Shown here in pieces: positions 1 to 64,000 of a stretch of DNA of 64,000 nt. Source of the stretch: Microlunatus antarcticus (GTDB lineage: Bacteria; Actinomycetota; Actinomycetes; Propionibacteriales; Propionibacteriaceae). Within the stretch, counting starts at the first letter, position 1; the number at the start of each line of letters is the position of its first letter. The stretch is taken from assembly GCF_014193425.1 (NCBI RefSeq), contig NZ_JACHZG010000001.1, positions 3,596,001 through 3,660,000 of the forward strand, written 5' to 3'. The notes beneath the pieces were generated by a model, which was not told the DNA's origin, searched no databases, and worked only from the letters and a program-made list of their open reading frames with translations. The position numbers were made by a program, and so were the translations under genes.

Positions 1-462
1 CTCGCACCCGGCGCCGGGCTGCCGGCCACGGTCGCCTCGGCCGAGGGACCGGTCAGCGCCGACGACCTCGTCGCCACGCGCGTCGTCGAGCTGGTGGTCC
101 ACGCGGACGACCTGTCCCGCAGCCTCGCCGAGCACGAACCCGTACCCCTGCTGCGCCCCGCGCTCGGCGTCGCCTCCCGGGCGCTGGCGGGCATCCTCGC
201 CGACCGCTTCCCGGGGCGTTCCGTGGAGGTCCGCGTGCCCCCGTACGCGGCGGTGCAGTGCTCGGCCGTCCGCGACGGCGTGCTCGACCCCGGTCCCACC
301 CACACCCGAGGGACCCCGCCCAACGTCGTGGAGACCGACGCGGTCACGTTCTTCCGGCTCTGCACCGGGCGCACGGCGTGGGACGACGCGCTCAGGTCCG
401 GCGTGATCGCCGCCTCGGGCCTGCGCGCGGACCTGTCCGAGATGGTGCCGCTGCTGGCGTGA
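1..462 (+). CDS. Sterol carrier family / maleylpyruvate isomerase-like protein, C-terminal part
   Basis: The frame is open from base 1 to a TGA at 460-462, so the 5' end lies outside the window; about 153 C-terminal residues are visible. The tail resembles the actinobacterial 'sterol carrier family protein' (bacterial SCP-like domain after a mycothiol-dependent isomerase-like helical bundle): an ELVVHADDL segment, a VRVPPYAAVQC strand, then TPPNVVETDAVTFFRLCTGR and a terminal ASGxRADLSxxxPLL. That ending is characteristic of this family, which binds hydrophobic ligands or is of unknown role. The GTG at 94 is internal, because coding continues upstream of it. No substrate can be assigned. Confidence 0.75.
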   Translation, partial: LAPGAGLPATVASAEGPVSADDLVATRVVELVVHADDLSRSLAEHEPVPLLRPALGVASRALAGILADRFPGRSVEVRVPPYAAVQCSAVRDGVLDPGPTHTRGTPPNVVETDAVTFFRLCTGRTAWDDALRSGVIAASGLRADLSEMVPLLA

Positions 463-613
463 GCGGTCATGCTCGTCGGCGCCCGAGCGAGCGGGACGTC
501 GGAGCGGACGGGCTCAGAGCGGACGGTGAAGGAGGCCATACGTACGACCGGCGCGAGCCGCCCTTGACCGGGAGCGACGAAGAGCCGGCGATCGGCCCAC
601 CCGTCGCAGGTGC

Positions 614-1951
614 TCACAACACAGGTAACAGCCGCTCGAGCTCCTGCGGAGTGACCTGTCGGCGGTACTCGGCGAACTCAGCGCGCTTGTTGCGCAGGAA
701 GAAGTCGAAGACGTGGTCGCCCAGCGTCTCGGCGACGAGCTCGGAGCTCTCCATCGCGCGGATCGCCTCGTCGAGGTTGCGCGGGAGCGGGGCGATGCCG
801 AGCGCCTGGCGCTCACGCTCGGTGAGCGACCAGACGTCGTCCTCGGCCCCGTCGGGGAGCTCGTACTCGCCCTCGATGCCGGCCAGCCCGGCGGCGAGGG
901 TGACGGCGAACGCCAGGTACGGGTTGGCCGCGGAGTCGATCGAGCGCAGCTCGACGCGCGCCGACGACGCCTTGTTCGGCTTGTACATCGGCACCCGGAC
1001 GAGCGCGGACCGGTTGTTGCGGCCCCAGCAGACGTAGCTCGGCGCCTCGCCGCCACCCGCCATCCGCTTGTACGAGTTCACGTACTGGTTGGTGACGGCG
1101 CTGATCTCCGACGCGTGCCGCAGCAGGCCGGCGATGAAGTGCCGTGCGACCTTGGACAGGTGGTTCTCGGCGCTCGCGTCGTAGAAGGCGTTGTTGTCGC
1201 CCTCGAAGAGCGACATGTGCGTGTGCATCGCCGAGCCGGGCCAGTCGGTCGCCGGCTTGGGCATGAACGAGGCGTGGATGCCCTGGCTGAGCGCGACCTC
1301 CTTCACCACGACCCGGAAGGTCATGATGTTGTCCGCCGTCGACAGCGCGTCGGCGTAGCGCAGATCGATCTCCTGCTGGCCCGGGCCCGCCTCGTGGTGG
1401 GAGAACTCGACCGAGATGCCCATCTGCTCGAGCATCGTGATGGCCTTGCGGCGGAAGTCGCTGCCGGTGCTCTGCGGGGTGTGGTCGAAGTAGCCCGAGT
1501 GGTCCACCGGCTCGGGCGTGACGCCGGGCAGCAGCGGGTCCTTGAAGAGGTAGAACTCGACCTCGGGGTGGGTGTAGAAGGTGAAGCCGAGGTCGGCCGC
1601 CTTGCCCAGTGCCCGCTTGAGGACGTAGCGCGGGTCGGCGTAGCTCGGGGAGCCGTCCGGCATCGAGATGTCGCAGAACATCCGCGCCGTCGCCGGCTTG
1701 GAGTCGCGCCACGGCAGGATCTGGAACGTCGCCGGGTCGGGGTGGGCGATCATGTCCGACTCGTAGACCCGGGCGAAACCCTCGACCGCCGAGCCGTCGA
1801 AGCCCATCCCCTCGGCGAAGGCCCCCTCGAGCTCGGCCGGCGCGATCGCGACCGACTTCAGGAAACCGAGGACGTCGGTGAACCACATCCGTACGAACCG
1901 GACGTCCCGCTCTTCGATCGCGCGGAGCACGAACTCCGTCTGCTTGTCCAC
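614..1951 (-). CDS. glnA2: Type I glutamine synthetase, GlnA2-like
   Basis: Probable glutamine synthetase (glutamate + NH3 + ATP to glutamine), 445 aa. Visible active-site motifs are EVEFYLF (metal ligand Glu), HHEAGPGQQEIDLR (Glu ligands), GSAMHTHMSL (ATP/metal His), NSYKRM and RSALVRVP (Arg). The length matches M. tuberculosis GlnA2 (446 aa). It lacks the longer insertion and the adenylylation-site tail of the GlnA1 type, so adenylylation control is not expected. I chose the GTG at 1951, giving VDKQTEFVLR, because family members begin near this point; an in-frame start at 1981 would add ten Arg-rich residues. It is monocistronic and transcribed away from nadE. Confidence 0.93.
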   Translation of the reverse strand: MDKQTEFVLRAIEERDVRFVRMWFTDVLGFLKSVAIAPAELEGAFAEGMGFDGSAVEGFARVYESDMIAHPDPATFQILPWRDSKPATARMFCDISMPDGSPSYADPRYVLKRALGKAADLGFTFYTHPEVEFYLFKDPLLPGVTPEPVDHSGYFDHTPQSTGSDFRRKAITMLEQMGISVEFSHHEAGPGQQEIDLRYADALSTADNIMTFRVVVKEVALSQGIHASFMPKPATDWPGSAMHTHMSLFEGDNNAFYDASAENHLSKVARHFIAGLLRHASEISAVTNQYVNSYKRMAGGGEAPSYVCWGRNNRSALVRVPMYKPNKASSARVELRSIDSAANPYLAFAVTLAAGLAGIEGEYELPDGAEDDVWSLTERERQALGIAPLPRNLDEAIRAMESSELVAETLGDHVFDFFLRNKRAEFAEYRRQVTPQELERLLPVL

Positions 1952-2087
1952 CGGGTCAGTGTGCCTGCCCCGGCGTAACACTCTGATTACAGGGGTGACG
2001 GGAGCGGCTGAGACCTCTACCTCGCAGGGAAGTGGTCGGTGCGCGCTCGCTGTGCGGCCCGCAGAGGACCCGGGCCGACCAGTTCTC

Positions 2088-2591
2088 TCAGGAGAGCTGT
2101 CCAGTCCCCTGCCCGCGCCGCAGCCGGTGGACCAGGGCCGTCAGGCCGAGGAACGGCAGGAGCAGGGCCGTCAGGTAGACGGGCAGGAAGAGCAGGAGCA
2201 GGACCGCGGTCGAGCTCTCGTCGACGTTCATGCCGATCAGCGACAGGACGAGGGTCACGGTGAAGAGCACGCAGGTGACCGCGACGACGGGCATCCCTCG
2301 GGGCCAGAACCGGGCGGCCAGCAGGACGAGGACGGCGAGCGCCGCGGGAGCCATGAGGTTCCACGCGGTGCTGACCAGCGTGTACGGGAGGTCACCGAGG
2401 ACCTGGGCCCTTGTGGCGCCCGGGTCGAGGTTGACGATGCCGAGGTAGACCATCTCGCCGACGACGAAGGCCGCGGACGCCAGCGGGAACAGCAGCAGCC
2501 GACCCCGGAGGCCCGGCCCGTCCAGACGGTGGAGCCACGAGCTCCGCGTGCGCGGGGCGCTGCTGACCGTCGGGCTGCTCGAGGGCGACAT
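2088..2591 (-). CDS. Integral membrane protein, four predicted helices
   Basis: 167 aa. A polar Ser-rich N-terminus of about 30 residues is followed by four hydrophobic segments (about 32-52, 77-95, 101-120 and 128-150) and a basic tail. I recognise no catalytic motif or named family. It sits between glnA2 (same strand, downstream) and the divergent nadE. GC3 is high, as expected for real coding here. Function unknown; it could be a small multi-span protein of the kind often found in actinobacterial genomes. Confidence 0.7.
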   Translation of the reverse strand: MSPSSSPTVSSAPRTRSSWLHRLDGPGLRGRLLLFPLASAAFVVGEMVYLGIVNLDPGATRAQVLGDLPYTLVSTAWNLMAPAALAVLVLLAARFWPRGMPVVAVTCVLFTVTLVLSLIGMNVDESSTAVLLLLFLPVYLTALLLPFLGLTALVHRLRRGQGTGQLS

Positions 2592-2673
2592 GACCCATCA
2601 TCGCCCGCCAGGTGCCCGCGGGCGTCGACCCGGGTGAGCCGGACGCCCGAGCGGGGGCTGAGAGACTGACGCC

Positions 2674-4716
2674 GTGAACTTCGCCTCGGTCTACGACCAG
2701 GGCTACGTCCGCGTCGCCGCGTGCGTGCCCACCGTCGCCCTCGCCGACCCGCGGACCAACGCGGCCGCGGTCGCCGAGCTGCTGCGGGCCAGCGCGGACG
2801 AGGGCGTCGGGGTCGCGGTCTTCCCCGAGCTGGCGCTCACGGGCTACTCGATCGAGGACCTCCTGCTGCAGGAGACCGTGCTCGACGAGGTGGAGGTCGC
2901 GGTCGGCGAGCTCGTCGCCGCGTCGGCCGGCCTCGCGACCGTCTGCGTCGTGGGCGCCCCGCTGCGGCACGGGAACCGCCTGCTGAACTGCGCCGTCGTG
3001 ATCCACCGCGGCGCGGTCCTCGGGGTGGCGCCGAAGTCGTACCTGCCGACGTACCGCGAGTTCTACGAACGTCGCCACTTCGCCCCCGGCGACGACCGCC
3101 GGGGTGGGTCCATCACCCTCGGCGGCCAGACCGTCCCGCTCGGCCCGGACCTCCTCTTCACCGCGACCGACGTGCCCGGCCTGACCTTCCACGTCGAGGT
3201 CTGCGAGGACCTGTGGGTGCCGGTGGCCCCGAGCGCCGAGGCCGCGCTGGCCGGCGCGAACCTGCTGCTCAACCTCTCCGGCAGCCCGATCACCGTCGGC
3301 CGCGCGGAGGACCGCCGGCTCCTCGTCCGCTCGCAGTCCGCGCGCTGCCTGGCGGCGTACGTCTACACCGCCGCCGGGCCGGGCGAGTCCAGCACGGACC
3401 TGTCCTGGGACGGCCAGACGATGGTCTACGAGCTCGGCCAGCTGCTGGCCGAGACGGACCGCTTCCCCGACGGACCGCGGCGGGCCGTCGCCGACGTCGA
3501 CCTCCTGCGGCTGCGCCAGGAACGTCTCCGACAGGGCACGTTCGACGACAACCGCCGCACCCTCGACGCCCGGGGTGGGCGGGAGTTCCGCACGGTCACC
3601 TTCACACTCGACCCCCCGCGTGGCGACCTCGGACTGCGGCGCAGCCTGGACCGCTTCCCCTTCGTGCCCGACGACGTCGACCGCCTCGCGCTCGACTGCT
3701 ACGAGGCGTACAACATCCAGGTCACCGCGCTCGCCCAGCGCCTCGTCGCCATCGGCAACCCCCAGATCGTCATCGGCGTCTCGGGCGGGCTCGACTCGAC
3801 CCACGCGCTGATGGTCGCGGCCAAGGCGATGGACCGCCTCGGCCGCCCGCGCACCGACATCCTCGCCTTCACGCTGCCGGGCTTCGCGACGAGCGCGGCC
3901 ACCAAGGACAGCGCGACGCGGCTCTCGCTGGCCCTGGGGGCGACGTTCGCCGAGATCGACGTCCGCCCGGCGGCGGAGAAGATGCTGACCGACATGGGTC
4001 ACCCGTTCGCCGACGGGCACCCCGTCTACGACGTCACCTTCGAGAACGTCCAGGCCGGCCTGCGCACCGACTACCTCTTCCGCCTGGCCAACCAGCGCAA
4101 CGGCATCGTGCTGGGCACCGGCGACCTGTCCGAGCTCGCCCTGGGCTGGTGCACGTACGGGGTCGGCGACCAGATGTCGCACTACGCGGTCAACGCCGGC
4201 GTGCCCAAGACGCTCATCCAGCACCTGATCCGCTGGGCGATCGGCAACGGCGAGTTCGACGCCGACACGAACGGGGTCCTGAGCACGATCCTGGCGCAGG
4301 AGATCAGCCCCGAGCTCGTGCCCGTCGCCGAGGGCGAGCGGCCGCAGAGCACCGAGGCCAAGATCGGCCCGTACGCGCTGCAGGACTTCACGCTCTTCCA
4401 CGTGCTGCGCTACGGCTTCCCGCCCAGCCGCATCGCCTTCCTCGCCCAGCACGCCTGGTCCGACCCGGACGTCGGCGCCTGGCCGCCCGGCTTCGACGGG
4501 GTGCGGACGGCGTACGACCTGGTCACGATCCGGCACTGGCTCGAGGTCTTCTGCCAGCGGTTCTTCGCCACGAGCCAGTTCAAGCGGTCGGCCATCCCCA
4601 ACGGCCCGAAGGTCGTCGCGGGCGGCGCACTGTCCCCGCGCGGGGAGTGGCGGGCACCCTCCGACGGCAACGCCCGCGCCTGGCTGGCCGAGCTCGACCG
4701 GAACGTCCCGCGCTGA
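2674..4716 (+). CDS. nadE: Glutamine-dependent NAD+ synthetase
   Basis: Catalyses the last step of NAD biosynthesis: deamido-NAD+ + ATP + glutamine to NAD+. The 680 aa match the two-domain actinobacterial form (M. tuberculosis NadE is 679 aa). The N-terminal nitrilase-fold glutaminase shows the Glu-Lys-Cys triad at E52 ([11 protein letters not shown]), K121 (PKSYLP) and C177 (EVCEDLW). The C-terminal synthetase has the PP-loop motif GVSGGLDST near residue 370 and [13 protein letters not shown] further on. The start is GTG at 2674, a few bases after a poor Shine-Dalgarno region. It is probably a single-gene unit, divergent from the membrane protein at 2088-2591. Confidence 0.97.
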
Positions 4717-4813
4717 GCCGGCGAGGCTGAGCTCGGCGGGGCAGACCCGGCGAGACGGTCGCCGCGTGCGCGTCGGTGCGCTGCCGACCCCCGCCCGCGG
4801 CTAGCGTTCGGGG

Positions 4814-5734
4814 GTGTCGACCCCCGGCTGGTACCCCGACCCCGGAGGCCGGAGCGGCCACTTCCGCTTCTGGGACGGGCAGACCTGGGCGCCGACCACC
4901 ACCGCGAACCCCGCGCCGACCGCCCCCGGCGGTCCGTCCGGCCCGCCGCCCCGGGGTCCGCGACGCCCCGTCGGTCGCTGGCTGCTCGTGGGTGCCGTGC
5001 TGCTCGTCGTGCTGGCGGTGGTGGGCGCCCTCGTGGTGCGCAACGGGAACCGCACCATCGTCGACCACGGTCCCGCCCCGTCGACCACAACTGGCGGCGG
5101 AGACATCTCCCCCGCCGAGACCCCGTCGCTCGCGCCCACGCCGATCCCGAGCAGCCCGAGCCCCGAGAGCCCCACCCCGAGCCCGTCGCCGAGCGCCGAG
5201 GCCTGCCCGGTGGGCAACCCGTTCGCGCGCCAGGACTACGCCCGGGACGGCCGCGTGCACGGCGGCGGGCTGTCGTTCCCCCGCCAGTCCGGCTGGGAGG
5301 AGCCGGGCGAGCAGGTCAGCTCCTTCACCTGGGCGTACGACGTGGGCGAGACCGACGTCCGGGTCGAGCCGCAGTGGTACGCCTCGTACGCGGTCGGCGC
5401 GGTGTCGGTGGCCGACGGCTTCGAGGACCCGCGCAGCGCGGCCGAGCTGGCCATGCGCTGCAGCGTCGGCTCCGCCCTCTATCGCGACGTGACCAGCCGG
5501 ACCGACCTCGTGAACGAGGAGACGACCGTGGACGGCTACCCGGCCTGGACGCTGCGCTCGGAGATCCGCGTCGCGGACGACCGCACGACCTCCGAGGGCG
5601 ACACCGTCCAGATCACCGTCGTCGACCAGGGGTCGGGCGAGGCGCTGTCCTTCTTCTGGGGCTGTGCGCCGATCGGCGACCCGGCCTTCACCGACCGGCT
5701 CGACCAGGTGGCGCAGCAGCTCAGCGTCGGCTGA
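4814..5734 (+). CDS. DUF2510 domain membrane protein with extracellular domain
   Basis: 306 aa. Residues 4-28 form a DUF2510 motif (GWYPDPGG ... RFWDGQTWA), a short cytoplasmic module common in actinobacteria. A Pro-rich linker, one transmembrane helix (about 56-76), a long Pro/Ser/Glu linker (about 90-132) and a C-terminal extracytoplasmic domain of about 170 residues follow. The C-terminal domain has two or three Cys (AMRCSVG, FWGCAP) and resembles small secreted actinobacterial domains of unknown function. The start is GTG at 4814, so the motif lies at the extreme N-terminus as usual. No substrate can be inferred. Confidence 0.82.
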   Translation: MSTPGWYPDPGGRSGHFRFWDGQTWAPTTTANPAPTAPGGPSGPPPRGPRRPVGRWLLVGAVLLVVLAVVGALVVRNGNRTIVDHGPAPSTTTGGGDISPAETPSLAPTPIPSSPSPESPTPSPSPSAEACPVGNPFARQDYARDGRVHGGGLSFPRQSGWEEPGEQVSSFTWAYDVGETDVRVEPQWYASYAVGAVSVADGFEDPRSAAELAMRCSVGSALYRDVTSRTDLVNEETTVDGYPAWTLRSEIRVADDRTTSEGDTVQITVVDQGSGEALSFFWGCAPIGDPAFTDRLDQVAQQLSVG

Positions 5735-5755
5735 AGACCGCTCAGGTCGAGAGGC

Positions 5756-6607
5756 TCAGGCGGGGACCGACGGCCGCGGGATCCCGGCCTCCTCGGCGAA
5801 CACCGTCATCCGCTGCAGCCAGGGCGCGCCGTAGGTGGTCGCCATGGCCACGTCGCCGGCGTCACGGCCGCGGCCGATCAGCACCCGACCCTTGCGCTGC
5901 ATGTTGTTGCGCGGGTCGAAGGTGAACCAGCGGCCCCCGAGGTAGACCTCCATCCACGCGGCGAAGTCCATCGGGCTGGGCGAGACGGCGACGTCGATCT
6001 CGGGCAGGTAGCCGAAGACGTAGCGCGCCGGGATGTTGAGCGCCCGGCACAGCGAGACGGCCAGGTGGGTGAAGTCGCGGCAGACCCCGTAGCCGGCCGC
6101 GTGCACGTCGGCCGCGGTGCTGCGCGCGTTGCTGCTGCCGTACTGGAACTTCAGGTGCGAGTTCACGTAGTCGCAGATCGCCTGGACGCGGGTGTAGCCC
6201 CGCGGCAGCTGGCCGAAGCGGTTCCACGCCTCGGCCCCGAGGACGTCGGGCAGGCAGTAGCGGCTCGGCAGGGTGAAGATCAGGACGTCGTCCGGCAGGT
6301 CCTCGGGCGCGAGCTCCTCCGCGCTCTCGTCGACCTCCTCGGTCGCGTCCGGCACGGTCACCAGCGCCGAGTACGTCAGCGTCGACTGCCCAGCCGGGAT
6401 GGTCAGCCGGCGGCACAGGTTGTCGTAGAGGTCGTGGTAGGTCCGCGTCGACTGCTCGGGGACGAAGGTCCACGACTCGTCGTGCACCGTCACCTGCTGG
6501 TCGGGCGCGGGCTCGACCTGGAAGACCGCCGGCACGTCGTACGCCGACGAGTGGACGAACTCGCAACCGATCCGGACCTCGCGGGTCCCCGGGGCCCCCG
6601 GGGTCAC
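5756..6607 (-). CDS. Transglutaminase-like domain protein
   Basis: 283 aa. An N-terminal beta-rich region (about 1-110) precedes a transglutaminase-core domain with the nucleophile motif GVCRDFTHLA (about Cys 174) and a later GGRWFTFDPRNN strand carrying the Asp. At the place where the family His normally precedes the Trp (H-x-W or HAW), this protein reads MDFAAW, so the catalytic His seems to be Ala. The fold assignment is firm; catalytic activity is not. The GTG start overlaps the TGA of the upstream YtxH gene by 4 bp (6604-6607), indicating translational coupling. Confidence 0.88.
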   Translation of the reverse strand: MTPGAPGTREVRIGCEFVHSSAYDVPAVFQVEPAPDQQVTVHDESWTFVPEQSTRTYHDLYDNLCRRLTIPAGQSTLTYSALVTVPDATEEVDESAEELAPEDLPDDVLIFTLPSRYCLPDVLGAEAWNRFGQLPRGYTRVQAICDYVNSHLKFQYGSSNARSTAADVHAAGYGVCRDFTHLAVSLCRALNIPARYVFGYLPEIDVAVSPSPMDFAAWMEVYLGGRWFTFDPRNNMQRKGRVLIGRGRDAGDVAMATTYGAPWLQRMTVFAEEAGIPRPSVPA

Positions 6608-6891
6608 GAAACGCTGGAGGAGGTCGAACCGGGCGTGGCGTCGGGCTTCGGTGCCTCGGCGACCGCGTCCGCGGCGGTGTTGACGACGTTCGCGATGGGG
6701 TCGGGGAGCGACCCGGTGTTCTTCTTCACCTCGGAGGCGAGCCGAGCCGCGGCGTCCTGCGCCTGCTGGCTGTGCGCGAGGTCGTTCGCGCGCGTCTTGA
6801 GCTCCTCGAACTTCTCGCGACCCGCACGCGTGCCCAGGACGTAGCCGACGCTGCCCGCCACCGCGGCCACCAGCACTGTCTTCAGCTTCAT
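6604..6891 (-). CDS. YtxH-like small membrane protein
   Basis: 95 aa. An N-terminal transmembrane segment (residues 3-20, VLVAAVAGSVGYVLGTRAG) is followed by a charged helical stretch and a low-complexity acidic/Ser tail. The GYVLGTRAGREKFEEL signature is typical of the YtxH/general-stress family of actinobacteria. A Shine-Dalgarno-like GAGGAG lies upstream of the ATG. It is the first gene of a two-gene unit with the transglutaminase-like gene, which starts inside its stop codon. Exact role unknown. Confidence 0.82.
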   Translation of the reverse strand: MKLKTVLVAAVAGSVGYVLGTRAGREKFEELKTRANDLAHSQQAQDAAARLASEVKKNTGSLPDPIANVVNTAADAVAEAPKPDATPGSTSSSVS

Positions 6892-7050
6892 CTGCTCCTC
6901 GTTCCGTCGCTGTCCAGGGCCGCCGTGAAGCGGGTTCGGCGGAACTCTACGGTGAACTCCGGACGACGCTCAGGGCAGCCCAGGCCCGAAACGTGGCGGT
7001 AACGCAGGTGCTCCCGCGCAGCGGCCGGGGCCGGGGAGGAGGCAGGGGCG

Positions 7051-7443
7051 ATGAGCGGTTCCGTACGACGCGTCGAAGTCACCGGACCGGCCGACCCGGC
7101 CGTGGCCTGGGACCGCTACGCCGACCTCGGCGCCTGGCCGACCTGGGCCCCGCAGATCCGTCGGGTCGAGGCCGACGGGCCCCGCCTCGCCCGGGGACGG
7201 ACCGGGACCGTGCACGTGGTCGGCGGCCTCCGGGTGCCGTTCGTGGTCACGGCGGTCGACGAGCGACGGCTCGCCTGGAGCTGGATCGCCCGCCTCGGAC
7301 CGGTCTCGCTGACGCTGCACCACGACCTGGCGGCGACCCCGGACGGGACCCGGGCGGGCCTCGTGCTGGAGGGCCCCGCCCTCGTCGTCGCCGCGTACGG
7401 GCCGCTCACCCGGGCCCCGCTGACCCGGCTGCTCCGCCCCTGA
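7051..7443 (+). CDS. SRPBCC-family (polyketide cyclase-like) protein
   Basis: 130 aa. The whole protein matches the SRPBCC/START-like helix-grip fold: VRRVEVTGPADPAVAWDRYADL at the N-terminus, then WPTWAPQIRRVE, LAWSWIARLGPVSLTLHH and a C-terminal helix. Such proteins bind hydrophobic ligands; the ligand cannot be read from sequence. The ATG at 7051 follows a good purine-rich stretch (GGAGGCAGGGGCG). The next gene in the same direction starts 124 bp later behind palindromic sequence, so this is probably a separate unit. Confidence 0.78.
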   Translation: MSGSVRRVEVTGPADPAVAWDRYADLGAWPTWAPQIRRVEADGPRLARGRTGTVHVVGGLRVPFVVTAVDERRLAWSWIARLGPVSLTLHHDLAATPDGTRAGLVLEGPALVVAAYGPLTRAPLTRLLRP

Positions 7444-7452
7444 GACGACGCT

Positions 7453-7475
7453 CCTGAGCGTCTCGCCGTCTCAGG
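7453..7475. promoter_or_regulatory. Palindrome upstream of sulfate transport operon
   Basis: CCTGAG-N11-CTCAGG is a perfect interrupted palindrome in the 124-bp gap before the sulfate-binding protein gene. Further GTCTC/GAGAC copies lie around it (7442-7464 and 7490s). It could be an operator for a sulfur regulator or a factor-independent terminator for the gene ending at 7443; there is no T-run. Assignment is inference. Confidence 0.3.
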
Positions 7476-7567
7476 ATTCAGACACGCGTCTCATGCGAGC
7501 CCATGAAGCCTGCATTCTCTAGTCGGCCAGTAGGCATTGGCCGCTCCTCCACAGAACAGGCTTGACC

Positions 7568-8638
7568 GTGGTCACTCTCCTCGACCGTCTGCACGTCCGC
7601 GGGATCGCGCTCGTCGCCACCGCCGCCGCGTCGTCCCTGCTGCTGGCCGGGTGCGTCGGCGGGTCGGCCACCGGCTCCGGCGACGCCGGTTCCGGGAGCT
7701 CCGGCTCCGCGTCGTCCGTGATCCACCTCGTCGGCTACTCCGTGCCGAAGGAGGCGAACGGCGCCATCGAGAAGAAGTTCCAGGCGACGCCGGCCGGCCA
7801 GGGCGTGACCTTCGAGGAGGCGTACGGGCCGTCGGGCGACCAGAGCCGCGCCGTGGTGAACGGCCTCGCGGCCGACTACGTGAGCTTCTCGCTCGAGCCC
7901 GACGTGACCCGCCTGGTCAAGGCCGGGCTCGTCGACACGAGCTGGAACGCCGGGGCCACCAAGGGCATGGTCGCCGACTCGGTCGTCGTCATCGCCGTGC
8001 GCAAGGGCAACCCCAAGGGGATCAAGGGCTGGGACGACCTGATCAAGCCCGGCATCAAGATCATCACCCCGAACCCGGCCTCGTCGGGCTCCGCCCGCTG
8101 GAACACGCTCGCCGCGTACGAGCACACGATCTCCGACGGCGGCACCGAGGCGCAGGCGAAGGACTACCTGACCCAGTTCTTCACCCACGTGCAGTCGCTG
8201 CCCGGCAGCGGCCGCGACGCCACCAACGCGTTCATCAGCGGCGACGCCGACGCGCTGATCAGCTACGAGAACGAGGCCATCCTGGCCCGCCAGTCCGGCG
8301 AGGACTTCGACTACGTCGTGCCGGACGAGACGATCCTCATCGAGAACCCGGCGGCCATCACCACCAAGGCCACGCCCAAGGCGAAGGACTACCTCGACTA
8401 CGTCCTGTCGGCCGACGGCCAGGCGGGCTTCGTGGCCAAGGGCTTCCGACCCGTCGTCGCCGGCACCCCGACGACCGACGTCCAGGGCGCGAACGACCCC
8501 GCGAACCCCTTCCCCACGCCGGCCAAGCTGACGACGATCGCCGACCTCGGCGGCTGGGACGCGGTGAACGAGAAGTTCTTCACCGACAAGACCGGGATCG
8601 TCTCGCAGGTGCAGCAGGCCACCGGCAAGAGCCAGTGA
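7568..8638 (+). CDS. Sulfate ABC transporter substrate-binding lipoprotein
   Basis: 356 aa, extracytoplasmic receptor of the sulfate/thiosulfate importer (Sbp/CysP family). Signal peptide with lipobox LLAGC (Cys29 is the lipidation site), then a Gly/Ser linker and the binding domain. Family marks include LEPDVTRLVKAGLVD, VRKGNPKGIKGWDDL and GSARWNTLAAY (oxyanion-binding Ser/Arg/Trp region). I prefer GTG at 7568 because AGG ends 7 bases upstream; the in-frame TTG at 7562 is only 1 base from it. First gene of an operon with cysT, cysW and cysA. Confidence 0.95.
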   Translation: MVTLLDRLHVRGIALVATAAASSLLLAGCVGGSATGSGDAGSGSSGSASSVIHLVGYSVPKEANGAIEKKFQATPAGQGVTFEEAYGPSGDQSRAVVNGLAADYVSFSLEPDVTRLVKAGLVDTSWNAGATKGMVADSVVVIAVRKGNPKGIKGWDDLIKPGIKIITPNPASSGSARWNTLAAYEHTISDGGTEAQAKDYLTQFFTHVQSLPGSGRDATNAFISGDADALISYENEAILARQSGEDFDYVVPDETILIENPAAITTKATPKAKDYLDYVLSADGQAGFVAKGFRPVVAGTPTTDVQGANDPANPFPTPAKLTTIADLGGWDAVNEKFFTDKTGIVSQVQQATGKSQ

Positions 8639-8666
8639 CCGCCGAGCCGGTCGCGAAGGTCGCGCG

Positions 8667-9545
8667 GTGACCACCGCCGCCACCTCCGCGCTGGCGGGCC
8701 CGGCGGCGTCGGAGGACGCCCCCACCCCCGGTCGGGCCCCGTCGGGCCGACGCCGACGCAGCACCCTGACGCGGGGCGCGGGGATCGGCCTCGGCGTCGC
8801 GATGATCTGGTTCAGCCTCCTGGTCCTGATCCCGCTGATCGCCGTCGTCGTCCAGGCCGCGAGCGGAGGCTGGGCGGCGTACGCGGCCGCGATCACCAGT
8901 CCGCAGACGGTCGCCGCGCTCGGGCTCACCGTCGGCCACGCCGTCCTGGTGACCCTCGTCGACATCGTCATGGGCACGGCCATCGCCTGGGTCCTGGTCC
9001 GGGACTCGTTCCCGGGCAAGCGCGCCCTCGAGGTCGTCATCGACATCCCCTTCGCGCTCCCGACCATCGTCGCGGGCCTGGTGCTGCTGAGCCTGTACGG
9101 CGCGAGCTCCCCCCTCGGCCTGCACTGGGCCAACACCTCCCACGCGGTGACGCTGGCCTTCCTGTTCGTCACGCTGCCGTTCGTCGTCCGCACGGTCCAG
9201 CCGGTGCTGATGGAGATCGAGCCCGAGGTCGAGGAGGCCGCGGCCTCGCTCGGGGCGAGCCGCTTCACCGTGTTCCGGCTCGTGATCCTGCCGAGCCTCG
9301 TGCCCGCCATCACGTCAGGCGCGGCGCTGGCCTTCGCCCGGGCGATCAGCGAGTACGGCTCCCTCGTGCTGCTGTCGGGCAACCTGCCGTACTCCACCGA
9401 GGTCGCGAGCGTCCGCATCCTGTCCTTCATCGAGGGCGACCAGCTCACGGCCGCCGCGGCCGTGGCCTCGCTGCTGCTGGTCGTCGCCCTGGTCGTGATC
9501 GTCGGGCTCGAGATCGTCTCCCGCCGGGTGGCGCGGCATGGCTGA
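8667..9545 (+). CDS. cysT: Sulfate ABC transporter permease CysT
   Basis: 292 aa inner-membrane permease with about six helices. The EAA-type cytoplasmic loop that contacts CysA reads EVEEAAASLGASRFTVFRLVILP, and ISEYGSLVLLSGN is typical of CysT/CysU. The N-terminal 30 residues are polar and cytoplasmic. The GTG start lies 28 bp after the binding-protein stop. The 3' end overlaps cysW by 8 bp (9538-9545), indicating coupling. It pairs with CysW to form the sulfate channel. Confidence 0.95.
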   Translation: MTTAATSALAGPAASEDAPTPGRAPSGRRRRSTLTRGAGIGLGVAMIWFSLLVLIPLIAVVVQAASGGWAAYAAAITSPQTVAALGLTVGHAVLVTLVDIVMGTAIAWVLVRDSFPGKRALEVVIDIPFALPTIVAGLVLLSLYGASSPLGLHWANTSHAVTLAFLFVTLPFVVRTVQPVLMEIEPEVEEAAASLGASRFTVFRLVILPSLVPAITSGAALAFARAISEYGSLVLLSGNLPYSTEVASVRILSFIEGDQLTAAAAVASLLLVVALVVIVGLEIVSRRVARHG

Positions 9546-10401
9546 CCTCGCCCCGCGTACACCCGGCACTCGTGTCCGGACCGTCCGGTCCCCCTCGCGG
9601 CTGCGCTGGCCGTTGCGGATCGCGGTCGTCGTCTACCTCGCGCTGCTGGTCATCTGGCCGGTCGGGATCGTCGCGGCCAAGACGTTCGAGCGCGGGCTGG
9701 GCCCGGTGCTGGACGCCCTCGGCCAGCCCGAGGTGCTCTTCGCCTTCGAGCTGACCGTGGCGAACGCCTTCTGGGCGGTGCTGATCAACACGGTCTTCGG
9801 CGTCGGCGTCTCGCTGCTCCTGGTCCGCTACCAGTTCCCCGGCCGGCGCGCGCTGTCGGCGCTGGTCGACCTCCCCCTCTCGGTCTCGCCGGTCGTCGTC
9901 GGCCTCGCGCTGCTGCTCGTCTACTCCGGACGCACGGGCTGGTTCGGGCCGACCCTGGAGTCGCTCGGGCTGCAGGTGATCTACGCCCAGCCGGGGATGA
10001 TCATGGCCACCGCGTTCGTCAGCCTGCCGCTGGTCATCCGCGAGGTCGTCCCGGTGCTCCACGAGATCGGGATCGAGCAGGAGCAGGCGGCGAGCAGCCT
10101 CGGCGCCACCCCGCTGCAGACGTTCCTGCGGATCACGCTGCCCGCGATCCGCTGGGCCCTCCTCTACGGCGTCGTCCTGAGCCTCGCCCGCTCGCTCGGC
10201 GAGTACGGCGCGGTCAAGGTCGTCTCGGGCGGCGTCGCCCTGCGCACCCAGACCGCGACGCTGCTCGTCGAGGAGCGCTACTCCCAGTTCGGCGCGGACA
10301 ACGAGACCGCGGCATACGCGGCCGCCTTCGTCCTGGCCCTCCTCGCCGTCGTCGCGCTGGTCGTCGTGTCCAGCCTGCGCCCCGCCGAGCACGACCGGTG
10401 A
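9538..10401 (+). CDS. cysW: Sulfate ABC transporter permease CysW
   Basis: 287 aa, second permease subunit with about six transmembrane helices. The EAA loop [23 protein letters not shown] and the [17 protein letters not shown] stretch are diagnostic for CysW. The ATG at 9538 lies inside the end of cysT, so the two subunits are probably made in equal amounts by translational coupling. The ATP-binding subunit CysA starts 31 bp downstream. Confidence 0.95.
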
Positions 10402-10432
10402 ACCCCGTCCCGAGGTACGTCATGAGGAACCC

Positions 10433-11446
10433 GTGAGCATCAGGATCAGCGGCGTCAACAAGTCGTTCGGCGACTTCGCGGCGCTCACCGACATCGACCT
10501 CGACCTGCCCAGCGGGCAGCTCACCGCGCTGCTCGGCCCGAGCGGCGGCGGCAAGTCGACCCTGCTCCGGATCATCGCCGGCCTCGAGCTCGGCGACACC
10601 GGCACCGTGGAGATCGAGGGCGTCGACGCAACGCGGCTGCCCGCCCGCAAGCGCAACGTCGGCTTCGTCTTCCAGCACTACGCCGCCTTCCGCCACATGA
10701 GCGTCGCCGACAACGTCGGCTTCGGGCTCCGGATCCGCAAGCGTCCCAAGGCCGAGATCGCCGCCCGCACGCAGGAGATGCTGGAGCTGGTGCACCTCGC
10801 GCAGTTCGCCGACCGGCTGCCGGCCCAGCTCTCCGGCGGGCAGCGGCAGCGGATGGCGCTCGCCCGCGCCCTGGCCATCGAGCCGACCGTGCTGCTGCTC
10901 GACGAGCCCTTCGGGGCCCTCGACGCCAAGGTGCGCAAGGAGCTGCGGGACTGGCTCAGGCGCCTGCACGACGAGGTCAGCGTGACGACCGTGTTCGTCA
11001 CGCACGACCAGGAGGAGGCCCTCGAGGTCGCCGACCGGATCGTCGTGATCAACAACGGGCGGGTCGAGCAGGAGGGGACGCCGGACCAGCTCTACGACGA
11101 GCCCGCGGGCGAGTTCGTCATGGGCTTCCTGGGCCCGGTCACGACGCTGCAGGGCCACCTCGTCCGGCCGCACGACCTGGAGGTCGAGACGCACCCCTTC
11201 GGGGCCGCCGTCGCCGGCCACGTCGAGCGCCTCACCCGCATCGGCTTCGAGGTCCGCCTCGACGTCTCCGTCGCCGGCGAACCGGTCCCCGTCCTCGTCA
11301 CGCTGACGCGGGCCGACGCGGCCCGCAAGGCCCTCGCCGAGGGCAGCGACGTGTGGATCCTCCCGGTCCCGGGCGCCTCGCGCGTGGCCATCACCGGGCA
11401 GGTCCCGCTCGCCGCCGAGGACGACCTGGCGGCTCCCGCTCGCTGA
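10433..11446 (+). CDS. cysA: Sulfate ABC transporter ATP-binding protein CysA
   Basis: 337 aa cytoplasmic ATPase that powers sulfate/thiosulfate uptake. Walker [10 protein letters not shown] (residues 35-43), Q-loop VFQHYAAF, signature [15 protein letters not shown], Walker [14 protein letters not shown] and H-loop VTHDQ are all intact. The C-terminal 100 residues form the regulatory TOBE-like domain seen in CysA. The GTG start follows GAGGAAC at good spacing. Last gene of the four-gene sulfate operon. Confidence 0.96.
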
Positions 11447-11493
11447 GGTCCGAAGGACGGGAACCACAGGCCCTCTGCCGGACACTACGGGGC

Positions 11494-12114
11494 ATGGGTC
11501 AACCAGGGCCGCTGCCGGCCGCGGCGCACACCGCAGCCGAGGAAGAGCACGACCTCGCGCTCTGGTCGCAGGTCCGCTCGGCCGATGCCGACGCGCTGAC
11601 GGCGCTGTTCGACCGCCACGCGCGAGCGGTCTACAACTTCGCCTTCCGCCGCACCGCGTCCTGGTCCAACGCCGAAGACATCACGCAGGCCACGTTCCTC
11701 ACGCTCTGGCGACGGGCGGCGGCGGGTGATCTGCCCGAGCTGGAGCATCTGACCGCCCTGCCCTGGCTGTTGGGTGTGGCGGACCACGAGCACCGCGGGA
11801 TCTACCGCAGCCTGATGCGGCGTCGACGCCTCCAGGTCAGGCTCGAAGGGGTCCACGACCACACCTCGGAGGACCCGGCGGAAGCGGTCACCGACCGGCT
11901 CGACGACGAGCGTCGGATGGCGGCCGTGCGGCGAGCGGTCAGCGTTCTTCCGACCCACCAGCGGATCGTGGTGGAGCTCGTCGTCTGGTCGCACCTGACC
12001 ACGAAGGAGGCCGCTGCCGCGCTCGGGGTCGCCGAGGGCACGGTCAAGTCGAGGTTGTCGCGGGCAAGGACCCGGCTGGGGCTCCAGCTGGACCAACCGG
12101 AGGAGGAACGATGA
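11494..12114 (+). CDS. ECF-like RNA polymerase sigma factor
   Basis: 206 aa. Sigma region 2 (about 30-95: DALTALFDRHARAVYNFAFRRT ... NAEDITQATFLTLWRR) and sigma region 4 with a helix-turn-helix (about 150-200: LPTHQRIVVELVVW, TTKEAAAALGVAEGTVKSRLSRAR) are clear. The ATG at 11494 directly precedes MGQPGPLP; an upstream in-frame GTG would add a disordered segment overlapping the cysA end. The TGA overlaps the ATG of the next gene (ATGA at 12111), so the two are coupled. Its trigger is unknown. Confidence 0.9.
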   Translation: MGQPGPLPAAAHTAAEEEHDLALWSQVRSADADALTALFDRHARAVYNFAFRRTASWSNAEDITQATFLTLWRRAAAGDLPELEHLTALPWLLGVADHEHRGIYRSLMRRRRLQVRLEGVHDHTSEDPAEAVTDRLDDERRMAAVRRAVSVLPTHQRIVVELVVWSHLTTKEAAAALGVAEGTVKSRLSRARTRLGLQLDQPEEER

Positions 12115-12932
12115 GCATCCGCCTGGACCTGCCGCCCGAGCGGGATCTTCCCGCCGGTCGCCGGCTGGTCATCCGCAGCCAGCTGCTGCAGACCACGCTT
12201 CCACCGCGCCGCCGGCTCCGGGTCCGGATCCTCGCGGTGGTGGTGCCTCTGGCCGTCCTCGTCCTCGTCCTCGGGTTCGGCCTCACCCGACCGTGGTCCT
12301 CGGGCGTCGCCGTACCCGCCTCGCCGCCGAGCACCGCCGACGGCCCGACCCGGGGCACCGGACCGGCACTGGCGATCCCGTCCGCCACCCCGATCGACCG
12401 CGGCACGCTCGACGCCTCCACGCGTCAGCAGGTGGCCGCGCGTTGCGCCGAGAGTGCCGGCGACCTCGCCGTTGCCGAGGTCCTGTTCGCTCGCCGTACG
12501 TCGATCGACGGGAACGTGATGATCTGGACTGGCCGAGGTGGGCGGACCACTCTCTGCACGGACAGCGCGCTCGCCCAGATCTCGTCCACGAGCTCTGAGC
12601 GCCACCCGCTGCCCCGCGCCAGCACCGGCCGGCCCGTCGTGCGGCTGTTCCCTCCCGACCCGCTCGCCAGCACCGGCGCAGGTCGGGACTACACCTCGGC
12701 CGGTACGGCCTACAGCGTCGCGCCGGAGGTGGCGAGCCTGCAGATGCGTCTGGTGGTCCGCGGCCGACCCGGTGCGTGGTTCGAGGCCAGCCGGTCAGGC
12801 GACCTCGCGTGGAGCAGCGCCCGCGTCGACACCGCCGTCCCCGGCTCGAGGATCGACAGCGACCTGAGGGTCGAGGACCGGGCCTTCGACGCCGACGGCC
12901 ACGAGCTGACGATCGACCGCACGCCCCGATGA
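12111..12932 (+). CDS. Membrane-anchored partner of the adjacent sigma factor, unknown function
   Basis: 273 aa. A short cytoplasmic N-terminus (about 40 residues, DLPAGRRLVIRSQLL) is followed by one transmembrane helix (about 43-63) and a secreted domain of about 200 residues containing Cys at about 118 and 145. Position and topology (start coupled to the sigma gene by ATGA, strong GGAGGAAC site) suggest an anti-sigma role, but the N-terminus lacks the HxxxCxxC zinc motif of ZAS-type anti-sigma factors. It may belong with the sigma-linked CU044_5270-type proteins, though shorter. Function is inference only. Confidence 0.7.
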   Translation: MSIRLDLPPERDLPAGRRLVIRSQLLQTTLPPRRRLRVRILAVVVPLAVLVLVLGFGLTRPWSSGVAVPASPPSTADGPTRGTGPALAIPSATPIDRGTLDASTRQQVAARCAESAGDLAVAEVLFARRTSIDGNVMIWTGRGGRTTLCTDSALAQISSTSSERHPLPRASTGRPVVRLFPPDPLASTGAGRDYTSAGTAYSVAPEVASLQMRLVVRGRPGAWFEASRSGDLAWSSARVDTAVPGSRIDSDLRVEDRAFDADGHELTIDRTPR

Positions 12933-12963
12933 GCGAGGCGACGACAACCGTGGACAGGTCCCG

Positions 12964-13959
12964 ATGACCTCAGCGAGCCCCGACGTGGAGGTCGTCGCCC
13001 GTCGCTACCGGGGCTTCGCGGTCGCGACCCGGGGCCAGTCCGCCTGCTTCGAGGCGTGGTCGCGCGGCGTGGCCGACGACCCAGCCATGCTGGCCTGGCT
13101 CGTCGATCTCCCCCGCGAGAAGCAGCAGCCGAACCTCGTCTTCGCCGCGGCCCGGTGGCACGGCGTACCCGCGCCCGGACCGTACGCGGCGTTGCGCGAC
13201 GCGCTGCTCGGCGACGACGGCGCGATCCGCGGAACCATCCTGACCCGGTCCACGCAGACGAACGAGGTCGGCCGGCTCGCGACCCTGGCCCCGGTGCTCG
13301 CGCTGCTGCAGGAGGAGGCGGGGCGACCGCTGGCCCTGCTCGAGGTGGGTGCCAGCGCCGGCCTGTGCCTCTACCCGGACCGCTACGACTACGCCTGGCC
13401 GCCGCTCGGGGCACTCTCCGGCAGCGGCGGACCCGTGCTGACGGCCTCGGCGGCCGGGCCGCTGCCGGTGCCCGGACGGCCCGTCGAGGTGGCGTGGCGC
13501 GGCGGCATCGACCTCGCCCCCGTCGACGTCTTCGACGACCGGGCGGTCGCCTGGCTGGAGACGTGCGTGTGGCCGGAGCAGGAGGAACGGCGCGCGCGGC
13601 TGCGTACGGCGGTCGCGATCGCCCGCACCGATCCGCCGCACCTCGTGCCCGGCGACCTCTTCGACCTCGTGCACGACCAGGTCTTGGCCGCCGCGGGGCG
13701 CGGGCCGGTCGTCGTCTTCCACACCGCGGTCGCCCTCTACCTCTCCCGCCCGCAGCGGGAGACGTTCGTCGAGACGATGCTCGACCTGGTGCGTGCCGGG
13801 GCGTGCCGCTGGGTCAGCAACGAGCAGCAGGACATCCTGCCGAGCGTGACGGCCACGGCGACGGAGCAGCCGGACGACTGGCTCTCGTTCGTGCTCGGTG
13901 TCGACGGCCAGGCCGTCGCACTCACCCACCAGCACGGCGCCGGGATCCGGTGGCTCTGA
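12964..13959 (+). CDS. DUF2332 domain protein
   Basis: 331 aa. Matches the DUF2332 family along its length: an N-terminal FEAWSRGVADDPAMLAWL helix, then TQTNEVGRLATLAPVL, LEVGASAGLCLYPDRYDYAW in the middle and a C-terminal VFHTAVALYLS ... WVSNEQQDILP. The central ExGASAGL motif resembles motif I of Rossmann methyltransferases, but no SAM-dependent activity is established for the family to my knowledge. It starts 31 bp after the preceding membrane protein and may share its transcript. Confidence 0.85.
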   Translation: MTSASPDVEVVARRYRGFAVATRGQSACFEAWSRGVADDPAMLAWLVDLPREKQQPNLVFAAARWHGVPAPGPYAALRDALLGDDGAIRGTILTRSTQTNEVGRLATLAPVLALLQEEAGRPLALLEVGASAGLCLYPDRYDYAWPPLGALSGSGGPVLTASAAGPLPVPGRPVEVAWRGGIDLAPVDVFDDRAVAWLETCVWPEQEERRARLRTAVAIARTDPPHLVPGDLFDLVHDQVLAAAGRGPVVVFHTAVALYLSRPQRETFVETMLDLVRAGACRWVSNEQQDILPSVTATATEQPDDWLSFVLGVDGQAVALTHQHGAGIRWL

Positions 13960-14035
13960 GCTCGTCCGTCAGGATCGGCGCGAATCCGACCGCGTCTGCC
14001 CGGTCAGATCCGCACCGATGTCGCGGTGGTGCCTC

Positions 14036-14209
14036 TCAGTCGTCGTCCCACTTGTCGGCGGACTCGTTGCGCTGCTGCACCGTCTCCAGCGCGTGCTCCG
14101 CCTCCTCGCGGGAGGGGTAGGGGCCGAGCCGGTCGGCCGCCTTGCCCGCCTTGTCGTCCTGCACCACCTGCTTGGTGCTCAGGTCGAACCACCAGTCGCC
14201 GTCGGCCAT
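14036..14209 (-). CDS. Small SPOR-like protein (57 aa)
   Basis: 57 aa: [17 protein letters not shown], then [20 protein letters not shown] and an acidic tail. The pattern of a WW motif, RLGPYxSxEEAExAL and a short charged end is a recurring small actinobacterial protein, often found next to methionine aminopeptidase. The [14 protein letters not shown] stretch resembles one repeat of a SPOR (peptidoglycan-binding) fold but lacks a signal peptide. It is divergent from map, with about 90 bp between starts. The ATG at 14209 is chosen because the upstream extension is Arg-rich and out of character. Confidence 0.75.
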
Positions 14210-14298
14210 GTCAGACCCTCCGTCCGGCGGCCGGGCGCCGCCTCTCCCGGCGCACGCTACCGCCCGCCCGTCCGGGCTCCGCACGTAGCATCGACGCC

Positions 14299-15150
14299 GT
14301 GCCGACCGCCGTGCAGCCCGCTCCCGTGTCCGCCGTCCGGAGCGTCCCCGGGTCGATCCCGAGGCCCGAGTACGTCGGCCACCCGGGCCCCACCCCCTAC
14401 GACGGCCCGGACGTGCAGACACCCGAGACGATCGAGCGCATGCGGGTCGCCGCCCGCATCGCGGCCCAGGCCATGCGGGCGGCGTCGGAGGCCATCGCGC
14501 CCGGCGTCACGACCGACGAGCTCGACCGCGTGGCCCACGAGTTCATGCTCGACCACGGGGCGTACCCCTCGACGCTGGGCTACCGCGGCTTCCCGAAGTC
14601 GTCCTGCACGTCGGTCAACGAGGTCATCTGCCACGGCATCCCGGACGCCCGCCCCCTCGAGGACGGCGACCTGGTCAAGATCGACGTGACCGCGTACAAG
14701 GACGGCGTGCACGGCGACAACTGCGCGACCTACTTCTGCGGCGACGTCGACGAGGAGTCGCGGCTCCTCACCGAACGCACCCGGGCCGCGCTGGACCGGG
14801 CGATCAAGGCCGTGCGGCCGGGGCGCCAGGTGAACGTGCTCGGCCGGGTGATCGAGACGTACGCGAAGCGCTTCGGCTACGGCGTCGTGAAGGACTACAC
14901 GGGCCACGGGGTGCACACCGCGTTCCACTCCGGGCTGGTGATCCCGCACTACGACGAGCCCCACTACGACACCGTGATCGAGCCCGGGATGACCTTCACC
15001 ATCGAGCCGATGATCACCCTCGGCAGCGGCGACTCGTCGGTGTGGGACGACGACTGGACGGTCGTCACCGTCGACGGCAGCCGCTGCGCGCAGTTCGAGC
15101 ACACGCTGGTCGTCACCGACACCGGCGCCGAGGTGCTGACGCTGCCCTGA
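14299..15150 (+). CDS. map: Methionine aminopeptidase, type I
   Basis: 283 aa; removes the initiator Met from nascent proteins. The five metal ligands are visible: Asp in [11 protein letters not shown], Asp in HGDNCATYF, His in [12 protein letters not shown], Glu in FTIEPMI and Glu in QFEHTLVV. A roughly 35-residue N-terminal extension with [16 protein letters not shown] resembles the proline-rich linker of mycobacterial MapB-type enzymes. The GTG at 14299 fits that extension; longer reading frames upstream are Arg/Ser-rich noise. Monocistronic. Confidence 0.95.
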
Positions 15151-15223
15151 GAGGCGGCTGCGGAGCGGCTGTGCTTCCGCCCCCGGGGAGATAGGTCGCG
15201 CGCGACAGAGTCACAATGGGTCC

Positions 15224-16072
15224 ATGACCGAAGTGACCGTCAAGAACGGCCTCCTGACCAGCATCAACCTCCACGTCGAAGACAGCGGCGGCACCGGCCG
15301 CCCGGTCGTCCTGATCCACGGCTGGCCCCTCTCCGGCGAGTCCTGGAGCGAGCAGACCGGCCCGCTCGCCGAGGCCGGCTACCGCGTCGTCACGTACGAC
15401 CGCCGCGGCTTCGGCAGCAGCGACAAGCCGAAGGGCCTCGGCACGTCGGGCTACGACTACGACACCCTCGCCGAGGACCTGCACGGCGTCCTCACCGAGC
15501 TCGACTTGAACGACGTCACCCTCGTCGGCTTCTCGATGGGCGGCGGCGAGGTGGCCCGCTACGCCACCAAGTACGACAACGAGCGCGTGCACAGCGTCGT
15601 CTTCGCCGGCGCCGTCCCGCCGTTCATGGCCAAGTCCGACGACAACCCGGACGGCCCGCTCGATGCCGAGACCGCCGAGATCTTCGAGGCCGGGGTCAAG
15701 AACAGCCGCGAGACGTTCTTCGACCAGTTCGCGACGCAGTTCTTCTCCGCCAACGGGGTGCTGGTCGTCACCGAGGACCAGCGTCAGCAGGCCCTCGCGC
15801 TGGAGGCCCAGGCCGACCACCGCGCCGAGCTCGGCTGCCTCAACGCCTTCGGCACCACGGACTTCCGTGACGACCTGAAGAACATCTCCGTCCCGACCCT
15901 GGTCATCCACGGCGACTCCGACGGCGTCGTCCCCTTCGAGGGCTCGGGCCAGCGCACGCACGCGGCGATCGCGGGCTCCGAGCTCGTCGTCGTCGAGGGC
16001 GGCCCGCACGGCTTCAACGTCAGCCACGCCGGCGAGTTCAACGAGAGCCTGATCGCCTTCCTGGCGAAGTAG
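15224..16072 (+). CDS. Alpha/beta hydrolase (non-haem haloperoxidase-like)
   Basis: 282 aa. Classic alpha/beta-hydrolase layout: oxyanion region HGWPLSGESW, nucleophile elbow VGFSMGGGEVARY (Ser about 106), acid VIHGDSDGVVP (Asp about 228) and His in GGPHGFNVSHAGEFN near the C-terminus. The nearest well-known group is the cofactor-free chloroperoxidase/arylesterase family. Physiological substrate unknown. Followed by a perfect 32-bp palindrome and then rnpB. Confidence 0.9.
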   Translation: MTEVTVKNGLLTSINLHVEDSGGTGRPVVLIHGWPLSGESWSEQTGPLAEAGYRVVTYDRRGFGSSDKPKGLGTSGYDYDTLAEDLHGVLTELDLNDVTLVGFSMGGGEVARYATKYDNERVHSVVFAGAVPPFMAKSDDNPDGPLDAETAEIFEAGVKNSRETFFDQFATQFFSANGVLVVTEDQRQQALALEAQADHRAELGCLNAFGTTDFRDDLKNISVPTLVIHGDSDGVVPFEGSGQRTHAAIAGSELVVVEGGPHGFNVSHAGEFNESLIAFLAK

Positions 16073-16127
16073 TCCCCCGCACGACCGCTGCGGCCGAACA
16101 CGTACGAGACAGCCGCACACGTCCGAG

Positions 16128-16159
16128 ACAGCCGCACAGGTCGCGACCTGTGCGGCTGT
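16128..16159. repeat. Perfect 32-bp palindrome, repeat family B, copy 1
   Basis: Arms ACAGCCGCACAGGTCG and its exact complement meet with no spacer. Related 3' sequence (CGGAGGTACGCGGCTG) follows. Two further copies of this hairpin occur at 28715-28752 and 41811-41846. Lying 55 bp after the hydrolase stop, it can serve as that gene's terminator, although no T-run follows. Confidence 0.8.
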
Positions 16160-16244
16160 CCGCGTCTTCCGCGGCTGCACCGGAGGTACGCGGCTGCAGC
16201 CGGAGATTCGCCGCGACCGTCGGCACCGGGCTAGCCTGCTGCCC

Positions 16245-16656
16245 GGGACGAGTCGGTCAGGCGGTCGCGGCGTACGTGCTCTCAGAGGCGTGCGTCGAGG
16301 AAAGTCCGGACTCCGAAGAGCACGGTGGTGGGTAACGCCCACCCGGGGTGACCCGCGGGACAGTGCCACAGAAAGCAGACCGCCCACCCGCCTCGGCGGC
16401 GTGGGTAAGGGTGAAACGGTGGTGCAAGAGACCACCAGCACCCCCGGTGACGGGGGTGGCTAGGCAAACCCCACCGGGAGCAAGACCAAGAAGGCGCCCT
16501 CCTGCAGAGGAGGACGCCGCGGGAGCGTTCGAGGGCTGCTCGCCCGAGCTCCCGGGTAGGTCGCACCAGGCCGCTGGCAACAGCGGTCGCAGATGGATGA
16601 TCGCCCCCTCCGCTCCGGCGGGGGGACAGAATCCGGCTTATCGACCGACTCGTCCC
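16245..16656 (+). ncRNA. rnpB: RNase P RNA, bacterial class A
   Basis: RNA subunit of ribonuclease P, which matures tRNA 5' ends. Conserved core elements are present in order: GAGGAAAGTCCGGACTCC (16297-16314), ACAGAAAGCAGACCGCC (about 16367-16383), GGTAAGGGTGAAACGGTG and, near the 3' end, AGATGGATGATCGCC and ACAGAATCCGGCTTA. The P1 helix is perfect: GGGACGAGTCGGTC at 16245-16258 pairs with GACCGACTCGTCCC at 16643-16656. The 3' strand of P1 is duplicated 3.5 kb downstream, marking an integration site. Confidence 0.95.
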
Positions 16657-16657
16657 C
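16630..16657 (+). repeat. Left 28-bp direct repeat (putative attL) in rnpB 3' end
   Basis: AATCCGGCTTATCGACCGAC followed by TCGTCCCC. It recurs at 20153-20180 with one mismatch (G to T at the sixth base). It covers the conserved 3' end and the P1 strand of RNase P RNA, so the RNA gene remains intact at this side. Confidence 0.85.
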
Positions 16658-16670
16658 CACCCGGCAGATT

Positions 16671-16687
16671 GAGCGCAGAACGCGCTC
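16671..16687 (+). terminator. Short hairpin after rnpB
   Basis: GAGCGC (16671-16676), a 5-base loop and GCGCTC (16682-16687), 15 bp after the RNase P RNA. There is no T-run. It may end rnpB transcription or be chance in GC-rich DNA. Confidence 0.3.
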
Positions 16688-16697
16688 TGACTAGGCA

Positions 16698-17339
16698 TTG
16701 AACCTATCGCATGCGTGGATTTATGTGCACCTGCGTGCACTTCCGTTCGGTCAACTCCGGTCGTCTCCGCGGGGATGCTTACGGTCACATGCACCTGACG
16801 GTCACCACACGGTCAACGATCTGCAGCTGCTGCGCCGGCTCACCCAGCTCGCCGACGAACCCGCCATGCGCCGCATCGCCCAGGACGTCACCGCCGCGGC
16901 CTCCCGCGCTCACCGCGTCATCGACCGACCCGCCGACCTCTACGCGTACGGGCCTAGCCCCCCGTGCGGCGTGCAGATCGTCCAGGAGCGGATCCACGCC
17001 GACGACCACAGCACGCTCGTCCGCTGCCGCCAGGCCGACTGCGACTACCAGGCCACCGTCGCCGATCACCAGGTCACCCAGCTCGCTCTCCGCGAAGGCA
17101 CCTGGCTCACCCTCACCGAGCTCGTCGGCGCCCTCACCAACGGCGGCGTCCCCGTCACACGCGACCAGATCAAGGACTGGGCCGACCGCGAAGGTCTCCC
17201 CCACGAGAAGCGCGCCCGCACCCGCTGGATCCACGGCCACGTCCAGAAGAACGAGGTCTGGACCTACCGCGTCGGCGAGGTTCGTGACCTCGCCCCGCGA
17301 GCTCAAGAACGACGGAAGCGGACGGCACTTAGCACCTGA
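16698..17339 (+). CDS. Phage-type Zn-ribbon and helix-turn-helix protein
   Basis: 213 aa from TTG at 16698; GTG at 16725 is an alternative, and coding character is clear only from about 16810 (NDLQLLRRLTQLADEPAMRR). A central segment with Cys/His pairs (PPCGVQ ... RCRQADCDYQATV) looks like a degenerate zinc ribbon. The C-terminal part (LTNGGVPVTRDQIKDWADRE ... WTYRVGEVRDLA) looks like a MerR/excisionase-type winged helix-turn-helix. Such proteins occur in actinobacterial integrative elements and prophages. Its place beside the left attachment repeat fits a regulatory or excision role; the N-terminus may be truncated by the insertion. The 3' end overlaps the convergent HNH gene by 37 bp. Confidence 0.65.
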   Translation: MNLSHAWIYVHLRALPFGQLRSSPRGCLRSHAPDGHHTVNDLQLLRRLTQLADEPAMRRIAQDVTAAASRAHRVIDRPADLYAYGPSPPCGVQIVQERIHADDHSTLVRCRQADCDYQATVADHQVTQLALREGTWLTLTELVGALTNGGVPVTRDQIKDWADREGLPHEKRARTRWIHGHVQKNEVWTYRVGEVRDLAPRAQERRKRTALST

Positions 17340-18169
17340 CGCATCCAGCCGCGGCGTCTGCGGAGTGCTTTGAGATCAGTGCGCCACTCGTGTCCTTCAA
17401 ACGCTTCAGGCGGATGGTCCCAGGACTGCCGTAAAGCTTGTGCCTCACGCGCGTACACCCCTCGTCGTGGCGGCCACATCACAGCCGACTGCGTAGACGG
17501 CCAAAGCTGGACGAGGCGCTTGTCGGTCTGCGGAAGCTCAAAGGCAACCGTCGCCGGGCTGGAGAGCCCCGCTGCGTCAAGGCTGACGGTCTCCCTCGAC
17601 CCCCTGACGTCAAATGGGATGACAAGTTCCCAGATCACTAACCCCAACTGTGTGACTTGCTTGTGCCGAGCGCGGCCCAAACGAGCAGGAACAGGCGCAA
17701 ACCGCGAGACCAGAGGCTTGTCCTTGAAGGGGGCGAACAACCCTGCCCGGACGCTCGCCCGCGGCATCAAGTCTCGGTCTAGCAGCATCTGCTGCAAGAC
17801 CAATCTGAGCACGTCGTCAATCTCCGATGTAGCGCCACCGATCGCGCGGCGCTCAGCATCGCCGGTCAAGCGGAGGACCAGTCCGGTCTTCACCATCCAT
17901 CGCACTGCTAAGAACTGATCACGATCGGACAGCAAAAATCGGTCTCCCGCAATCAGGCGTTCCATGACCGGCCTTCCTGGCTCCTCGAAGGCCAGGTTCA
18001 GCCCTGAGTTGCATGGACCGCAGATGTACCTCCACGGGTTCGCTGGCAAGTTCGTCTCCGTTGGGGGAAAGCTCCTCTTCAGCACAGTTCGAGCCCACTG
18101 CGTGTACACGTGCTCTTTGGTCATCTCGCGCCGTGCACCGCACAGCGGACACCGGCCCTTCTTCGCCAT
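17303..18169 (-). CDS. HNH/treble-clef type putative nuclease
   Basis: 288 aa. The N-terminus has CPLCGARREMTKEHVYTQW followed by YICGPCNSGLN: two CxxC knuckles flanking an EH dyad, the pattern of HNH-type treble-clef nucleases in which the second knuckle reads CxxCN. The remaining 220 residues (about 65-288) are not recognised and end in a basic tail (RRRRGWMRQVLSAVRFRRS). Third positions are less GC-biased than in flanking genes, suggesting horizontal transfer. Island context suggests a defence or mobile-element role; activity is inferred from motif only. Confidence 0.72.
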   Translation of the reverse strand: MAKKGRCPLCGARREMTKEHVYTQWARTVLKRSFPPTETNLPANPWRYICGPCNSGLNLAFEEPGRPVMERLIAGDRFLLSDRDQFLAVRWMVKTGLVLRLTGDAERRAIGGATSEIDDVLRLVLQQMLLDRDLMPRASVRAGLFAPFKDKPLVSRFAPVPARLGRARHKQVTQLGLVIWELVIPFDVRGSRETVSLDAAGLSSPATVAFELPQTDKRLVQLWPSTQSAVMWPPRRGVYAREAQALRQSWDHPPEAFEGHEWRTDLKALRRRRGWMRQVLSAVRFRRS

Positions 18170-18202
18170 TCAGAGAATGGTAGAGGCCACATTGGACGTC
18201 GT

Positions 18203-18237
18203 CAGCGCCCCTCCGCCATCACGGCAGAGGGGCGCTG
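18203..18237 (-). terminator. Hairpin terminator after lipoprotein gene
   Basis: An 11-bp perfect stem (CAGCGCCCCTC at 18203-18213 with GAGGGGCGCTG at 18227-18237) with a 13-base loop lies just beyond the stop of the lipoprotein gene on the minus strand and before the HNH gene start. Confidence 0.55.
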
Positions 18238-18246
18238 TTCTGCGTT

Positions 18247-18856
18247 CTACCTGACGGGGCCACTAAAGGTCGCCACCTCGTGCGTGCCCAGATCTAGGTC
18301 GAAGTCCAGCGTGACGTCTCCCTGCGCCTTCCGGGGGATGGCATAGGTCTCCGAGATCGTCTTCGCGCGGCCAGCACGGATCGTGCCGAACTCTTCGAAC
18401 TCCTGGTCCTTGGTGAATCTTTGCTCCGCCTGTTCACCGTCGGCGCCGTAGCTGACCGTGACCTCGCCCGCGACGTCGTCCAGCGGCGCGGTCGACCCAT
18501 TTCTGACCCGCATGTAGAACCGGACGAGGTCCTGACCGACCTTGCCGTCGGGGTCGACGTCCTCGACGTCCGCCTTGGTCATCTTGGAGAACTTAACCTT
18601 GACGATGGACACCTCAACGTCGTCCGACCACACGTACTTGCTCCCCTCGCTGAAGCCTTTCGAGTTTGCGGTATCGGGGGTGGGCTCGCTGGTCGTCGTG
18701 GCCGCTGACGGCGTAGGGCTCGAACTCTCCACCGGCGCCTCCGAGGTAGCCGAGGCCGTGGGCGCGGGGCTTGTGCTTGCGCCGCCTGGTCGCGGCGTTA
18801 CCCCGCAGCCAGAGACGGCAACAACGGCAACGACGACGAGAGCCCCCCCGGATCAT
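18247..18856 (-). pseudogene. Lipoprotein gene with a one-base frameshift in its signal peptide
   Basis: The frame ending at 18247 reads upstream into an excellent lipoprotein signal: LVVVAVVAVSGCG with lipobox VSGC, then a Ser/Thr/Pro linker and a DUF4352-like beta domain (about 130 residues, VRFYMRVRNGSTAPLDD). However, that frame meets TGA before any ATG. The natural start, ATG at 18856 (MIRG...), is in the neighbouring frame. The two join if a run of seven C on the plus strand (18843-18849) is read as six. So either the assembly has a homopolymer error or the gene is frameshifted or phase-variable. The shorter reading from GTG at 18732 would lack the signal. Confidence 0.7.
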
Positions 18857-18980
18857 CTGGACAGGATGAGGCATCCGGGCCTCATCCGCAGACGGACCGC
18901 TGGACTACCCCCGGAGGGGTGGTGTCAGGGCTTGCCCCGGGGCGCTTCGTACCCTCGCGGCATCGCCCGGTAGGGCGAGA

Positions 18981-19235
18981 TCAGCCGGTACCGCCAGCGC
19001 CCGGCGATGTCGCGAGGTGCTCGTCGTAGTGGCTGAGCACCGGCTCGTACCGCTCGCCGTCCTGCTCGAGGTGCTCGGGCGCGCTGTCGACGTCGAGCTC
19101 CAGGCGCTGGGTGTCGCTCCGGCCGCCCTTGAGGATGATGCGCAGCACGCACGGAAGGTAGTTCGCTGACGGTCGGGCCTTCGTCTCGGCGACCCTGTCC
19201 CAGGGTCGCCGGAACATCACCTGGAACCATGGCAA
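18981..19235 (-). CDS. Small acidic hypothetical protein
   Basis: 84 aa from ATG at 19235, or 78 aa from ATG at 19217 (MFRRPWDR). Nearly every third position is G or C and the C-terminal half is charged (RLELDVDSAPEHLEQDGERY ... YEPVLSHYDEHLA), which argues for real coding. No family recognised. It is divergent from, and with the longer start overlaps by 7 bp, the HEPN/Ig-like gene, so the two may share a control region. Confidence 0.55.
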   Translation of the reverse strand: MPWFQVMFRRPWDRVAETKARPSANYLPCVLRIILKGGRSDTQRLELDVDSAPEHLEQDGERYEPVLSHYDEHLATSPGAGGTG

Positions 19236-20074
19236 CCATGGCGCACCTCGACACCGGTACAGCTCTACAGGCCTGCGAGACGGCTCTCCGCGACCTGATG
19301 GCTCACGCGTACTCGAAGACCTACGGCGCTGGCTGGCTGGAGAAGGTCGCGGGGGCAGAGAAGATCGCTACCTGGGCGGACCGGGCAACCGAAGAAGTGA
19401 AAACCCGCGGGGCGCGTGGTGTAGTCGAAGTCCCCAACATCGGCCTCGCGTACGCGAACCTGTACGACCTCGTCGCCTTTGCGGACCGCCACTGGGAGCC
19501 TCTCGCCGAGGCTCTTGGGAAGAAGGCGGACGTCCTGCCCCTCCTCCGGCGAGCAGAGCGTCTGAGGAATCCTGTCGGGCACAGCCGCTCCCTCCTGCCG
19601 TTTGAGGAAGATCTGCTGTCCGGTATCGCTGGCCAGATCAGGAACCAGGTCACGATCCACATGAGCTCCGAAGCCCCTACCGGGGAGATCTACCCGCGCA
19701 TCGAGAAGGTGACCGACTCGTTCGGGCGCAGGTCCGGCTCCGCGATCGCTGATTCTCAGATGCCGACGGGAGCGGTGAACAATTCCGTCATTGTCCTGCG
19801 CCCCGGAGAAGTTGTCACCTTCACCTGCGTCGGCTCGGACCCGCAAGGCCGTGACTTGCTGTGGAGGTTCGGCGGCTCAGCGGGTGGACAAGACAGCATC
19901 GTCGCTCCCTCGGGGACGGAAGCCCAGCTCACCTGGACTGTCCAAGACAAAGACATAAACGAGAACGTCGGCGTCGCCGTCTACCTGGAGGCTCACGAGG
20001 CGAAGTACCACCGCTTCGGATCCTTCGACCACAAGCTCTTCTTCGCTTTCCGCGTCAGGCCGCCCGGCCACTGA
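19229..20074 (+). CDS. HEPN-domain protein with C-terminal Ig-like domain
   Basis: 281 aa. The helical N-terminus (about 1-150) resembles Swt1-type HEPN domains: DLMAHAYSKTYGAGWLEK, then YDLVAFADRHWEPLAEAL and RRAERLRNPVGHSR. The last segment holds the Rx4H motif (RNPVGH) characteristic of HEPN ribonucleases. The C-terminal part (about 180-281) looks like an Ig/PKD-type beta sandwich: LRPGEVVTFTCVGSDPQG, LLWRFGG and VAVYLEAHEAKYHRFG. No signal peptide is present, so the Ig-like domain is probably cytosolic. ATG at 19238 is an alternative start. The last gene before the right attachment repeat; an RNase-type defence effector is plausible but inferred. Confidence 0.7.
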   Translation: MATMAHLDTGTALQACETALRDLMAHAYSKTYGAGWLEKVAGAEKIATWADRATEEVKTRGARGVVEVPNIGLAYANLYDLVAFADRHWEPLAEALGKKADVLPLLRRAERLRNPVGHSRSLLPFEEDLLSGIAGQIRNQVTIHMSSEAPTGEIYPRIEKVTDSFGRRSGSAIADSQMPTGAVNNSVIVLRPGEVVTFTCVGSDPQGRDLLWRFGGSAGGQDSIVAPSGTEAQLTWTVQDKDINENVGVAVYLEAHEAKYHRFGSFDHKLFFAFRVRPPGH

Positions 20075-20152
20075 GAGGACTGGCCGTCCGACTTCCAGCC
20101 CCCAGCACGGTCAAGAGACGGTCACGGCGTCGAGAATCGCGCTAAGTAGCCA

Positions 20153-20180
20153 AATCCTGCTTATCGACCGACTCGTCCCC
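20153..20180 (+). repeat. Right 28-bp direct repeat (putative attR)
   Basis: AATCCTGCTTATCGACCGAC followed by TCGTCCCC, 27 of 28 bases identical to the rnpB 3' end at 16630-16657. It ends 10 bp before the stop of the resident SGNH hydrolase gene and marks the island's right border. Confidence 0.85.
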
Positions 20181-20190
20181 TCAAGCGCGC

Positions 20191-20952
20191 TCAGCGCGCG
20201 GGTCGCACGACGCTCAGCGCGCGGACGTCGCGGACGAAGAGGTCGGCGATCCGGGCGTACCCCGCGTTGCTGGGGTGTCCTTTCGCATGGTTGACGAGCG
20301 CCGGGTCGCCGCCCTTCACGAACCACTCCTCCGCCACCGGGTCGATGACCAGCAGGGAGTGCTGGCTGGTGCTCGTTGCCAGGACGCGCATCAGCTTGGC
20401 CCGGTTGGGGTACACCGAGCCGTAGAGCGCGATGGGCTCCATGACGACGAGACGCGCGCTCGGGTAGCGCTGACGAACCGTCCGCAACGTGAGCTCGACA
20501 GCCGCGCTGATGTCGGCCTCCGCATACTTCTCGTCGTTCGACCCACCCTGCAGGACGACGAGGTCGTAGGCGTCCGCCGGATGTCTCCAGAGCCGCTGCG
20601 CGTACGTGCCTTCCTGGTGGGCCCCAGGCTTTCGGTAGCCCGTCGCGCCGATGCCGTCGCGGGTCAGCCGCCACCCCAGCGGCGCGGCGACCTTGAAGGC
20701 GAAGCCCTCGGTCTCCGGGTCGGCACCCCAGCCCTCGGTGTACGAGTCGCCCACGATCAGGACCCGCGGCTGCGCGGGCAGGTCCAGCAGGGCGGGCGGC
20801 TTCGGCGCGACGGCCGTGGGGGTGGGGGCGGCCCAGGCCACGTCGGTCCCCGGCCCGGGCACCCCTGCCGTCAGGCCGACGACCAGCGCGGCGAGCGCGG
20901 CCACCACCCCGGGTCGTCCTCGTGCACGTCGCTTCGTCGTCCCCCGGGTCAT
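20191..20952 (-). CDS. Secreted SGNH/GDSL-family hydrolase
   Basis: 253 aa. A basic N-terminus and hydrophobic segment (about 14-32) with AWAAP form a Sec signal or anchor. The SGNH blocks follow: GDSYTEGWG (nucleophile Ser, block I), QGGSNDEKYAE (block III, Asn) and HPSNAGYARIAD (block V, Asp replaced by the HPS pattern with catalytic His). Family members are lipases, esterases or polysaccharide deacetylases outside the membrane. Substrate unknown. It is the resident gene immediately beyond the island. Confidence 0.85.
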   Translation of the reverse strand: MTRGTTKRRARGRPGVVAALAALVVGLTAGVPGPGTDVAWAAPTPTAVAPKPPALLDLPAQPRVLIVGDSYTEGWGADPETEGFAFKVAAPLGWRLTRDGIGATGYRKPGAHQEGTYAQRLWRHPADAYDLVVLQGGSNDEKYAEADISAAVELTLRTVRQRYPSARLVVMEPIALYGSVYPNRAKLMRVLATSTSQHSLLVIDPVAEEWFVKGGDPALVNHAKGHPSNAGYARIADLFVRDVRALSVVRPAR

Positions 20953-21078
20953 GGCGCCAGCATGGCCAACGCCGGTCCCGCCCGGAGGAATGGTGAGCAG
21001 CTGTCACCCGTAGGGGTGACGGGGGCACGAAGCACCACGGCGGCGGCCCGACCGGGCGCGAGTCGCTAGCGTGGGCCC

Positions 21079-21528
21079 GTGCCCCGGCTGCTGCTCCTGA
21101 ACGGACCCAACCTCAACCTGCTCGGCACGCGCGAGCCGGACGTCTACGGTTCCGCGACCCTCGCCGACGTCGAGGACCTCGCCCGGACGACCGCCGAGGC
21201 GGTCGGGCTCGAGCTGCGGACGGTGCAGAGCAACTCCGAGGGCGCCCTCGTCGACGCGGTCCAGGCCGCGCGCGAGGACTGCGACGGCCTCGTGGTGAAC
21301 GCGGGGGCCTACACCCACACGTCGATCGCGCTCCGCGACGCCCTCGCCGCCGTGGCCCTGCCCTTCGTCGAGGTCCACGTGAGCAACGTGCACGCGCGGG
21401 AGACGTTCCGGCACCACTCCTACCTCGCCCCGCTCGCCAGCGCCGTGATCGTCGGCGCCGGGGTGCAGGGCTACGCCTTCGCCGTGCAGCGGCTGGCCAC
21501 GATGCTGGCCGAGCAGTCGGCGTCCTGA
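21079..21528 (+). CDS. aroQ: 3-dehydroquinate dehydratase, type II
   Basis: 149 aa; dehydrates 3-dehydroquinate in the shikimate pathway. Signature [20 protein letters not shown] with the catalytic Tyr23, substrate loop [14 protein letters not shown] (Asn74) and the catalytic His100 in [13 protein letters not shown]. Length is standard for the dodecameric type II enzyme. GTG start at 21079. It stands apart from other aro genes here. Confidence 0.96.
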
Positions 21529-21596
21529 GCGGGAGCCTCCTCGCCGGTCTCGCCGGAACGGTTCCGCGGACGTCGCGCGCGACCTACCGTGGAGGC

Positions 21597-21836
21597 ATGG
21601 CCTACCTCGTCGCGCTGCTCCGGCCGCGGCGGCCGAGCTGGCCGACCGTCCTCGTCGCGATCGGCGTCGGCGTGGTCGCCCTCGCCCTGGGCCTCGACGC
21701 CGTCCGGCTCGGTCCGCCGGCGGTGAGCACCGTGCTGGCGCTCGCCGGCGGCACCGCGTTCGCGCTGGGCGTCTCCGCCAGCGTCTCCGCGTTCTTCGAG
21801 CGCGACACGTACGCGGACTCCGACTTCTACCGCTGA
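21597..21836 (+). CDS. Small two-helix membrane protein
   Basis: 79 aa with two hydrophobic segments (about 17-34 and 42-64) and a short acidic C-terminus (RDTYADSDFYR). The ATG follows GGAGGC at good spacing. Not recognised; it lies between aroQ and the glycosylase gene on the same strand, with gaps of 68 and 36 bp, so co-transcription is possible. Confidence 0.65.
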   Translation: MAYLVALLRPRRPSWPTVLVAIGVGVVALALGLDAVRLGPPAVSTVLALAGGTAFALGVSASVSAFFERDTYADSDFYR

Positions 21837-21872
21837 GACCGGGCTTCGCAGCGCTCGGGCACACTGTCCGGC

Positions 21873-22709
21873 GTGCCCGAGCTGCCCGAGGTCGAGAGCG
21901 CCCGCGCGACCATCGAGGCCGCGGCGCTGCACCGCCGGATCACCGAGGTGGACGACACCGACACGTACGAGTGCCGGCCCCACCCGCCCGGGGAGATCAG
22001 GGCGGCGCTGCTGGGCCGCTCGCTGACCGCCGCGCACCGCCGGGGCAAGAGCATGTGGTGCGACACGTCGGGCGTCGGCCGCTCCCGTACGCCGGGCCCG
22101 ACGCTGGGCCTGCACCTCGGCATGAGCGGCCGGATCCTCGTCACCGACGGCGACGGCGCGCTGACCGAGGGCGGGGACTGGCTCGGCGGGCGCTACGGCA
22201 CCGGTGCCGAGCAGTCCGACCGCAACCCGGTGTGGGACCGGTTCACGCTGACGTTCGAGGACGGCGGCACGCTGCGCCTGTTCGACAAGCGGCGCCTCGG
22301 GCGCGTCCGGCTCGACCCCGACCTCGACCGGCTGGGTCCGGACGCCGAGCGGATCGACGTCGACGACTTCGCCGCGCGGGTCGGCCGGGGCCGTTCCCCG
22401 GTGAAGGCGCGGCTCCTCGACCAGTCCGTGGTCGCCGGCGTCGGCAACCTGCTCGCCGACGAGACCCTGTGGGAGGCCGGGCTCTCGCCGCAGCGCCCCG
22501 TGGACGAGCTCAGCGCCGCGGAGCTGCGCGACCTGCACGACGCGTTGCAGCACGCGACCAAGGAGGCCATCGCCCACGGCGGCGTCCACACCGGGGAGAT
22601 CATCCCGTTCCGCAAGGCCGGTGCGCACTGCCCCCGCTGCGGCACCGAGATGACCCGCGCCACCGTCGGCGGGCGGACGACGTGGTGGTGCCCGAAAGAC
22701 CAGACCTGA
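21873..22709 (+). CDS. Fpg/Nei-family DNA glycosylase (AP lyase)
   Basis: 278 aa base-excision repair enzyme. The mature N-terminus PELPEVE supplies the catalytic Pro2 and Glu. The middle region keeps the HLGMSGR motif, a helix-two-turn-helix follows (LLDQSVVAGVGNLLADETLW), and the C-terminus has a zinc finger CPRCGTEMTRATVGGRTTWW ending CPKDQ. The order fits Fpg or an actinobacterial Nei paralogue; the exact lesion specificity cannot be read. GTG start at 21873. Confidence 0.92.
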   Translation: MPELPEVESARATIEAAALHRRITEVDDTDTYECRPHPPGEIRAALLGRSLTAAHRRGKSMWCDTSGVGRSRTPGPTLGLHLGMSGRILVTDGDGALTEGGDWLGGRYGTGAEQSDRNPVWDRFTLTFEDGGTLRLFDKRRLGRVRLDPDLDRLGPDAERIDVDDFAARVGRGRSPVKARLLDQSVVAGVGNLLADETLWEAGLSPQRPVDELSAAELRDLHDALQHATKEAIAHGGVHTGEIIPFRKAGAHCPRCGTEMTRATVGGRTTWWCPKDQT

Positions 22710-22760
22710 CCGACGTGGCCCTCGTCCCGCTCTCCCGCTGAAGGCCGGGTCGTCCCACGA

Positions 22761-22869
22761 GCCTCTGGTTTTTCACGTTCACGTGAAAAACTGCACCTGA
22801 ACCCGGCAGATCTGCCGTGGTCAGCGCGAGTTTTTCACGTGAACGTGAAAAACCTGAGGCACGAGTGAC
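22761..22869. repeat. Dispersed palindromic repeat, family A, copy 1
   Basis: Two hairpins, TTTTTCACGT-TC-ACGTGAAAAA (22769-22790) and its inverse (22831-22852), form a long inverted repeat (arms of 32 bp, 22761-22792 and 22829-22860, one mismatch) around a central CGGCAGATCTGCCG palindrome. Bases 22810-22869 match 59868-59927 at 52 of 60 positions. It sits between the convergent 3' ends of the glycosylase gene and the RNase II-like gene, so it can act as a two-way terminator. Confidence 0.8.
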
Positions 22870-22893
22870 GAGCGCGCCGAAGAAGACGGACGC

Positions 22894-24354
22894 TCAGACG
22901 ACCGCTTCGAAGGTGACCTTGCCGGCCTCGGGGTCGGCCGAGGTGAGGCGGACCTGGACCTCGTGGCCGAGCGGGAGGCCGTCGCCCTGGACGCGGGCCT
23001 CGACGGCGGGGTCCTTGATCACGACGGTGCCGCGGTGCTTCTCGGGCTCGACCTCGACGACCGTCCCGGTGAACGTCTCCCCCACCCGGCGCTCGAGGAC
23101 GCAGGCCTCGACCCAGTCGACGACCGCGCGCTCGTAGCGGTGCGCGGCCTGGTCGGCGCGGGCCATCTCGGCGGGCAGGCCGGGCAGCGCCTCGCGCACC
23201 CACGCCGGTACGGGCGTCCCGGCGCACAGCGCGACGCACACCTCCCCGGCGTAGCGGTCGACCAGCCGGCGCAGCGGGGCCGTGACGTGGCTGTAGTCGC
23301 TGGCGATCGCCGCGTGCTCCGCGTCCTCGGGGACGCTGCCGTCGAAGGCCGCGTAGCCCGCCCCGCGGAACAGGACCGTGCAGGCGTTGAGCATGGCGGC
23401 CTCGGCGGGCCGGGAGGCGTCGAGGCTGCGGACGAACTCCGGGTAGTCGAGCTCGGCCGGCCACCGGATCCCCAGGGCGCGCGCGACCACGTGCAGCCTC
23501 CGCAGGGACGCGTTCGTCGCCGGCGGCATGGTGCGGACGATGCCCACCCGCGCGTAGATCATCAGGTGCGCCGCCGCCATGCCGGTGAGCAGGGAGATCT
23601 GCGCGTTCCAGCCCTCGACCGGCAGCAGGGCGCGGTAGGTCAGGTCGTAGCCGCCGGTCGCCGCCGGGACGACCTCCTGCTCGGGGATCTGCAGGCTCAC
23701 TCCGCCGCGCTCGCGCTCGCGCTGCTCGCGCAGGGGCCCGACGACGGCGAGCAGAGCCAGCGTCGGCCGGGTCCCACCCGCTCCGGGGTGGTCGATGTCG
23801 TCCTGCGCCTGCTCGTACGTCAGCTGCTCGCGGCTGCGGACCCGGGCCCGGACGACCTCCGCGTCGGTGGTCCGCCCGCGCGCGTCCAGCTGCACCGTCC
23901 ACAGCAGCGCCGGACGCTCCTGGCCGGGCAGCAGGCTGGCCGCGCCCTCCGACAGCACGGGCGGGTGGAGCGGGCTGCGGGCGTCGGGGCCGTAGAACGT
24001 CTCCCCCCGGCGGTGCGCCTCGAGGTCGACCGGGTCGCCCGGGCTCACGAACGCGGCGACGTCGGCGATGGCGTACGAGACCGTGAAGCCGCCGTCGGGC
24101 CGGGCGGCGATGTGCAGCGCCTGGTCGAGGTCCTTCGAGCCGGGCGGGTCGATCGTCAGCAGCTCGAGGTCGGTCCGGTCGAGGTCCGGCAGCCGGGGTG
24201 CGGCCGCCGCCCGCTCGGCCGCGGCCAGCACCTCGGGCGGGAAGGAGTCGGGGACCTGGAGCTCGGTCCGGATCCGGTCCAGGCCGTGGGTGACGTCGGC
24301 GGTCGCCGACGCCTGCAGGAACGCGGCCGGCAGGCCGAACTTCGTCGCGGGCAC
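22894..24354 (-). CDS. RNase II/R-family exoribonuclease (RNB domain)
   Basis: 486 aa, shorter than E. coli RNase II (644 aa). It is mostly RNB catalytic domain with a short C-terminal S1-like stretch (FTGTVVEVEPEKHRGTVVI). The acidic catalytic cluster is TIDPPGSKDLDQAL: Asp69, Asp75 and Asp77 are kept, while the fourth Asp of the E. coli DDA motif is Gln78. GETFYGPDARSPLHPPVLSE and LRRLVDRYAGE are further RNB marks. GTG start at 24354, 10 bp after the Zn-ribbon gene, so the two are likely co-transcribed. Confidence 0.9.
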   Translation of the reverse strand: MPATKFGLPAAFLQASATADVTHGLDRIRTELQVPDSFPPEVLAAAERAAAAPRLPDLDRTDLELLTIDPPGSKDLDQALHIAARPDGGFTVSYAIADVAAFVSPGDPVDLEAHRRGETFYGPDARSPLHPPVLSEGAASLLPGQERPALLWTVQLDARGRTTDAEVVRARVRSREQLTYEQAQDDIDHPGAGGTRPTLALLAVVGPLREQRERERGGVSLQIPEQEVVPAATGGYDLTYRALLPVEGWNAQISLLTGMAAAHLMIYARVGIVRTMPPATNASLRRLHVVARALGIRWPAELDYPEFVRSLDASRPAEAAMLNACTVLFRGAGYAAFDGSVPEDAEHAAIASDYSHVTAPLRRLVDRYAGEVCVALCAGTPVPAWVREALPGLPAEMARADQAAHRYERAVVDWVEACVLERRVGETFTGTVVEVEPEKHRGTVVIKDPAVEARVQGDGLPLGHEVQVRLTSADPEAGKVTFEAVV

Positions 24355-24364
24355 GCGTCGACCC

Positions 24365-25114
24365 TCAGAGTCCCGACTCGGCGGTCCGGACGAGGATGCG
24401 GCCGCACTCCTCGCAGCGCAGCACCTCCTCCGGCGCGGTGGTGGCGTACTCCCGCAGCTCGTTGGCGTTGACCTCGAGCTGGCACCCGGTGCAGCGGCGG
24501 TGGATCAGCGCGGCGGCGCCGACCCCGTTCTTGCTCGTGCCGATGCGCGTGTAGAGGGTGACGAGGTCGGCCGGCAGGTCGGGCAGCAGCCGCTCGCGCT
24601 CGGTGCGCTGGTAGTTGGCCTCGTTCGTGAGCTTGGCGACGGCGGCGTCGCGGGCGGCGGTCGCCGTGGCGATCTCCTCGGCCAGCCCGTCCACCTTGGC
24701 CTGGAGCACGTCGCGCTCGGCCTGCGCCTGCTCCAACGCCTCCATCGACTCGAGCTCGAGGTCCTCGAGGGCGCCGATGCGGCGGCGCAGGTGCGCGACC
24801 TCCTCGACCAGGGAACCGAGCGACTTGGCGTCGACGGTGCCGTCGGCGATGCGCTTCTCGTTGCGGACCAGCCGCTGCTGCACGGGCGCGAGGTCGGCCT
24901 CGGCGCGGCCGGTGGCGAGCTCCAGGTCCGACACCCGGGTCTGGGCGCCGACCAGGTCGGAGGACACGTCCTCGAACGTGGCGGTCAGCCGGTCGAGCGC
25001 CGCCTGCTCGGGCAGGGTGCGGCGTCGCTGCACGAGCTGGGCCAGCGCGGAGTCGACCGCCTGGAGGTCGAGCAGCCGCAGCTGCGCGGTGACGTCGGCT
25101 CTGATCGCACTCAC
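24365..25114 (-). CDS. Coiled-coil protein with C4 zinc ribbon (CdsZ-like)
   Basis: 249 aa. About 175 residues of heptad-rich coiled coil (LRLLDLQAVDSALAQLVQRR ... ERLLPDLPADLVTLYTRI) are followed by a C4 zinc ribbon, CTGCQLEV ... CEECGRIL. This is the DUF164/zf-RING_7 family, proposed to act in nucleic-acid or regulatory contexts. I chose GTG at 25114 because homologues begin just before AQLRLLDLQ; a GTG at 25159 would add 15 polar residues. First gene of a probable two-gene unit with the RNB exoribonuclease. Confidence 0.88.
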   Translation of the reverse strand: MSAIRADVTAQLRLLDLQAVDSALAQLVQRRRTLPEQAALDRLTATFEDVSSDLVGAQTRVSDLELATGRAEADLAPVQQRLVRNEKRIADGTVDAKSLGSLVEEVAHLRRRIGALEDLELESMEALEQAQAERDVLQAKVDGLAEEIATATAARDAAVAKLTNEANYQRTERERLLPDLPADLVTLYTRIGTSKNGVGAAALIHRRCTGCQLEVNANELREYATTAPEEVLRCEECGRILVRTAESGL

Positions 25115-25204
25115 CCTCTCCTGGACCGCCCACTCGTCGTCCTGACGGTCCGCGGACACCGTCGGTGCCCAGCGGCCCAGCCTACTGAGCGCGGGACCGG
25201 CGGA

Positions 25205-25783
25205 TCACTCCGGCGGCGCGTTCCACTGCCGCAGCGCTCCGCGACCCTTGGCCTCGCCGAGGATCGAGACGGTGCTGGTGTCCAGCGGGAAGCGGTCACC
25301 GATCGAGAGGTCGAGCCCGAGCCAACGCAGCATGAGCGAGCGGAGCGCGTGCCCGTGGCTGAAGACGATCGCCCGCTCGACGCCGCTCGAGCGGACCCGG
25401 TCGACGACCCGGTCGAGCCGCGCGCCCACCTGCTCGGCGGTCTCCCCGCCGGCCGGCGGGGCGGTGAAGACCGTCCAGCCCGGTGCGTCCTTGTGGATCT
25501 GCGCGCTCGTCAGCCCCTCGTAGTCGCCGTAGAACCACTCGACGAGGTCCTCGTCCACCTCGGGCGCGTGGGGCCCGACGAAGCCGGCCAGCTCGGCCGT
25601 GATCTGGGCGCGGTGCCGCGGGCTGGTCAGCGCCAGCCCGAACGCACCCGGGTCGAGGCGGCCGTAGAGGCGGAGCGCCTGCTCCCGGCCGTGCTCGGTC
25701 AGCGGGAGGTCGGTGACCGACGTGTGCCGGCCGTCGCGGCTCCACTCGGTCTGGCCGTGCCGGACGAGGAAGAGCTCGGTCAT
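25205..25783 (-). CDS. Histidine phosphatase family (phosphoglycerate mutase-like) protein
   Basis: 192 aa. The RHG motif LVRHGQTEWSRDG carries the phospho-accepting His10; TSPRHRAQIT supplies the second Arg, EWFYGDYEG the acid and FSHGHALRSL the second His. Compact length suits a small-molecule phosphatase rather than glycolytic mutase. ATG at 25783; the reading frame runs further upstream, but those codons overlap the divergent peptidase gene's leader and are not family-like. Confidence 0.92.
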   Translation of the reverse strand: MTELFLVRHGQTEWSRDGRHTSVTDLPLTEHGREQALRLYGRLDPGAFGLALTSPRHRAQITAELAGFVGPHAPEVDEDLVEWFYGDYEGLTSAQIHKDAPGWTVFTAPPAGGETAEQVGARLDRVVDRVRSSGVERAIVFSHGHALRSLMLRWLGLDLSIGDRFPLDTSTVSILGEAKGRGALRQWNAPPE

Positions 25784-25931
25784 GGCGGTCAACCTAGTGG
25801 ACCCCCCGACCAGGCCGGCACGACGGGACGAGCCCCATAGCCAGGCTTCGTACGCGCGTCGCCGCGACGTCACCGTCCGGTTGCCCGGCGGTGCGACAAT
25901 GCCCAACGGGTCACCACGAAGGGGAGCGAGC

Positions 25932-27569
25932 ATGAGCGAGGACGTCACGAGCGCGATCACGAGCGAGGAGCCACCGGTCCTGCCGAACCGGGCCGTGCCC
26001 TTCTCGGAGGCCTTCAAGTCGTTCATAGCCCAGGGCTGGGCCCCGTACCCCGCGGAGCTGCCCGAGCCGCTGCCCGCCACCGCCTCGACCGCCGCCCGCC
26101 GCGAGGCCCTGGGGGCGCAGTTCCCGGGCGAGCGGCTGGTGATCGGCGCCGGCGGGCCCGAGGTGCGGTCGAACGACACCGACTACCGCTTCCGACCGCA
26201 CTCGGCCTTCGCCCACCTCACCGGCCTCGGCACCGACCGCGAGCCGGACGCGGTGCTCGTGCTCGAGCCCACCGACCCGCAGGCCGGCGGCACCGGGAGC
26301 GACGGCGGGACCCGCGGCAGCCACGACGCGACGCTCTACTTCAAGCCGCGTGCGCCGCGCGACTCGTCGGAGTTCTACGCCGACGCGCGCTACGGCGAGA
26401 TGTGGGTGGGCGTCCGGCCCTCGCTCGAGGAGATGTCCGCGTTGACCGGCCTGCGCACCGCGCCCGTCGACGAGCTCGAGGCGCACCTGCGCAAGGACGC
26501 CGACACGATCGGCGTCCGGGCCAACCGGGCAGACCTGACGACGGAGCTGCAGGCGGTGCTGGCCGAGGTGGCTCCGCTGGCCGCCCCCGCGGCCGTGGCG
26601 GACGGCGAGGCCGAGGTCACGGACCAGGCCAAGGTCGAGGCGAAGACCCGCGACGCCGAGCTGATGACGGCGCTGAGCGAGCTGCGCCTGGTGAAGGACG
26701 CGTACGAGGCCGACGAGATGCGCGAGGCGTGCACGCTCACCGGTGCCGGCTTCGAGGCCGTCGTGGCCGACCTGCCGCGCGCCGCCGCCGCCGGTCGGGG
26801 CGAGCGCTGGGTCGAGGGGGTGTTCGGCCTGCACGCGCGCCACGTCGGCAACGCGGTCGGCTACGACACCATCGCCGCCGCCGGCGACCACGCCTGCACG
26901 CTGCACTGGATCCGTAACGACGGGGACCTGCGGATGGGCGACCTGCTGCTGCTCGACGCCGGCGTGGAGCTCGACTCCCTCTACACCGCCGACGTGACGC
27001 GGACGCTGCCCGTGTCGGGGACGTTCAGCGAGCCGCAGCGCCGGGTGTACGAGGCGGTCCTCGCGGCGCAGGAGGCCGGCATCGCCGCCGCACAGCCGGG
27101 CGCCACGTTCGCCGAGGTGCACCGCGCGTCGATCCGCGTCATCGCCGAGCACCTCGACGCCTGGGGCCTGCTGCCCGTGCCGCTGGAGGAGGCGCTCTCG
27201 GAGGAGGGCGGCCAGCACCGCCGCTGGATGCCGCACGGCACGTCGCACCACCTCGGCATCGACGTGCACGACTGCGCCGAGGCGCGGCGCGAGAACTACC
27301 GCGAGGGCGTCCTGGCCCCCGGCATGGTCATCACCGTGGAGCCGGGCCTGTACTTCAAGTCCGACGACGAGCTGGCCCCCGCCGAGCTGCGGGGCATCGG
27401 CGTCCGGATCGAGGACGACATCCTCATCACCGACGACGGCAACGAGAACCTGTCGGACCTGCTCCCGCGCACGGTCGCCGACGTCGAGGCGTGGATGGCC
27501 GACGTGTGGCACCGGCAGGCCGTGGCCCTGGCGAAGTCGGGTGAGCAGCCGGACGAGAACGGGCGGTGA
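25932..27569 (+). CDS. pepP: Xaa-Pro aminopeptidase (aminopeptidase P family)
   Basis: 545 aa metallopeptidase cleaving N-terminal residues before proline. The N-terminal creatinase-like domain (about 50-290) contains FAHLTGLGTDREPD. The pita-bread domain has the metal ligands: Asp in LLDAGVELDS, Asp in YTADVTRTLP, His in HGTSHHLGIDVHD, Glu in TVEPGLYF and Glu in GVRIEDDILI. ATG at 25932 is preceded by GAAGGGGAG at 6-8 bases; upstream in-frame ATGs lack this. A central charged stretch (about 215-245) looks like an insertion. Confidence 0.95.
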   Translation: MSEDVTSAITSEEPPVLPNRAVPFSEAFKSFIAQGWAPYPAELPEPLPATASTAARREALGAQFPGERLVIGAGGPEVRSNDTDYRFRPHSAFAHLTGLGTDREPDAVLVLEPTDPQAGGTGSDGGTRGSHDATLYFKPRAPRDSSEFYADARYGEMWVGVRPSLEEMSALTGLRTAPVDELEAHLRKDADTIGVRANRADLTTELQAVLAEVAPLAAPAAVADGEAEVTDQAKVEAKTRDAELMTALSELRLVKDAYEADEMREACTLTGAGFEAVVADLPRAAAAGRGERWVEGVFGLHARHVGNAVGYDTIAAAGDHACTLHWIRNDGDLRMGDLLLLDAGVELDSLYTADVTRTLPVSGTFSEPQRRVYEAVLAAQEAGIAAAQPGATFAEVHRASIRVIAEHLDAWGLLPVPLEEALSEEGGQHRRWMPHGTSHHLGIDVHDCAEARRENYREGVLAPGMVITVEPGLYFKSDDELAPAELRGIGVRIEDDILITDDGNENLSDLLPRTVADVEAWMADVWHRQAVALAKSGEQPDENGR

Positions 27570-27576
27570 GCGCGCG

Positions 27577-28683
27577 ATGACCACGATCCCCCAGCGCCGC
27601 TACCTGCCGGGCATCACGTCGCTGCCCGCGATCCCGGGCCTCAACCGCCGTACGGCCGAGCGCAAGCGGGCTCCCCTGGTCGAGGAGGAGGCCAGCTCGA
27701 TCGTCGCCTGGGCCTGGTACGTCGACGGCGTCCGTCGCCCGGCCGAGAGCCTCACCCAGGCCGCGCGGAGCGCGCAGGACGGGGAGGGCTTCGTCTGGCT
27801 CGGGCTCAAGGACCCGGGCAACGACGACCTGGAGGCGCTCTCCTCGCAGTTCGCGCTGCACCCGCTGGCGATCGAGGACGCGGTCAACGGCCACGACCGC
27901 TCCAAGCTGGAGACGTTCGGCGACGACCTCTTCATGGTCGTCTCGACGGTCGCGTACGTCGACCACGAGGAGATGACCGAGAACGCGGAGGTCGTCACGA
28001 CCGGCCAGGTGATGATCTTCCTCGGCGACCACTTCGTGATCACGGTCCGCCGCGGCGAGCACGCGCAGCTGAGCGCGCTGCGCCGGGCCCTGGAGGCTGA
28101 TCCGGAGCGGCTGTCCCGAGGTCCGTCCGAGGTGCTCTACGCGATCACCGACAAGATCATCGACGACTACATGGAGGTCGTCGACGAGATCGAGAAGGAC
28201 GTCGACGAGGTCGAGAGCGCGGTCTTCGCCCGCGGCGGCTCGCACGAGGTCGACCGCGTCTACCAGCTCAAGCGCGAGCTGATCGAGTTCAAGCGGTGCG
28301 TCCTGCCGCTGGGCGCGCCGCTGATGCGGCTGGCCACCCGCGAGCTGCCGGTCGTCCCGCCGCAGTCACGGGCGTACTTCCGCGAGCTGGCTGACCACCA
28401 CACCCAGGTGCGGGAGGCGGTCGCGTCCTTCGACGAGGTGCTGAGCTCGATCCTCCAAGCCGGGCTGGCCCGCGCGTCCGTCGCCGACAACGAGGACATG
28501 CGCAAGATCTCGGCCTGGGTCGCGATCATCGCGGTGCCGACCATGGCCGCCGGCATCTACGGCATGAACTTCGACAACATGCCCGAGCTGCACTGGCACT
28601 ACGGCTACTACATGTTCCTGGGCCTGATCACCGTGATCATGATCGCCCTCTACGCCGGCTTCAAGCGGAACCGCTGGCTGTAG
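27577..28683 (+). CDS. corA: CorA-family magnesium/cobalt transporter
   Basis: 368 aa. A large cytoplasmic alpha/beta domain and long helix (DKIIDDYMEVVDEIEKDVDEV) are followed by two C-terminal transmembrane helices (about 306-325 and 340-360). The selectivity motif YGMNF lies between them at about residue 328, and the tail is basic (KRNRWL). ATG at 27577, 7 bp after the peptidase stop, indicates a shared transcript. An actinobacterial corA also lies near the sigE region in Mycobacterium. Confidence 0.95.
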   Translation: MTTIPQRRYLPGITSLPAIPGLNRRTAERKRAPLVEEEASSIVAWAWYVDGVRRPAESLTQAARSAQDGEGFVWLGLKDPGNDDLEALSSQFALHPLAIEDAVNGHDRSKLETFGDDLFMVVSTVAYVDHEEMTENAEVVTTGQVMIFLGDHFVITVRRGEHAQLSALRRALEADPERLSRGPSEVLYAITDKIIDDYMEVVDEIEKDVDEVESAVFARGGSHEVDRVYQLKRELIEFKRCVLPLGAPLMRLATRELPVVPPQSRAYFRELADHHTQVREAVASFDEVLSSILQAGLARASVADNEDMRKISAWVAIIAVPTMAAGIYGMNFDNMPELHWHYGYYMFLGLITVIMIALYAGFKRNRWL

Positions 28684-28714
28684 GTCGCGCGCCAGGGCGC
28701 AGCCGTACGAGAAC

Positions 28715-28752
28715 GAGCCAGCCGCTCAGGTCGGGACCTGTGCGGCTGGCTC
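28715..28752. repeat. Hairpin repeat family B, copy 2
   Basis: GAGCCAGCCGCTCAGGTC and its near-complement (one mismatch) around a 2-base centre. The core CAGCCGC-CAGGTC matches copies at 16128 and 41811. It lies between the convergent corA and general stress protein genes, so it may terminate both. Confidence 0.75.
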
Positions 28753-28788
28753 TGGGGTGTGCGGCTCGGCGTGGCGCGGGCCGAGCGC

Positions 28789-29295
28789 CTACTCGAAGGC
28801 GGCGGCGCGGGCGCCCGGGAGCTTGAGCAGCATCTCGCGGGCCTGGGCCGCGACCTTGTGCTCGCAGAGGACCTCGTACTTGGTGGCGACGGTCTGCGTG
28901 ACGGACGTGAAGTCGCGGCGGCCGCGGCTGAGGGCGTAGCCGAGGGCGGCGAAGCCGATCCCCAGCACGATGCCGATGCCCAGCGCGACCAGGAACAGGG
29001 CGAGGAAGCTGCCGTTCTGGGGCAGGAAGATCAGCAGCACCAGCGCGACGAGCAGACCCGTCGAGAGGCCCGACTGCACGCCCTGCGCGACGACCGTGCT
29101 CCACGTGCGCCGTCCGAGCACCCGCTCGACGCTCTTGAGCTCGGTGCCGACGATCGCGAGGTTCTGCACCTCGAACTTCTCGTCGGAGAGGTAGTCGACG
29201 GCGCGCTGCGCCTCGTCGTAGGTGTTGTAGATCCCGACCGATTGCGGGAACTGGAGCTCGAAGAGCGAGCTGGGCTGCGGACGCGCGAACGACAT
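28789..29295 (-). CDS. General stress protein 17M-like membrane protein
   Basis: 168 aa. The N-terminus (about 20-60, VGIYNTYDEAQRAVDYLSDE ... FEVQNLAIVG) matches the GSP17M/YflT fold. Two transmembrane helices follow (about 78-96 and 101-122) and a C-terminal cytoplasmic tail (YEVLCEHKVAAQAREMLLKL). The ATG follows GAGGAGATC, a good ribosome site. Stress-linked by family; mechanism unknown. Confidence 0.82.
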   Translation of the reverse strand: MSFARPQPSSLFELQFPQSVGIYNTYDEAQRAVDYLSDEKFEVQNLAIVGTELKSVERVLGRRTWSTVVAQGVQSGLSTGLLVALVLLIFLPQNGSFLALFLVALGIGIVLGIGFAALGYALSRGRRDFTSVTQTVATKYEVLCEHKVAAQAREMLLKLPGARAAAFE

Positions 29296-29378
29296 GACGT
29301 GATCTCCTCGGGTGTGAGCGCCAAATCTACCGGTGTTCGCTGTCCGTCGACCATGCGTCTCCTGTGCGCCTCGCGGTC

Positions 29379-30917
29379 CTACCGCCGGTTGGCCAGAGCG
29401 ACGACGACCTCGTTCTCCACCGGTCGCGGGGTCGCGCCGGCGTAGTTGCTGAGCAGCGAGAACGCGTACCGACGACCGTCGCGCCCCGTGACGTAGCCGC
29501 TCAGGGCTGTCACCCCGGTGAGCGACCCCGTCTTGGCGTGCGCGTTGTTCGCCGCCCGGGTGCCGTTCATCCGGTGCCGGAGGGTGCCGCCGCCCAGGTG
29601 GCTGTCGACGCCGGCGACCGGGAGCCCGCGGTCGAAGGCCGGCCACCAGGGCTCGTCGCGCACCTTCGTCAGCACCGTGGTGAAGGCGATCGGCGTGATG
29701 CGGTCGCGCCGGCTCACCCCGGAACCGTCCGTGAGCGTGACGCCCTTCATCGGCGCACCGAGCTTCTTCATGTACGCCGTCGTCCGCGCGAGCCCGGCCG
29801 GCCAGCTGCCCGGCTTGCCGCCGAGGGTGCCCATCGTCTTGGTGAGCGCCTCGGCGTGCAGGTTGTTCGACAGCTTGAGGAACGGGACCAGCAGGTCGGA
29901 CAGGGTCATCGAGGTGTCGCGCGCGACCCGGGTGCGCTTCGTCGCCGGCGTCGTGCCGAGCTTCGTCCCGCCCGCGATGTCGATCTTCTGCCGCTTCAGC
30001 TCCTCGCGGAAGACCGCCGCCGCGTACAGCTCGGGCTTGTCCACCGTGACCAGGCCCGACCACGTCGCGCCCGCCCGCACGTGCCCGCGGACGGTGATCG
30101 CGTTCCCGCCGAGCTTGCGGGAGAGCGACACGCTCGTCGAGCCGGTGGTCGAGGCGCTGTTGACCAGGCTCACGTACTTCTTGGCGATCCCCGGCGTGGT
30201 GCTGAGCTTGGGCTTGCTCCCGCGGCTGCCGCCCTTGACCTTGACGATCACCGTGCCGCTGTCGTAGTCGGCGTTCGGCGCGACCGTCAGCGCGGCCGTC
30301 TGCGCGGCGTAGTAGGACGAGGCGTACGAGGTGAACCAGCCCGGGTTGTAGCGCTGGTCGTCGAAGAAGCTGCCGTCCGCCACGATCTTGCCCGTGATCC
30401 GCGTGATGCCCGCGGCCCGGACCTTCGCCGCCAGGGCCTTGTAGTCGGACTGCCGGCTGGTCGGGTCGCCGTGGCCGACGAGGTAGAGCGAGCCGTCCAG
30501 CACGCCGTCGGTCACGGTGCCGCGGCGGACGACGTCGGTGGTGAAGCGGTAGTCCGGGCCGAGCTCGTGCATGGCCGCGACCGCGGTCAGGATCTTGGTG
30601 TTGGAGGCCGGCATGCTCGCGCTGGTCGAGCGGCGGCTGTAGACGGCGGCCCCGGTCTCGGCGTCGAGCACCGAGACGTCGGTCTCCGTCTTGCTGCGGG
30701 AGTCGTTCAGGATCGAGGACAGCGTGCTGCTGAGGCTCGCCCTCGCCGCTGCGCCCGCGTCCGTCGCGACGTCGGCGGCCGGGGCCGTGACGACCGGTGC
30801 GGCCTGCGCCGGGTGACCCAGCGCGACCGGGGCGGCGAGCGCCAGGGCGGCCACCGCCGCAAGCGTGGCGCGGCGTACGGCGCGCGGACGCGGGTGGACG
30901 GTCGTGGACACGGGCAT
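29379..30917 (-). CDS. dacB: D-alanyl-D-alanine carboxypeptidase/endopeptidase (PBP4, peptidase S13)
   Basis: 512 aa secreted peptidoglycan hydrolase. Signal peptide (about 1-40, ending AQAAP), then the three penicillin-binding motifs in order: SxxK as SNTK (in SMPASNTKILTAVAAM), SxN as SNN (LKLSNNLHAEALTK) and KTG (AHAKTGSLTGVTALSG). Length and the wide spacing between SxxK and SxN fit S13/PBP4. ATG at 30917. Single gene; modifies cell-wall cross-links outside the membrane. Confidence 0.95.
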   Translation of the reverse strand: MPVSTTVHPRPRAVRRATLAAVAALALAAPVALGHPAQAAPVVTAPAADVATDAGAAARASLSSTLSSILNDSRSKTETDVSVLDAETGAAVYSRRSTSASMPASNTKILTAVAAMHELGPDYRFTTDVVRRGTVTDGVLDGSLYLVGHGDPTSRQSDYKALAAKVRAAGITRITGKIVADGSFFDDQRYNPGWFTSYASSYYAAQTAALTVAPNADYDSGTVIVKVKGGSRGSKPKLSTTPGIAKKYVSLVNSASTTGSTSVSLSRKLGGNAITVRGHVRAGATWSGLVTVDKPELYAAAVFREELKRQKIDIAGGTKLGTTPATKRTRVARDTSMTLSDLLVPFLKLSNNLHAEALTKTMGTLGGKPGSWPAGLARTTAYMKKLGAPMKGVTLTDGSGVSRRDRITPIAFTTVLTKVRDEPWWPAFDRGLPVAGVDSHLGGGTLRHRMNGTRAANNAHAKTGSLTGVTALSGYVTGRDGRRYAFSLLSNYAGATPRPVENEVVVALANRR

Positions 30918-31005
30918 GGTCGCCTCCGCAGCAGTGGGTCCCCGAGCCCGAGCACCTTAAGCCGCTCTCAGGGTCGCTGCCCAGAGGTCACTCTCGCCTC
31001 TGAAG

Positions 31006-31713
31006 TCACACTCGAGACTCGTCCTCGTTGGCGAAGACGCAGAACACGTTGCCCTCGACGTCGGCCAGCACGTCCCATGCGATCTCGTCGTCGCGCGCCC
31101 GCAGCAGGGTGGCCCCGGCCGCCAGCAGCTCGGACGTGGAGCCGACCACGTCCCAGTGCACGCGGTTCTTGACCCGTCGACGCTCGGGCACGGGGGTGAA
31201 GACGATCTCCCAGGGAGGTCCGTCGCCGCCCTCGAGCCAGACGTTCTCGCCGTCGTCCTGCACCTCGACCCCGAACCGGTCGGCCCACCACGCCGCCACC
31301 CGCTCGTGGTCGGAGCAGTCGACCACCAGCTCGTACAGCCGGTACGGCCGCAGGCGCTCGGGCGGTCGGACGAAGGCGCAGAGCTCCCCCGCCTGGTCGT
31401 GCTCCAGCACCGTCCAGGGCTGGCGGTCGTCGACGACCCGGGCGCCCGCCGCGACCACGTCCTCGACCGAGGCCACGTGCACGTCGAGGTGCACCCGGTT
31501 CTTGACGGTGCGCTCCTCGGGCACGAGGTTGAGCCAGACAGCGTGCTGCGGGTCGCCGTCGCCGAGCCGGAGCACCCGTTCGCGCCGTTCCTCCTCGCGC
31601 AGGCCGAGCAGCGGCCCCAGGAACGTCGCCGCCGCGTCCAGGTCGGTCACGTCCACGCAGAGGTCCTTGTACGCGACGCGAGCCGACTCCGTACGACCCC
31701 GGGTCTCCGGCAC
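31006..31713 (-). CDS. Two-domain VOC (glyoxalase-like) protein
   Basis: 235 aa with two tandem glyoxalase/bleomycin-resistance-like folds. Each has the marks of the actinobacterial Glyoxalase_6 type: RVAYKDLCVDVTDLDAAATF ... KNRVHLDVHV, and RLYELVVDCSDHERVAAWWA ... KNRVHWDVVG. The repeated VKNRVHxDV motif shows internal duplication. GTG at 31713 has AAAGG 11 bases upstream; TTG at 31725 is another option with the site too close. Ligand unknown. Confidence 0.85.
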   Translation of the reverse strand: MPETRGRTESARVAYKDLCVDVTDLDAAATFLGPLLGLREEERRERVLRLGDGDPQHAVWLNLVPEERTVKNRVHLDVHVASVEDVVAAGARVVDDRQPWTVLEHDQAGELCAFVRPPERLRPYRLYELVVDCSDHERVAAWWADRFGVEVQDDGENVWLEGGDGPPWEIVFTPVPERRRVKNRVHWDVVGSTSELLAAGATLLRARDDEIAWDVLADVEGNVFCVFANEDESRV

Positions 31714-31818
31714 GATGATCAACACCTTTCATGATCAGCAGGACGTCGACCCGGTCCCGCGCGGGGGTCCGCATGGTCGTCGGGCGGCAGATCTCCCGGC
31801 GAGGACGATAATCGGCGC

Positions 31819-33147
31819 GTGGCGTCCGCGAACTCGAGCACGATCTTCGTCTCACGCATCCGTGGCCTGCCGGTCCTCGACGCGTCGGGCGACCAGGTCG
31901 GGCGGCTGCGCGACGTCCTCGTGCAGCGTCGGGCCGGGATGCTCGCGCCCCGGGTCAAGGGGCTGGTCGTCGAGCTCTTCGCCCGGCACCGCATCTTCAT
32001 CCCGATGGTCCGCACGTCGAGCATCGACGCCCTCCAGGTCGTCATCACCGGTGTGGTCAACACCCGGCGCTTCGAGCGGCGCGACTCGGAGACGCTGGTG
32101 ATCGACGACCTCTTCGACCTCACCGTCGACCGCCTCGACCACGTCGGCAAGGCCGTGATCTTCGACGTCGCGATCCAGCCCGTCCGCAGCCACGACTGGG
32201 AGCTCTCCCAGGTCGCGCTGCGCGACGTCGGGGTCGCCCGCCGCTTCGGGCGCCCGGGGAACGTGACGATCGTCGACTGGCGCGACATCCGCCTGCCGGG
32301 GACCGCGAGCGGGCAGGGCACCGAGCAGCTGCTCGCCCAGCTCGAGGACATGAAGGCCGCCGACGTCGCGCGCGAGCTGCACGAGATGACGCCGGAGCGG
32401 CGCAACGAGGTGGCCTCCGCGCTCGACGACACCAAGCTCGCCGACGCGCTCGAGGAGCTGCCGGAGGACGAGCAGGTCTCCCTGATCTCCTCCCTCGACG
32501 CCGACCGGGCCGCCGACGTCCTCGAGGAGATGGACCCCGACGACGCCGCGGACCTGATCAACGAGCTGACCCCCGACATGGCCGAGGTGCTGCTCCAGCG
32601 GATGGAGCCGGACGAGGCGCGCGACGTCCGCCGGCTGCTCAGCTACAGCGAGTTCACCGCGGGCGGCATGATGACGCCCGAGCCGGTCGTGCTGCCCCCC
32701 GACGCCACCGTGGCCGACGCGCTGGCGCGGATCCGCGAGCCGAACCTGACGCCCGCCCTGGCCTGCATGGCCTTCGTCTGCCGCTCGCCCCTGGAGACGC
32801 CGACCGGTCGCTACATCGGCGCGGTGCACTTCCAGCGCCTGCTGCGCGAGCCGCCCTCGACGCTGGTCTCGGCGATCGTCGACACCGACATCGAGCCGGT
32901 CAGCGTCAACGCCGGCCTGCACGCCGTGAGCCGCTACTTCGCCACGTACAACCTGGTGAACGCCCCCGTGGTCGACGGCGACCACCGCCTCATCGGCGCC
33001 ATCACCGTCGACGACGTGCTCGACCACGCGCTCCCGGCCGACTGGCGGGGCAACCAGCTGGACGCGCCGTCGCAGGAGGCGACGCACGACGACCAGCGCG
33101 CCACCGCGCCCCGGGCCGGGCGGGCGGTGACGCGTGGCCAGGGCTGA
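31819..33147 (+). CDS. MgtE N-domain / CBS protein without membrane domain
   Basis: 442 aa. Order: PRC-barrel-like N-terminal region (about 10-165, SRIRGLPVLDASGDQVGRLRD), MgtE intracellular N domain (about 175-290, repeated EELPEDEQVSLISSLDADRA and MDPDDAADLINEL), then two CBS motifs (about 295-420, GGMMTPEPVVLPPDATVADA and LIGAITVDDVLDHAL). There are no transmembrane helices, so it is not itself a transporter; it may sense Mg2+ or nucleotides. GTG start at 31819. The next gene (DUF1003) overlaps it by 14 bp, a conserved actinobacterial pairing. Confidence 0.9.
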   Translation: MASANSSTIFVSRIRGLPVLDASGDQVGRLRDVLVQRRAGMLAPRVKGLVVELFARHRIFIPMVRTSSIDALQVVITGVVNTRRFERRDSETLVIDDLFDLTVDRLDHVGKAVIFDVAIQPVRSHDWELSQVALRDVGVARRFGRPGNVTIVDWRDIRLPGTASGQGTEQLLAQLEDMKAADVARELHEMTPERRNEVASALDDTKLADALEELPEDEQVSLISSLDADRAADVLEEMDPDDAADLINELTPDMAEVLLQRMEPDEARDVRRLLSYSEFTAGGMMTPEPVVLPPDATVADALARIREPNLTPALACMAFVCRSPLETPTGRYIGAVHFQRLLREPPSTLVSAIVDTDIEPVSVNAGLHAVSRYFATYNLVNAPVVDGDHRLIGAITVDDVLDHALPADWRGNQLDAPSQEATHDDQRATAPRAGRAVTRGQG

Positions 33148-33775
33148 GCGCGACGGCGACCGCGGCACCAGCCGCGAGCAGCAGCGCCTGAACACCCCGG
33201 GCCGGGTGACGCGCTCGGTCCTGCCGACGGTGCGCTGGGACCGCGACGCGTTCGGCAAGTTCGCGGAGAGCTTCGCGCGCTTCATGGGGACGGCGAAGTT
33301 CCTCATCGGGATGACCGTCATCATCATCCTGTGGGTCCTGTGGAACGTGCCCTTCGGCCCCGACCGGCCGCGCTTCGACGAGTACCCCTTCATCTTCCTG
33401 ACCCTGATGCTGTCCCTGCAGGCCTCGTACGCCGCACCGCTGATCCTGCTCGCTCAGAACCGCACCGAGGCCCGCGACCGCGTCGCCCTGGAGGCCGACC
33501 GCGAGCAGACGGCGCAGAGCCGGGCGGACATGGACTTCCTCGCCCGCGAGATCGCCGGCCTGCGGATGTCGGTCGGTGAGCTGGCGACCCGCGACTTCCT
33601 GCGCGGCGAGCTGCGCAACGAGCTCCGGGCGATCATCGACGAGCTCGACGCCGACGAGGACGACGACGGCGCCGACCAGCTGAACCGCCCCGACCGGCGC
33701 GGCAGCAACGGGAACCGCCGCGAGAGCCTCGCCCGCGACACCGGTCGGCGCACCGACGGTGCTCGGTCGCGCTGA
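33134..33775 (+). CDS. DUF1003 membrane protein
   Basis: 213 aa. Basic N-terminus, two transmembrane helices (about 56-75 and 88-110, FLIGMTVIIILWVLWNVPFG and FIFLTLMLSLQASYAAPLIL), then AQNRTEARDRVALEADREQ, the DUF1003 signature, and a charged Asp-rich C-terminus. The GTG start lies inside the 3' end of the MgtE/CBS gene, so the two are probably coupled; a joint role in cation homeostasis is inferred. Confidence 0.9.
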   Translation: MARAERDGDRGTSREQQRLNTPGRVTRSVLPTVRWDRDAFGKFAESFARFMGTAKFLIGMTVIIILWVLWNVPFGPDRPRFDEYPFIFLTLMLSLQASYAAPLILLAQNRTEARDRVALEADREQTAQSRADMDFLAREIAGLRMSVGELATRDFLRGELRNELRAIIDELDADEDDDGADQLNRPDRRGSNGNRRESLARDTGRRTDGARSR

Positions 33776-33811
33776 CCAGGCACGCCGCACGCCGACCTAG
33801 GCTTGGGCGTC

Positions 33812-34975
33812 ATGAGCACCACCACGGCTGAGCACCCGCTCGTCCCCCGCGTCCGCGCCGCGCTGCACGGGGTCAACGACCCCGAGATCCGCCGCCCGAT
33901 CACCGAGCTCGGGATGGTCGACACCCTCGACGTCGACGCCTCCGGGCGCGCCCGCGTCCGGATCCTGCTCACCGTCTCCGGGTGCCCGATGAAGGAGACG
34001 CTGACGCGCGACGTCACCGCCGCCGCCCTGGCCGTCGAGGGCATCAGCGGGGTCGACGTCGACCTCGGGGTGATGAGCGACGAGCAGCGCGGCGCCCTGC
34101 GCGACGTGCTCAAGGGCGGGACGCCTGACCGCGAGATCCCCTTCGCCCAGCCCGGCTCCCTGACCAAGGTCATCGCCGTCGCCTCCGGCAAGGGCGGGGT
34201 CGGCAAGTCCTCGGTCACGGTCAACCTGGCGCTCGCGCTGGCCCGCAAGGGTCACCTCGTCGGGGTGCTGGACGCCGACATCTACGGCCACTCGGTGCCC
34301 GCGATGCTCGGGGTCGCCGACTCCCGGCCGACCGCGGTCGAGGACATGATCATGCCGGTCCCGACCCAGGGTCTCAAGGTCATCTCCATCGGCATGCTCA
34401 AGCCCAAGCGCGACCAGGTCGTCGCCTGGCGCGGCCCGATCCTCGACCGGGCCCTGACCCAGATGCTGGCCGACGTCTACTGGGGCGACCTCGACTACCT
34501 GCTGCTCGACCTCCCGCCGGGCACCGGCGACGTGGCGATCTCGCTCGGGCAGAAGCTCCCGAACGCCGAGGTCCTCGTCGTCACCACCCCGCAGCAGGCG
34601 GCCGCCGAGGTCGCCGAGCGCGCCGGGACGATGGCGTCGATGATGAACCAGCGCGTCATCGGGGTCGTCGAGAACATGTCCTACCTCGCCGTGACCTGCC
34701 CGCACTGCGGGGAGGAGCAGCGTCACGAGGTCTTCGGCTCCGGCGGCGGTGACGCGGTCGCCCAGGGCCTCACGATCCGCCTCGGCTACGACGTGCCCGT
34801 GCTCGCGCGCGTACCCCTCGACCCGGCCGTCCGTGCCAACGGCGACCTGGGCTCCCCCATCGTCGTCGAGGCGCCCGAGACCCCGGCCGCCAAGGCGCTC
34901 ATCGACCTCGCCGACGGCCTCGCCGCGCGCGGCCGCAACCTCCTGGGCCGTCAGCTGGGACTCTCGCCGGTCTGA
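33812..34975 (+). CDS. mrp: Mrp/NBP35-family Fe-S cluster carrier ATPase
   Basis: 387 aa. The N-terminal MIP18/DUF59 domain (about 5-95, VNDPEIRRPITELGMVDTL) is fused to a P-loop ATPase. Deviant Walker A SGKGGVGKSSVTVN, Walker B-like LLLDLPPGTGD and the C-terminal CPHC pair (LAVTCPHCGEE) that can bind a bridging [4Fe-4S] cluster are present. ATG at 33812 is preferred to TTG at 33803. Expected to load or transfer Fe-S clusters. Mrp also neighbours sigE-tatB in mycobacteria. Confidence 0.95.
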   Translation: MSTTTAEHPLVPRVRAALHGVNDPEIRRPITELGMVDTLDVDASGRARVRILLTVSGCPMKETLTRDVTAAALAVEGISGVDVDLGVMSDEQRGALRDVLKGGTPDREIPFAQPGSLTKVIAVASGKGGVGKSSVTVNLALALARKGHLVGVLDADIYGHSVPAMLGVADSRPTAVEDMIMPVPTQGLKVISIGMLKPKRDQVVAWRGPILDRALTQMLADVYWGDLDYLLLDLPPGTGDVAISLGQKLPNAEVLVVTTPQQAAAEVAERAGTMASMMNQRVIGVVENMSYLAVTCPHCGEEQRHEVFGSGGGDAVAQGLTIRLGYDVPVLARVPLDPAVRANGDLGSPIVVEAPETPAAKALIDLADGLAARGRNLLGRQLGLSPV

Positions 34976-35059
34976 GGGACGCCGTCGACGTCGTCCGCTC
35001 TACCTCCTCGAGTCAGCTCTACCCCCGCAGGTCCGTGCGCCGACGCGTTGAGGAGGAGC

Positions 35060-35089
35060 AGGTGACGACACGCTTCTCCGTCGTCACCT
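35060..35089. terminator. Bidirectional terminator hairpin between mrp and tatB
   Basis: AGGTGACGAC (35060-35069) pairs perfectly with GTCGTCACCT (35080-35089) across a 10-base loop, in the 174-bp gap between convergent mrp and tatB. No T-run on either side. Confidence 0.55.
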
Positions 35090-35149
35090 GAGACGACGAA
35101 AGCGTCGGACCAGAGCGCGGGCCGCGTCCGAGCGGAGCGAGGACAGAAG

Positions 35150-35575
35150 TTACGTCGCTTCCGCGTCGTACGGGGTGTGCTGCGGGGTCGCGGCGCGCAT
35201 GGCGTCGGCGGGGCCGCCCGGGGTGACGTCCTTGGCGCCCTCGATCGAGGAGCGGACGGACTCACGGCTCTCGCCGAGGGTGTCGCCCACGCCGGCGATC
35301 TCGGCCTTGACGTCCGCGACGACCGAGTTGTCGAGCAGGTTCTTCTGGATGAACGAGCGCGGGTTGAGGTCCCGGAAGTCGAGGTTCTCGAACTCGGGGC
35401 CCAGCTGCGAGGTGAGCTGCTGCTGGGCGTTGTTGGCCGTGCTGCGCAGGAAGTTGATCAGCCGGGCGGCTTTGCGGGCCAGGTCCGGCAACCGCTCCGG
35501 CCCGAAGAGGATGACGGCGAGGACCAGGAGCAGCGCGAACTCCGGCCCGTTGATGTCGAGCAGCAGCGGCGTCAC
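35150..35575 (-). CDS. tatB: Twin-arginine translocase subunit TatB
   Basis: 141 aa. The N-terminal transmembrane helix (about 8-26, GPEFALLLVLAVILFGPERL) with the FGPERLP hinge is the TatA/B signature; the Glu at about residue 10 is typical of TatB. An amphipathic helix (PDLARKAARLINFLRSTANN) and a long acidic tail follow. GTG at 35575 is 1 bp after the htrA stop, so they are coupled. In mycobacteria the order sigE-rseA-htrA-tatB is the same. Confidence 0.93.
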   Translation of the reverse strand: MTPLLLDINGPEFALLLVLAVILFGPERLPDLARKAARLINFLRSTANNAQQQLTSQLGPEFENLDFRDLNPRSFIQKNLLDNSVVADVKAEIAGVGDTLGESRESVRSSIEGAKDVTPGGPADAMRAATPQHTPYDAEAT

Positions 35576-35576
35576 G

Positions 35577-36785
35577 TCAGCCCACCCGTCCACCGAGCGT
35601 GAGCTCGGCCTCGGCCTCGTCGGTCCCCCGGGTGTAGCCGACGGTCACCTTGTCCCCCGGTCGGTGCGTGCGGATGATGACGACCAGCTCCTCCCGCGTC
35701 TCGACCTCTCGGCCGTCGACGCTCGACACGCGGTCGCCCGCCCTCAGACCCGCCTTGCGGGCCGCCCCACCGGAGTCCACGCTGAGCAGCTCGACCCCGC
35801 TCGCCGTCTCCTGCAGCTGGGCGCCGACCACGGGGTACGTGGCCTTGCCGTCGGCGATCAGGAGGTCGCCGATGGTGCGGGCCTGGTTGATGGGGATGGC
35901 GAAGCCGATCCCGATGTTGCCGGACTGCCCCTGGCCCGCGGAGAGCGTGAGGATGGCGGAGTTGACGCCGATGACCCGGGCACCGGCGTCGACCAGCGGC
36001 CCGCCCGAGTTGCCCGGGTTGATCGACGCGTCGGTCTGGATGCCGTCGATGTAGGCCGTCGGCGCGTCGGCGCTGCCGGACTCGTTCACGGTGACCGGCC
36101 GGTCGAGCGCCGAGACGATGCCCTGCGTGACCGTGCCGGGCAGACCGAGCGGCGACCCGACCGCGACCACCGGAGCACCGACCCGCGCGGACCGCGAGTC
36201 GCCGAGCTCGACGGGGGTCAGCGCGTCGTCCGCCTTCACCTTGATGACGGCGAGGTCGTAGGAGGGGCTGCGCCCGACCAGGGTGGCCGACGTCTGCCGC
36301 CCGTCGGAGAAGACGACCCGGATGCGGCTGCCGCTCGCGGCCCCCGCGACGACGTGGTTGTTGGTCATCACGTGGCCCTGACGGTCGAGCACGAAGCCGG
36401 ACCCGGTGCCCGTGCCGTTGCCGGAGCCGACCTCGATCATCACGGTGCCGGGCAGGACCCGCCGGGCCACCTCGACGGTGCTGGTCGTCTCCCCCGGCGG
36501 CAGCGGGGCCGGCACGGGGTCGGTGCTGCTGACGGGGTCGGACGGGGCGCTGGTCCCGCGGTCGGCGCTCAGGCGCGCGGCGCCGAAGCCCGCACCCGAG
36601 CCGACCAGCAGCGCGACGAGGGCCGCGCCGGCGAGAACACCACCCGTACGGGGCCGCGAGCGCCGGGCCGGCGCGGTCGTGACCGCCTCGCCGAAGGGCC
36701 AGTGGTAGGAGGGAGCGTCGTCCCCGAAGGCCGAGCGGGTCGGGTCCGACGAGCCCGTACGGTGCGGGGCCGAGCCGTCCGACAT
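35577..36785 (-). CDS. htrA: HtrA/DegP-type membrane serine protease
   Basis: 402 aa. Cytoplasmic N-terminus, one transmembrane helix (about 49-70), Pro-rich linker, trypsin-like domain with His144 (NNHVV), Asp177 (YDLAVIKV) and Ser260 (NPGNSGGPL), then one PDZ domain (about 305-395, AARKAGLRAGDRVSSVDGRE). Acts outside the membrane on misfolded proteins and probably on the stress-signalling pathway. Its ATG lies 1 bp after the anti-sigma gene stop. Part of the sigE operon. Confidence 0.95.
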   Translation of the reverse strand: MSDGSAPHRTGSSDPTRSAFGDDAPSYHWPFGEAVTTAPARRSRPRTGGVLAGAALVALLVGSGAGFGAARLSADRGTSAPSDPVSSTDPVPAPLPPGETTSTVEVARRVLPGTVMIEVGSGNGTGTGSGFVLDRQGHVMTNNHVVAGAASGSRIRVVFSDGRQTSATLVGRSPSYDLAVIKVKADDALTPVELGDSRSARVGAPVVAVGSPLGLPGTVTQGIVSALDRPVTVNESGSADAPTAYIDGIQTDASINPGNSGGPLVDAGARVIGVNSAILTLSAGQGQSGNIGIGFAIPINQARTIGDLLIADGKATYPVVGAQLQETASGVELLSVDSGGAARKAGLRAGDRVSSVDGREVETREELVVIIRTHRPGDKVTVGYTRGTDEAEAELTLGGRVG

Positions 36786-36786
36786 G

Positions 36787-38280
36787 TCAGCCCTTCAGAT
36801 CGGCGAGGATCCTCGACCAGCCCTCACGCACGCGGCCCAGGGTAGTCGTCTCGACCGGCCCCGCGTGCGGGAAGGTGGCGACCGCCTGACGCAGCAGCGA
36901 GGCGGTCCCGTCGGTCGTGACGGTGTAGACGGTGTCGCCGGACTGCCACGTCGACCACCGCACCGCGCCGTCGTGGCGCCAGGCGCCGAGTGCGTCGTCC
37001 CAGCGTGCGCCGGACGGGATCCCGCTCAGGCGGCCGTGCCGCTGCAGCACGCTGACGGTGCTCACCCCGTCCCCGTAGACGGCGTGCAGCGACCGCGGGT
37101 CGGTGGGGGTGTCGGTGCTGACCTCGAGCAGGTCGAGCCCCGCCATCTCGTCGGCGCAGGACCACCCCGAGCTGGCCAGGTGGGCGGCGTCCGCGTCGGC
37201 GTCGGCGCTCGAGCCGGAGCCGGCGACGCGGGCGGCGACCCGGGTCTGCCCGACCCGGGCGTACGGCACGACGTCGACCTCGGTGAAGCCCGCGGCCGTG
37301 CTCAGGCGGTCGCCGTCGTAGCTCTCCTGCCACAGGAGGACGCCCGTGTCGTCGTCGACCCACCAGCGCTTGGCCGGAGAGCCGTGCTGGTCGCTGGCCG
37401 TGACGACGCTGGCCCGCTGCCCCGCGACGCTCACGCCCGAGTCGTAGCTGAGGGCGTACGCGTGGGCGATCAGGTCGACCGGAGAGGTGCCCTCGTCGGT
37501 GGTGACCTGGGCCGGGGCCAGCGAGCTGGCCAGCGTGGAACCGTCCGGGGCGAGGACGCTGACGAGCGTGCCCTGGGTGCTGCGGGTGTCCATCCGCACC
37601 CGGGCACCGAGCAGGCGATGCTGCGTCTGGGCCAGGACCGCCTGCTGGCCGTTGACCGTCGTGGTCCGTCCCGCGGCGAGCGCGCGGTCGAGCATCCGTT
37701 CCGCCTCGGCCTCGTCGTCGGAGTGGCGGCCCTTCGGTGAGGGACGGACGATCCCGGCGTCGCTCGTCGCCGCCTCGGGCAGCGAGTCGAGCAGCATCAG
37801 GGCGCTGAGCGACGCGCCGGTCACCGACAGCTCGGCGGCCGCGGCCCCGAACTCGGCCTGCGCCTCGTCGGCGGGGTCGGCGACCGCGGCCAGGTTGGAG
37901 GTCGGGGCGGCGAACCAGCCGGTCAGCCCGATCGCGGTCAGGACGGCGCCGACGGCGAGCGTCCCGAGCAGGGCCCGGACGCGGGCCCGGCGGCGCTCGG
38001 AGGGCAGGGAGAGCCCGCCGGAGGAGTCGAAGGCCTTGGTCCACGGACGGGCCGAGGCGTCGCCGGCGATCGAGACGAGACGGTCCGAGAGGGGGGCCGG
38101 GGCGGTGCGGCCGGCGCTCCGGCCGAGGAGGTCACGGACCGCACGCAGCTCGGCGACGTCGGCACGGCACCCCGCGCAGCCGACCAGGTGCGTGGCCACG
38201 CGCTCGCTGTCCTGGGGGGACAGCGCGCCGTCGACGAAGCCGGAGCGGAGCTCGGCCAGGCCGTCGCAGGCGCTGCTCAC
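36787..38280 (-). CDS. Anti-sigma factor with RseB-like sensor domain
   Basis: 497 aa. The N-terminal zinc-associated anti-sigma domain (about 1-60) has the motif HLVGCAGC (HxxxCxxC). A cytoplasmic linker, one transmembrane helix (about 105-125, VRALLGTLAVGAVLTAIGL) and a 370-residue extracytoplasmic part follow. The outer part contains ALSYDSGVSVAGQRASVVTA, KRWWVDDDTGVLLWQESYDG and a C-terminal VSVLQRHGRL domain, resembling MucB/RseB two-domain sensors. Mycobacterial RseA is only about 150 aa, so this is a fused inner-membrane anti-sigma plus sensor. GTG at 38280 lies 7 bp after the sigE stop. Confidence 0.88.
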   Translation of the reverse strand: MSSACDGLAELRSGFVDGALSPQDSERVATHLVGCAGCRADVAELRAVRDLLGRSAGRTAPAPLSDRLVSIAGDASARPWTKAFDSSGGLSLPSERRRARVRALLGTLAVGAVLTAIGLTGWFAAPTSNLAAVADPADEAQAEFGAAAAELSVTGASLSALMLLDSLPEAATSDAGIVRPSPKGRHSDDEAEAERMLDRALAAGRTTTVNGQQAVLAQTQHRLLGARVRMDTRSTQGTLVSVLAPDGSTLASSLAPAQVTTDEGTSPVDLIAHAYALSYDSGVSVAGQRASVVTASDQHGSPAKRWWVDDDTGVLLWQESYDGDRLSTAAGFTEVDVVPYARVGQTRVAARVAGSGSSADADADAAHLASSGWSCADEMAGLDLLEVSTDTPTDPRSLHAVYGDGVSTVSVLQRHGRLSGIPSGARWDDALGAWRHDGAVRWSTWQSGDTVYTVTTDGTASLLRQAVATFPHAGPVETTTLGRVREGWSRILADLKG

Positions 38281-38287
38281 GTGACGC

Positions 38288-39061
38288 TCACGGGGCGACC
38301 GCGTGCACCCGTCCGCCGACTCCTGCGTCGTCGTCGGTGGTGGAACGTCCCGGCTCGGCGTCGACGCCGAGGTAGCGCGTGTGCTCGAGGGTCGGGCGGC
38401 GGTGCGCGAGGGCGGCGCGGAGCTGGGCGCGACCGCGGTGGATGCGGCTGCGGACCGTGCCGATCTTGAGGTCGAGGACCTCGCTGATCTCCTCGTAGGT
38501 CAGACCCTCGATGTCGCAGAGCACGACGGCGGCGCGGAAGGTCGGCGCGAGAGCGTTGAGGGCGGCGGCCACGTCGTGGTCGAGATCGGCGTCGTCGAGC
38601 TGCTGCGAAGGGTTGGGCCACGAGCTCGCGAGGCGGTCGTCGCTGCCCTCGGCGAGCCCGTCGAACCGGATCTTCTGGCGGCGCCGGGCCCCGTCGAGGA
38701 AGAGGTTGGTGGTGATGCGGTGCAGCCAGCCCTCGAAGGTGCCGGGCTGGAAGCGGTGCAGCGAGCGGAACACCCGGACGAACACGTCCTGGGTGAGGTC
38801 CTCGGCGTCGTGCGCGTTGCCGGTCAGGCGGTAGGAGAGCCGGTAGACGCGCGCGCTGTGGTCACGCACGATCTCTTCCCAGCTCGGCGGCTCCCAGGCG
38901 ACCGCGGGAGCGTCGTCGACGACGGGGGTGGAGCCAGTGGTGGTACGCACGGCGAGAGCCTCCTGCAGCGCGGGGGCAGCCGGAACGGCCGCGACCGGGC
39001 TCTCACCATGACGGAGCGACCTGTCCAGCCCCTTGACGAAACCTGTCAGCAACCTGTGCAC
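38288..39061 (-). CDS. sigE: Extracytoplasmic-function sigma factor SigE
   Basis: 257 aa. Sigma region 2 (about 63-135: [39 protein letters not shown]) and region 4 (about 165-222: [40 protein letters not shown]) are canonical. A roughly 50-residue N-terminal extension is present as in mycobacterial SigE. GTG at 39061 directly abuts GGGAGGAG; TTG nine bases downstream would have better spacing. Directs the envelope-stress regulon; leads the operon with the anti-sigma gene, htrA and tatB. A matching promoter is at 39099-39126. Confidence 0.94.
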
Positions 39062-39098
39062 CTCCTCCCCACGACGCGAGCACGATCCGTACGCCCCT

Positions 39099-39126
39099 CG
39101 AACGAGGCAGCCCGCGGCAACGTTCC
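39099..39126 (-). promoter_or_regulatory. Putative SigE-dependent promoter of sigE
   Basis: On the minus strand GGAAC (39126-39122) is followed after exactly 18 bases by GTTCG (39103-39099). This fits the ECF SigE-class consensus GGAAC-N16-19-GTT. It lies about 38 bp upstream of the sigE start, so the gene may activate itself. Seen by motif only. Confidence 0.5.
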
Positions 39127-39148
39127 CCGGGCCGTCGAGGTCGGACGG

Positions 39149-40066
39149 TCAGGCCGCGCCCGACCCCGGACCGGACGGGAGCCCGGCGGCGTCCAGCGCG
39201 CCGGCCAGCGCCTCACGCTGCTCGGCCGTCGCGGGCACCAGCGGCAGCCGTACGCCGCCCACGCCCCGCCCCTGCAGCTCGAGCCCGGCCTTGACCAGGA
39301 TCGCGCCCTGGGTCGCGAAGATTCCCACGAAGATCGGCAGCAGCCGGCGGTGCAGGCGCAGCGCCTCCGCCGGGTCGCCCGTGATCGCGGCCTCCACGAG
39401 CGCCCGCGCCTGCGGGCCGCAGAAGTGGGTCGAGGTGCCGATCACGCCGACCGCGCCGATCGACAGCAGCGGCAGGGTGAGGGCGTCGTCGCCGGAGTAG
39501 TAGGCGAGGTCGGAGGCCGCCATCACGCCGGCCGAGGCCACGAGGTCGCTCTTCGCGTCCTTGACCGCGACGACGCGCGGGTGCTCGGCCAGACGCAGCA
39601 GCGTCTCGCTGGCGAGAGCCGTCCCGGCCCGGTGCGGGATGTCGTACAGCATCACCGGCAGCCCGGTCGCATCGGCGAGGGTGCGGAAGTGCTCGACGAG
39701 CCCGGCCTGCGGGGGGCGGGAGTAGTACGGCGTCACCGCCAGCAGGCCGTCCGCGCCGGCCTTCTCCGCGGCGGCCGCGAGCTCGAGGGTGTGGGCGGTG
39801 TCGTTCGTGCCCACCCCGGCGACCACGTGCGCCCGGTCGCCCACCGCGTCGACGACCGTGCGGACCAGGTCGGCCTTCTCCGCGTCCGTGGTGGTCGGGG
39901 CCTCGCCGCCCGTCCCGTTGATCACGAGGCCGTCGTGCGCCTGCTCGTCGACCAGATACGTCGCGAGGGCTGCGGCGGCGTCGAGGTCGACCGAGCCGTC
40001 CACACGGAAGGGCGTCACCATCGCGGTGAGCAACCGCCCGAACGGCGGGTCAGCCTTGGCAGCCAT
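39149..40066 (-). CDS. dapA: 4-hydroxy-tetrahydrodipicolinate synthase
   Basis: 305 aa. Condenses pyruvate with aspartate semialdehyde, the first committed step to diaminopimelate and lysine. Schiff-base Lys169 (VVAVKDAKSD), NGTGGEAPTTT pyruvate loop, Tyr114/115 (VTPYYSRPP) and Tyr141 (MLYDIPHRAG) are present. ATG at 40066 has AGGA 8 bases upstream; the ATG at 40075 overlaps that site. dapC, dapD and dapE are elsewhere in this window. Confidence 0.95.
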   Translation of the reverse strand: MAAKADPPFGRLLTAMVTPFRVDGSVDLDAAAALATYLVDEQAHDGLVINGTGGEAPTTTDAEKADLVRTVVDAVGDRAHVVAGVGTNDTAHTLELAAAAEKAGADGLLAVTPYYSRPPQAGLVEHFRTLADATGLPVMLYDIPHRAGTALASETLLRLAEHPRVVAVKDAKSDLVASAGVMAASDLAYYSGDDALTLPLLSIGAVGVIGTSTHFCGPQARALVEAAITGDPAEALRLHRRLLPIFVGIFATQGAILVKAGLELQGRGVGGVRLPLVPATAEQREALAGALDAAGLPSGPGSGAA

Positions 40067-40100
40067 GCGGGTCATCCTACGGAGCGGGATCGGGAACGGG

Positions 40101-40168
40101 TTCGCGGAGCGCCAGCGACGTGAACCCAGTCGGGGGGTGTGGGGGGTCGTCCCCCCTCAGGACAGAGC
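40101..40168 (-). repeat. Intergenic repeat family C, copy 1
   Basis: GCGCCAGCGACGTGAACCC followed by a G-rich/C-rich hairpin (GGGGGGTCGTCCCCCC) and CTCAGGACAGAG. A diverged copy is at 41280-41342, equally just beyond the 3' end of a minus-strand gene. Likely a terminator-type repeat after the biotinyl carrier gene. Confidence 0.65.
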
Positions 40169-40171
40169 CCC

Positions 40172-40393
40172 TCAGGACGGGTCGATGACGACCAGCGGGT
40201 CGCCGTCGTTGACGACGTCCCCGTCCTCGACCACGATCTCGACCACGGAGCCGGCGACCTCGGCGAGCACCGGGATCTCCATCTTCATCGACTCGAGGAT
40301 GACCACCGCGTCGTCGGAGGCGACCCGCTGCCCCACCTCGACCTCGACCTTCATCACGGCCGCGACGAGCTCGGCGACGACGGTGTGGCTCAT
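40172..40393 (-). CDS. Biotin/lipoyl attachment carrier protein
   Basis: 73 aa, a single biotinyl-lipoyl domain. The modified Lys is in the ESMKMEIPV motif (Lys37), which favours biotin. GQRVASDDAVV and EDGDVVNDGDPLVVID complete the hammerhead fold. Such short stand-alone carriers are common in actinobacteria; the partner carboxylase is not in this window. ATG at 40393. Confidence 0.9.
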   Translation of the reverse strand: MSHTVVAELVAAVMKVEVEVGQRVASDDAVVILESMKMEIPVLAEVAGSVVEIVVEDGDVVNDGDPLVVIDPS

Positions 40394-40496
40394 GGAGCGC
40401 ACTCTAGTGAGTCCCGGCCGCCCCGGTCGCGCGCACCGCTCCGCAGGCACTGTTCCGAGGGCTGGTCGGACGACGTCGCACCGATAGGCTGCGGGC

Positions 40497-41189
40497 GTGA
40501 GCCCCTCGTCTGCTGCCACCAGCCCCACCGCCGGCCCCGGCGTGCCGACCTCGCCCGCCGCGGCGCCGAAGCCGGTCTCCTGGGCCTTCGCCGAGGACTT
40601 CGCGGCCGAGGGCGATGCGGCGGCACAGGCGCGCGTCGAGACCGGGCCGCTCGGGGTCGAGCCGCTGAGCCGGGGCACGGTCAGCACGCTGACCTTCCTC
40701 GCGCAGGCCGTGCAGGCCCGCGCGGTGGTCGAGATCGGCACGGGGACCGGCCAGTCCGGGCTCGCCCTCTTCGCCGGCATGCAGCGCGACGGCATCCTGA
40801 CCAGCGTCGACCTCGAGGCCGACCACCAGCGCCAGGCGCGGAAGGCGTTCAGCTCGCTGGGCATCGCGAGCCAGCGGTTCCGCCTGATCGCGGGCGACGC
40901 GCTCACCGTCCTGCCCAAGCTGAGCGACGGCGCGTACGACCTCGTCCTCGTCGCGGGCGACACCCTCGAGTACGCCGACTACGTCGCCCAGGGCCTGCGG
41001 CTCCTGCGCCACGGTGGTCTGCTCGTCATGACCCACGTCCTGTGGCACGACACCGTCGCAGACCCGGCGAACGACGACGACGAGACCCTCTCCGTCCGCA
41101 GCGCGCTGGAGGCGGTCACGGAGAACGAGGACCTCGTCGCCAGCCTGCTCCCCGTCGGCGACGGCCTGCTGGTGGCGGTCAAGCGCTGA
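40497..41189 (+). CDS. Class I SAM-dependent O-methyltransferase
   Basis: 230 aa. SAM-binding motif VVEIGTGTGQSGLALFAGM, the acidic TSVDLEADH and DLVLVAGDTLEYADYV match the catechol-type O-methyltransferase_3 family. An Ala/Pro-rich N-terminus of about 30 residues is extra. GTG at 40497. A related methyltransferase is divergent from sigE in mycobacteria; here dapA and the carrier gene lie between them. Acceptor substrate unknown. Confidence 0.9.
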   Translation: MSPSSAATSPTAGPGVPTSPAAAPKPVSWAFAEDFAAEGDAAAQARVETGPLGVEPLSRGTVSTLTFLAQAVQARAVVEIGTGTGQSGLALFAGMQRDGILTSVDLEADHQRQARKAFSSLGIASQRFRLIAGDALTVLPKLSDGAYDLVLVAGDTLEYADYVAQGLRLLRHGGLLVMTHVLWHDTVADPANDDDETLSVRSALEAVTENEDLVASLLPVGDGLLVAVKR

Positions 41190-41215
41190 GCGGAGTCCTC
41201 AGCACCCGGCAGATG

Positions 41216-41266
41216 CAGAACGGGGATGGTTCGGCACCGTAGCGGTGCCGAACCATCCCCGTTCTG
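41216..41266. terminator. Perfect 24-bp hairpin, bidirectional terminator
   Basis: CAGAACGGGGATGGTTCGGC... (41216-41239) pairs base for base with 41243-41266 across a TAG loop. It lies between the convergent methyltransferase and DUF1540 genes. It lacks a T-run but is the strongest single hairpin in the window. Confidence 0.75.
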
Positions 41267-41279
41267 GCTCGGGTCAGGG

Positions 41280-41342
41280 TTGCGCGAGCGCCAGCGAGTG
41301 GAACCCACGCGGGGGTGTGGGGGTCGCCCCCCTCACGAGAGA
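41280..41342 (-). repeat. Intergenic repeat family C, copy 2
   Basis: GCGCCAGCGAGTGGAACCC, then GGGGGTCGCCCCCCTCA and GAGAGAG. It resembles 40101-40168 over its length with small indels. Located just after the stop of the DUF1540 gene on its strand. Confidence 0.65.
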
Positions 41343-41347
41343 GTGCC

Positions 41348-41632
41348 TCAGGCCTTGACGTAGGAGAGGCAGTCAGCGCCCGAGGCGGCAGACCCGACGC
41401 TCACGAACGGGGCGCGGCACTCGAGCGCCTCGTTGTTCACGCAGTCGGCCCGCTGGCAGGCACCGACCTGGGCGACGACGTCGAGGCCGCCCTTGTCGTT
41501 GAGGGACAGGAACGTCGCGCAGGCGGCGTCGGCGTTCATGCTGATCGCGAAGGCGTGGCAGCCGTCGTCGTTGTAGGCGCAGCTCGTCGCGGAGCAGTCG
41601 TGGACGGCGGGCATCTCGAGAACATCGGTCAT
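41348..41632 (-). CDS. DUF1540 Cys-rich protein (two repeats)
   Basis: 94 aa with eight Cys in two DUF1540-like units: CSATSCAYNDDGCHAFAIS with AACATF, and CQRADCVNNEALECRAPFVS with DCLSY. The spacing suggests two small metal-binding (probably zinc) knuckles. ATG at 41632 follows a GGAGG-like site (AGGAGGCTCCCC). Function of the family is not known. Confidence 0.88.
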   Translation of the reverse strand: MTDVLEMPAVHDCSATSCAYNDDGCHAFAISMNADAACATFLSLNDKGGLDVVAQVGACQRADCVNNEALECRAPFVSVGSAASGADCLSYVKA

Positions 41633-41810
41633 GGGGAGCCTCCTGGGCGTCGATCAGGATCGGGTACGAGACCGAAACTAGACCGGTTCCAGGCGCCCCG
41701 CCAGCAAGCGCAGGCTCCCCTCAGAAGGCGTAGGGCAGGCTGCCCTCACCGCATCTGCCCTGATCAGGGCCCTGTTCAGACGCCCAGACCACGACAGCCG
41801 CTCAAGATCG

Positions 41811-41846
41811 GAACAGCCGCACAGGTCGCGGCCTGTGCGGCTGTTC
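41811..41846. repeat. Hairpin repeat family B, copy 3
   Basis: GAACAGCCGCACAGG pairs perfectly with CCTGTGCGGCTGTTC around TCGCGG. Downstream CGGAGGTACGCGGCTGTT repeats what follows copy 1. It lies about 60 bp beyond the glgC stop on the glgC strand; the rest of the 274-bp gap to the DUF1540 gene shows nothing else I can name. Confidence 0.78.
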
Positions 41847-41906
41847 GTGACCTGGGCGGCTGTTGCGGAGGTACGCGGCTGTTCTCGGAGTCGAGCGGTC
41901 GGGCGT

Positions 41907-43127
41907 CTACTTCACCGTGATGTTCTTGCCGACGACGGTGATGCCGCTGTCGGAGACCGTGAAGCCGCGGGCGAGGTCGTCGGCCTTGCTCACGCCGATC
42001 TGGGCGCCGTCGAGGACGACGACGTTCTTGTCGAGGATCGCGCTGCGGACGACGGCCTTGTGCCCGATGCGGACACCCTGGAGGAGCACGGAGTGGTCCA
42101 CCTTGGAGCCCTCGTCGACCCGGACGTTCGGCGAGAGCACCGAGCTCTCGATCGAGCCGCCCGAGATGATGCAGCCCGGGCTCACCAGCGAGTCGAGCGC
42201 GAGACCGCGCAGCGTGAACTTCGCCGCCGGCTGCTGCACCGGGTAGGTCCAGATCGGCCAGCCCGCGTTGTAGAGGTTGAAGACGGGGTCAATCGAGACC
42301 AGGTCCATGTGCGCCTCGTGGTAGGCGTCGATCGTCCCCACGTCGCGCCAGTAGGCCTTGTCGCGGTCGGTCGATCCGGGCACGTTGTTGGCCGTGAAGT
42401 CGTAGACCTGGGCGTCGCCGCGGTTGACGAAGCTGGGCACGATGTCGCCGCCCATGTCGTGGCGCGACTCCGCGTCCTCGGCGTCGGTGTTGAGGCACTC
42501 GATCAGCGCGTCGGTGGTGAAGATGTAGTTGCCCATCGAGGCGAACGACGAGTCCGGGTCGTCGGCCAGGCCCGGCGGGTCGGCCGGCTTCTCCAGGAAC
42601 TCGGTGATCTTGTTGTCGGGCGCCGCGTCGATCACGCCGAACGCCGACGCCTGGTTGCGCGGGACGCGGATCGCCGCGACGGTCAGGCCCTTGCCGCCGT
42701 CGATGTGCGCCTCGAGCATCTGCGAGACGTCCATGCGGTAGATGTTGTCGGCGCCGAAGACGACGACGTAGTCGGGCTTCTCGTCCATGATCAGGTTCAT
42801 CGACTGGAAGATCGCGTCGGCGCTGCCCTGGTACCAGTGCGGGCCGAGCCGCTGCTGCGCCGGGACGGGCGTCACGTAGTTCCCGAGCATCGTCGACATC
42901 CGCCACGTCAGCGAGATGTGGCGGTCGAGCGAGTGGGACTTGTACTGCGTGAGCACGGCGATCTGGCGCATGCCGGCGTTCGCGAGGTTGGACAGGACGA
43001 AGTCGATGAGGCGGTACGTGCCGCCGAACGGGACGGCCGGCTTGGCCCGGTCCGCGGTCAGGGGCATCAGACGCTTGCCCTCGCCCCCGGCGAGGACGAT
43101 GGACAGAACCTTCGGTGGTACGGCCAT
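41907..43127 (-). CDS. glgC: Glucose-1-phosphate adenylyltransferase
   Basis: 406 aa. Makes ADP-glucose from glucose-1-phosphate and ATP for glycogen and maltosyl-glucan synthesis. Nucleotide loop [35 protein letters not shown], catalytic region [13 protein letters not shown] (Asp) and [10 protein letters not shown] are present. The C-terminal third is a left-handed beta-helix ([20 protein letters not shown]). ATG at 43127 is preferred over TTG at 43133. Divergent from glgA, with 81 bp between starts. Confidence 0.97.
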
Positions 43128-43208
43128 GAGCAAAACCTAGGGGTCCTGCTGTGATGCCCGCCACCCGGGGTGGTGCGCGCTCGGGGGGCCCGTGGGATAT
43201 TCACCTCC

Positions 43209-44468
43209 ATGAGCCCTGCCGACGACGTCCAGGACGCCGACACCCTCACCGCGACCGGCGGTCCCGCAGCCCCCGACGGGAGGCTCTCGGTGTCGATCCT
43301 GACCCGGGAGTACCCGCCCTCGATCTACGGCGGCGCCGGGGTCCACGTCGCGCAGCTGGTGCCCCAGCTGCGCGCGCTGGTCGACGTCGACGTGCAGTGC
43401 ATGGGCGAACCCAGGGAGGGCGCGACCGCGCACCCCGAGAACTACCCCGCCGGGGCGAACGCCGCCATCCGGGTCTTCGGGGCCGACCTCGGCATGGTCG
43501 CCGCGGTGCCCGAGGTCGACGTCGTGCACTCGCACACCTGGTACGCGAACCTGGGCGGCCTGCTGACGGGCCTGTTCCAGGACGTCCCGCACGTCGTGAC
43601 CGCGCACTCGCTCGAGCCGCACCGGCCGTGGAAGGCCGAGCAGCTGGCCGGGGGCTACCGCCTCTCCTCATGGGCCGAGCGCACCGCGTTCGAGGCGGCC
43701 GACGCCGTCATCGCGGTCAGCGAGGGCATGAAGACCGGGATCCTCGAGTCGTACACGAACCTCGACCCCGCCCGGCTGCACGTGGTCAAGAACGGCATCG
43801 ACACCGACGAGTTCGCGCCCGACCTGGGCACCGACGTCGTCGAGTCGATCGGGATGGCGCTGGACAAGCCGACCGTCGTCTTCGTCGGCCGGATCACCCG
43901 GCAGAAGGGGCTGATCCACCTCGTCCGCGCGGCGGAGCAGTTCCACCCCGACACCCAGCTCGTCCTGCTCGCCGGCGCCCCGGACACCCCGGAGATCGCC
44001 CGCGAGATCGGCGACGCCTTCTCCCACCTCCAGGCGAGCCGCGGGAACGTCATCTGGATCGAGGAGATGCTCCCCCGGGCCAGCGTGCGCCAGATCCTCT
44101 CGCACGCGACGGTCTTCGCCTGCCCCTCGGTCTACGAGCCGCTCGGCATCGTCAACCTCGAGGCCATGGCCTGCGAGACCGCGGTCGTCGCCAGCGCGGT
44201 CGGGGGCATCCCCGAGGTGGTCGTCGACGGCGAGACCGGCTACCTCGTGCCGTACGACCCGGCGCGCGCCGGCGACGCGGACTTCGTGGCCGCGTTCGAG
44301 GCCGAGTTCGCCGCCCGCGTGAACGCGCTGACCGCCGACCAGGAGAAGGCGAAGGCCTTCGGCCTCGCGGGGCGCCAGCGCTGCGTGGACGAGTTCAGCT
44401 GGGGCAAGATCGCCGCCCAGACCGTCGAGGTCTACCGCGCGGCCATCGCGTACCACGCGGGTCGCTGA
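43209..44468 (+). CDS. glgA: Glycogen synthase / alpha-glucan GT4 glycosyltransferase
   Basis: 419 aa GT-B fold enzyme of the actinobacterial GlgA/GlgM type (GT4, shorter than E. coli GlgA at 477 aa). N-terminal REYPPSIYGGAGVHV, HSHTWYANLGG and TAHSLEPHRPWK, C-terminal VGRITRQKGL and the nucleotide-binding VYEPLGIVNLEAMACETAV with ExxxxxxxE. Uses ADP-glucose; in mycobacteria the homologue makes maltose-1-phosphate. ATG at 43209; longer readings add unlike residues. Paired divergently with glgC. Confidence 0.94.
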   Translation: MSPADDVQDADTLTATGGPAAPDGRLSVSILTREYPPSIYGGAGVHVAQLVPQLRALVDVDVQCMGEPREGATAHPENYPAGANAAIRVFGADLGMVAAVPEVDVVHSHTWYANLGGLLTGLFQDVPHVVTAHSLEPHRPWKAEQLAGGYRLSSWAERTAFEAADAVIAVSEGMKTGILESYTNLDPARLHVVKNGIDTDEFAPDLGTDVVESIGMALDKPTVVFVGRITRQKGLIHLVRAAEQFHPDTQLVLLAGAPDTPEIAREIGDAFSHLQASRGNVIWIEEMLPRASVRQILSHATVFACPSVYEPLGIVNLEAMACETAVVASAVGGIPEVVVDGETGYLVPYDPARAGDADFVAAFEAEFAARVNALTADQEKAKAFGLAGRQRCVDEFSWGKIAAQTVEVYRAAIAYHAGR

Positions 44469-44515
44469 CGGGTTCGAGCCAACGCGTCAGCGCGTTCCGG
44501 AACCGTCCGGGTACA

Positions 44516-44549
44516 CCACAGGCCCCGCGCTGGTGCGCGGGGCCTGTGG
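44516..44549. terminator. Bidirectional terminator between glgA and DUF3117 gene
   Basis: CCACAGGCCCCGCGC (44516-44530) and its perfect complement (44535-44549) with a TGGT loop, between the convergent 3' ends of glgA and the 55-aa gene. Confidence 0.7.
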
Positions 44550-44570
44550 CGGTATCTGGAGCGGGTCGCC

Positions 44571-44738
44571 TCAGCCGATGACGCCCTTGAGCGCCTCGGC
44601 GAGGTCGGTGGCCTCGGTGGCGTTCAGCTCGACGACGAGACGACCGCCACCCTCGAGCGGAACGCGCATGACGATCCCGCGACCCTCTTTGGTGACCTCC
44701 ATCGGTCCGTCACCGGTACGCGGCTTCATCGCTGCCAT
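44571..44738 (-). CDS. DUF3117 protein (55 aa)
   Basis: 55 aa starting MAAMKPRTGDGPMEVTKEGR, then GIVMRVPLEGGGRLVVELNA and TEATDLAEALKGVIG. This is the highly conserved actinobacterial DUF3117 protein, which lies beside tag and glgA in mycobacteria as well. It probably folds as a small beta-alpha unit; function unknown. The reading begins at ATG 44738 with GAGGATGC upstream. Confidence 0.9.
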   Translation of the reverse strand: MAAMKPRTGDGPMEVTKEGRGIVMRVPLEGGGRLVVELNATEATDLAEALKGVIG

Positions 44739-44792
44739 CGTGCATCCTCATCTGCTAGGGATCGTGGAACTCCGCAATTATCGCGTACGGCC

Positions 44793-45416
44793 CTACGTTC
44801 TCGCACGGTGGGCGACGACAGCCTCCACCGCGGCGTGCAGGACGGCCTCCTGGGGGACCTCGCAGTCGCTGCGGTGGTCGTCCACCAGACCCGTCGCCTG
44901 CATGAGCGCATACGCCGTCGTGGGCCCCACGAAGCGGATCCCCACAGCCTTCAGCGCCTTGGCCAGCGCGGTCGACTCGGGGGTGACGGCGCGGAACTCG
45001 TCGGGCCCCGGACGCGGCGACGGCGTCCGGAACGACCAGACCAGGTCGACGAACCCCTCCCCCAGCTCGGCGACAGCCCGGGCGTTGGCGATCGCGGCGT
45101 CGATCTTCGCGACGTTCCGCACGATGCCGGCGTCCGCGAGCAGCCGGGCCCGGTCGTCCTCGTCGAAGCCGGCGACGACCTCGGGCCCGAAGCCGGCGAA
45201 CGCGCGCCGGAAGTTCTCGCGCTTGCGCAGGATCGTGATCCAGGAGAGCCCGGACTGGAACGCCTCCAGCGTCAGGCGCTCGTAGAGCCCGGCCACGCTG
45301 TGGACCGGCCACCCCCACTCGGTGTCGTGGTAGGCGACGTACTCCGGCGCCGACAGCGACCACGGGCATCGCACCAGCCCGTCGGGACCGCGGACGTCGT
45401 CGGGATCAGGAGGCAC
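44793..45416 (-). CDS. tag: DNA-3-methyladenine glycosylase I
   Basis: 207 aa; removes 3-methyladenine from alkylated DNA. Zinc ligands are Cys17 (LVRCPW), His30 (EYVAYHDTEWG) and the HxxxC pair (DDHRSDCEV) near the C-terminus. LTLEAFQSGLSWITILRKRE carries the base-pocket residues. GTG at 45416 overlaps the end of the SRPBCC gene by 11 bp and is preferred because homologues start shortly before the first zinc Cys. Confidence 0.94.
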   Translation of the reverse strand: MPPDPDDVRGPDGLVRCPWSLSAPEYVAYHDTEWGWPVHSVAGLYERLTLEAFQSGLSWITILRKRENFRRAFAGFGPEVVAGFDEDDRARLLADAGIVRNVAKIDAAIANARAVAELGEGFVDLVWSFRTPSPRPGPDEFRAVTPESTALAKALKAVGIRFVGPTTAYALMQATGLVDDHRSDCEVPQEAVLHAAVEAVVAHRART

Positions 45417-45891
45417 GGGGCGCTTCGACGAGACCCGCGAAGGTGTCGAGGCTGGCCGCGAACCCGCGCCGCATGACGGGCAGGGCGAGCCGCAGGAGCG
45501 CCTCGACGGGAGCGCCACCGGGCACCGAGAAGACCTCGGTGGCGACGAGGCGCGCCCCGACCGGGTCGGGCAGGACCTTGAACGACCCCTCGCCGGTGAA
45601 GTAAGGGCCGAGGTGCAGCACGGCGAGCTCGCCCGGCGGGTCGCCCACCTGGGTGCCGGGCGGCGTCCAGCCGGTGACGACGAACCGGTCGAGCAGGCCG
45701 ACGGGCAGGCCGCCCAGGCGGAAGCCGCTCAGCGCCGACACACGGGTGCCCAGGCCTCGCGCCGGTCCGCCCGTGACCCGGACGTGGGTGAGCGGGATCC
45801 ACCGGTCCTGGCCCGGCCAGTCCACGAGCTCGTCCCAGACCCGCTCCGGGCTCGCGGCCAGCGCGCGGGACACCTCCAGACGCAGGGTCAT
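45406..45891 (-). CDS. SRPBCC-family protein
   Basis: 161 aa helix-grip fold: MTLRLEVSRALAASPERVWD, then IPLTHVRVTGGPARGLGTRV and a C-terminal helix (LRLALPVMRRGFAASLDTFA). ATG at 45891 overlaps the upstream DivIVA-like gene by ATGA, and its 3' end overlaps tag, so three genes appear coupled. Ligand unknown. Confidence 0.8.
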   Translation of the reverse strand: MTLRLEVSRALAASPERVWDELVDWPGQDRWIPLTHVRVTGGPARGLGTRVSALSGFRLGGLPVGLLDRFVVTGWTPPGTQVGDPPGELAVLHLGPYFTGEGSFKVLPDPVGARLVATEVFSVPGGAPVEALLRLALPVMRRGFAASLDTFAGLVEAPRAS

Positions 45892-46244
45892 CGCGGCTGC
45901 TCCCACGTGGCCGGCGCGCTCTCGAGCGGTCCCCCGGTCGCTTCGGTGGCCACCCCGCCGGGCGCACCGAGCTGCGCCTCGAGCTGGGCGATCCGGACGT
46001 CGCGGGCCTCGAGGTCGCCGGCGAGCCGGTCGAGCACGGCGTCCACCTGGTCCATCGCGTAGCCGCGGAGCGCCACGCCGAACCGGAGCTGCCGTACGGC
46101 GTCCCCGTCGAACCGGCCGTCCGGCAACGTCGCGTCGAACGTGTCACGCACCGGTTCCCGCGCCATCGATCCTCCGCCTCCCGCGGCCACCACCGCCGCC
46201 ACGCCGAGCGCCACGACGGCGACCGCGGCGATGAACCACTCCAT
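45888..46244 (-). CDS. Membrane-anchored DivIVA-domain protein
   Basis: 118 aa. One N-terminal transmembrane helix (about 3-22), then a DivIVA-type segment LRFGVALRGYAMDQVDAVLD with coiled-coil continuation (LAGDLEARDVRIAQLEAQLG). The FxxxxRGYxxxxVDxxL pattern is the actinobacterial short DivIVA motif. May mark membrane curvature or septum sites. ATG at 46244 chosen; GTG two codons earlier is possible. Confidence 0.82.
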   Translation of the reverse strand: MEWFIAAVAVVALGVAAVVAAGGGGSMAREPVRDTFDATLPDGRFDGDAVRQLRFGVALRGYAMDQVDAVLDRLAGDLEARDVRIAQLEAQLGAPGGVATEATGGPLESAPATWEQPR

Positions 46245-46280
46245 GGCCACGATCGTGCCACGCCGGGCAGCGGCGGCGGG

Positions 46281-47042
46281 CTACTCCGGGCGCTCGGCCG
46301 CGACGGGCCCGGGCGAGGCGACCACGGCGGCGACCGCCTCGTCGACGTCGTCGGTCACGACGAACATCTCCAGGTCGGGCCCCGAGATCGTCCCCTGCTC
46401 TAGCGCGGTCTCGCGCAGCCAGCCGAGGAGCCCGGACCAGTAGGCAGTACCGAAGAGCACCACCGGGAACGAGGTCACCTTGCGTGTCTGCACCAGCGTC
46501 AGCGCCTCGAAGAGCTCGTCGAGGGTGCCGAACCCGCCCGGCAGCACGACGAAGCCCTGGGAGTACTTCACGAACATCGTCTTGCGGGCGAAGAAGTAGC
46601 GGAAGTTGATGCCGAGGTTCACGTACGGGTTGAGCCCGGTCTCGAACGGCAGCTCGATCCCCAGCCCGACGGACACGCCGCCGGCCTCGGCCGCGCCCTT
46701 GTTCGCCGCCTCCATGATCCCCGGGCCGCCACCCGTGATGACGGCCTGGCCCGCCTGCGCCAGCCGTGCCGCGATCTGCTCGGCGGCGGCGTAGAACGGG
46801 TGGTCGGCCTTCGTCCGGGCGGACCCGAAGACCGCGGTCGCCGGGCCCAGCTCGGCCAGGGTGCCGAAGCCGTCGACGAACTCGGCCTGGATGCGCAGCA
46901 CCCGCCACGGGTCGGTGTGCACCCAGTCGGTCGGGCCGCGCGACTCCAGCAGCCGCTGGTCGGTGGTCGTCCCGGGGTGCTGGGTGCTGCCCCGGACGAC
47001 CGCGCCCTGGACGAAGCGCTTGCTCTGGGTCGGTTCCGTCAC
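46281..47042 (-). CDS. LOG-family (TIGR00730) phosphoribohydrolase
   Basis: 253 aa. Rossmann-like fold with GGGPGIMEAANKGAAEAGG and PGGFGTLDELFEALTLVQT, the two diagnostic LOG motifs (PGGxGTxxE). Family enzymes release cytokinin-type or purine bases from nucleoside 5'-monophosphates. GTG at 47042 (VTEPTQSKRF). It is divergent from the small gene at 47112. A LOG gene also precedes dapE in Mycobacterium. Confidence 0.92.
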   Translation of the reverse strand: MTEPTQSKRFVQGAVVRGSTQHPGTTTDQRLLESRGPTDWVHTDPWRVLRIQAEFVDGFGTLAELGPATAVFGSARTKADHPFYAAAEQIAARLAQAGQAVITGGGPGIMEAANKGAAEAGGVSVGLGIELPFETGLNPYVNLGINFRYFFARKTMFVKYSQGFVVLPGGFGTLDELFEALTLVQTRKVTSFPVVLFGTAYWSGLLGWLRETALEQGTISGPDLEMFVVTDDVDEAVAAVVASPGPVAAERPE

Positions 47043-47111
47043 AGACGGGACCCTAATCGCGGAGGTCGAGCCGCGCCGGTTCCGGCGACCACCCGGTGCC
47101 ATGCTCGGGCG

Positions 47112-47414
47112 ATGGCGGGAGCGAGCACGGACACGCAGCGGGTGGTCTACGTCAACGCGAACTGGACGGTGGGTCGCCACGACGGCGTCGCCTTCGAGCT
47201 GCTGGTGGTGACCGAGGACGAGGCGCGCCACACCCTCCAGGTGCCCGCCGTCCAGATGGCGCCGCTCCTGGCCCTCACCCAGGCTCCGGGCGTCGTGCTG
47301 CTGTGGGACCCCGCGGGCCCGACGCTGATCGCGGCGAACCTCCTCGGCGAGTGGGTGGACCCGGCCTGGTCCGCGCGCGGACGGGGCGAGCCGACGGACC
47401 AGGAGCTGCGCTAG
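47112..47414 (+). CDS. Hypothetical protein (100 aa)
   Basis: 100 aa, no signal or membrane segment. Two beta-rich halves: QRVVYVNANWTVGRHDGVAF and VVLLWDPAGPTLIAANLLGE. Not recognised. ATG at 47112 follows a weak ribosome site; the convergent dapE gene ends 3 bp beyond its stop. High GC3 supports coding. Confidence 0.65.
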   Translation: MAGASTDTQRVVYVNANWTVGRHDGVAFELLVVTEDEARHTLQVPAVQMAPLLALTQAPGVVLLWDPAGPTLIAANLLGEWVDPAWSARGRGEPTDQELR

Positions 47415-47417
47415 CGG

Positions 47418-48512
47418 CTAGCCCAGCCAGCGCAGGAGCGCGTCGCGGCAGGTGTGCAGGTCGGCCGTCGGGCAGAACTCGTCGTCGGCGTGGGCCTTGC
47501 TCGGGTCGCCCGGGCCGAAGTTCACGGCGGGGATGTCGAGGGCCGAGAACCGGGCGACGTCGGTCCAGCCGAACTTGGGGTGCGCCTCGCCGCCGACGGC
47601 GGCCAGGAAGTCCGCGGCAATGGGCCGGTCGAGGCCGGGCCGGGCGCCGGTCGCGACGTCGGTGATCTCGAGGTCGAAGCCGTCGAGGACCTCGCGGACG
47701 TACGCCTCGGCCTGCGCGTCGTCCTTGTCCGGCGCGAAGCGGTAGTTGACCTCGACCACGCAGCGGTCGGGGATGACGTTCCCGGCGATCCCGCCGGCGA
47801 TGCGGACGGCGTTCATGCCCTCGCGGTAGACGAGGCCCTCGACCTCGACCTGGGCGGAGGTGTGGGCGGCCAGGCGCTCGAGCAGGGGGCCGGCGGCGTG
47901 GATCGCGTTGCTCCCCATCCAGGAGCGGGCGGAGTGCGCGGCGACGCCGGTCAGCGTCACCTCGGCGCGCATCGTGCCCTGGCAGCCACCCTCGACGCGG
48001 GCGTTCGTGGGCTCGAGGAGCACCGCGAACGAGGCCGCCAGCAGGTCGGGGCGCTCGCGGCCGATCCGGGCGAGGCCGTTGAGGCTGGCCTCGACCTCCT
48101 CGTGGTCGTAGAAGATGAAGGTGAGGTCGCGGGCCGGCTCGCGCAGCGCGGCGGCGACCGCGAGCTGGACGGCGACGCCGCCCTTCATGTCGCAGCTGCC
48201 GCGGCCGTGCACGACGCGGTCGTCACCCTTGCCCGTGGTCGTCGACGGCACGTTCCCGGCGATCGGCACGGTGTCGGTGTGCCCGGCCAGCACCACGCGC
48301 TCGGCGCGACCCAGCTGCGTGCGCGCCACGAGGACGTCGCCGTCGCGGATCAGCTCGAGGTGGTCGAGCGGCTCGAGCGCTGCCTGGATCGCGTCTGCGA
48401 TGCGGGCCTCGTCACCGCTCACCGACTCGGTGTCGACCAGGGCCACCAGCAGCTCCGTGAGGTCACCGGTGAGGTCGAGCGCGGGCAGGGACTCCGGGGG
48501 CGACGCGGGCAT
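47418..48512 (-). CDS. dapE: Succinyl-diaminopimelate desuccinylase
   Basis: 364 aa M20 metallopeptidase. It hydrolyses N-succinyl-LL-diaminopimelate to LL-DAP and succinate. Metal ligands: His in LAGHTDTVP, Asp in [11 protein letters not shown], Glu-Glu in [11 protein letters not shown], His in the C-terminal [11 protein letters not shown]. The dimerisation domain lies between about 180 and 290. ATG at 48512. Divergent from dapD with 43 bp between starts, so the two share a control region. Confidence 0.95.
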
Positions 48513-48555
48513 GAGCGCGACCCTACCGACGTACGGTCCCCCTAACCTTGGGTGC

Positions 48556-49518
48556 ATGACTCCCGGGGACAGGTCTGACGCTGCCACCGACGCCGGGCGA
48601 CGGCTCGCCTGGGGGTGGGGCCTCGCCACGGTGCACGCGAGCGGCGTGCTCGACACCTCCTTCCCGGACCCGCGGCTGGGCGCCGCCTCCGACGAGCCGC
48701 CGACGGCCCTGTGGGAGGAGGCGCAGCGCACCGACGACGTCCGCGACGTCCGTGTCGAGCTGCGCCGGGTCGAGATCGACCTCGACGTACCGCCGGCCGA
48801 CGTCTCGGACGCGTACCTCCGCCTGCACCTGCTGAGCCACCGGCTCGTCGCGCCGCGCTCGATCGACCTGGACGGGATCTTCGGCGTCCTGCCGAACGTC
48901 GCCTGGACGAGCGCCGGCCCGTGCGCCGTGGCCGACTTCGAGACCACACGGTGGCGGCTGCGCGCGGCGTACGGCCACGTCACCGTGCACGGGGTCGACA
49001 AGTTCCCCCGGATGGTCGACTACGTCCTGCCGGGCGGCGTCCGGATCGCCGACGCCGACCGTGTCCGGCTCGGCGCCCACCTGGCCGCGGGGACGACCGT
49101 GATGCACGAGGGCTTCGTGAACTTCAACGCCGGCACGCTCGGCACGTCGATGGTCGAGGGACGCATCTCGGCCGGCGTGGTCGTGGGGAGCGACTCCGAC
49201 ATCGGCGGCGGCGCCTCGGTGATGGGCACGCTCTCCGGCGGCGGCACCGAGCGGATCTCGATCGGCGAGCGGTGCCTCGTCGGCGCGAACGCCGGCATCG
49301 GCGTCTCCCTCGGCGACGACTGCGTGGTCGAGGCCGGCCTCTACGTCACCGCCGGCACCAAGGTCACCCTCCCCGACGGGCAGGTCGTCAAGGCGACCAC
49401 GCTCTCGGGCGAGCCGGGCCTGCTCTTCCTGCGCAACTCCGTCAGCGGAGCCATCGAGGTGCGCCGCCGCGCCGGAGCGTCCGTCGAGCTGAACGCGGCG
49501 CTGCACAGCCACCAGTAG
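48556..49518 (+). CDS. dapD: Tetrahydrodipicolinate N-succinyltransferase
   Basis: 320 aa, the actinobacterial DapD type. The N-terminal alpha/beta domain is followed by left-handed beta-helix hexapeptides ([60 protein letters not shown]). It transfers succinyl from succinyl-CoA to tetrahydrodipicolinate. ATG at 48556 follows GGGTGC. Paired with dapE as in M. tuberculosis. Confidence 0.94.
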
Positions 49519-49529
49519 GCGTGGACCCG

Positions 49530-50426
49530 ATGCCTGGTCGAGCACCTGCGTCCGGGCGGTCGCGCGCCCGCGGCCGGCCGCCGTACGCCCGCCGCCGCTT
49601 CGTCACGCTCGTCGCTTTCGGCGTGGTCGCCGTGCTCGTGGTCGTCGCCGCGCTCGGCGTGCGCGGCTGGCTGCGCGACCGGGGCGTCGTCGCGCCGCTC
49701 CCCGGCGAGGAACGGTGCGTCGCGACCGTCGGCGACCGGGACGTGGTGCTCGACCTCGACCAGGCGCACTACACCTCGATCGTCGTCGGGCTGTCCGTAC
49801 GCCGCGAGCTCGCCCCGCGGGCGGGCTCGATCGCGATGGCGACGGTCTACCAGGAGACCGGCATCCGGAACCTGGACTACGGAGACCGCGACTCGGTCGG
49901 TCTCTTCCAGCAGCGCCCGTCGCAGGGCTGGGGCACCGAGAAGCAGCTGATGGACCCGTACTACGCCACGACGAAGTTCTACAACGCGCTCGTCCGCGTG
50001 CGCGACTGGGAGAGCCGGGACATCACCAAGGTCGCCCAGGCCGTGCAGCGCAGCGCCTACCCGGACGCCTACCGCGACCACGAGCCGGACGCGCGCGTGC
50101 TGGCCAGCGCGCTCACCGGCCAGACGGCACGGGCCGTCACCTGCCTCGTCCACGACGAGGTCGACGGCGACGCCGACGGGCTCGCGGAGTCGCTGGAGGA
50201 GACGTTCCGTGTGGGCACGACGACGACGGACAAGGTCGTGACCGTCAAGGCGAAGACCCAGCGGCTGGCCTGGGCGTACGCGCAGTACGCCGTCGCCAAC
50301 GCGGGCCGCCACGGCGTGGTCACCGTCGAGGTGGACGACCGGGTCTGGACGACCGACCAGTTCTCGCTGCCCACCTGGGTCAAGCAGGGCGACGCCGGTC
50401 GGACCGTGCGCGTCACGGTCCGCTGA
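49530..50426 (+). CDS. Membrane-anchored lysozyme-like protein
   Basis: 298 aa. A basic N-terminus, a transmembrane helix (about 28-48) and an outer domain. The segment SIAMATVYQETGIRNLDYGD followed by DSVGLFQQRPSQGWG and MDPYYATTKFYNAL has the Glu and SxGxxQ pattern of lytic transglycosylase/lysozyme-like folds. This type is widespread and usually left as hypothetical in actinobacteria. ATG at 49530; GTG at 49521 possible. Co-directional with dapD, 11 bp apart. Confidence 0.8.
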   Translation: MPGRAPASGRSRARGRPPYARRRFVTLVAFGVVAVLVVVAALGVRGWLRDRGVVAPLPGEERCVATVGDRDVVLDLDQAHYTSIVVGLSVRRELAPRAGSIAMATVYQETGIRNLDYGDRDSVGLFQQRPSQGWGTEKQLMDPYYATTKFYNALVRVRDWESRDITKVAQAVQRSAYPDAYRDHEPDARVLASALTGQTARAVTCLVHDEVDGDADGLAESLEETFRVGTTTTDKVVTVKAKTQRLAWAYAQYAVANAGRHGVVTVEVDDRVWTTDQFSLPTWVKQGDAGRTVRVTVR

Positions 50427-50430
50427 GCTC

Positions 50431-50468
50431 CTGACGCCGCAGACCCACCACGGGGGGTGCGGCGTCAG
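50431..50468. terminator. Bidirectional terminator hairpin
   Basis: CTGACGCCGCA (50431-50441) pairs with TGCGGCGTCAG (50458-50468) across a 16-base loop, between the convergent lysozyme-like gene and the first propeller gene. Confidence 0.6.
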
Positions 50469-50477
50469 AACGTCGGA

Positions 50478-52286
50478 TCACGTCGGGCCCACCCCCACCC
50501 GGTAGCTGCGGGTGTCGCTCTGCGCGCCGGTCGCGACGTTCGTCGCGCTGACGTCGAGGTAGCGCACCGCCGTGAAGTCCTTCGGCGGCGCGAACGTGCA
50601 GTCCGCCACCGTCGCGCCCGCCGCGAGCCGGCGCCGTTCGCACGACCAGCCCTTCGGGGCCGAGGCCACCGGCGTGCCGTCGTCCGTCCGCCAGCGGAAG
50701 GAGAGGTTCACCGGGGTCTGCTGGAGGTCCGAGGCACCGAGCTGGACGCGGACCTGCCCGCCCACCGCGACCTCGACCGACGCGCCCGTCGCCGGCGTCG
50801 CCGCGCTCCAGCGTGGCTTGTCGTCCACGTCGGGCACGGGGGTCAGGTCGACGAGCAGCAGCCGCTCGGTGCCCGCGTCGAGCCGTTGGTGGACCGGGAG
50901 CACGTCGGCGCCGGCCGGGGCGAAGGAGTCGACCCACCCGGTCAGGGGTCCGGCCAGGGTGTGCCGACGCAGGTCGGCGACGAACGGCTGGAGGGTCCCG
51001 CCGGTGGGTTCCTTCTGGACGATCGCGAAGCGGCCCGACGCCGAGGAGACGTGGCCGGGATCGGAGGAGGCGTAGACGCGGTAGCAGGTCGACAGTCCCG
51101 GCGGGCCGAAGAGGCTCACCGTGTTCGTGGCCGGAGACCACTGCCGCAGCGACGAGCAGCCGCCCGGGCCCGCCCCGACGTACGAGGACCCGTCCCGGGT
51201 CCAGTAGCCGCCGGTACCGCGGTACGTGGCGGGAGCCGACGCGCCGCTGCTCAGGTCGCGGTACCGGTAGGCGTCCGGGCGGTCGTCGCCGACGAGCAGG
51301 TACTGCCCGGTCGGGGACGCGACCGCGCTGCCGTCCGAGGTCCGGACCACCGTGCCGCGGGTGCGGTCCCACAGGGCCGTGCCTCGGCGGAGGTTGCCCA
51401 GCACCTTGTCGGCTCCGGGGCCGACGAACCGCGCGAAGTCGACGTACCCCGCGCGGGTCGGGAAGGCGGTGGACGAGCCGTCGGTGAAGTCGTGGACCAG
51501 CATCACGTTCGACCCGCCCCCGAGCACGTCCTCGCCGACCACCGCCGTGCCGTCGCGGGACCAGTCGTCGCCGAAGAAGACGTGGGGGTCGAGGACGTCG
51601 CACGCGGTGCCCGTGCCGAAGCAGGACCCGGTCTTCTGGTCGTACGAGGTCCGGCCGCCGGTCCACCCGGTGAAGCGGTGGTCCCTCGGAGCCCACTCGA
51701 GGAGCTGGACGTGCCGGTCGGGACCCGAGAGCGGCAGGCTGACGCCGCCGGCCCGGTCGTAGACGAAGCCGGCCTCGCGCGGGGCGTCCACCGCGGGGGC
51801 CGGGTGCGCGTCGGAACGACCGGTGAAGGACAGGTACCGCCCGTCGCCCGACACGCCGGTCACCGTGTAGACGTGAGCGTCCGGGGCCAGCACCGTGACC
51901 TGCCCGGGGTCGGCGTCCCACGCGTAGACGGTCACGTCGCCGCCGGCGGCGTTGACCGACCAGACCAGGGTGTCGGCGTCCGCCGCCCAGCGGACCCCGG
52001 AACCGCACGCGACGTGCGCGTGGGTCAGGCCGACCTGCACCTTCCTCGCGAGGTCGTAGACGTGCACGTCGCACCGGTCTCCCGACACGACGAGCGAGGC
52101 GTAGTAGGCCCCGTCGACGCTGAACCCCGGCCGGGTGGTGCCGTACGGGACGGTCCCGAGGTCGGCGACGACCGAACCGACCCCCGCGTCCACGGCCGGG
52201 GCGGCCACGGCCGCGGGCACCGGCAGGATCCCGGCCCCGACGCCGCACAGCAGCAGGGCCAGGGTCCAGCGCCGTCGTCGTGTCAT
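50478..52286 (-). CDS. Secreted propeller-like protein, paralogue 1 of 3
   Basis: 602 aa. Signal peptide (about 1-29, ending PAAVAAP). About 430 residues of repeated beta units follow, with PD40/TolB-like strands (SGDGRYLSFTGRSDAHP, WSRDGTAVVG). The conserved GPGGCSSLRQWSPATNTVSL lies near residue 375. A C-terminal Ig-like module of about 105 residues (PDVDDKPRWSAATPATGASV ... APKGWSCERRRLAAG ... VADCTFAPP ... NVATGAQSDTRSYRVGVG) has two Cys likely forming a disulfide. Third in transcription order, 8 bp after paralogue 2. Function unknown; cell-surface binding is inferred. Confidence 0.82.
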   Translation of the reverse strand: MTRRRRWTLALLLCGVGAGILPVPAAVAAPAVDAGVGSVVADLGTVPYGTTRPGFSVDGAYYASLVVSGDRCDVHVYDLARKVQVGLTHAHVACGSGVRWAADADTLVWSVNAAGGDVTVYAWDADPGQVTVLAPDAHVYTVTGVSGDGRYLSFTGRSDAHPAPAVDAPREAGFVYDRAGGVSLPLSGPDRHVQLLEWAPRDHRFTGWTGGRTSYDQKTGSCFGTGTACDVLDPHVFFGDDWSRDGTAVVGEDVLGGGSNVMLVHDFTDGSSTAFPTRAGYVDFARFVGPGADKVLGNLRRGTALWDRTRGTVVRTSDGSAVASPTGQYLLVGDDRPDAYRYRDLSSGASAPATYRGTGGYWTRDGSSYVGAGPGGCSSLRQWSPATNTVSLFGPPGLSTCYRVYASSDPGHVSSASGRFAIVQKEPTGGTLQPFVADLRRHTLAGPLTGWVDSFAPAGADVLPVHQRLDAGTERLLLVDLTPVPDVDDKPRWSAATPATGASVEVAVGGQVRVQLGASDLQQTPVNLSFRWRTDDGTPVASAPKGWSCERRRLAAGATVADCTFAPPKDFTAVRYLDVSATNVATGAQSDTRSYRVGVGPT

Positions 52287-52294
52287 CTCTGCTC

Positions 52295-54130
52295 CTAGGT
52301 CCTGACGCCGACGCGGTAGCTGCGGGTGTCGCTCTGCGCGCCCGTCACGTAGTTGACCGACCACACGTCGACGAAACGGGTCGCCGTGGGGTCTCTCGGG
52401 GGCGCGAACGTGCAGTCCGCCACCGTCCCTCCCCCGGCCAGCCGCCGCCGCTCGCACGACCAGCCCTTCGGCGCCGACGCGATCGGGACGCCGTTCGCGT
52501 CGCGCCAGCGGAAGTACAGGTTGACGGGGGTGCCCTGCAGGTCCCATGCCCCCGGCTGCAGGGTCACCTGCTCCCCCACAGTCGCCTCGACCCGTGATCC
52601 GCTCGCCGGCGTCGCCACGCTCCACCGCGGCTTGTCGTCCACGTCCGGCGTCGGGGTGGGGTCGACGAGCAGCACCCGCGCGGTGTCGAAGCCGAGGCTC
52701 TGCCGGGCGACGAGCAGGTCGGACCCCACGGGAGCCCACTGCGAGCCCTGCCCGAGGACGAGGGGTCCCAGCAGGACGTGGCGGCGCAGGTCGACGAGGT
52801 ACGACTCGCACCCCCGGCCGAAGGGGTAGCAGATCGCGGCGCCGGTGAAGCGGCCCGACGCCGAGGAGTTGCGTCCGGAGCCCTCGTCGCCCGGCCCCGA
52901 GTAGCAGCCGCGCGGAGGGGGCGGGCCGAACAGGCTGACCGTGTTGGTCGCCGGCGACCACTGCCGCAGCGACGAGCACCCGCCGGGCCCGACGCCCACG
53001 TAGGCCGTGCTGTCGTCCACCCACGCGCCACCTCGCACGAAGCGGTTGCTCGTGTCGCGGTAGGTGGCCGTCGCGACCGCGCCGTTGGACACGTCCAGAT
53101 AGCGGTAGGTCTGCGCCGCCGCGCTCTGGAACAGCACCCAGCGCCCGTCCTTCGAGGCGTGCGGGGCGTTGACCGACGTGATCTGGGTGACCTGGTCGGT
53201 CCTGCGGTCCCAGAGGAGCCCGCCACCGCCGTCTTTGTAGCCGAGCACCCGCCGGGAGTCGCGGCCGAGGAACAGCATGTAAGCGGGCCGGCCCGCCTCG
53301 GCCGGCAGCGCGTCGAACGTCCCCGTGCTGAAGTCGTACACCTGCCCCGGCCCGGGGTTCGCGATCACCGCCACGCCGTCCCGGGACCACTGCGCCCCGA
53401 AGTCGATGTACAGGTCCGGCACGACCCGGCACGAGGTCCCCGAGCCGAAGCATGCTCCAGTGCCGGTGTCCCAGTTCCAGCCACCCGCGCGGGCCGTGAA
53501 GTTCTGCCCCTTCGGCGCCCACGTCTGGAAGTCGACGTGCACGTCGGTCCTGGACAGCGGGAGGCTGACCCCGGTCCTGCGGTCGTAGACGTAGCCGGCG
53601 GTCCGCGCTCGGTCGACGGGCGGGGCCGGACGGCTGTCCGAGCGTCCGGTGAAGGCCAGGAGCTGTCCGTCCGCGGAGAGCGCGGGGGCGATCTCGTAGG
53701 CGGACCGGCCGAACACGTGGGCGTCGGGGGCCAGGACGGTCACCTGGCCCGTGCCCGCGTCCCACGCGTACACGGTGATGTCCCCGGCGGCTGCGTTCAC
53801 CTGCCAGGAGATCGTGTCGGCAGCGTCCGCCCAGCGGGGCAGGGCCGCGTCGCAGACGACCCGGGCGTGCTGCAGGTCCACCGGCCGGTGCCCGGCCACG
53901 TCGTACAGCCGGAGGTCGCAGCGGTCACCGGCGTGAGCGAGATAGGCGTAGTACCCACCGCCGGGGCTGAAGCCCGGGCGCCCGTCGGCCACCGCTAGGC
54001 CCAGGTCGGCGACGACCCGGCCGACACCCACCTCCGGGGCCGGGGCGGCCGCCGCGGTCGGGGTGAGGCCGAGCCACACCGCCGGGCCGCAGAGCACCAG
54101 GGCCACCGTCCAGCGCCACCATCTCGTCAT
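52295..54130 (-). CDS. Secreted propeller-like protein, paralogue 2 of 3
   Basis: 611 aa, same plan as its neighbours: signal peptide (about 1-29, TPTAAAAPA), propeller repeats (SADGQLLAFTGRSDSRPAPP, WSRDGVAVIA), the shared GPGGCSSLRQWSPATNTVSL, extra Cys pairs around GAAICYPFGRGCESYL, and the C-terminal Ig-like module with GWSCERRRLAGGGTVADCTF and VTGAQSDTRSYRVGVRT. ATG at 54130. Paralogue 1 follows 8 bp downstream, paralogue 3 ends 147 bp upstream. Not a transporter or enzyme by any motif I can see. Confidence 0.82.
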   Translation of the reverse strand: MTRWWRWTVALVLCGPAVWLGLTPTAAAAPAPEVGVGRVVADLGLAVADGRPGFSPGGGYYAYLAHAGDRCDLRLYDVAGHRPVDLQHARVVCDAALPRWADAADTISWQVNAAAGDITVYAWDAGTGQVTVLAPDAHVFGRSAYEIAPALSADGQLLAFTGRSDSRPAPPVDRARTAGYVYDRRTGVSLPLSRTDVHVDFQTWAPKGQNFTARAGGWNWDTGTGACFGSGTSCRVVPDLYIDFGAQWSRDGVAVIANPGPGQVYDFSTGTFDALPAEAGRPAYMLFLGRDSRRVLGYKDGGGGLLWDRRTDQVTQITSVNAPHASKDGRWVLFQSAAAQTYRYLDVSNGAVATATYRDTSNRFVRGGAWVDDSTAYVGVGPGGCSSLRQWSPATNTVSLFGPPPPRGCYSGPGDEGSGRNSSASGRFTGAAICYPFGRGCESYLVDLRRHVLLGPLVLGQGSQWAPVGSDLLVARQSLGFDTARVLLVDPTPTPDVDDKPRWSVATPASGSRVEATVGEQVTLQPGAWDLQGTPVNLYFRWRDANGVPIASAPKGWSCERRRLAGGGTVADCTFAPPRDPTATRFVDVWSVNYVTGAQSDTRSYRVGVRT

Positions 54131-54277
54131 GGTCGGTCGTCCTCGGGGAGAGTCTGGACGCGCGCGGGGACGCGGTGCTCTCATCGTGCTCTCAGGCCGG
54201 AGGGCCGTCAACGGGTCGGGCTGGTCTGTCACTCCCGTGGGAGTCGGACGGCCAGCAGAACGCCCGGCTCCGGTCGG

Positions 54278-56095
54278 CTACGTCCCGACCTCGACCCGGT
54301 AGCTGCGGGTGTCGCTCTGCGCACCTGTCAAGTAGTTGACGGCCCACACGTCCACGTCGCGCACCTCGGTGCGGGGCGAGGTCGGCGCGTAGGTGCACCT
54401 TGCCTGCGTGGCACCGGCGGCGAGCCGCTGCCGGTCGCAGGTCCAGCCCACCGCCGCCGACCTCACCGGCACGCCCGCGGCCGTGCGCCAGCGGAAGTAC
54501 AGGTTCACCGGGGTCCCCTGCAGATCGGAGGCGCCGATCTGCAGCTGTGCTCGTTGACCGGGCACCACGCGGAAGGTCGACCCGTTCGCCGGGGTCGCCG
54601 CGCTCCAGCGCGGCTGGTCGTCGACGTCGGGCACCGGGGTCGGGTCGACGAGCAGCACCCGCTCGGAGGTCCCCGTGTCGTCCGTGCGGACCGCGAGCAC
54701 GTCCGGCCCGGCGGGCGCCCACTCGAGCGGCTCGCCGGTCATCGGTACCAGGACGTGCCGCCGCAGGTCGACGAGGTAGGGGTCGCCCAGGCTCAGCTGG
54801 TGGGGGTGCGTCACGTAGACGTTCTTGAACCGGCCCGAGGACGAGGAGGAGGGACCGAGCTCCGGTGCCAAGGCGAGGTAACAGCTCTGGAGCCCCGGCG
54901 GGCCGTACAGGCTCACCGTGTTGGTGATCGGCGACCACTGCCGCAGCGAGGAGCACCCGCCCGGCCCCGTCGCGAGGTAGGAGGCGCTGTCGGCGGTCCA
55001 GGCGTTGCCGCTGAGGCGCTGGTCGTGCGAGCTGCGGAACGTGGCCGGTTGCGACCGGCCGGTCGTGACGTCGTAGGAGCGGTAGGCGTCCGGCGCCGTG
55101 TCCTGGTAGAGGACGAACCTCCCGTCCGGGGACGGGCGAGGGGGCTCCGTGGACGCGATCGTGTGGAGGCTGCCGGTCCGGCGGTCCCACAGCACGCCGC
55201 CCACCTTCGTCTGGGCGAGCAGCCGGTCGGCGGTGGAGCCGAGGAAGTAGGCGTACGAGATGTTGCCCGTCCCCCGGGGTATCGGGGTCAGCGCGTCGTC
55301 GGTGTAGTCGTACACCACGCTGAAGGCCACCGTCCCCGCACCGCCCAGCAGGGCCGTCCCGTCGCCGGACCACGACCAGCCGTGGGAGTCGGGGCTCACG
55401 GCGCCGCAGGAGCTTCCCGAACCGAAGCAGGACCCGAACCCGCTGCTGGCGGGGACGTGCGTCGAGGCCACGAAGTGATGTCCTACCGGCGCCCACGACC
55501 GGAACGTGACGGAGAGGCCGGCGTGCGACAGCGGCAGGCTGACCCCGGTCGTCCGGTCGAACACGTACCAGTTCAGGCCGTAGTCACCCGCGACGGGGGA
55601 AGGGTGGCTGTCCGAGCTGCCGGCGAAGGCCAGGTAGCGGCCGTCGGCAGACAGGTTCAGTGCGACCTGCACCTGGGCGTCGGTTGCCAGCTGGGACACC
55701 TGCGCGGAAGCGGCGTCCCACGCCCAGGCCGTGAGGTCGGGGCGAGCGATGCCCACCTGCCACCACAAGGTGTCGGCGTGCGCGGCCCAACGGGGGAGGA
55801 AGCACGCGTCCAGCGTGTGCGTCAGGGGGACCTGCGCCCGCGCCTGCAGGTCGTACACGTGGACGGCGCACCCGCCGTCGGGGAGACGTACGAGGTAGCC
55901 GTAGTAGCGACCGTCGAAGCTGAAGCCCGACTTCCCCTCGGCCGGGACGACGACCCCGAGGTCGGCGATCACGCGACCCAGCCCGGCCGAAGGCGTGTCG
56001 GCCCGAGCATCGGGGACTGGAGCGAGGACCGCCCCCGCGCCGCACAGCAGGAGGGCCGCGGCCCACGCGAGCATCCAACGCAGCCATCGGGTCAC
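54278..56095 (-). CDS. Secreted propeller-like protein, paralogue 3 of 3
   Basis: 605 aa, GTG start. Signal peptide (about 1-32, VPDARADTP), propeller-like repeats (SADGRYLAFAGSSDSHPSPV), the shared GPGGCSSLRQWSPITNTVSL and the C-terminal module (PDVDDQPRWSAATPANGSTF ... GWTCDRQRLAAGATQARCTY ... LTGAQSDTRSYRVEVGT). More diverged than the other two in the middle. First in transcription order, so probably the oldest or founding member of the tandem set, though that is speculation. Confidence 0.82.
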   Translation of the reverse strand: MTRWLRWMLAWAAALLLCGAGAVLAPVPDARADTPSAGLGRVIADLGVVVPAEGKSGFSFDGRYYGYLVRLPDGGCAVHVYDLQARAQVPLTHTLDACFLPRWAAHADTLWWQVGIARPDLTAWAWDAASAQVSQLATDAQVQVALNLSADGRYLAFAGSSDSHPSPVAGDYGLNWYVFDRTTGVSLPLSHAGLSVTFRSWAPVGHHFVASTHVPASSGFGSCFGSGSSCGAVSPDSHGWSWSGDGTALLGGAGTVAFSVVYDYTDDALTPIPRGTGNISYAYFLGSTADRLLAQTKVGGVLWDRRTGSLHTIASTEPPRPSPDGRFVLYQDTAPDAYRSYDVTTGRSQPATFRSSHDQRLSGNAWTADSASYLATGPGGCSSLRQWSPITNTVSLYGPPGLQSCYLALAPELGPSSSSSGRFKNVYVTHPHQLSLGDPYLVDLRRHVLVPMTGEPLEWAPAGPDVLAVRTDDTGTSERVLLVDPTPVPDVDDQPRWSAATPANGSTFRVVPGQRAQLQIGASDLQGTPVNLYFRWRTAAGVPVRSAAVGWTCDRQRLAAGATQARCTYAPTSPRTEVRDVDVWAVNYLTGAQSDTRSYRVEVGT

Positions 56096-56186
56096 GGCAG
56101 CCGTCCCAGGAGAAGAACCACGCCGGGCTACGTAGTCGGTTCATCCTGCGCCCGCCCGGACCCGCCGTCAACGGGCCGAGCCCGAC

Positions 56187-57305
56187 TCAGGTCAGCCGGT
56201 GCACCGCGGCGTCGACGCGCTCGTCGGTCGCGGTGAGCGCGAACCGCACGTGCTGGCGTGCCGCCGCCCCGTAGAAGTCGCCGGGGGCGACGAGGATGCC
56301 CCGTTCGGCGAGCCAGGCGAGCGTTGTCCGGCTGTCCTCACCGCGCGTGGCCCAGAGGTAGAGGCCGGCCTCGGAGTGGTCGATCCGGAACCCGGCGGCC
56401 TCGAGCGCCGGCCGCAGCCGGGCCCGGCGGTCGGCGTACCGCTCGCGCTGCACCTCGACGTGCGCGGTGTCGGCGAGCACGGCGACCATGACGTCCTGCA
56501 CGGGCCGCGGCACGAGCATCCCCAGGTGCTTGCGGACCTCGAGCAGCTCACCGACCAGCGCTGGGTCCCCGGCCACGAAGCCGGCGCGGTAGCCGGCCAG
56601 GTTGGACCGCTTGGAGAGCGAGAACAGGGCGAGCAGACCGTCGTGGCTGTCCCCCGCGACGTCCGGGTGGAGCACCGAGACGGGGTCGGCCTCCCAGCCG
56701 AACTCGCCGTAGCACTCGTCCGACGCCACGATGGCGCCGTGCGCGCGGGCCCAGGCGACGCGTTCCGCGAGCACCGACGGCGCGAGCACCTCGCCCGTCG
56801 GATTGGAGGGCGAGTTGAGCCAGACCAGCGCCGGGCGGACGCCCTCGGCGTCGAGCCGGGTCAGGTCGTCGCAGGCCACGCCGCGCGCGCCGGAGACCTG
56901 CACGCCGGCTTCGTACGTCGGGTAGGCGGCCTCCGGGTAGACGACGACGTCGTCGGGACCCAGCCCGAGCAGCGTCGGGAGCCAGGCGACCAGCTCCTTG
57001 CTCCCGATCAGCGGCAGCGTCGCCTCGGGGAGCACGGTGGCGCCCCACCGCCGGTCGAGGTAGTCCGAGAAGGCCTGCCGCAGCGCCGGCGTGCCGGAGG
57101 TGAGCGGGTAGCCCGGGCTGTCGGCGCCGGCGGACAGCGCCCGCTGCGCCACCTCGGGCGTCGGGTCGACCGGGGTCCCGATGGAGAGGTCGACGACCCC
57201 GCCCGGGTACGCGAACGCCGTCGCCCGCGCGGTGGCGAGCGTGTCCCAGGGGAAGTCCGGCAGCCCCGCGCCGAGGCCGCGACGCGCTGAGGTGGTCGAG
57301 CTCAT
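56187..57305 (-). CDS. dapC: Succinyldiaminopimelate transaminase
   Basis: 372 aa fold-type I PLP aminotransferase. It forms N-succinyl-LL-DAP in the lysine pathway. The PLP Lys lies in SLSKRSNLAGYRAGF, the Asn/Asp pocket in WLNSPSNPTGEVL and the YPEAAYPTYE strand is present. Length and motifs match actinobacterial DapC. It starts within one base of the fdxA stop, as the ferredoxin-dapC pair does in mycobacteria. Confidence 0.92.
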   Translation of the reverse strand: MSSTTSARRGLGAGLPDFPWDTLATARATAFAYPGGVVDLSIGTPVDPTPEVAQRALSAGADSPGYPLTSGTPALRQAFSDYLDRRWGATVLPEATLPLIGSKELVAWLPTLLGLGPDDVVVYPEAAYPTYEAGVQVSGARGVACDDLTRLDAEGVRPALVWLNSPSNPTGEVLAPSVLAERVAWARAHGAIVASDECYGEFGWEADPVSVLHPDVAGDSHDGLLALFSLSKRSNLAGYRAGFVAGDPALVGELLEVRKHLGMLVPRPVQDVMVAVLADTAHVEVQRERYADRRARLRPALEAAGFRIDHSEAGLYLWATRGEDSRTTLAWLAERGILVAPGDFYGAAARQHVRFALTATDERVDAAVHRLT

Positions 57306-57632
57306 CTACTCGGCGTGCTCCTGCGGCGGGAGGGCGGCGACGAGCGGGTGGTCGGCGTCGATGACGCCCATCTTGGCGGCGCCGCCCGGCGAGCCGATCT
57401 CGGAGAAGAACTGGACGTTCGCGTCGTAGTAGCCCTTCCACTCCTCGGGCGTGTCGTCCTCGTAGAAGATCGCCTCGACGGGGCAGACCGGCTCGCAGGC
57501 ACCGCAGTCGACGCACTCGTCGGGGTGGATGTAGAGCATCCGCTTGCCCTCGTAGATGCAGTCGACCGGGCACTCCTCGACGCAGGCGCGGTCCTTGAGG
57601 TCGACGCAGGGCTGGGCGATGACGTACGTCAC
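57306..57632 (-). CDS. fdxA: Seven-iron ferredoxin
   Basis: 108 aa. Cys9, Cys17 and Cys50 fit a [3Fe-4S] cluster and Cys21, Cys40, Cys43 and Cys46 a [4Fe-4S] cluster, as in FdxA/FdxC; Cys25 is the extra free Cys. Motifs CVEECPVDC and CVDCGACEPVCP. GTG at 57632 follows AGGAG at good spacing; upstream codons are not ferredoxin-like. Soluble electron carrier; it may serve P450s or other reductases. Confidence 0.94.
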   Translation of the reverse strand: MTYVIAQPCVDLKDRACVEECPVDCIYEGKRMLYIHPDECVDCGACEPVCPVEAIFYEDDTPEEWKGYYDANVQFFSEIGSPGGAAKMGVIDADHPLVAALPPQEHAE

Positions 57633-57782
57633 GAAAAGGCTCCTCGATGAGGCGGTGCCCGTCGACCCGGTCATCGGGTCGGCGTCGGGCAGGGGCGTTG
57701 CTGGCAGGTTCTGGCTCCTAGTATCGCGCCTGACCGCCCGACGGGGCGGGACCGGTCAGCCAGCGGGAGGGTGAGACTCGCC

Positions 57783-58796
57783 ATGCAGCCTGCGAACGGC
57801 ACCGAGGGCCTGCGGACGGCCGGGCCCGGAGAACGCTGGGTGCTCCGCGTCCGGCAGACCGACGGCTCGGCCTCAGACCTGGTCGGCTGGCTGGTCGGGA
57901 TCGACCGGAACGACGGGTCCGACGGGGCCGGCGAGGAGGTCGCGGTCGTGGACGGTGCGGTCGACCCCGCGGTGGCCGGGGACGAGGCGCCGAGGTGGCG
58001 CGTCCCCCTGACCGACGTGGTCGTCGCCCGTCGTGCGCCCGCAGCCCGCGGGGGGCCGGACGTCGGCCGGACGCCTCCCGACGTGCTCGAGCGGCTCGGG
58101 GTCGAGGCCTGGGCCGTCGAGCTCGAGCCCCTCGGCGACTGGACGCTGCGTGCGGCCTCCGGCTTCACCGGACGGGCCAACTCCTGCCTCGCCGTGGGCG
58201 ACCCCGGCCTCCCCGTGCCCGAGGCGGCCGCGGCGATCGAGGCGTACGCGGCGGCGCACGGCATCGCGCCGATGGCCCAGGTCGTCACCGGCTCCGACGA
58301 GGACGCGGCCCTGCGGGCGGCCGGGTGGGCGGAGACGTACGTCGCGACCGACGTCCTCGCGACCCGGCTCGCCGACCTCCTCGGCGACCGACCGGCCGAC
58401 CCGCGCGTCGGCGTGGACGAGGAGCTCACCGACGCGTGGCGGGCGGCGTTCGACGCCTACCGCAGCAGCGACGTCGACCCCGCGGTGGTGACGCGGCTGC
58501 TCGACGGTCGGCGGCCCCGGGCGTTCGCGCGGGTCGAGGTGGACGGCGAGGTGGTCGCCGTCGCGCGTGGGCACCTGTCCGGGGGCTGGCTCGGCGTCGC
58601 CGGGGTCTGGACGCGGCCCGAGCACCGGCGCCAGGGGTTGGGCACCGCGGTGGTGCTGGCTCTCGCGGGCTGGGCGGCCCGGCGCGGCGCCCGCTGGTGC
58701 TACCTGCAGGTCGAGACCGCGAACGGACCCGCGCACGGGGCGTACGCGGCGCTGGGCTTCGTGCACCACCACCGCTACCACTACCTCGCGCCCTGA
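57783..58796 (+). CDS. GNAT-family N-acetyltransferase
   Basis: 337 aa. The C-terminal GNAT domain has the acetyl-CoA loop VWTRPEHRRQGLGTAVVLAL and the end motif VETANGPAHGAYAALGF. The N-terminal half is a larger, degenerate GNAT-like region, suggesting a tandem fold. ATG at 57783 preferred over GTG at 57771. It is divergent from fdxA. Substrate unknown. Confidence 0.85.
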   Translation: MQPANGTEGLRTAGPGERWVLRVRQTDGSASDLVGWLVGIDRNDGSDGAGEEVAVVDGAVDPAVAGDEAPRWRVPLTDVVVARRAPAARGGPDVGRTPPDVLERLGVEAWAVELEPLGDWTLRAASGFTGRANSCLAVGDPGLPVPEAAAAIEAYAAAHGIAPMAQVVTGSDEDAALRAAGWAETYVATDVLATRLADLLGDRPADPRVGVDEELTDAWRAAFDAYRSSDVDPAVVTRLLDGRRPRAFARVEVDGEVVAVARGHLSGGWLGVAGVWTRPEHRRQGLGTAVVLALAGWAARRGARWCYLQVETANGPAHGAYAALGFVHHHRYHYLAP

Positions 58797-58830
58797 CCCC
58801 GCCGACCGAGTCGGCCCCGGGGAGTCGGGA

Positions 58831-59760
58831 TCAGCCCAGACCGGCGAACAGGTCGTCGGCCCACACGCCGCCGTCGGCGCCGTCGGGCTTGGCCGGGAAC
58901 GGGGTCCCCGCGGCGAAACGGTAGAACTCGTGCGACCACATGCTGTCGACCGACATCTTGCCGCCGGCGAAGAACGTCCCGTCCGGGCGGATCTGGGTGG
59001 CGTGGGCGCGCATGGCGTCGAGCTTCTGCGCGACGTACGCGGTCCCGTCGACCACGGCCGCGATGTCGGCGTCGGACGACACCATCGGCAGGTCGCCGGC
59101 GTCGTCCCAGCCCGCGAACGTCTCGGTGTCCCCCGCCTCGCGCAGCTGCTTGATCATCGCGCTCATCCGGGAGGCGCTCATGGTGCTCCACAGGACGCGG
59201 GCGACGGTCCACGGCTCACCCAGGTCGGGGCGGTAGCCGGGCACGCCGGCGAGGAGGTACCCGTACATGGCGACGCGGTGCGCCTGCACGTGGTCAGGGT
59301 GGCCGTAGCCGCCTATCTCGTTGTACGCGACCAGCACCTGCGGCCGACGGTCGCGGATCAGCGCGACGACCTCGTTCGAGGCCTCGAGCAGGTCGGCGGT
59401 CCAGAAGATCCCGTCGCGCAGCACGTCGCGGGCGATCGCGCGGCCCTGGTCGTCGTACGCCATCCCGGAGTCGCGGAAGCGGCCGTCGCCGCCGAGCCGG
59501 ACGAAGTCGGTCACGCCGAGGTGACTCATCGCCTCGGTCAGCTCCTTCAGCCGCTGCGGCGCGAGGGCGTCCTCGTGCTCGGCGTCGAGGTGGACGAGCT
59601 CGGGGATCAGCACCTCGCCCTCCTCGCCCAGGGTGCAGGTGACGAGGGTGACGCGGCCGCCGTCGGCGACGGTGCGGGCCATCGTGACGCCGTTGCCGAT
59701 CGTCTCGTCGTCGGGGTGGGCGTGGACGAGCATCAGGCGGCGGTCGTGCGGAGGAATCAC
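58831..59760 (-). CDS. mshB: N-acetyl-GlcN-inositol deacetylase (mycothiol synthesis)
   Basis: 309 aa zinc deacetylase of mycothiol biosynthesis. The metal motif HAHPDDETIGNG gives His15 and Asp18; the third ligand is in GGYGHPDHVQAHR. LVTCTLGEEGEVLIPEL matches MshB more than the amidase Mca. GTG at 59760 has AAGG 8 bases upstream. Shows the organism makes mycothiol, typical of Actinomycetota. Confidence 0.92.
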   Translation of the reverse strand: MIPPHDRRLMLVHAHPDDETIGNGVTMARTVADGGRVTLVTCTLGEEGEVLIPELVHLDAEHEDALAPQRLKELTEAMSHLGVTDFVRLGGDGRFRDSGMAYDDQGRAIARDVLRDGIFWTADLLEASNEVVALIRDRRPQVLVAYNEIGGYGHPDHVQAHRVAMYGYLLAGVPGYRPDLGEPWTVARVLWSTMSASRMSAMIKQLREAGDTETFAGWDDAGDLPMVSSDADIAAVVDGTAYVAQKLDAMRAHATQIRPDGTFFAGGKMSVDSMWSHEFYRFAAGTPFPAKPDGADGGVWADDLFAGLG

Positions 59761-59845
59761 GCCGGACACCTTAGGCGGGCACGGCGTACGCGGGCGACAG
59801 CACGAGCGCCACGAACCTGGACCGGGTCCACCTGCTGACCACGAG

Positions 59846-59927
59846 AAACTGCCGCTGACCACGGCGTATCTGCTGTGGTCGGCGGCAGTTTTTCACGTGA
59901 ACGTGAAAGACCTGTGACTCGAGTGAC
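59846..59927. repeat. Dispersed palindromic repeat, family A, copy 2
   Basis: The hairpin TTTTTCACGTGAACGTGAAA (59889-59908) is preceded by a 17-bp inverted repeat (59846-59862 with 59875-59891, one mismatch). Bases 59868-59927 match 22810-22869 at 52 of 60 positions. It lies just beyond the 3' end of the peptide-transporter operon and upstream of mshB. Confidence 0.78.
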
Positions 59928-59948
59928 AGGGGCGGAGCCCGTATGGCG

Positions 59949-60908
59949 CTAGTTGAGGCGGACGCGGGGGTCGAGGACGGCGTAGAGCATGTCGACGACG
60001 ATGTTCGCGACGACGACCGCGCCGGCGGCGACGATCACGACGCCGATGATCACCGGGGAGTTCTGGTCGTTGATCGCCCGGACGGCCTCGTAGCCCATCC
60101 CGTCGATGCCGAAGACCGACTCGGTCACCACGACGCCGCCGACCAGGACACCGAGGTCGATGCCGAACTGGGTGACGATCGGCGTGAGCGCGCTGCGGAG
60201 GCCGTGACGGTAGACCACGCGCCGCTCGCCGAGGCCCTTGGACCGCGCCGTCCGGATGTAGTCCTCGCCCAGCACGTCGAGCAACGAGCCGCGCGTGAGC
60301 CGTGTGTAGAGCGCCGCCTGGACGAGCGCCAGCGTCAGCCAGGGCAGGATCAGCGACCGGAACCAGGTGAACGGGTCGTCGGCGAGGGCGACGTAGCCGC
60401 CGGGCGGGAAGAACGTGATGCCCGCCAGCGTGAGCTTGAAGTAGAAGAAGTACAGCAGCGTGAGACCGAGGACGAAGGTCGGCAGCGAGTAGAAGAACAG
60501 CGAGAACACCGTCAGCGTCCGGTCCGCCACGGAACGCGGCCGGACGGCGGACACCACCCCGTTCAGGACGCCGAGCACCAGCCAGATCACCGAGGCGCCG
60601 AGCGCGATCGAGAGCGTCTTGGGCAGGGCTGTTGCGATGATCTGGGTCACCGGGACGCTGTGGTAGTAGTCGTAGCCGAGGTTGCCGTGCAGCAGGTTCA
60701 CGATGTAGCGGCCGTACTGGACGTAGATCGGCTGGTCGAGCCCGAGCCGGGCCTTGATCAGCGCGATCGTCTCCGGCGTCGCCTGGCGTCCGGCGAGGTT
60801 CCGTGCGACGTCCGAGGGGTAGACGTAGAACAACGCGAACACGAGCGTGACAACCAGAAAAAGAACGAGAACGCCGAGCAGAACGCGGCGGACGAGGAAG
60901 CGGGCCAT
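59949..60908 (-). CDS. Peptide ABC transporter permease (DppB-like)
   Basis: 319 aa with about six transmembrane helices. The EAA loop is LLDVLGEDYIRTARSKGLGE, typical of DppB/OppB. The N-terminal MARFLVRRVLLGVLVLFLVV matches the family start; ATG at 60908 follows GGAGAAGACCC. Pairs with the next gene. Peptide, nickel or similar solutes are possible. Confidence 0.92.
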   Translation of the reverse strand: MARFLVRRVLLGVLVLFLVVTLVFALFYVYPSDVARNLAGRQATPETIALIKARLGLDQPIYVQYGRYIVNLLHGNLGYDYYHSVPVTQIIATALPKTLSIALGASVIWLVLGVLNGVVSAVRPRSVADRTLTVFSLFFYSLPTFVLGLTLLYFFYFKLTLAGITFFPPGGYVALADDPFTWFRSLILPWLTLALVQAALYTRLTRGSLLDVLGEDYIRTARSKGLGERRVVYRHGLRSALTPIVTQFGIDLGVLVGGVVVTESVFGIDGMGYEAVRAINDQNSPVIIGVVIVAAGAVVVANIVVDMLYAVLDPRVRLN

Positions 60909-60924
60909 GGGTCTTCTCCTCCCT

Positions 60925-61935
60925 TTACTTCTGCAGCATGCGGTCGCCCCGCGGGTCGAAGGCATCGCGGACACCGTCGCCGAGCAGGTTGAAGGCGAGG
61001 GTGAGCAGGAGCAGCAGCAGGCTGGGGAAGGCCAGGAACCAGGGCGCGATCTGGTAGAGACCGCCGGCCTGCGCCTCGGAGATCATGTTGCCCCACGTCG
61101 CCGTCGGGGCCGGGACACCGAGGCCCAGGAAGGACAGCGTGGCCTCGGTGACGATCACCGACGGGATCAGCAGCGTCGCGTAGACGATGATCGGCGCCAG
61201 CACGTTGGGCAGCGCATCGACGAACATGATCCGGGTGCTGCCGGCCCCCAGGGACCGCGCGGCCTCGATGTACTCCCGCTCGCGGATGGACAGCACCTGG
61301 CCGCGGACGATGCGGGCGACCGACGCCCAGCTGAACATCGCGATCACGAAGATCGTGACACCCAGGCTCGCCCCGATGATCGACACCAGCGCGATGGCGA
61401 AGAGCAGGAACGGGAACGCCAGGACGACGTCGATGATCCGCGAGATGATCGTGTCCGCGATCTTGCCGTAGTACCCGGCGATCAGACCGAGCACCACTCC
61501 GACCGCGATGGTGAAGGCGGTGGCGACCACGCCCACGAGCAACGAGATCCGCGCCCCGTAGGCGCACCGGACGAGGATGTCGCGCCCCAGGTCGTCGGTG
61601 CCGAACCAGAACGTGCCGCTCGGGGGCCTCGGCAAACCGTCCGGGGTGAGCCCGACGTCGTTGAACTGCTGATTGGCCCCGTGTCCGGTGAGCACCGCTA
61701 TCAGCGGGGCGAACACCGCGAACAGGACGATCAGCACGATGAACGCGAGCGAGACCATGGCGATCTTGTCGCGACGCAGACGTTCCCAGGCCAGCTGCCA
61801 GGGGCTGCGACCCTGGATACGGGTGGGGCCCTCTTCTGCGCCGCCCCGCCCGTCCAGCGCCACCGCACCGCGGTCGACCGACTCGGCCAGCCGGCCCTCG
61901 GCGGCCTCCGTCGTCCGGAGGGTTTCCTCGCTCAT
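60925..61935 (-). CDS. Peptide ABC transporter permease (DppC-like)
   Basis: 336 aa. A charged N-terminus (about 75 residues), then six helices. [20 protein letters not shown] is the DppC/OppC signature and the EAA loop is [23 protein letters not shown] at 61935 overlaps the stop of the upstream ATPase gene by 4 bp (ATGA), indicating coupling. Confidence 0.92.
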
Positions 61936-63095
61936 CGCTCCTCCTCCCGTACGGGGCTGCTGAAGCCGGGGGCGTCGACGAGGCCGGCGAGCACCGCCCC
62001 GACCTCGACGTCCGCGGCGTCCTCCTGCTCGATCGTCGCCTCGGCCTTGGTCAGGTCCTCCCCGTCGGCGACCGGGAAGTGGCAGGCCGTCACGTGGCTC
62101 GCCGCGTCGGCGAACTTGGTCTCGAGCGCCGGGTCCTGCGCCACGCACAGCTCCTGCGCCTTCGGGCACCGGGTGTGGAAGTGGCAGCCCGACGGCGGGT
62201 TGATCGGGGACGGGACGTCGCCGATGAGCACGATCCGCTCGCGCTTCGACGCCGCGTTCGGGTCGGCGACCGGGACGGCGGAGAGCAGCGCGTTGCTGTA
62301 CGGGTGCCTCGGGTGGCCGTAGAGGTCGTCGACGTCGGCGAGCTCGGCGATCTTGCCGAGGTACATGACGGCGACGCGGTCGCTGACGTGCTGCACGACC
62401 GAGAGGTCGTGGGCGATGAAGAGGTAGGTCAGGCCCAGCTCGGCCTGCAGGTCGGCCAGCAGGTTGATGATCTGCGCCTGGATCGACACGTCGAGGGCGG
62501 AGACCGGCTCGTCGCAGACGATGAGCTTGGGCTGCAGGGCCAGGGCCCGGGCGACGCCGATGCGCTGCCGCTGGCCGCCGGAGAACTCGTTCGGGAAGCG
62601 GTTGTAGTGCTCGGGGTTGAGGCCCACGAGCTCCATCAGCTCCTGCACGCGCTTCTTGCGGGCTGCGCCGTCGAGCGTGCCGTGGATGACGAACGGGTCG
62701 GAGATGATCGAGCCGACGCGGCGGCGCGGGTTGAGGGAGCCGTACGGGTCCTGGAAGATCATCTGGACCTCGCGGCGCACCTCGCGCAGCTGGTTGCCCT
62801 CGAGCTTGCTGATGTCGCGGCCGTTGAAGTTCACGGTGCCGTCGGTGATCGAGTAGAGCCGGGTGATGCAGCGGGCCAGGGTGGACTTGCCACAGCCCGT
62901 CTCCCCCACCAGCCCCAGCGTCTCGCCCTTGCGCAGCTCGAAGCTGACGCCGTCGACCGCGTGCACGGCCTCCTTGCTGCCGCCGAAGAGCTTGTTCGAC
63001 GCGACCGGGAACTCCTTGACCACGTTCTCGACGCGGAGCAGGACGTCGGACGAGCCACCGGTGGTGCGGTCCGGCGCCGCCGCCACGGTGCTCAC
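61932..63095 (-). CDS. Oligopeptide ABC transporter ATP-binding protein (DppF/OppF-like)
   Basis: 387 aa. Walker A GETGCGKST, Q-loop IFQDPYGSLNPRRRV, signature FSGGQRQRIGVARAL, Walker B LIVCDEPVSALDV and H-loop IAHDLS are intact. The C-terminal oligopeptide domain has CHFHTRCPKA with further Cys (ELCVAQ, TACHFP) that can bind an Fe-S cluster in some relatives. GTG at 63095 overlaps the next ATPase stop (63092). Confidence 0.94.
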   Translation of the reverse strand: MSTVAAAPDRTTGGSSDVLLRVENVVKEFPVASNKLFGGSKEAVHAVDGVSFELRKGETLGLVGETGCGKSTLARCITRLYSITDGTVNFNGRDISKLEGNQLREVRREVQMIFQDPYGSLNPRRRVGSIISDPFVIHGTLDGAARKKRVQELMELVGLNPEHYNRFPNEFSGGQRQRIGVARALALQPKLIVCDEPVSALDVSIQAQIINLLADLQAELGLTYLFIAHDLSVVQHVSDRVAVMYLGKIAELADVDDLYGHPRHPYSNALLSAVPVADPNAASKRERIVLIGDVPSPINPPSGCHFHTRCPKAQELCVAQDPALETKFADAASHVTACHFPVADGEDLTKAEATIEQEDAADVEVGAVLAGLVDAPGFSSPVREEER

Positions 63096-64000
63096 GCGGT
63101 CACCCCCGCGAGGTTCCGGGCGACGTCCTCGCTGATCTCGGTCTGCTCGGCGAGCACCGCCTGGACCCGCTCGCGCTCGGCCTGGCGCTCCGACTCGTCG
63201 GAGGAGAGCCAGCAGGCGGAGAGGTGGTCGGGCCGGCCGTGCACGCTCGCCAGCGGCGGCGTCTCGGTGCGGCACCGGTCGAAGGCGTACGGGCAGCGCG
63301 GGTTGAAGGGGCAGCCGGTCGGCAGCTGGATCAGGCTCGGCGGGGTGCCGTGGATCGGCAGCAGCCGCTTGTGCCGGTCGTCACCCGGGTGCGGGATCGA
63401 GGCCAGCAGGCCCTCGGTGTACGGGTGGTGGTTGTGGTAGAAGAGCTCGCGCCGCTCGGCCTTCTCCATCGCCGTGCCCGCATACATCACGACCACGTCG
63501 TCCGCGACGTCGGCGATCACGCCCATGTCGTGGGTGATCATGACGATCGCCGTGCCGAACTCGGCCTGCAGGCGGCCCATGACCTCGAGCACCTGGGCCT
63601 GCACGGTGACGTCGAGCGCCGTGGTGGGCTCGTCGGCGATGAGCAGGATCGGGTTGAGGGCCATCGCCATCGCGATCATCGCGCGCTGGCGCATGCCGCC
63701 GGAGAACTGGTGCGGGTACTCGTCGACGCGGGCCTCCGGCTTGGGGATGCCCACCAGCCGGAGGAGGTCGATGGCGCGATTCTTGGCCGCGGCCTTCGAC
63801 ACGTTCGTGTGCGCCTGGACCATCTCGACGATCTGCCAGCCGACCTTGTAGTACGGGTGGAGGCTCGACAGCGGGTCCTGGAAGATCATCCCGACCTTCG
63901 CCCCGCGCACCGCCCGCAGGTCGCGGTCGTTCATGGTCAGCAGGTCACGGCCCTCGAAGCGGGCCTCGCCGCTCACCCGGGCCCCGGCGGTGAGGCCCAT
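63092..64000 (-). CDS. Oligopeptide ABC transporter ATP-binding protein (DppD/OppD-like), partial
   Basis: The frame is open to the window edge, so the 5' part with Walker A is missing; 302 C-terminal residues are visible. Q-loop IFQDPLSSLHPYYKVG, signature FSGGMRQRAMIAMAM, Walker B LLIADEPTTALDV and H-loop ITHDMG are present, as is the C-terminal CPFNPRCPYAFDRC motif. The apparent ATG at 64000 is internal. The four peptide genes read as one operon toward the left. Confidence 0.94.
   Translation of the reverse strand: MGLTAGARVSGEARFEGRDLLTMNDRDLRAVRGAKVGMIFQDPLSSLHPYYKVGWQIVEMVQAHTNVSKAAAKNRAIDLLRLVGIPKPEARVDEYPHQFSGGMRQRAMIAMAMALNPILLIADEPTTALDVTVQAQVLEVMGRLQAEFGTAIVMITHDMGVIADVADDVVVMYAGTAMEKAERRELFYHNHHPYTEGLLASIPHPGDDRHKRLLPIHGTPPSLIQLPTGCPFNPRCPYAFDRCRTETPPLASVHGRPDHLSACWLSSDESERQAERERVQAVLAEQTEISEDVARNLAGVTA

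Follow-up and report, generated by a model that had tools for sequence, protein, structure and literature searches.

A One-Base Frame Break at a Seven-G Tract in a Putative Lipoprotein Gene on an Island at the 3′ End of rnpB in Microlunatus antarcticus

Results and Discussion

An Island at the 3′ End of rnpB

The window (the 64,000-nucleotide stretch of the Microlunatus antarcticus genome that was analyzed) encodes rnpB, the class A RNase P RNA, on the plus strand (positions 16249-16656), and an island lies at the 3′ end of this host gene. A 28-nt, att-like direct repeat formed by the 3′ end of rnpB (16630-16657, plus strand) recurs at the far end of the island (20153-20180, plus strand) with 27 of 28 positions identical, such that the island is bounded by a terminal direct repeat of the 3′ end of the RNA gene. 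The island comprises 3,523 bp when the far repeat is included (16658-20180), carries the lipoprotein gene that is the main subject here, and has a GC content of 65.0%, as compared to 72.3% and 74.1% in approximately 6 kb on either side.

The ORF closest to rnpB (213 aa; 16698-17339, plus strand) matches phrog_908, a family of unknown function (E = 5.2e-18). It is followed on the minus strand by a 288-aa ORF (17303-18169) without a family match, the start of which (CPLCG...EHVY) resembles an HNH motif. Beyond the lipoprotein gene, an 84-aa ORF on the minus strand (18981-19235) begins with a TTG start, scores positively in codon statistics (0.35 per codon), and is without a clear family match, and a 281-aa ORF on the plus strand (19229-20074) has weak matches to HEPN_Swt1 (E = 0.021, below the cut-off) and to PADLOC PDC-M34B (E = 3.1e-6). 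As judged from these matches, the 281-aa ORF is possibly an anti-phage or defense gene. Profile matches of the five island ORFs that were tested did not include an integrase.

Islands integrate at the 3′ ends of structural RNA genes such as those for tRNA and tmRNA. The island in the window resembles tRNA/tmRNA islands in the duplication of the 3′ end of the RNA gene, in its lower GC content, and in its phage- or defense-like cargo, but differs from them in that its target is rnpB and in that an integrase was not found in the window copy. The island, with the lipoprotein gene as cargo, looks like a mobile element that was inserted at the 3′ end of rnpB and is without an integrase, being either a remnant or a relative of integrase-encoding islands such as those described below.

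Among 17 congener loci, one (L127 in genome G003) has an arrangement that is more compact than that of the window, in which aroQ lies approximately 330 bp past rnpB, as compared to 4.4 kb in the window. In the window, a GDSL-like gene that is too big for the 330 bp of G003 is located between the repeat and aroQ. Because this gene, which is outside of the repeats, also differs between the two genomes, G003 does not represent a clean empty site. The other congener loci have other rnpB neighbors.

Duplicated rnpB Ends in Related Genomes

A pattern describing the rnpB end was matched in 14 of 20 genomes of the genus and in 47 of 196 genomes of the order, mostly as one copy. A backwards control pattern also matched 26 of the 196 order genomes, which indicates that some of the single rnpB-end copies are surely due to chance. 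Two copies on the same strand, separated by 1.3-11.5 kb, were identified in the window genome (G000) and in G009, G205, G197, and G027. In G009, G197, G205, and G027 (loci L144, L142, L141, and L143, respectively), one of the copies coincides with the end of a complete RNase P RNA match. The island in G197 is 9.6 kb in length and encodes a tyrosine integrase adjoining rnpB together with genes that are phage-like by eye, and that in G027 is 11.5 kb in length and encodes a tyrosine integrase adjoining rnpB and a TrwC relaxase. The island in G205 encodes a small lipoprotein with a DUF4352 match that is below the cut-off (E = 0.077). The alignment of this protein (L141) with the lipoprotein in the window is confined to the signal and linker.

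The presence of duplicated rnpB ends in four further genomes of the family, two of them with a tyrosine integrase, suggests that rnpB is a recurrent landing site for mobile elements within this family. This genomic context is the larger point to emerge from the locus. A literature search, the coverage of which was incomplete, found no report that names rnpB as such a landing site.

A Frame Break at a Run of Seven Gs

On the minus strand of the island, a frame of 201 residues plus a stop codon (18247-18852) is open for what is predicted to be a DUF4352-like lipoprotein, without a usable start ahead of its lipobox. Read directly, the minus strand consists of an ATG (18856-18854), ATC, a C (18850), and a run of seven Gs (18849-18843; C7 on the plus strand), followed by the CTC (18840-18838) that opens the signal LVVVAVVAVSGCG. 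From the A of the ATG to the CTC there are 16 bases, equivalent to five codons plus one, such that the frame of the ATG (MIRGGS...; 18854-18856, minus strand) and that of the lipoprotein are one base apart and part at the G run. An alternative ATG located upstream (18872-18874, minus strand) is in the same frame as that at 18856 (MPHPVQMIRGG...) and has a GAGG five bases upstream. The recorded sequence does contain the frame break. The initial annotation had assigned the ATG and the lipoprotein signal to different frames that are offset by a single base at a seven-base tract, and both the coordinates and the 16-base spacing bear this out.

In the lipoprotein frame, the codons that follow the run specify S-G-G-A-L-V-V-V-A-V-V-A-V-S-G-C-G, and the stop codon is at 18249-18247. 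The frame is closed upstream by a TGA (18853-18855, minus strand) that overlaps the ATG, and none of the codons up to the lipobox is ATG, GTG, or TTG. The recorded sequence consequently lacks the start codon and basic n-region that would be expected, in the frame of the signal, of a bacterial lipoprotein, and the first in-frame start is a GTG downstream of the lipobox (18730-18732, minus strand), which would yield a 161-aa product without a signal peptide. When the open stretch from 18852 was subjected to mononucleotide shuffling, 23 of 5,000 shuffles were free of stops. As in genes subject to phase variation, the locus has a repeat tract at the start of an ORF, and changes in the length of the tract would shift the frame.

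The Lipoprotein and Its Relatives

The product of the open frame comprises a hydrophobic stretch, a lipobox (VSGC), a linker rich in Ser, Thr, and Pro, and a C-terminal domain, with the hydrophobic stretch and the lipobox ending in Cys both present in LVVVAVVAVSGC. A regular expression for lipobox-like strings, applied to 18 stretches of 20 kb each from the genome, returned only 8 in 719,928 six-frame residues, real and chance occurrences together. The rarity of such strings in the genome sample indicates that the signal is not a product of chance and upholds the initial description of it as a lipoprotein signal.

The protein has no Pfam match above the cut-off, including to DUF4352 (PF11611), and its match to phrog_806 is weak (E = 1.8e-4). 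Distant proteins were matched in 15 of 96 genomes, its own included, and three of the five relatives tested (L005, L006, and L008) pass the cut-off for DUF4352. The protein in the window is like DUF4352 lipoproteins in having a lipobox, a low-complexity linker, and a single small C-terminal domain, but is unlike them in lacking the DUF4352 match itself. Identity to the relatives is at most 35% over most of the length and reaches 38-43% over short N-terminal stretches only. Relatives from the same genus (L008, query residues 3-200), the same family (L009, residues 7-200), and the same order (L012, residues 4-199) align through the signal peptide, and an N-terminus composed of Met, basic residues, a hydrophobic stretch, and a lipobox is present in L006, L008, and L012. 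Matches to L013, L015, L016, L018, L019, and L020 are confined to the N-terminal region and extend no further than query residue 117. A single-sequence AlphaFold model was uninformative (mean pLDDT of 48.4).

No orthologue of the lipoprotein was identified in collections of genome contigs, plasmids, and viral contigs, and a second scan of genome contigs with the neighboring GDSL-like protein again returned none, with records very near the window genome possibly left out of both. In the 10 of 18 loci that could be parsed, the longest run of G or C near the start and signal is 5 bases; these proteins are not orthologues, and 4 of the 10 are N-terminal matches only.

Ltp, a superinfection-exclusion prophage lipoprotein of the Streptococcus thermophilus phage TP-J34, is likewise a small lipoprotein of the cell surface that is encoded by an integrated element. 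This likeness is one of general description, and a role in exclusion for the lipoprotein in the window is a guess only.

Codon Statistics and a Survey of C/G Tracts

The window holds one C7/G7 tract, as compared to a mean of 28.4 in dinucleotide shuffles. A total of 63 C/G tracts of at least 7 bases were identified in the genome (88 overlapping matches were merged), or approximately one per 69 kb. Roughly one such tract is therefore expected in 64 kb, and the presence of one in the window is unremarkable. The notable feature of the tract is its position at the frame break.

All 63 tracts, along with 189 random positions from the same stretches, were evaluated for the gain in a codon-model gene path that is afforded by a free frameshift. 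Of the tracts, 27 are inside called genes, and the tract in the window is outside of them. The gain was 0.0 bits at the tract in the window, 74.8 bits at one of the 27 tracts inside called genes (C1:1813425 in L064; see below), and at most 4.1 bits at those that remain. Gains in excess of 30 bits were obtained for 1 of 63 tracts and 2 of 189 random positions, which are about equal shares; thus, enrichment of frame breaks at the C/G tracts of the genome was not found, and large gains can be obtained at positions without a tract as well. Six tracts received a shift flag in this survey, five of which proved on reading to be gene boundaries, leaving that in L064 as the only real case.

In the first ~150 bases past the tract in the window, the codon score of the lipoprotein frame is negative and that of the ATG frame is somewhat higher, reaching +8.2 per 90 bases, whereas beyond ~150 bases the lipoprotein frame clearly has the top score. 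A frameshift codon HMM applied to the window and to 18 stretches of 20 kb from the genome did not flag the tract. The gain of 0.0 bits means that an upstream extension of the lipoprotein frame to the ATG is unsupported by codon statistics, and these statistics are the main counter-evidence to a frameshifted lipoprotein gene. The case is carried instead by the signal peptide and by the relatives that align through it.

The HMM flagged 20 jumps in the 377,111 called coding bases of this sample. Six flags were judged by eye to be real: four in L100:6993-7754, one at L099:466, and one at L108:17412 (an in-frame stop). The others were rejected, being mostly the ends of genes with weak codon scores. 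The longest one-base run within 45 bases of the six real flags is at most 4, and homopolymer errors accordingly do not look rife in the assembly. The stretch L100:6993-7754 in the window genome is a decayed gene fragment with several changes of frame away from long homopolymers, and pseudogenes seem to be present in the genome.

A Second Broken Tract in the Same Genome

The tract with the gain of 74.8 bits lies in an NAD(P)-binding gene of the same genome (L064:1569-2421; C1:1812968-1813820), the frame of which changes at a G7 run (C1:1813425). The left half of the gene matches the Pfam family NAD_binding_10 (E = 1.3e-15), and no Pfam family was matched by the right half. The two halves match, in order, single intact frames in the congeners G013 and G017 (L130 and L131), with 64-68% identity. 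By arithmetic, the breaks in this gene and in the lipoprotein gene are both +1. The occurrence of the same lesion in an unrelated gene favors a general cause, whether slippage or assembly error, over a device specific to the lipoprotein.

Origin of the Frame Break

The break in this small lipoprotein gene, which is cargo of the island, is probably the result of an ordinary slip by one base in the G run, whether it arose in the cell or in the data. The gene would encode a small, exported, DUF4352-like lipoprotein carried by the remnant of a mobile element at rnpB, and its product would presumably be located at the cell surface. Its ancestor was presumably in frame. With the G run after the start now one base out of length, translation from the ATG would exit the lipoprotein frame ahead of the signal peptide, such that the recorded form would be an OFF (null) allele. 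The slip itself probably has no regulatory role. The initial annotation had listed sequencing error, gene decay, and an on/off switch as causes; the second broken tract favors error or real slippage from this list, while positive evidence for a switch was not obtained.

Replication slippage in the cell is quite possibly the cause. NucS was identified in the genome (PF01939, E = 1.2e-36), and no MutS_I match was found in the assembly, which is 95.19% complete and in which such a gene could therefore be missed; 11 of 14 control genomes had a match. A review reports that NucS is unable to correct indels (PMC8228993). With NucS present, MutS not found, and NucS reportedly blind to indels, slips in G runs may persist. 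A base-calling or assembly error at the homopolymer is also a plausible cause, if a slightly less favored one. A real slip would add one more example of G/C indels left unrepaired in an actinobacterium in which MutS was not detected. If the break is an error, it shows that automatic annotation would place the start of this gene at 18732, with loss of the export signal.

Known length-variable tracts provide two comparisons, one of them in Propionibacterium (Cutibacterium) acnes, which we take to belong probably to the family of the window organism. The other is in Mycobacterium tuberculosis, where the 5′ half of glpK is reported to contain a hypervariable run of seven Gs, with one-base expansions in resistant isolates and loss of function at high frequency (PMC6667613). 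The two cases are alike in that each concerns an actinobacterial gene with seven Gs in its 5′ half, where expansion by one base breaks the frame, but in glpK both lengths are documented in many isolates (PMC6667613), whereas the window offers one genome, one length, and a gene that is not conserved. In P. acnes, 54 tracts with length polymorphism are reported across 90 genomes; most of these tracts are composed of G or C, and some are in genes and truncate them (PMC4746626). The tract in the window is similarly of G/C and in a position to truncate a gene, but it is recorded at a single length.

Alternative Explanations

It is unlikely, although less so than the remaining alternatives, that the tract is a slippage switch, in which the G run would change length frequently and reversibly and the lipoprotein would be on in a minority of cells. 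The tract is at the extreme 5′ end of the gene, between the start and the export signal, where a slip would act as a clean on/off change in a probable surface protein encoded on a mobile element. The hypervariability of the glpK run, the variation of intragenic and sometimes truncating tracts among P. acnes strains, and the finding of NucS and not of MutS are in keeping with such a switch. However, a tract of seven bases is short and only a single length is recorded from one genome; the tract survey revealed no enrichment of frame breaks; the relatives that could be parsed, none of which is an orthologue, have no such tract; and tract variation in P. acnes is reported to track clades rather than active modification (PMC4746626). 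An elaboration of this idea is marginally less likely: in an organism whose only detected mismatch repair system is blind to indels, slippage at the G7 run would switch on the lipoprotein of an element parked at rnpB in a small minority of cells, perhaps to exclude phages or to let them in.

Recoding is very improbable. In this scenario, the frame as recorded would be genuine, and the lipoprotein would be produced through a +1 slip of the ribosome, or slippage of RNA polymerase, at the G run. The run is read in frame as CGG GGG GGC, and the codon score of the ATG frame is slightly positive for ~120 bases past the tract. However, heptamers of the type X XXY YYZ favor a -1 slip, and a -1 slip at the heptamer present here (G GGG GGC) leads by arithmetic into the third frame and not into that of the lipoprotein, so the arrangement is not that of a programmed -1 frameshift, in which the slippery heptamer would lead into the downstream frame. 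The local RNA fold is ordinary (z of -0.70; 41 of 200 shuffles are as stable), and relatives that could be parsed are without such a tract. A hairpin upstream of the ATG was also considered but rejected, being no better than in shuffles.

Translation from the GTG at 18732, which would yield a protein without a signal peptide that is not exported and leave the lipobox as a leftover, is unlikely and is given very little credence here: the codon score of that ORF is positive (0.33 per codon) and codon scores are good only from ~150 bases past the tract, but the protein would open in the Ser/Thr/Pro linker and lose a lipobox that relatives have kept.

Longer C/G Runs in the Genus

The window genome has a run of 24 Cs with low codon scores around it (L148:2360-2383; C1:730859-730882), and very long runs were also observed in congeners, including 26 Cs in G019, 23 Cs and 18 Gs in G011, and 18 Gs in G018. 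Runs of C or G of at least 9 bases were identified in 14 of 20 congener genomes, and ten fetched stretches containing such runs had no blastn match among themselves. In G007, a run of 12 Gs is located inside a 356-aa ORF that is ornithine-cyclodeaminase-like by eye (L155:1102-2172), and this ORF is possibly a better candidate for a slippage switch than is the tract of the lipoprotein gene.
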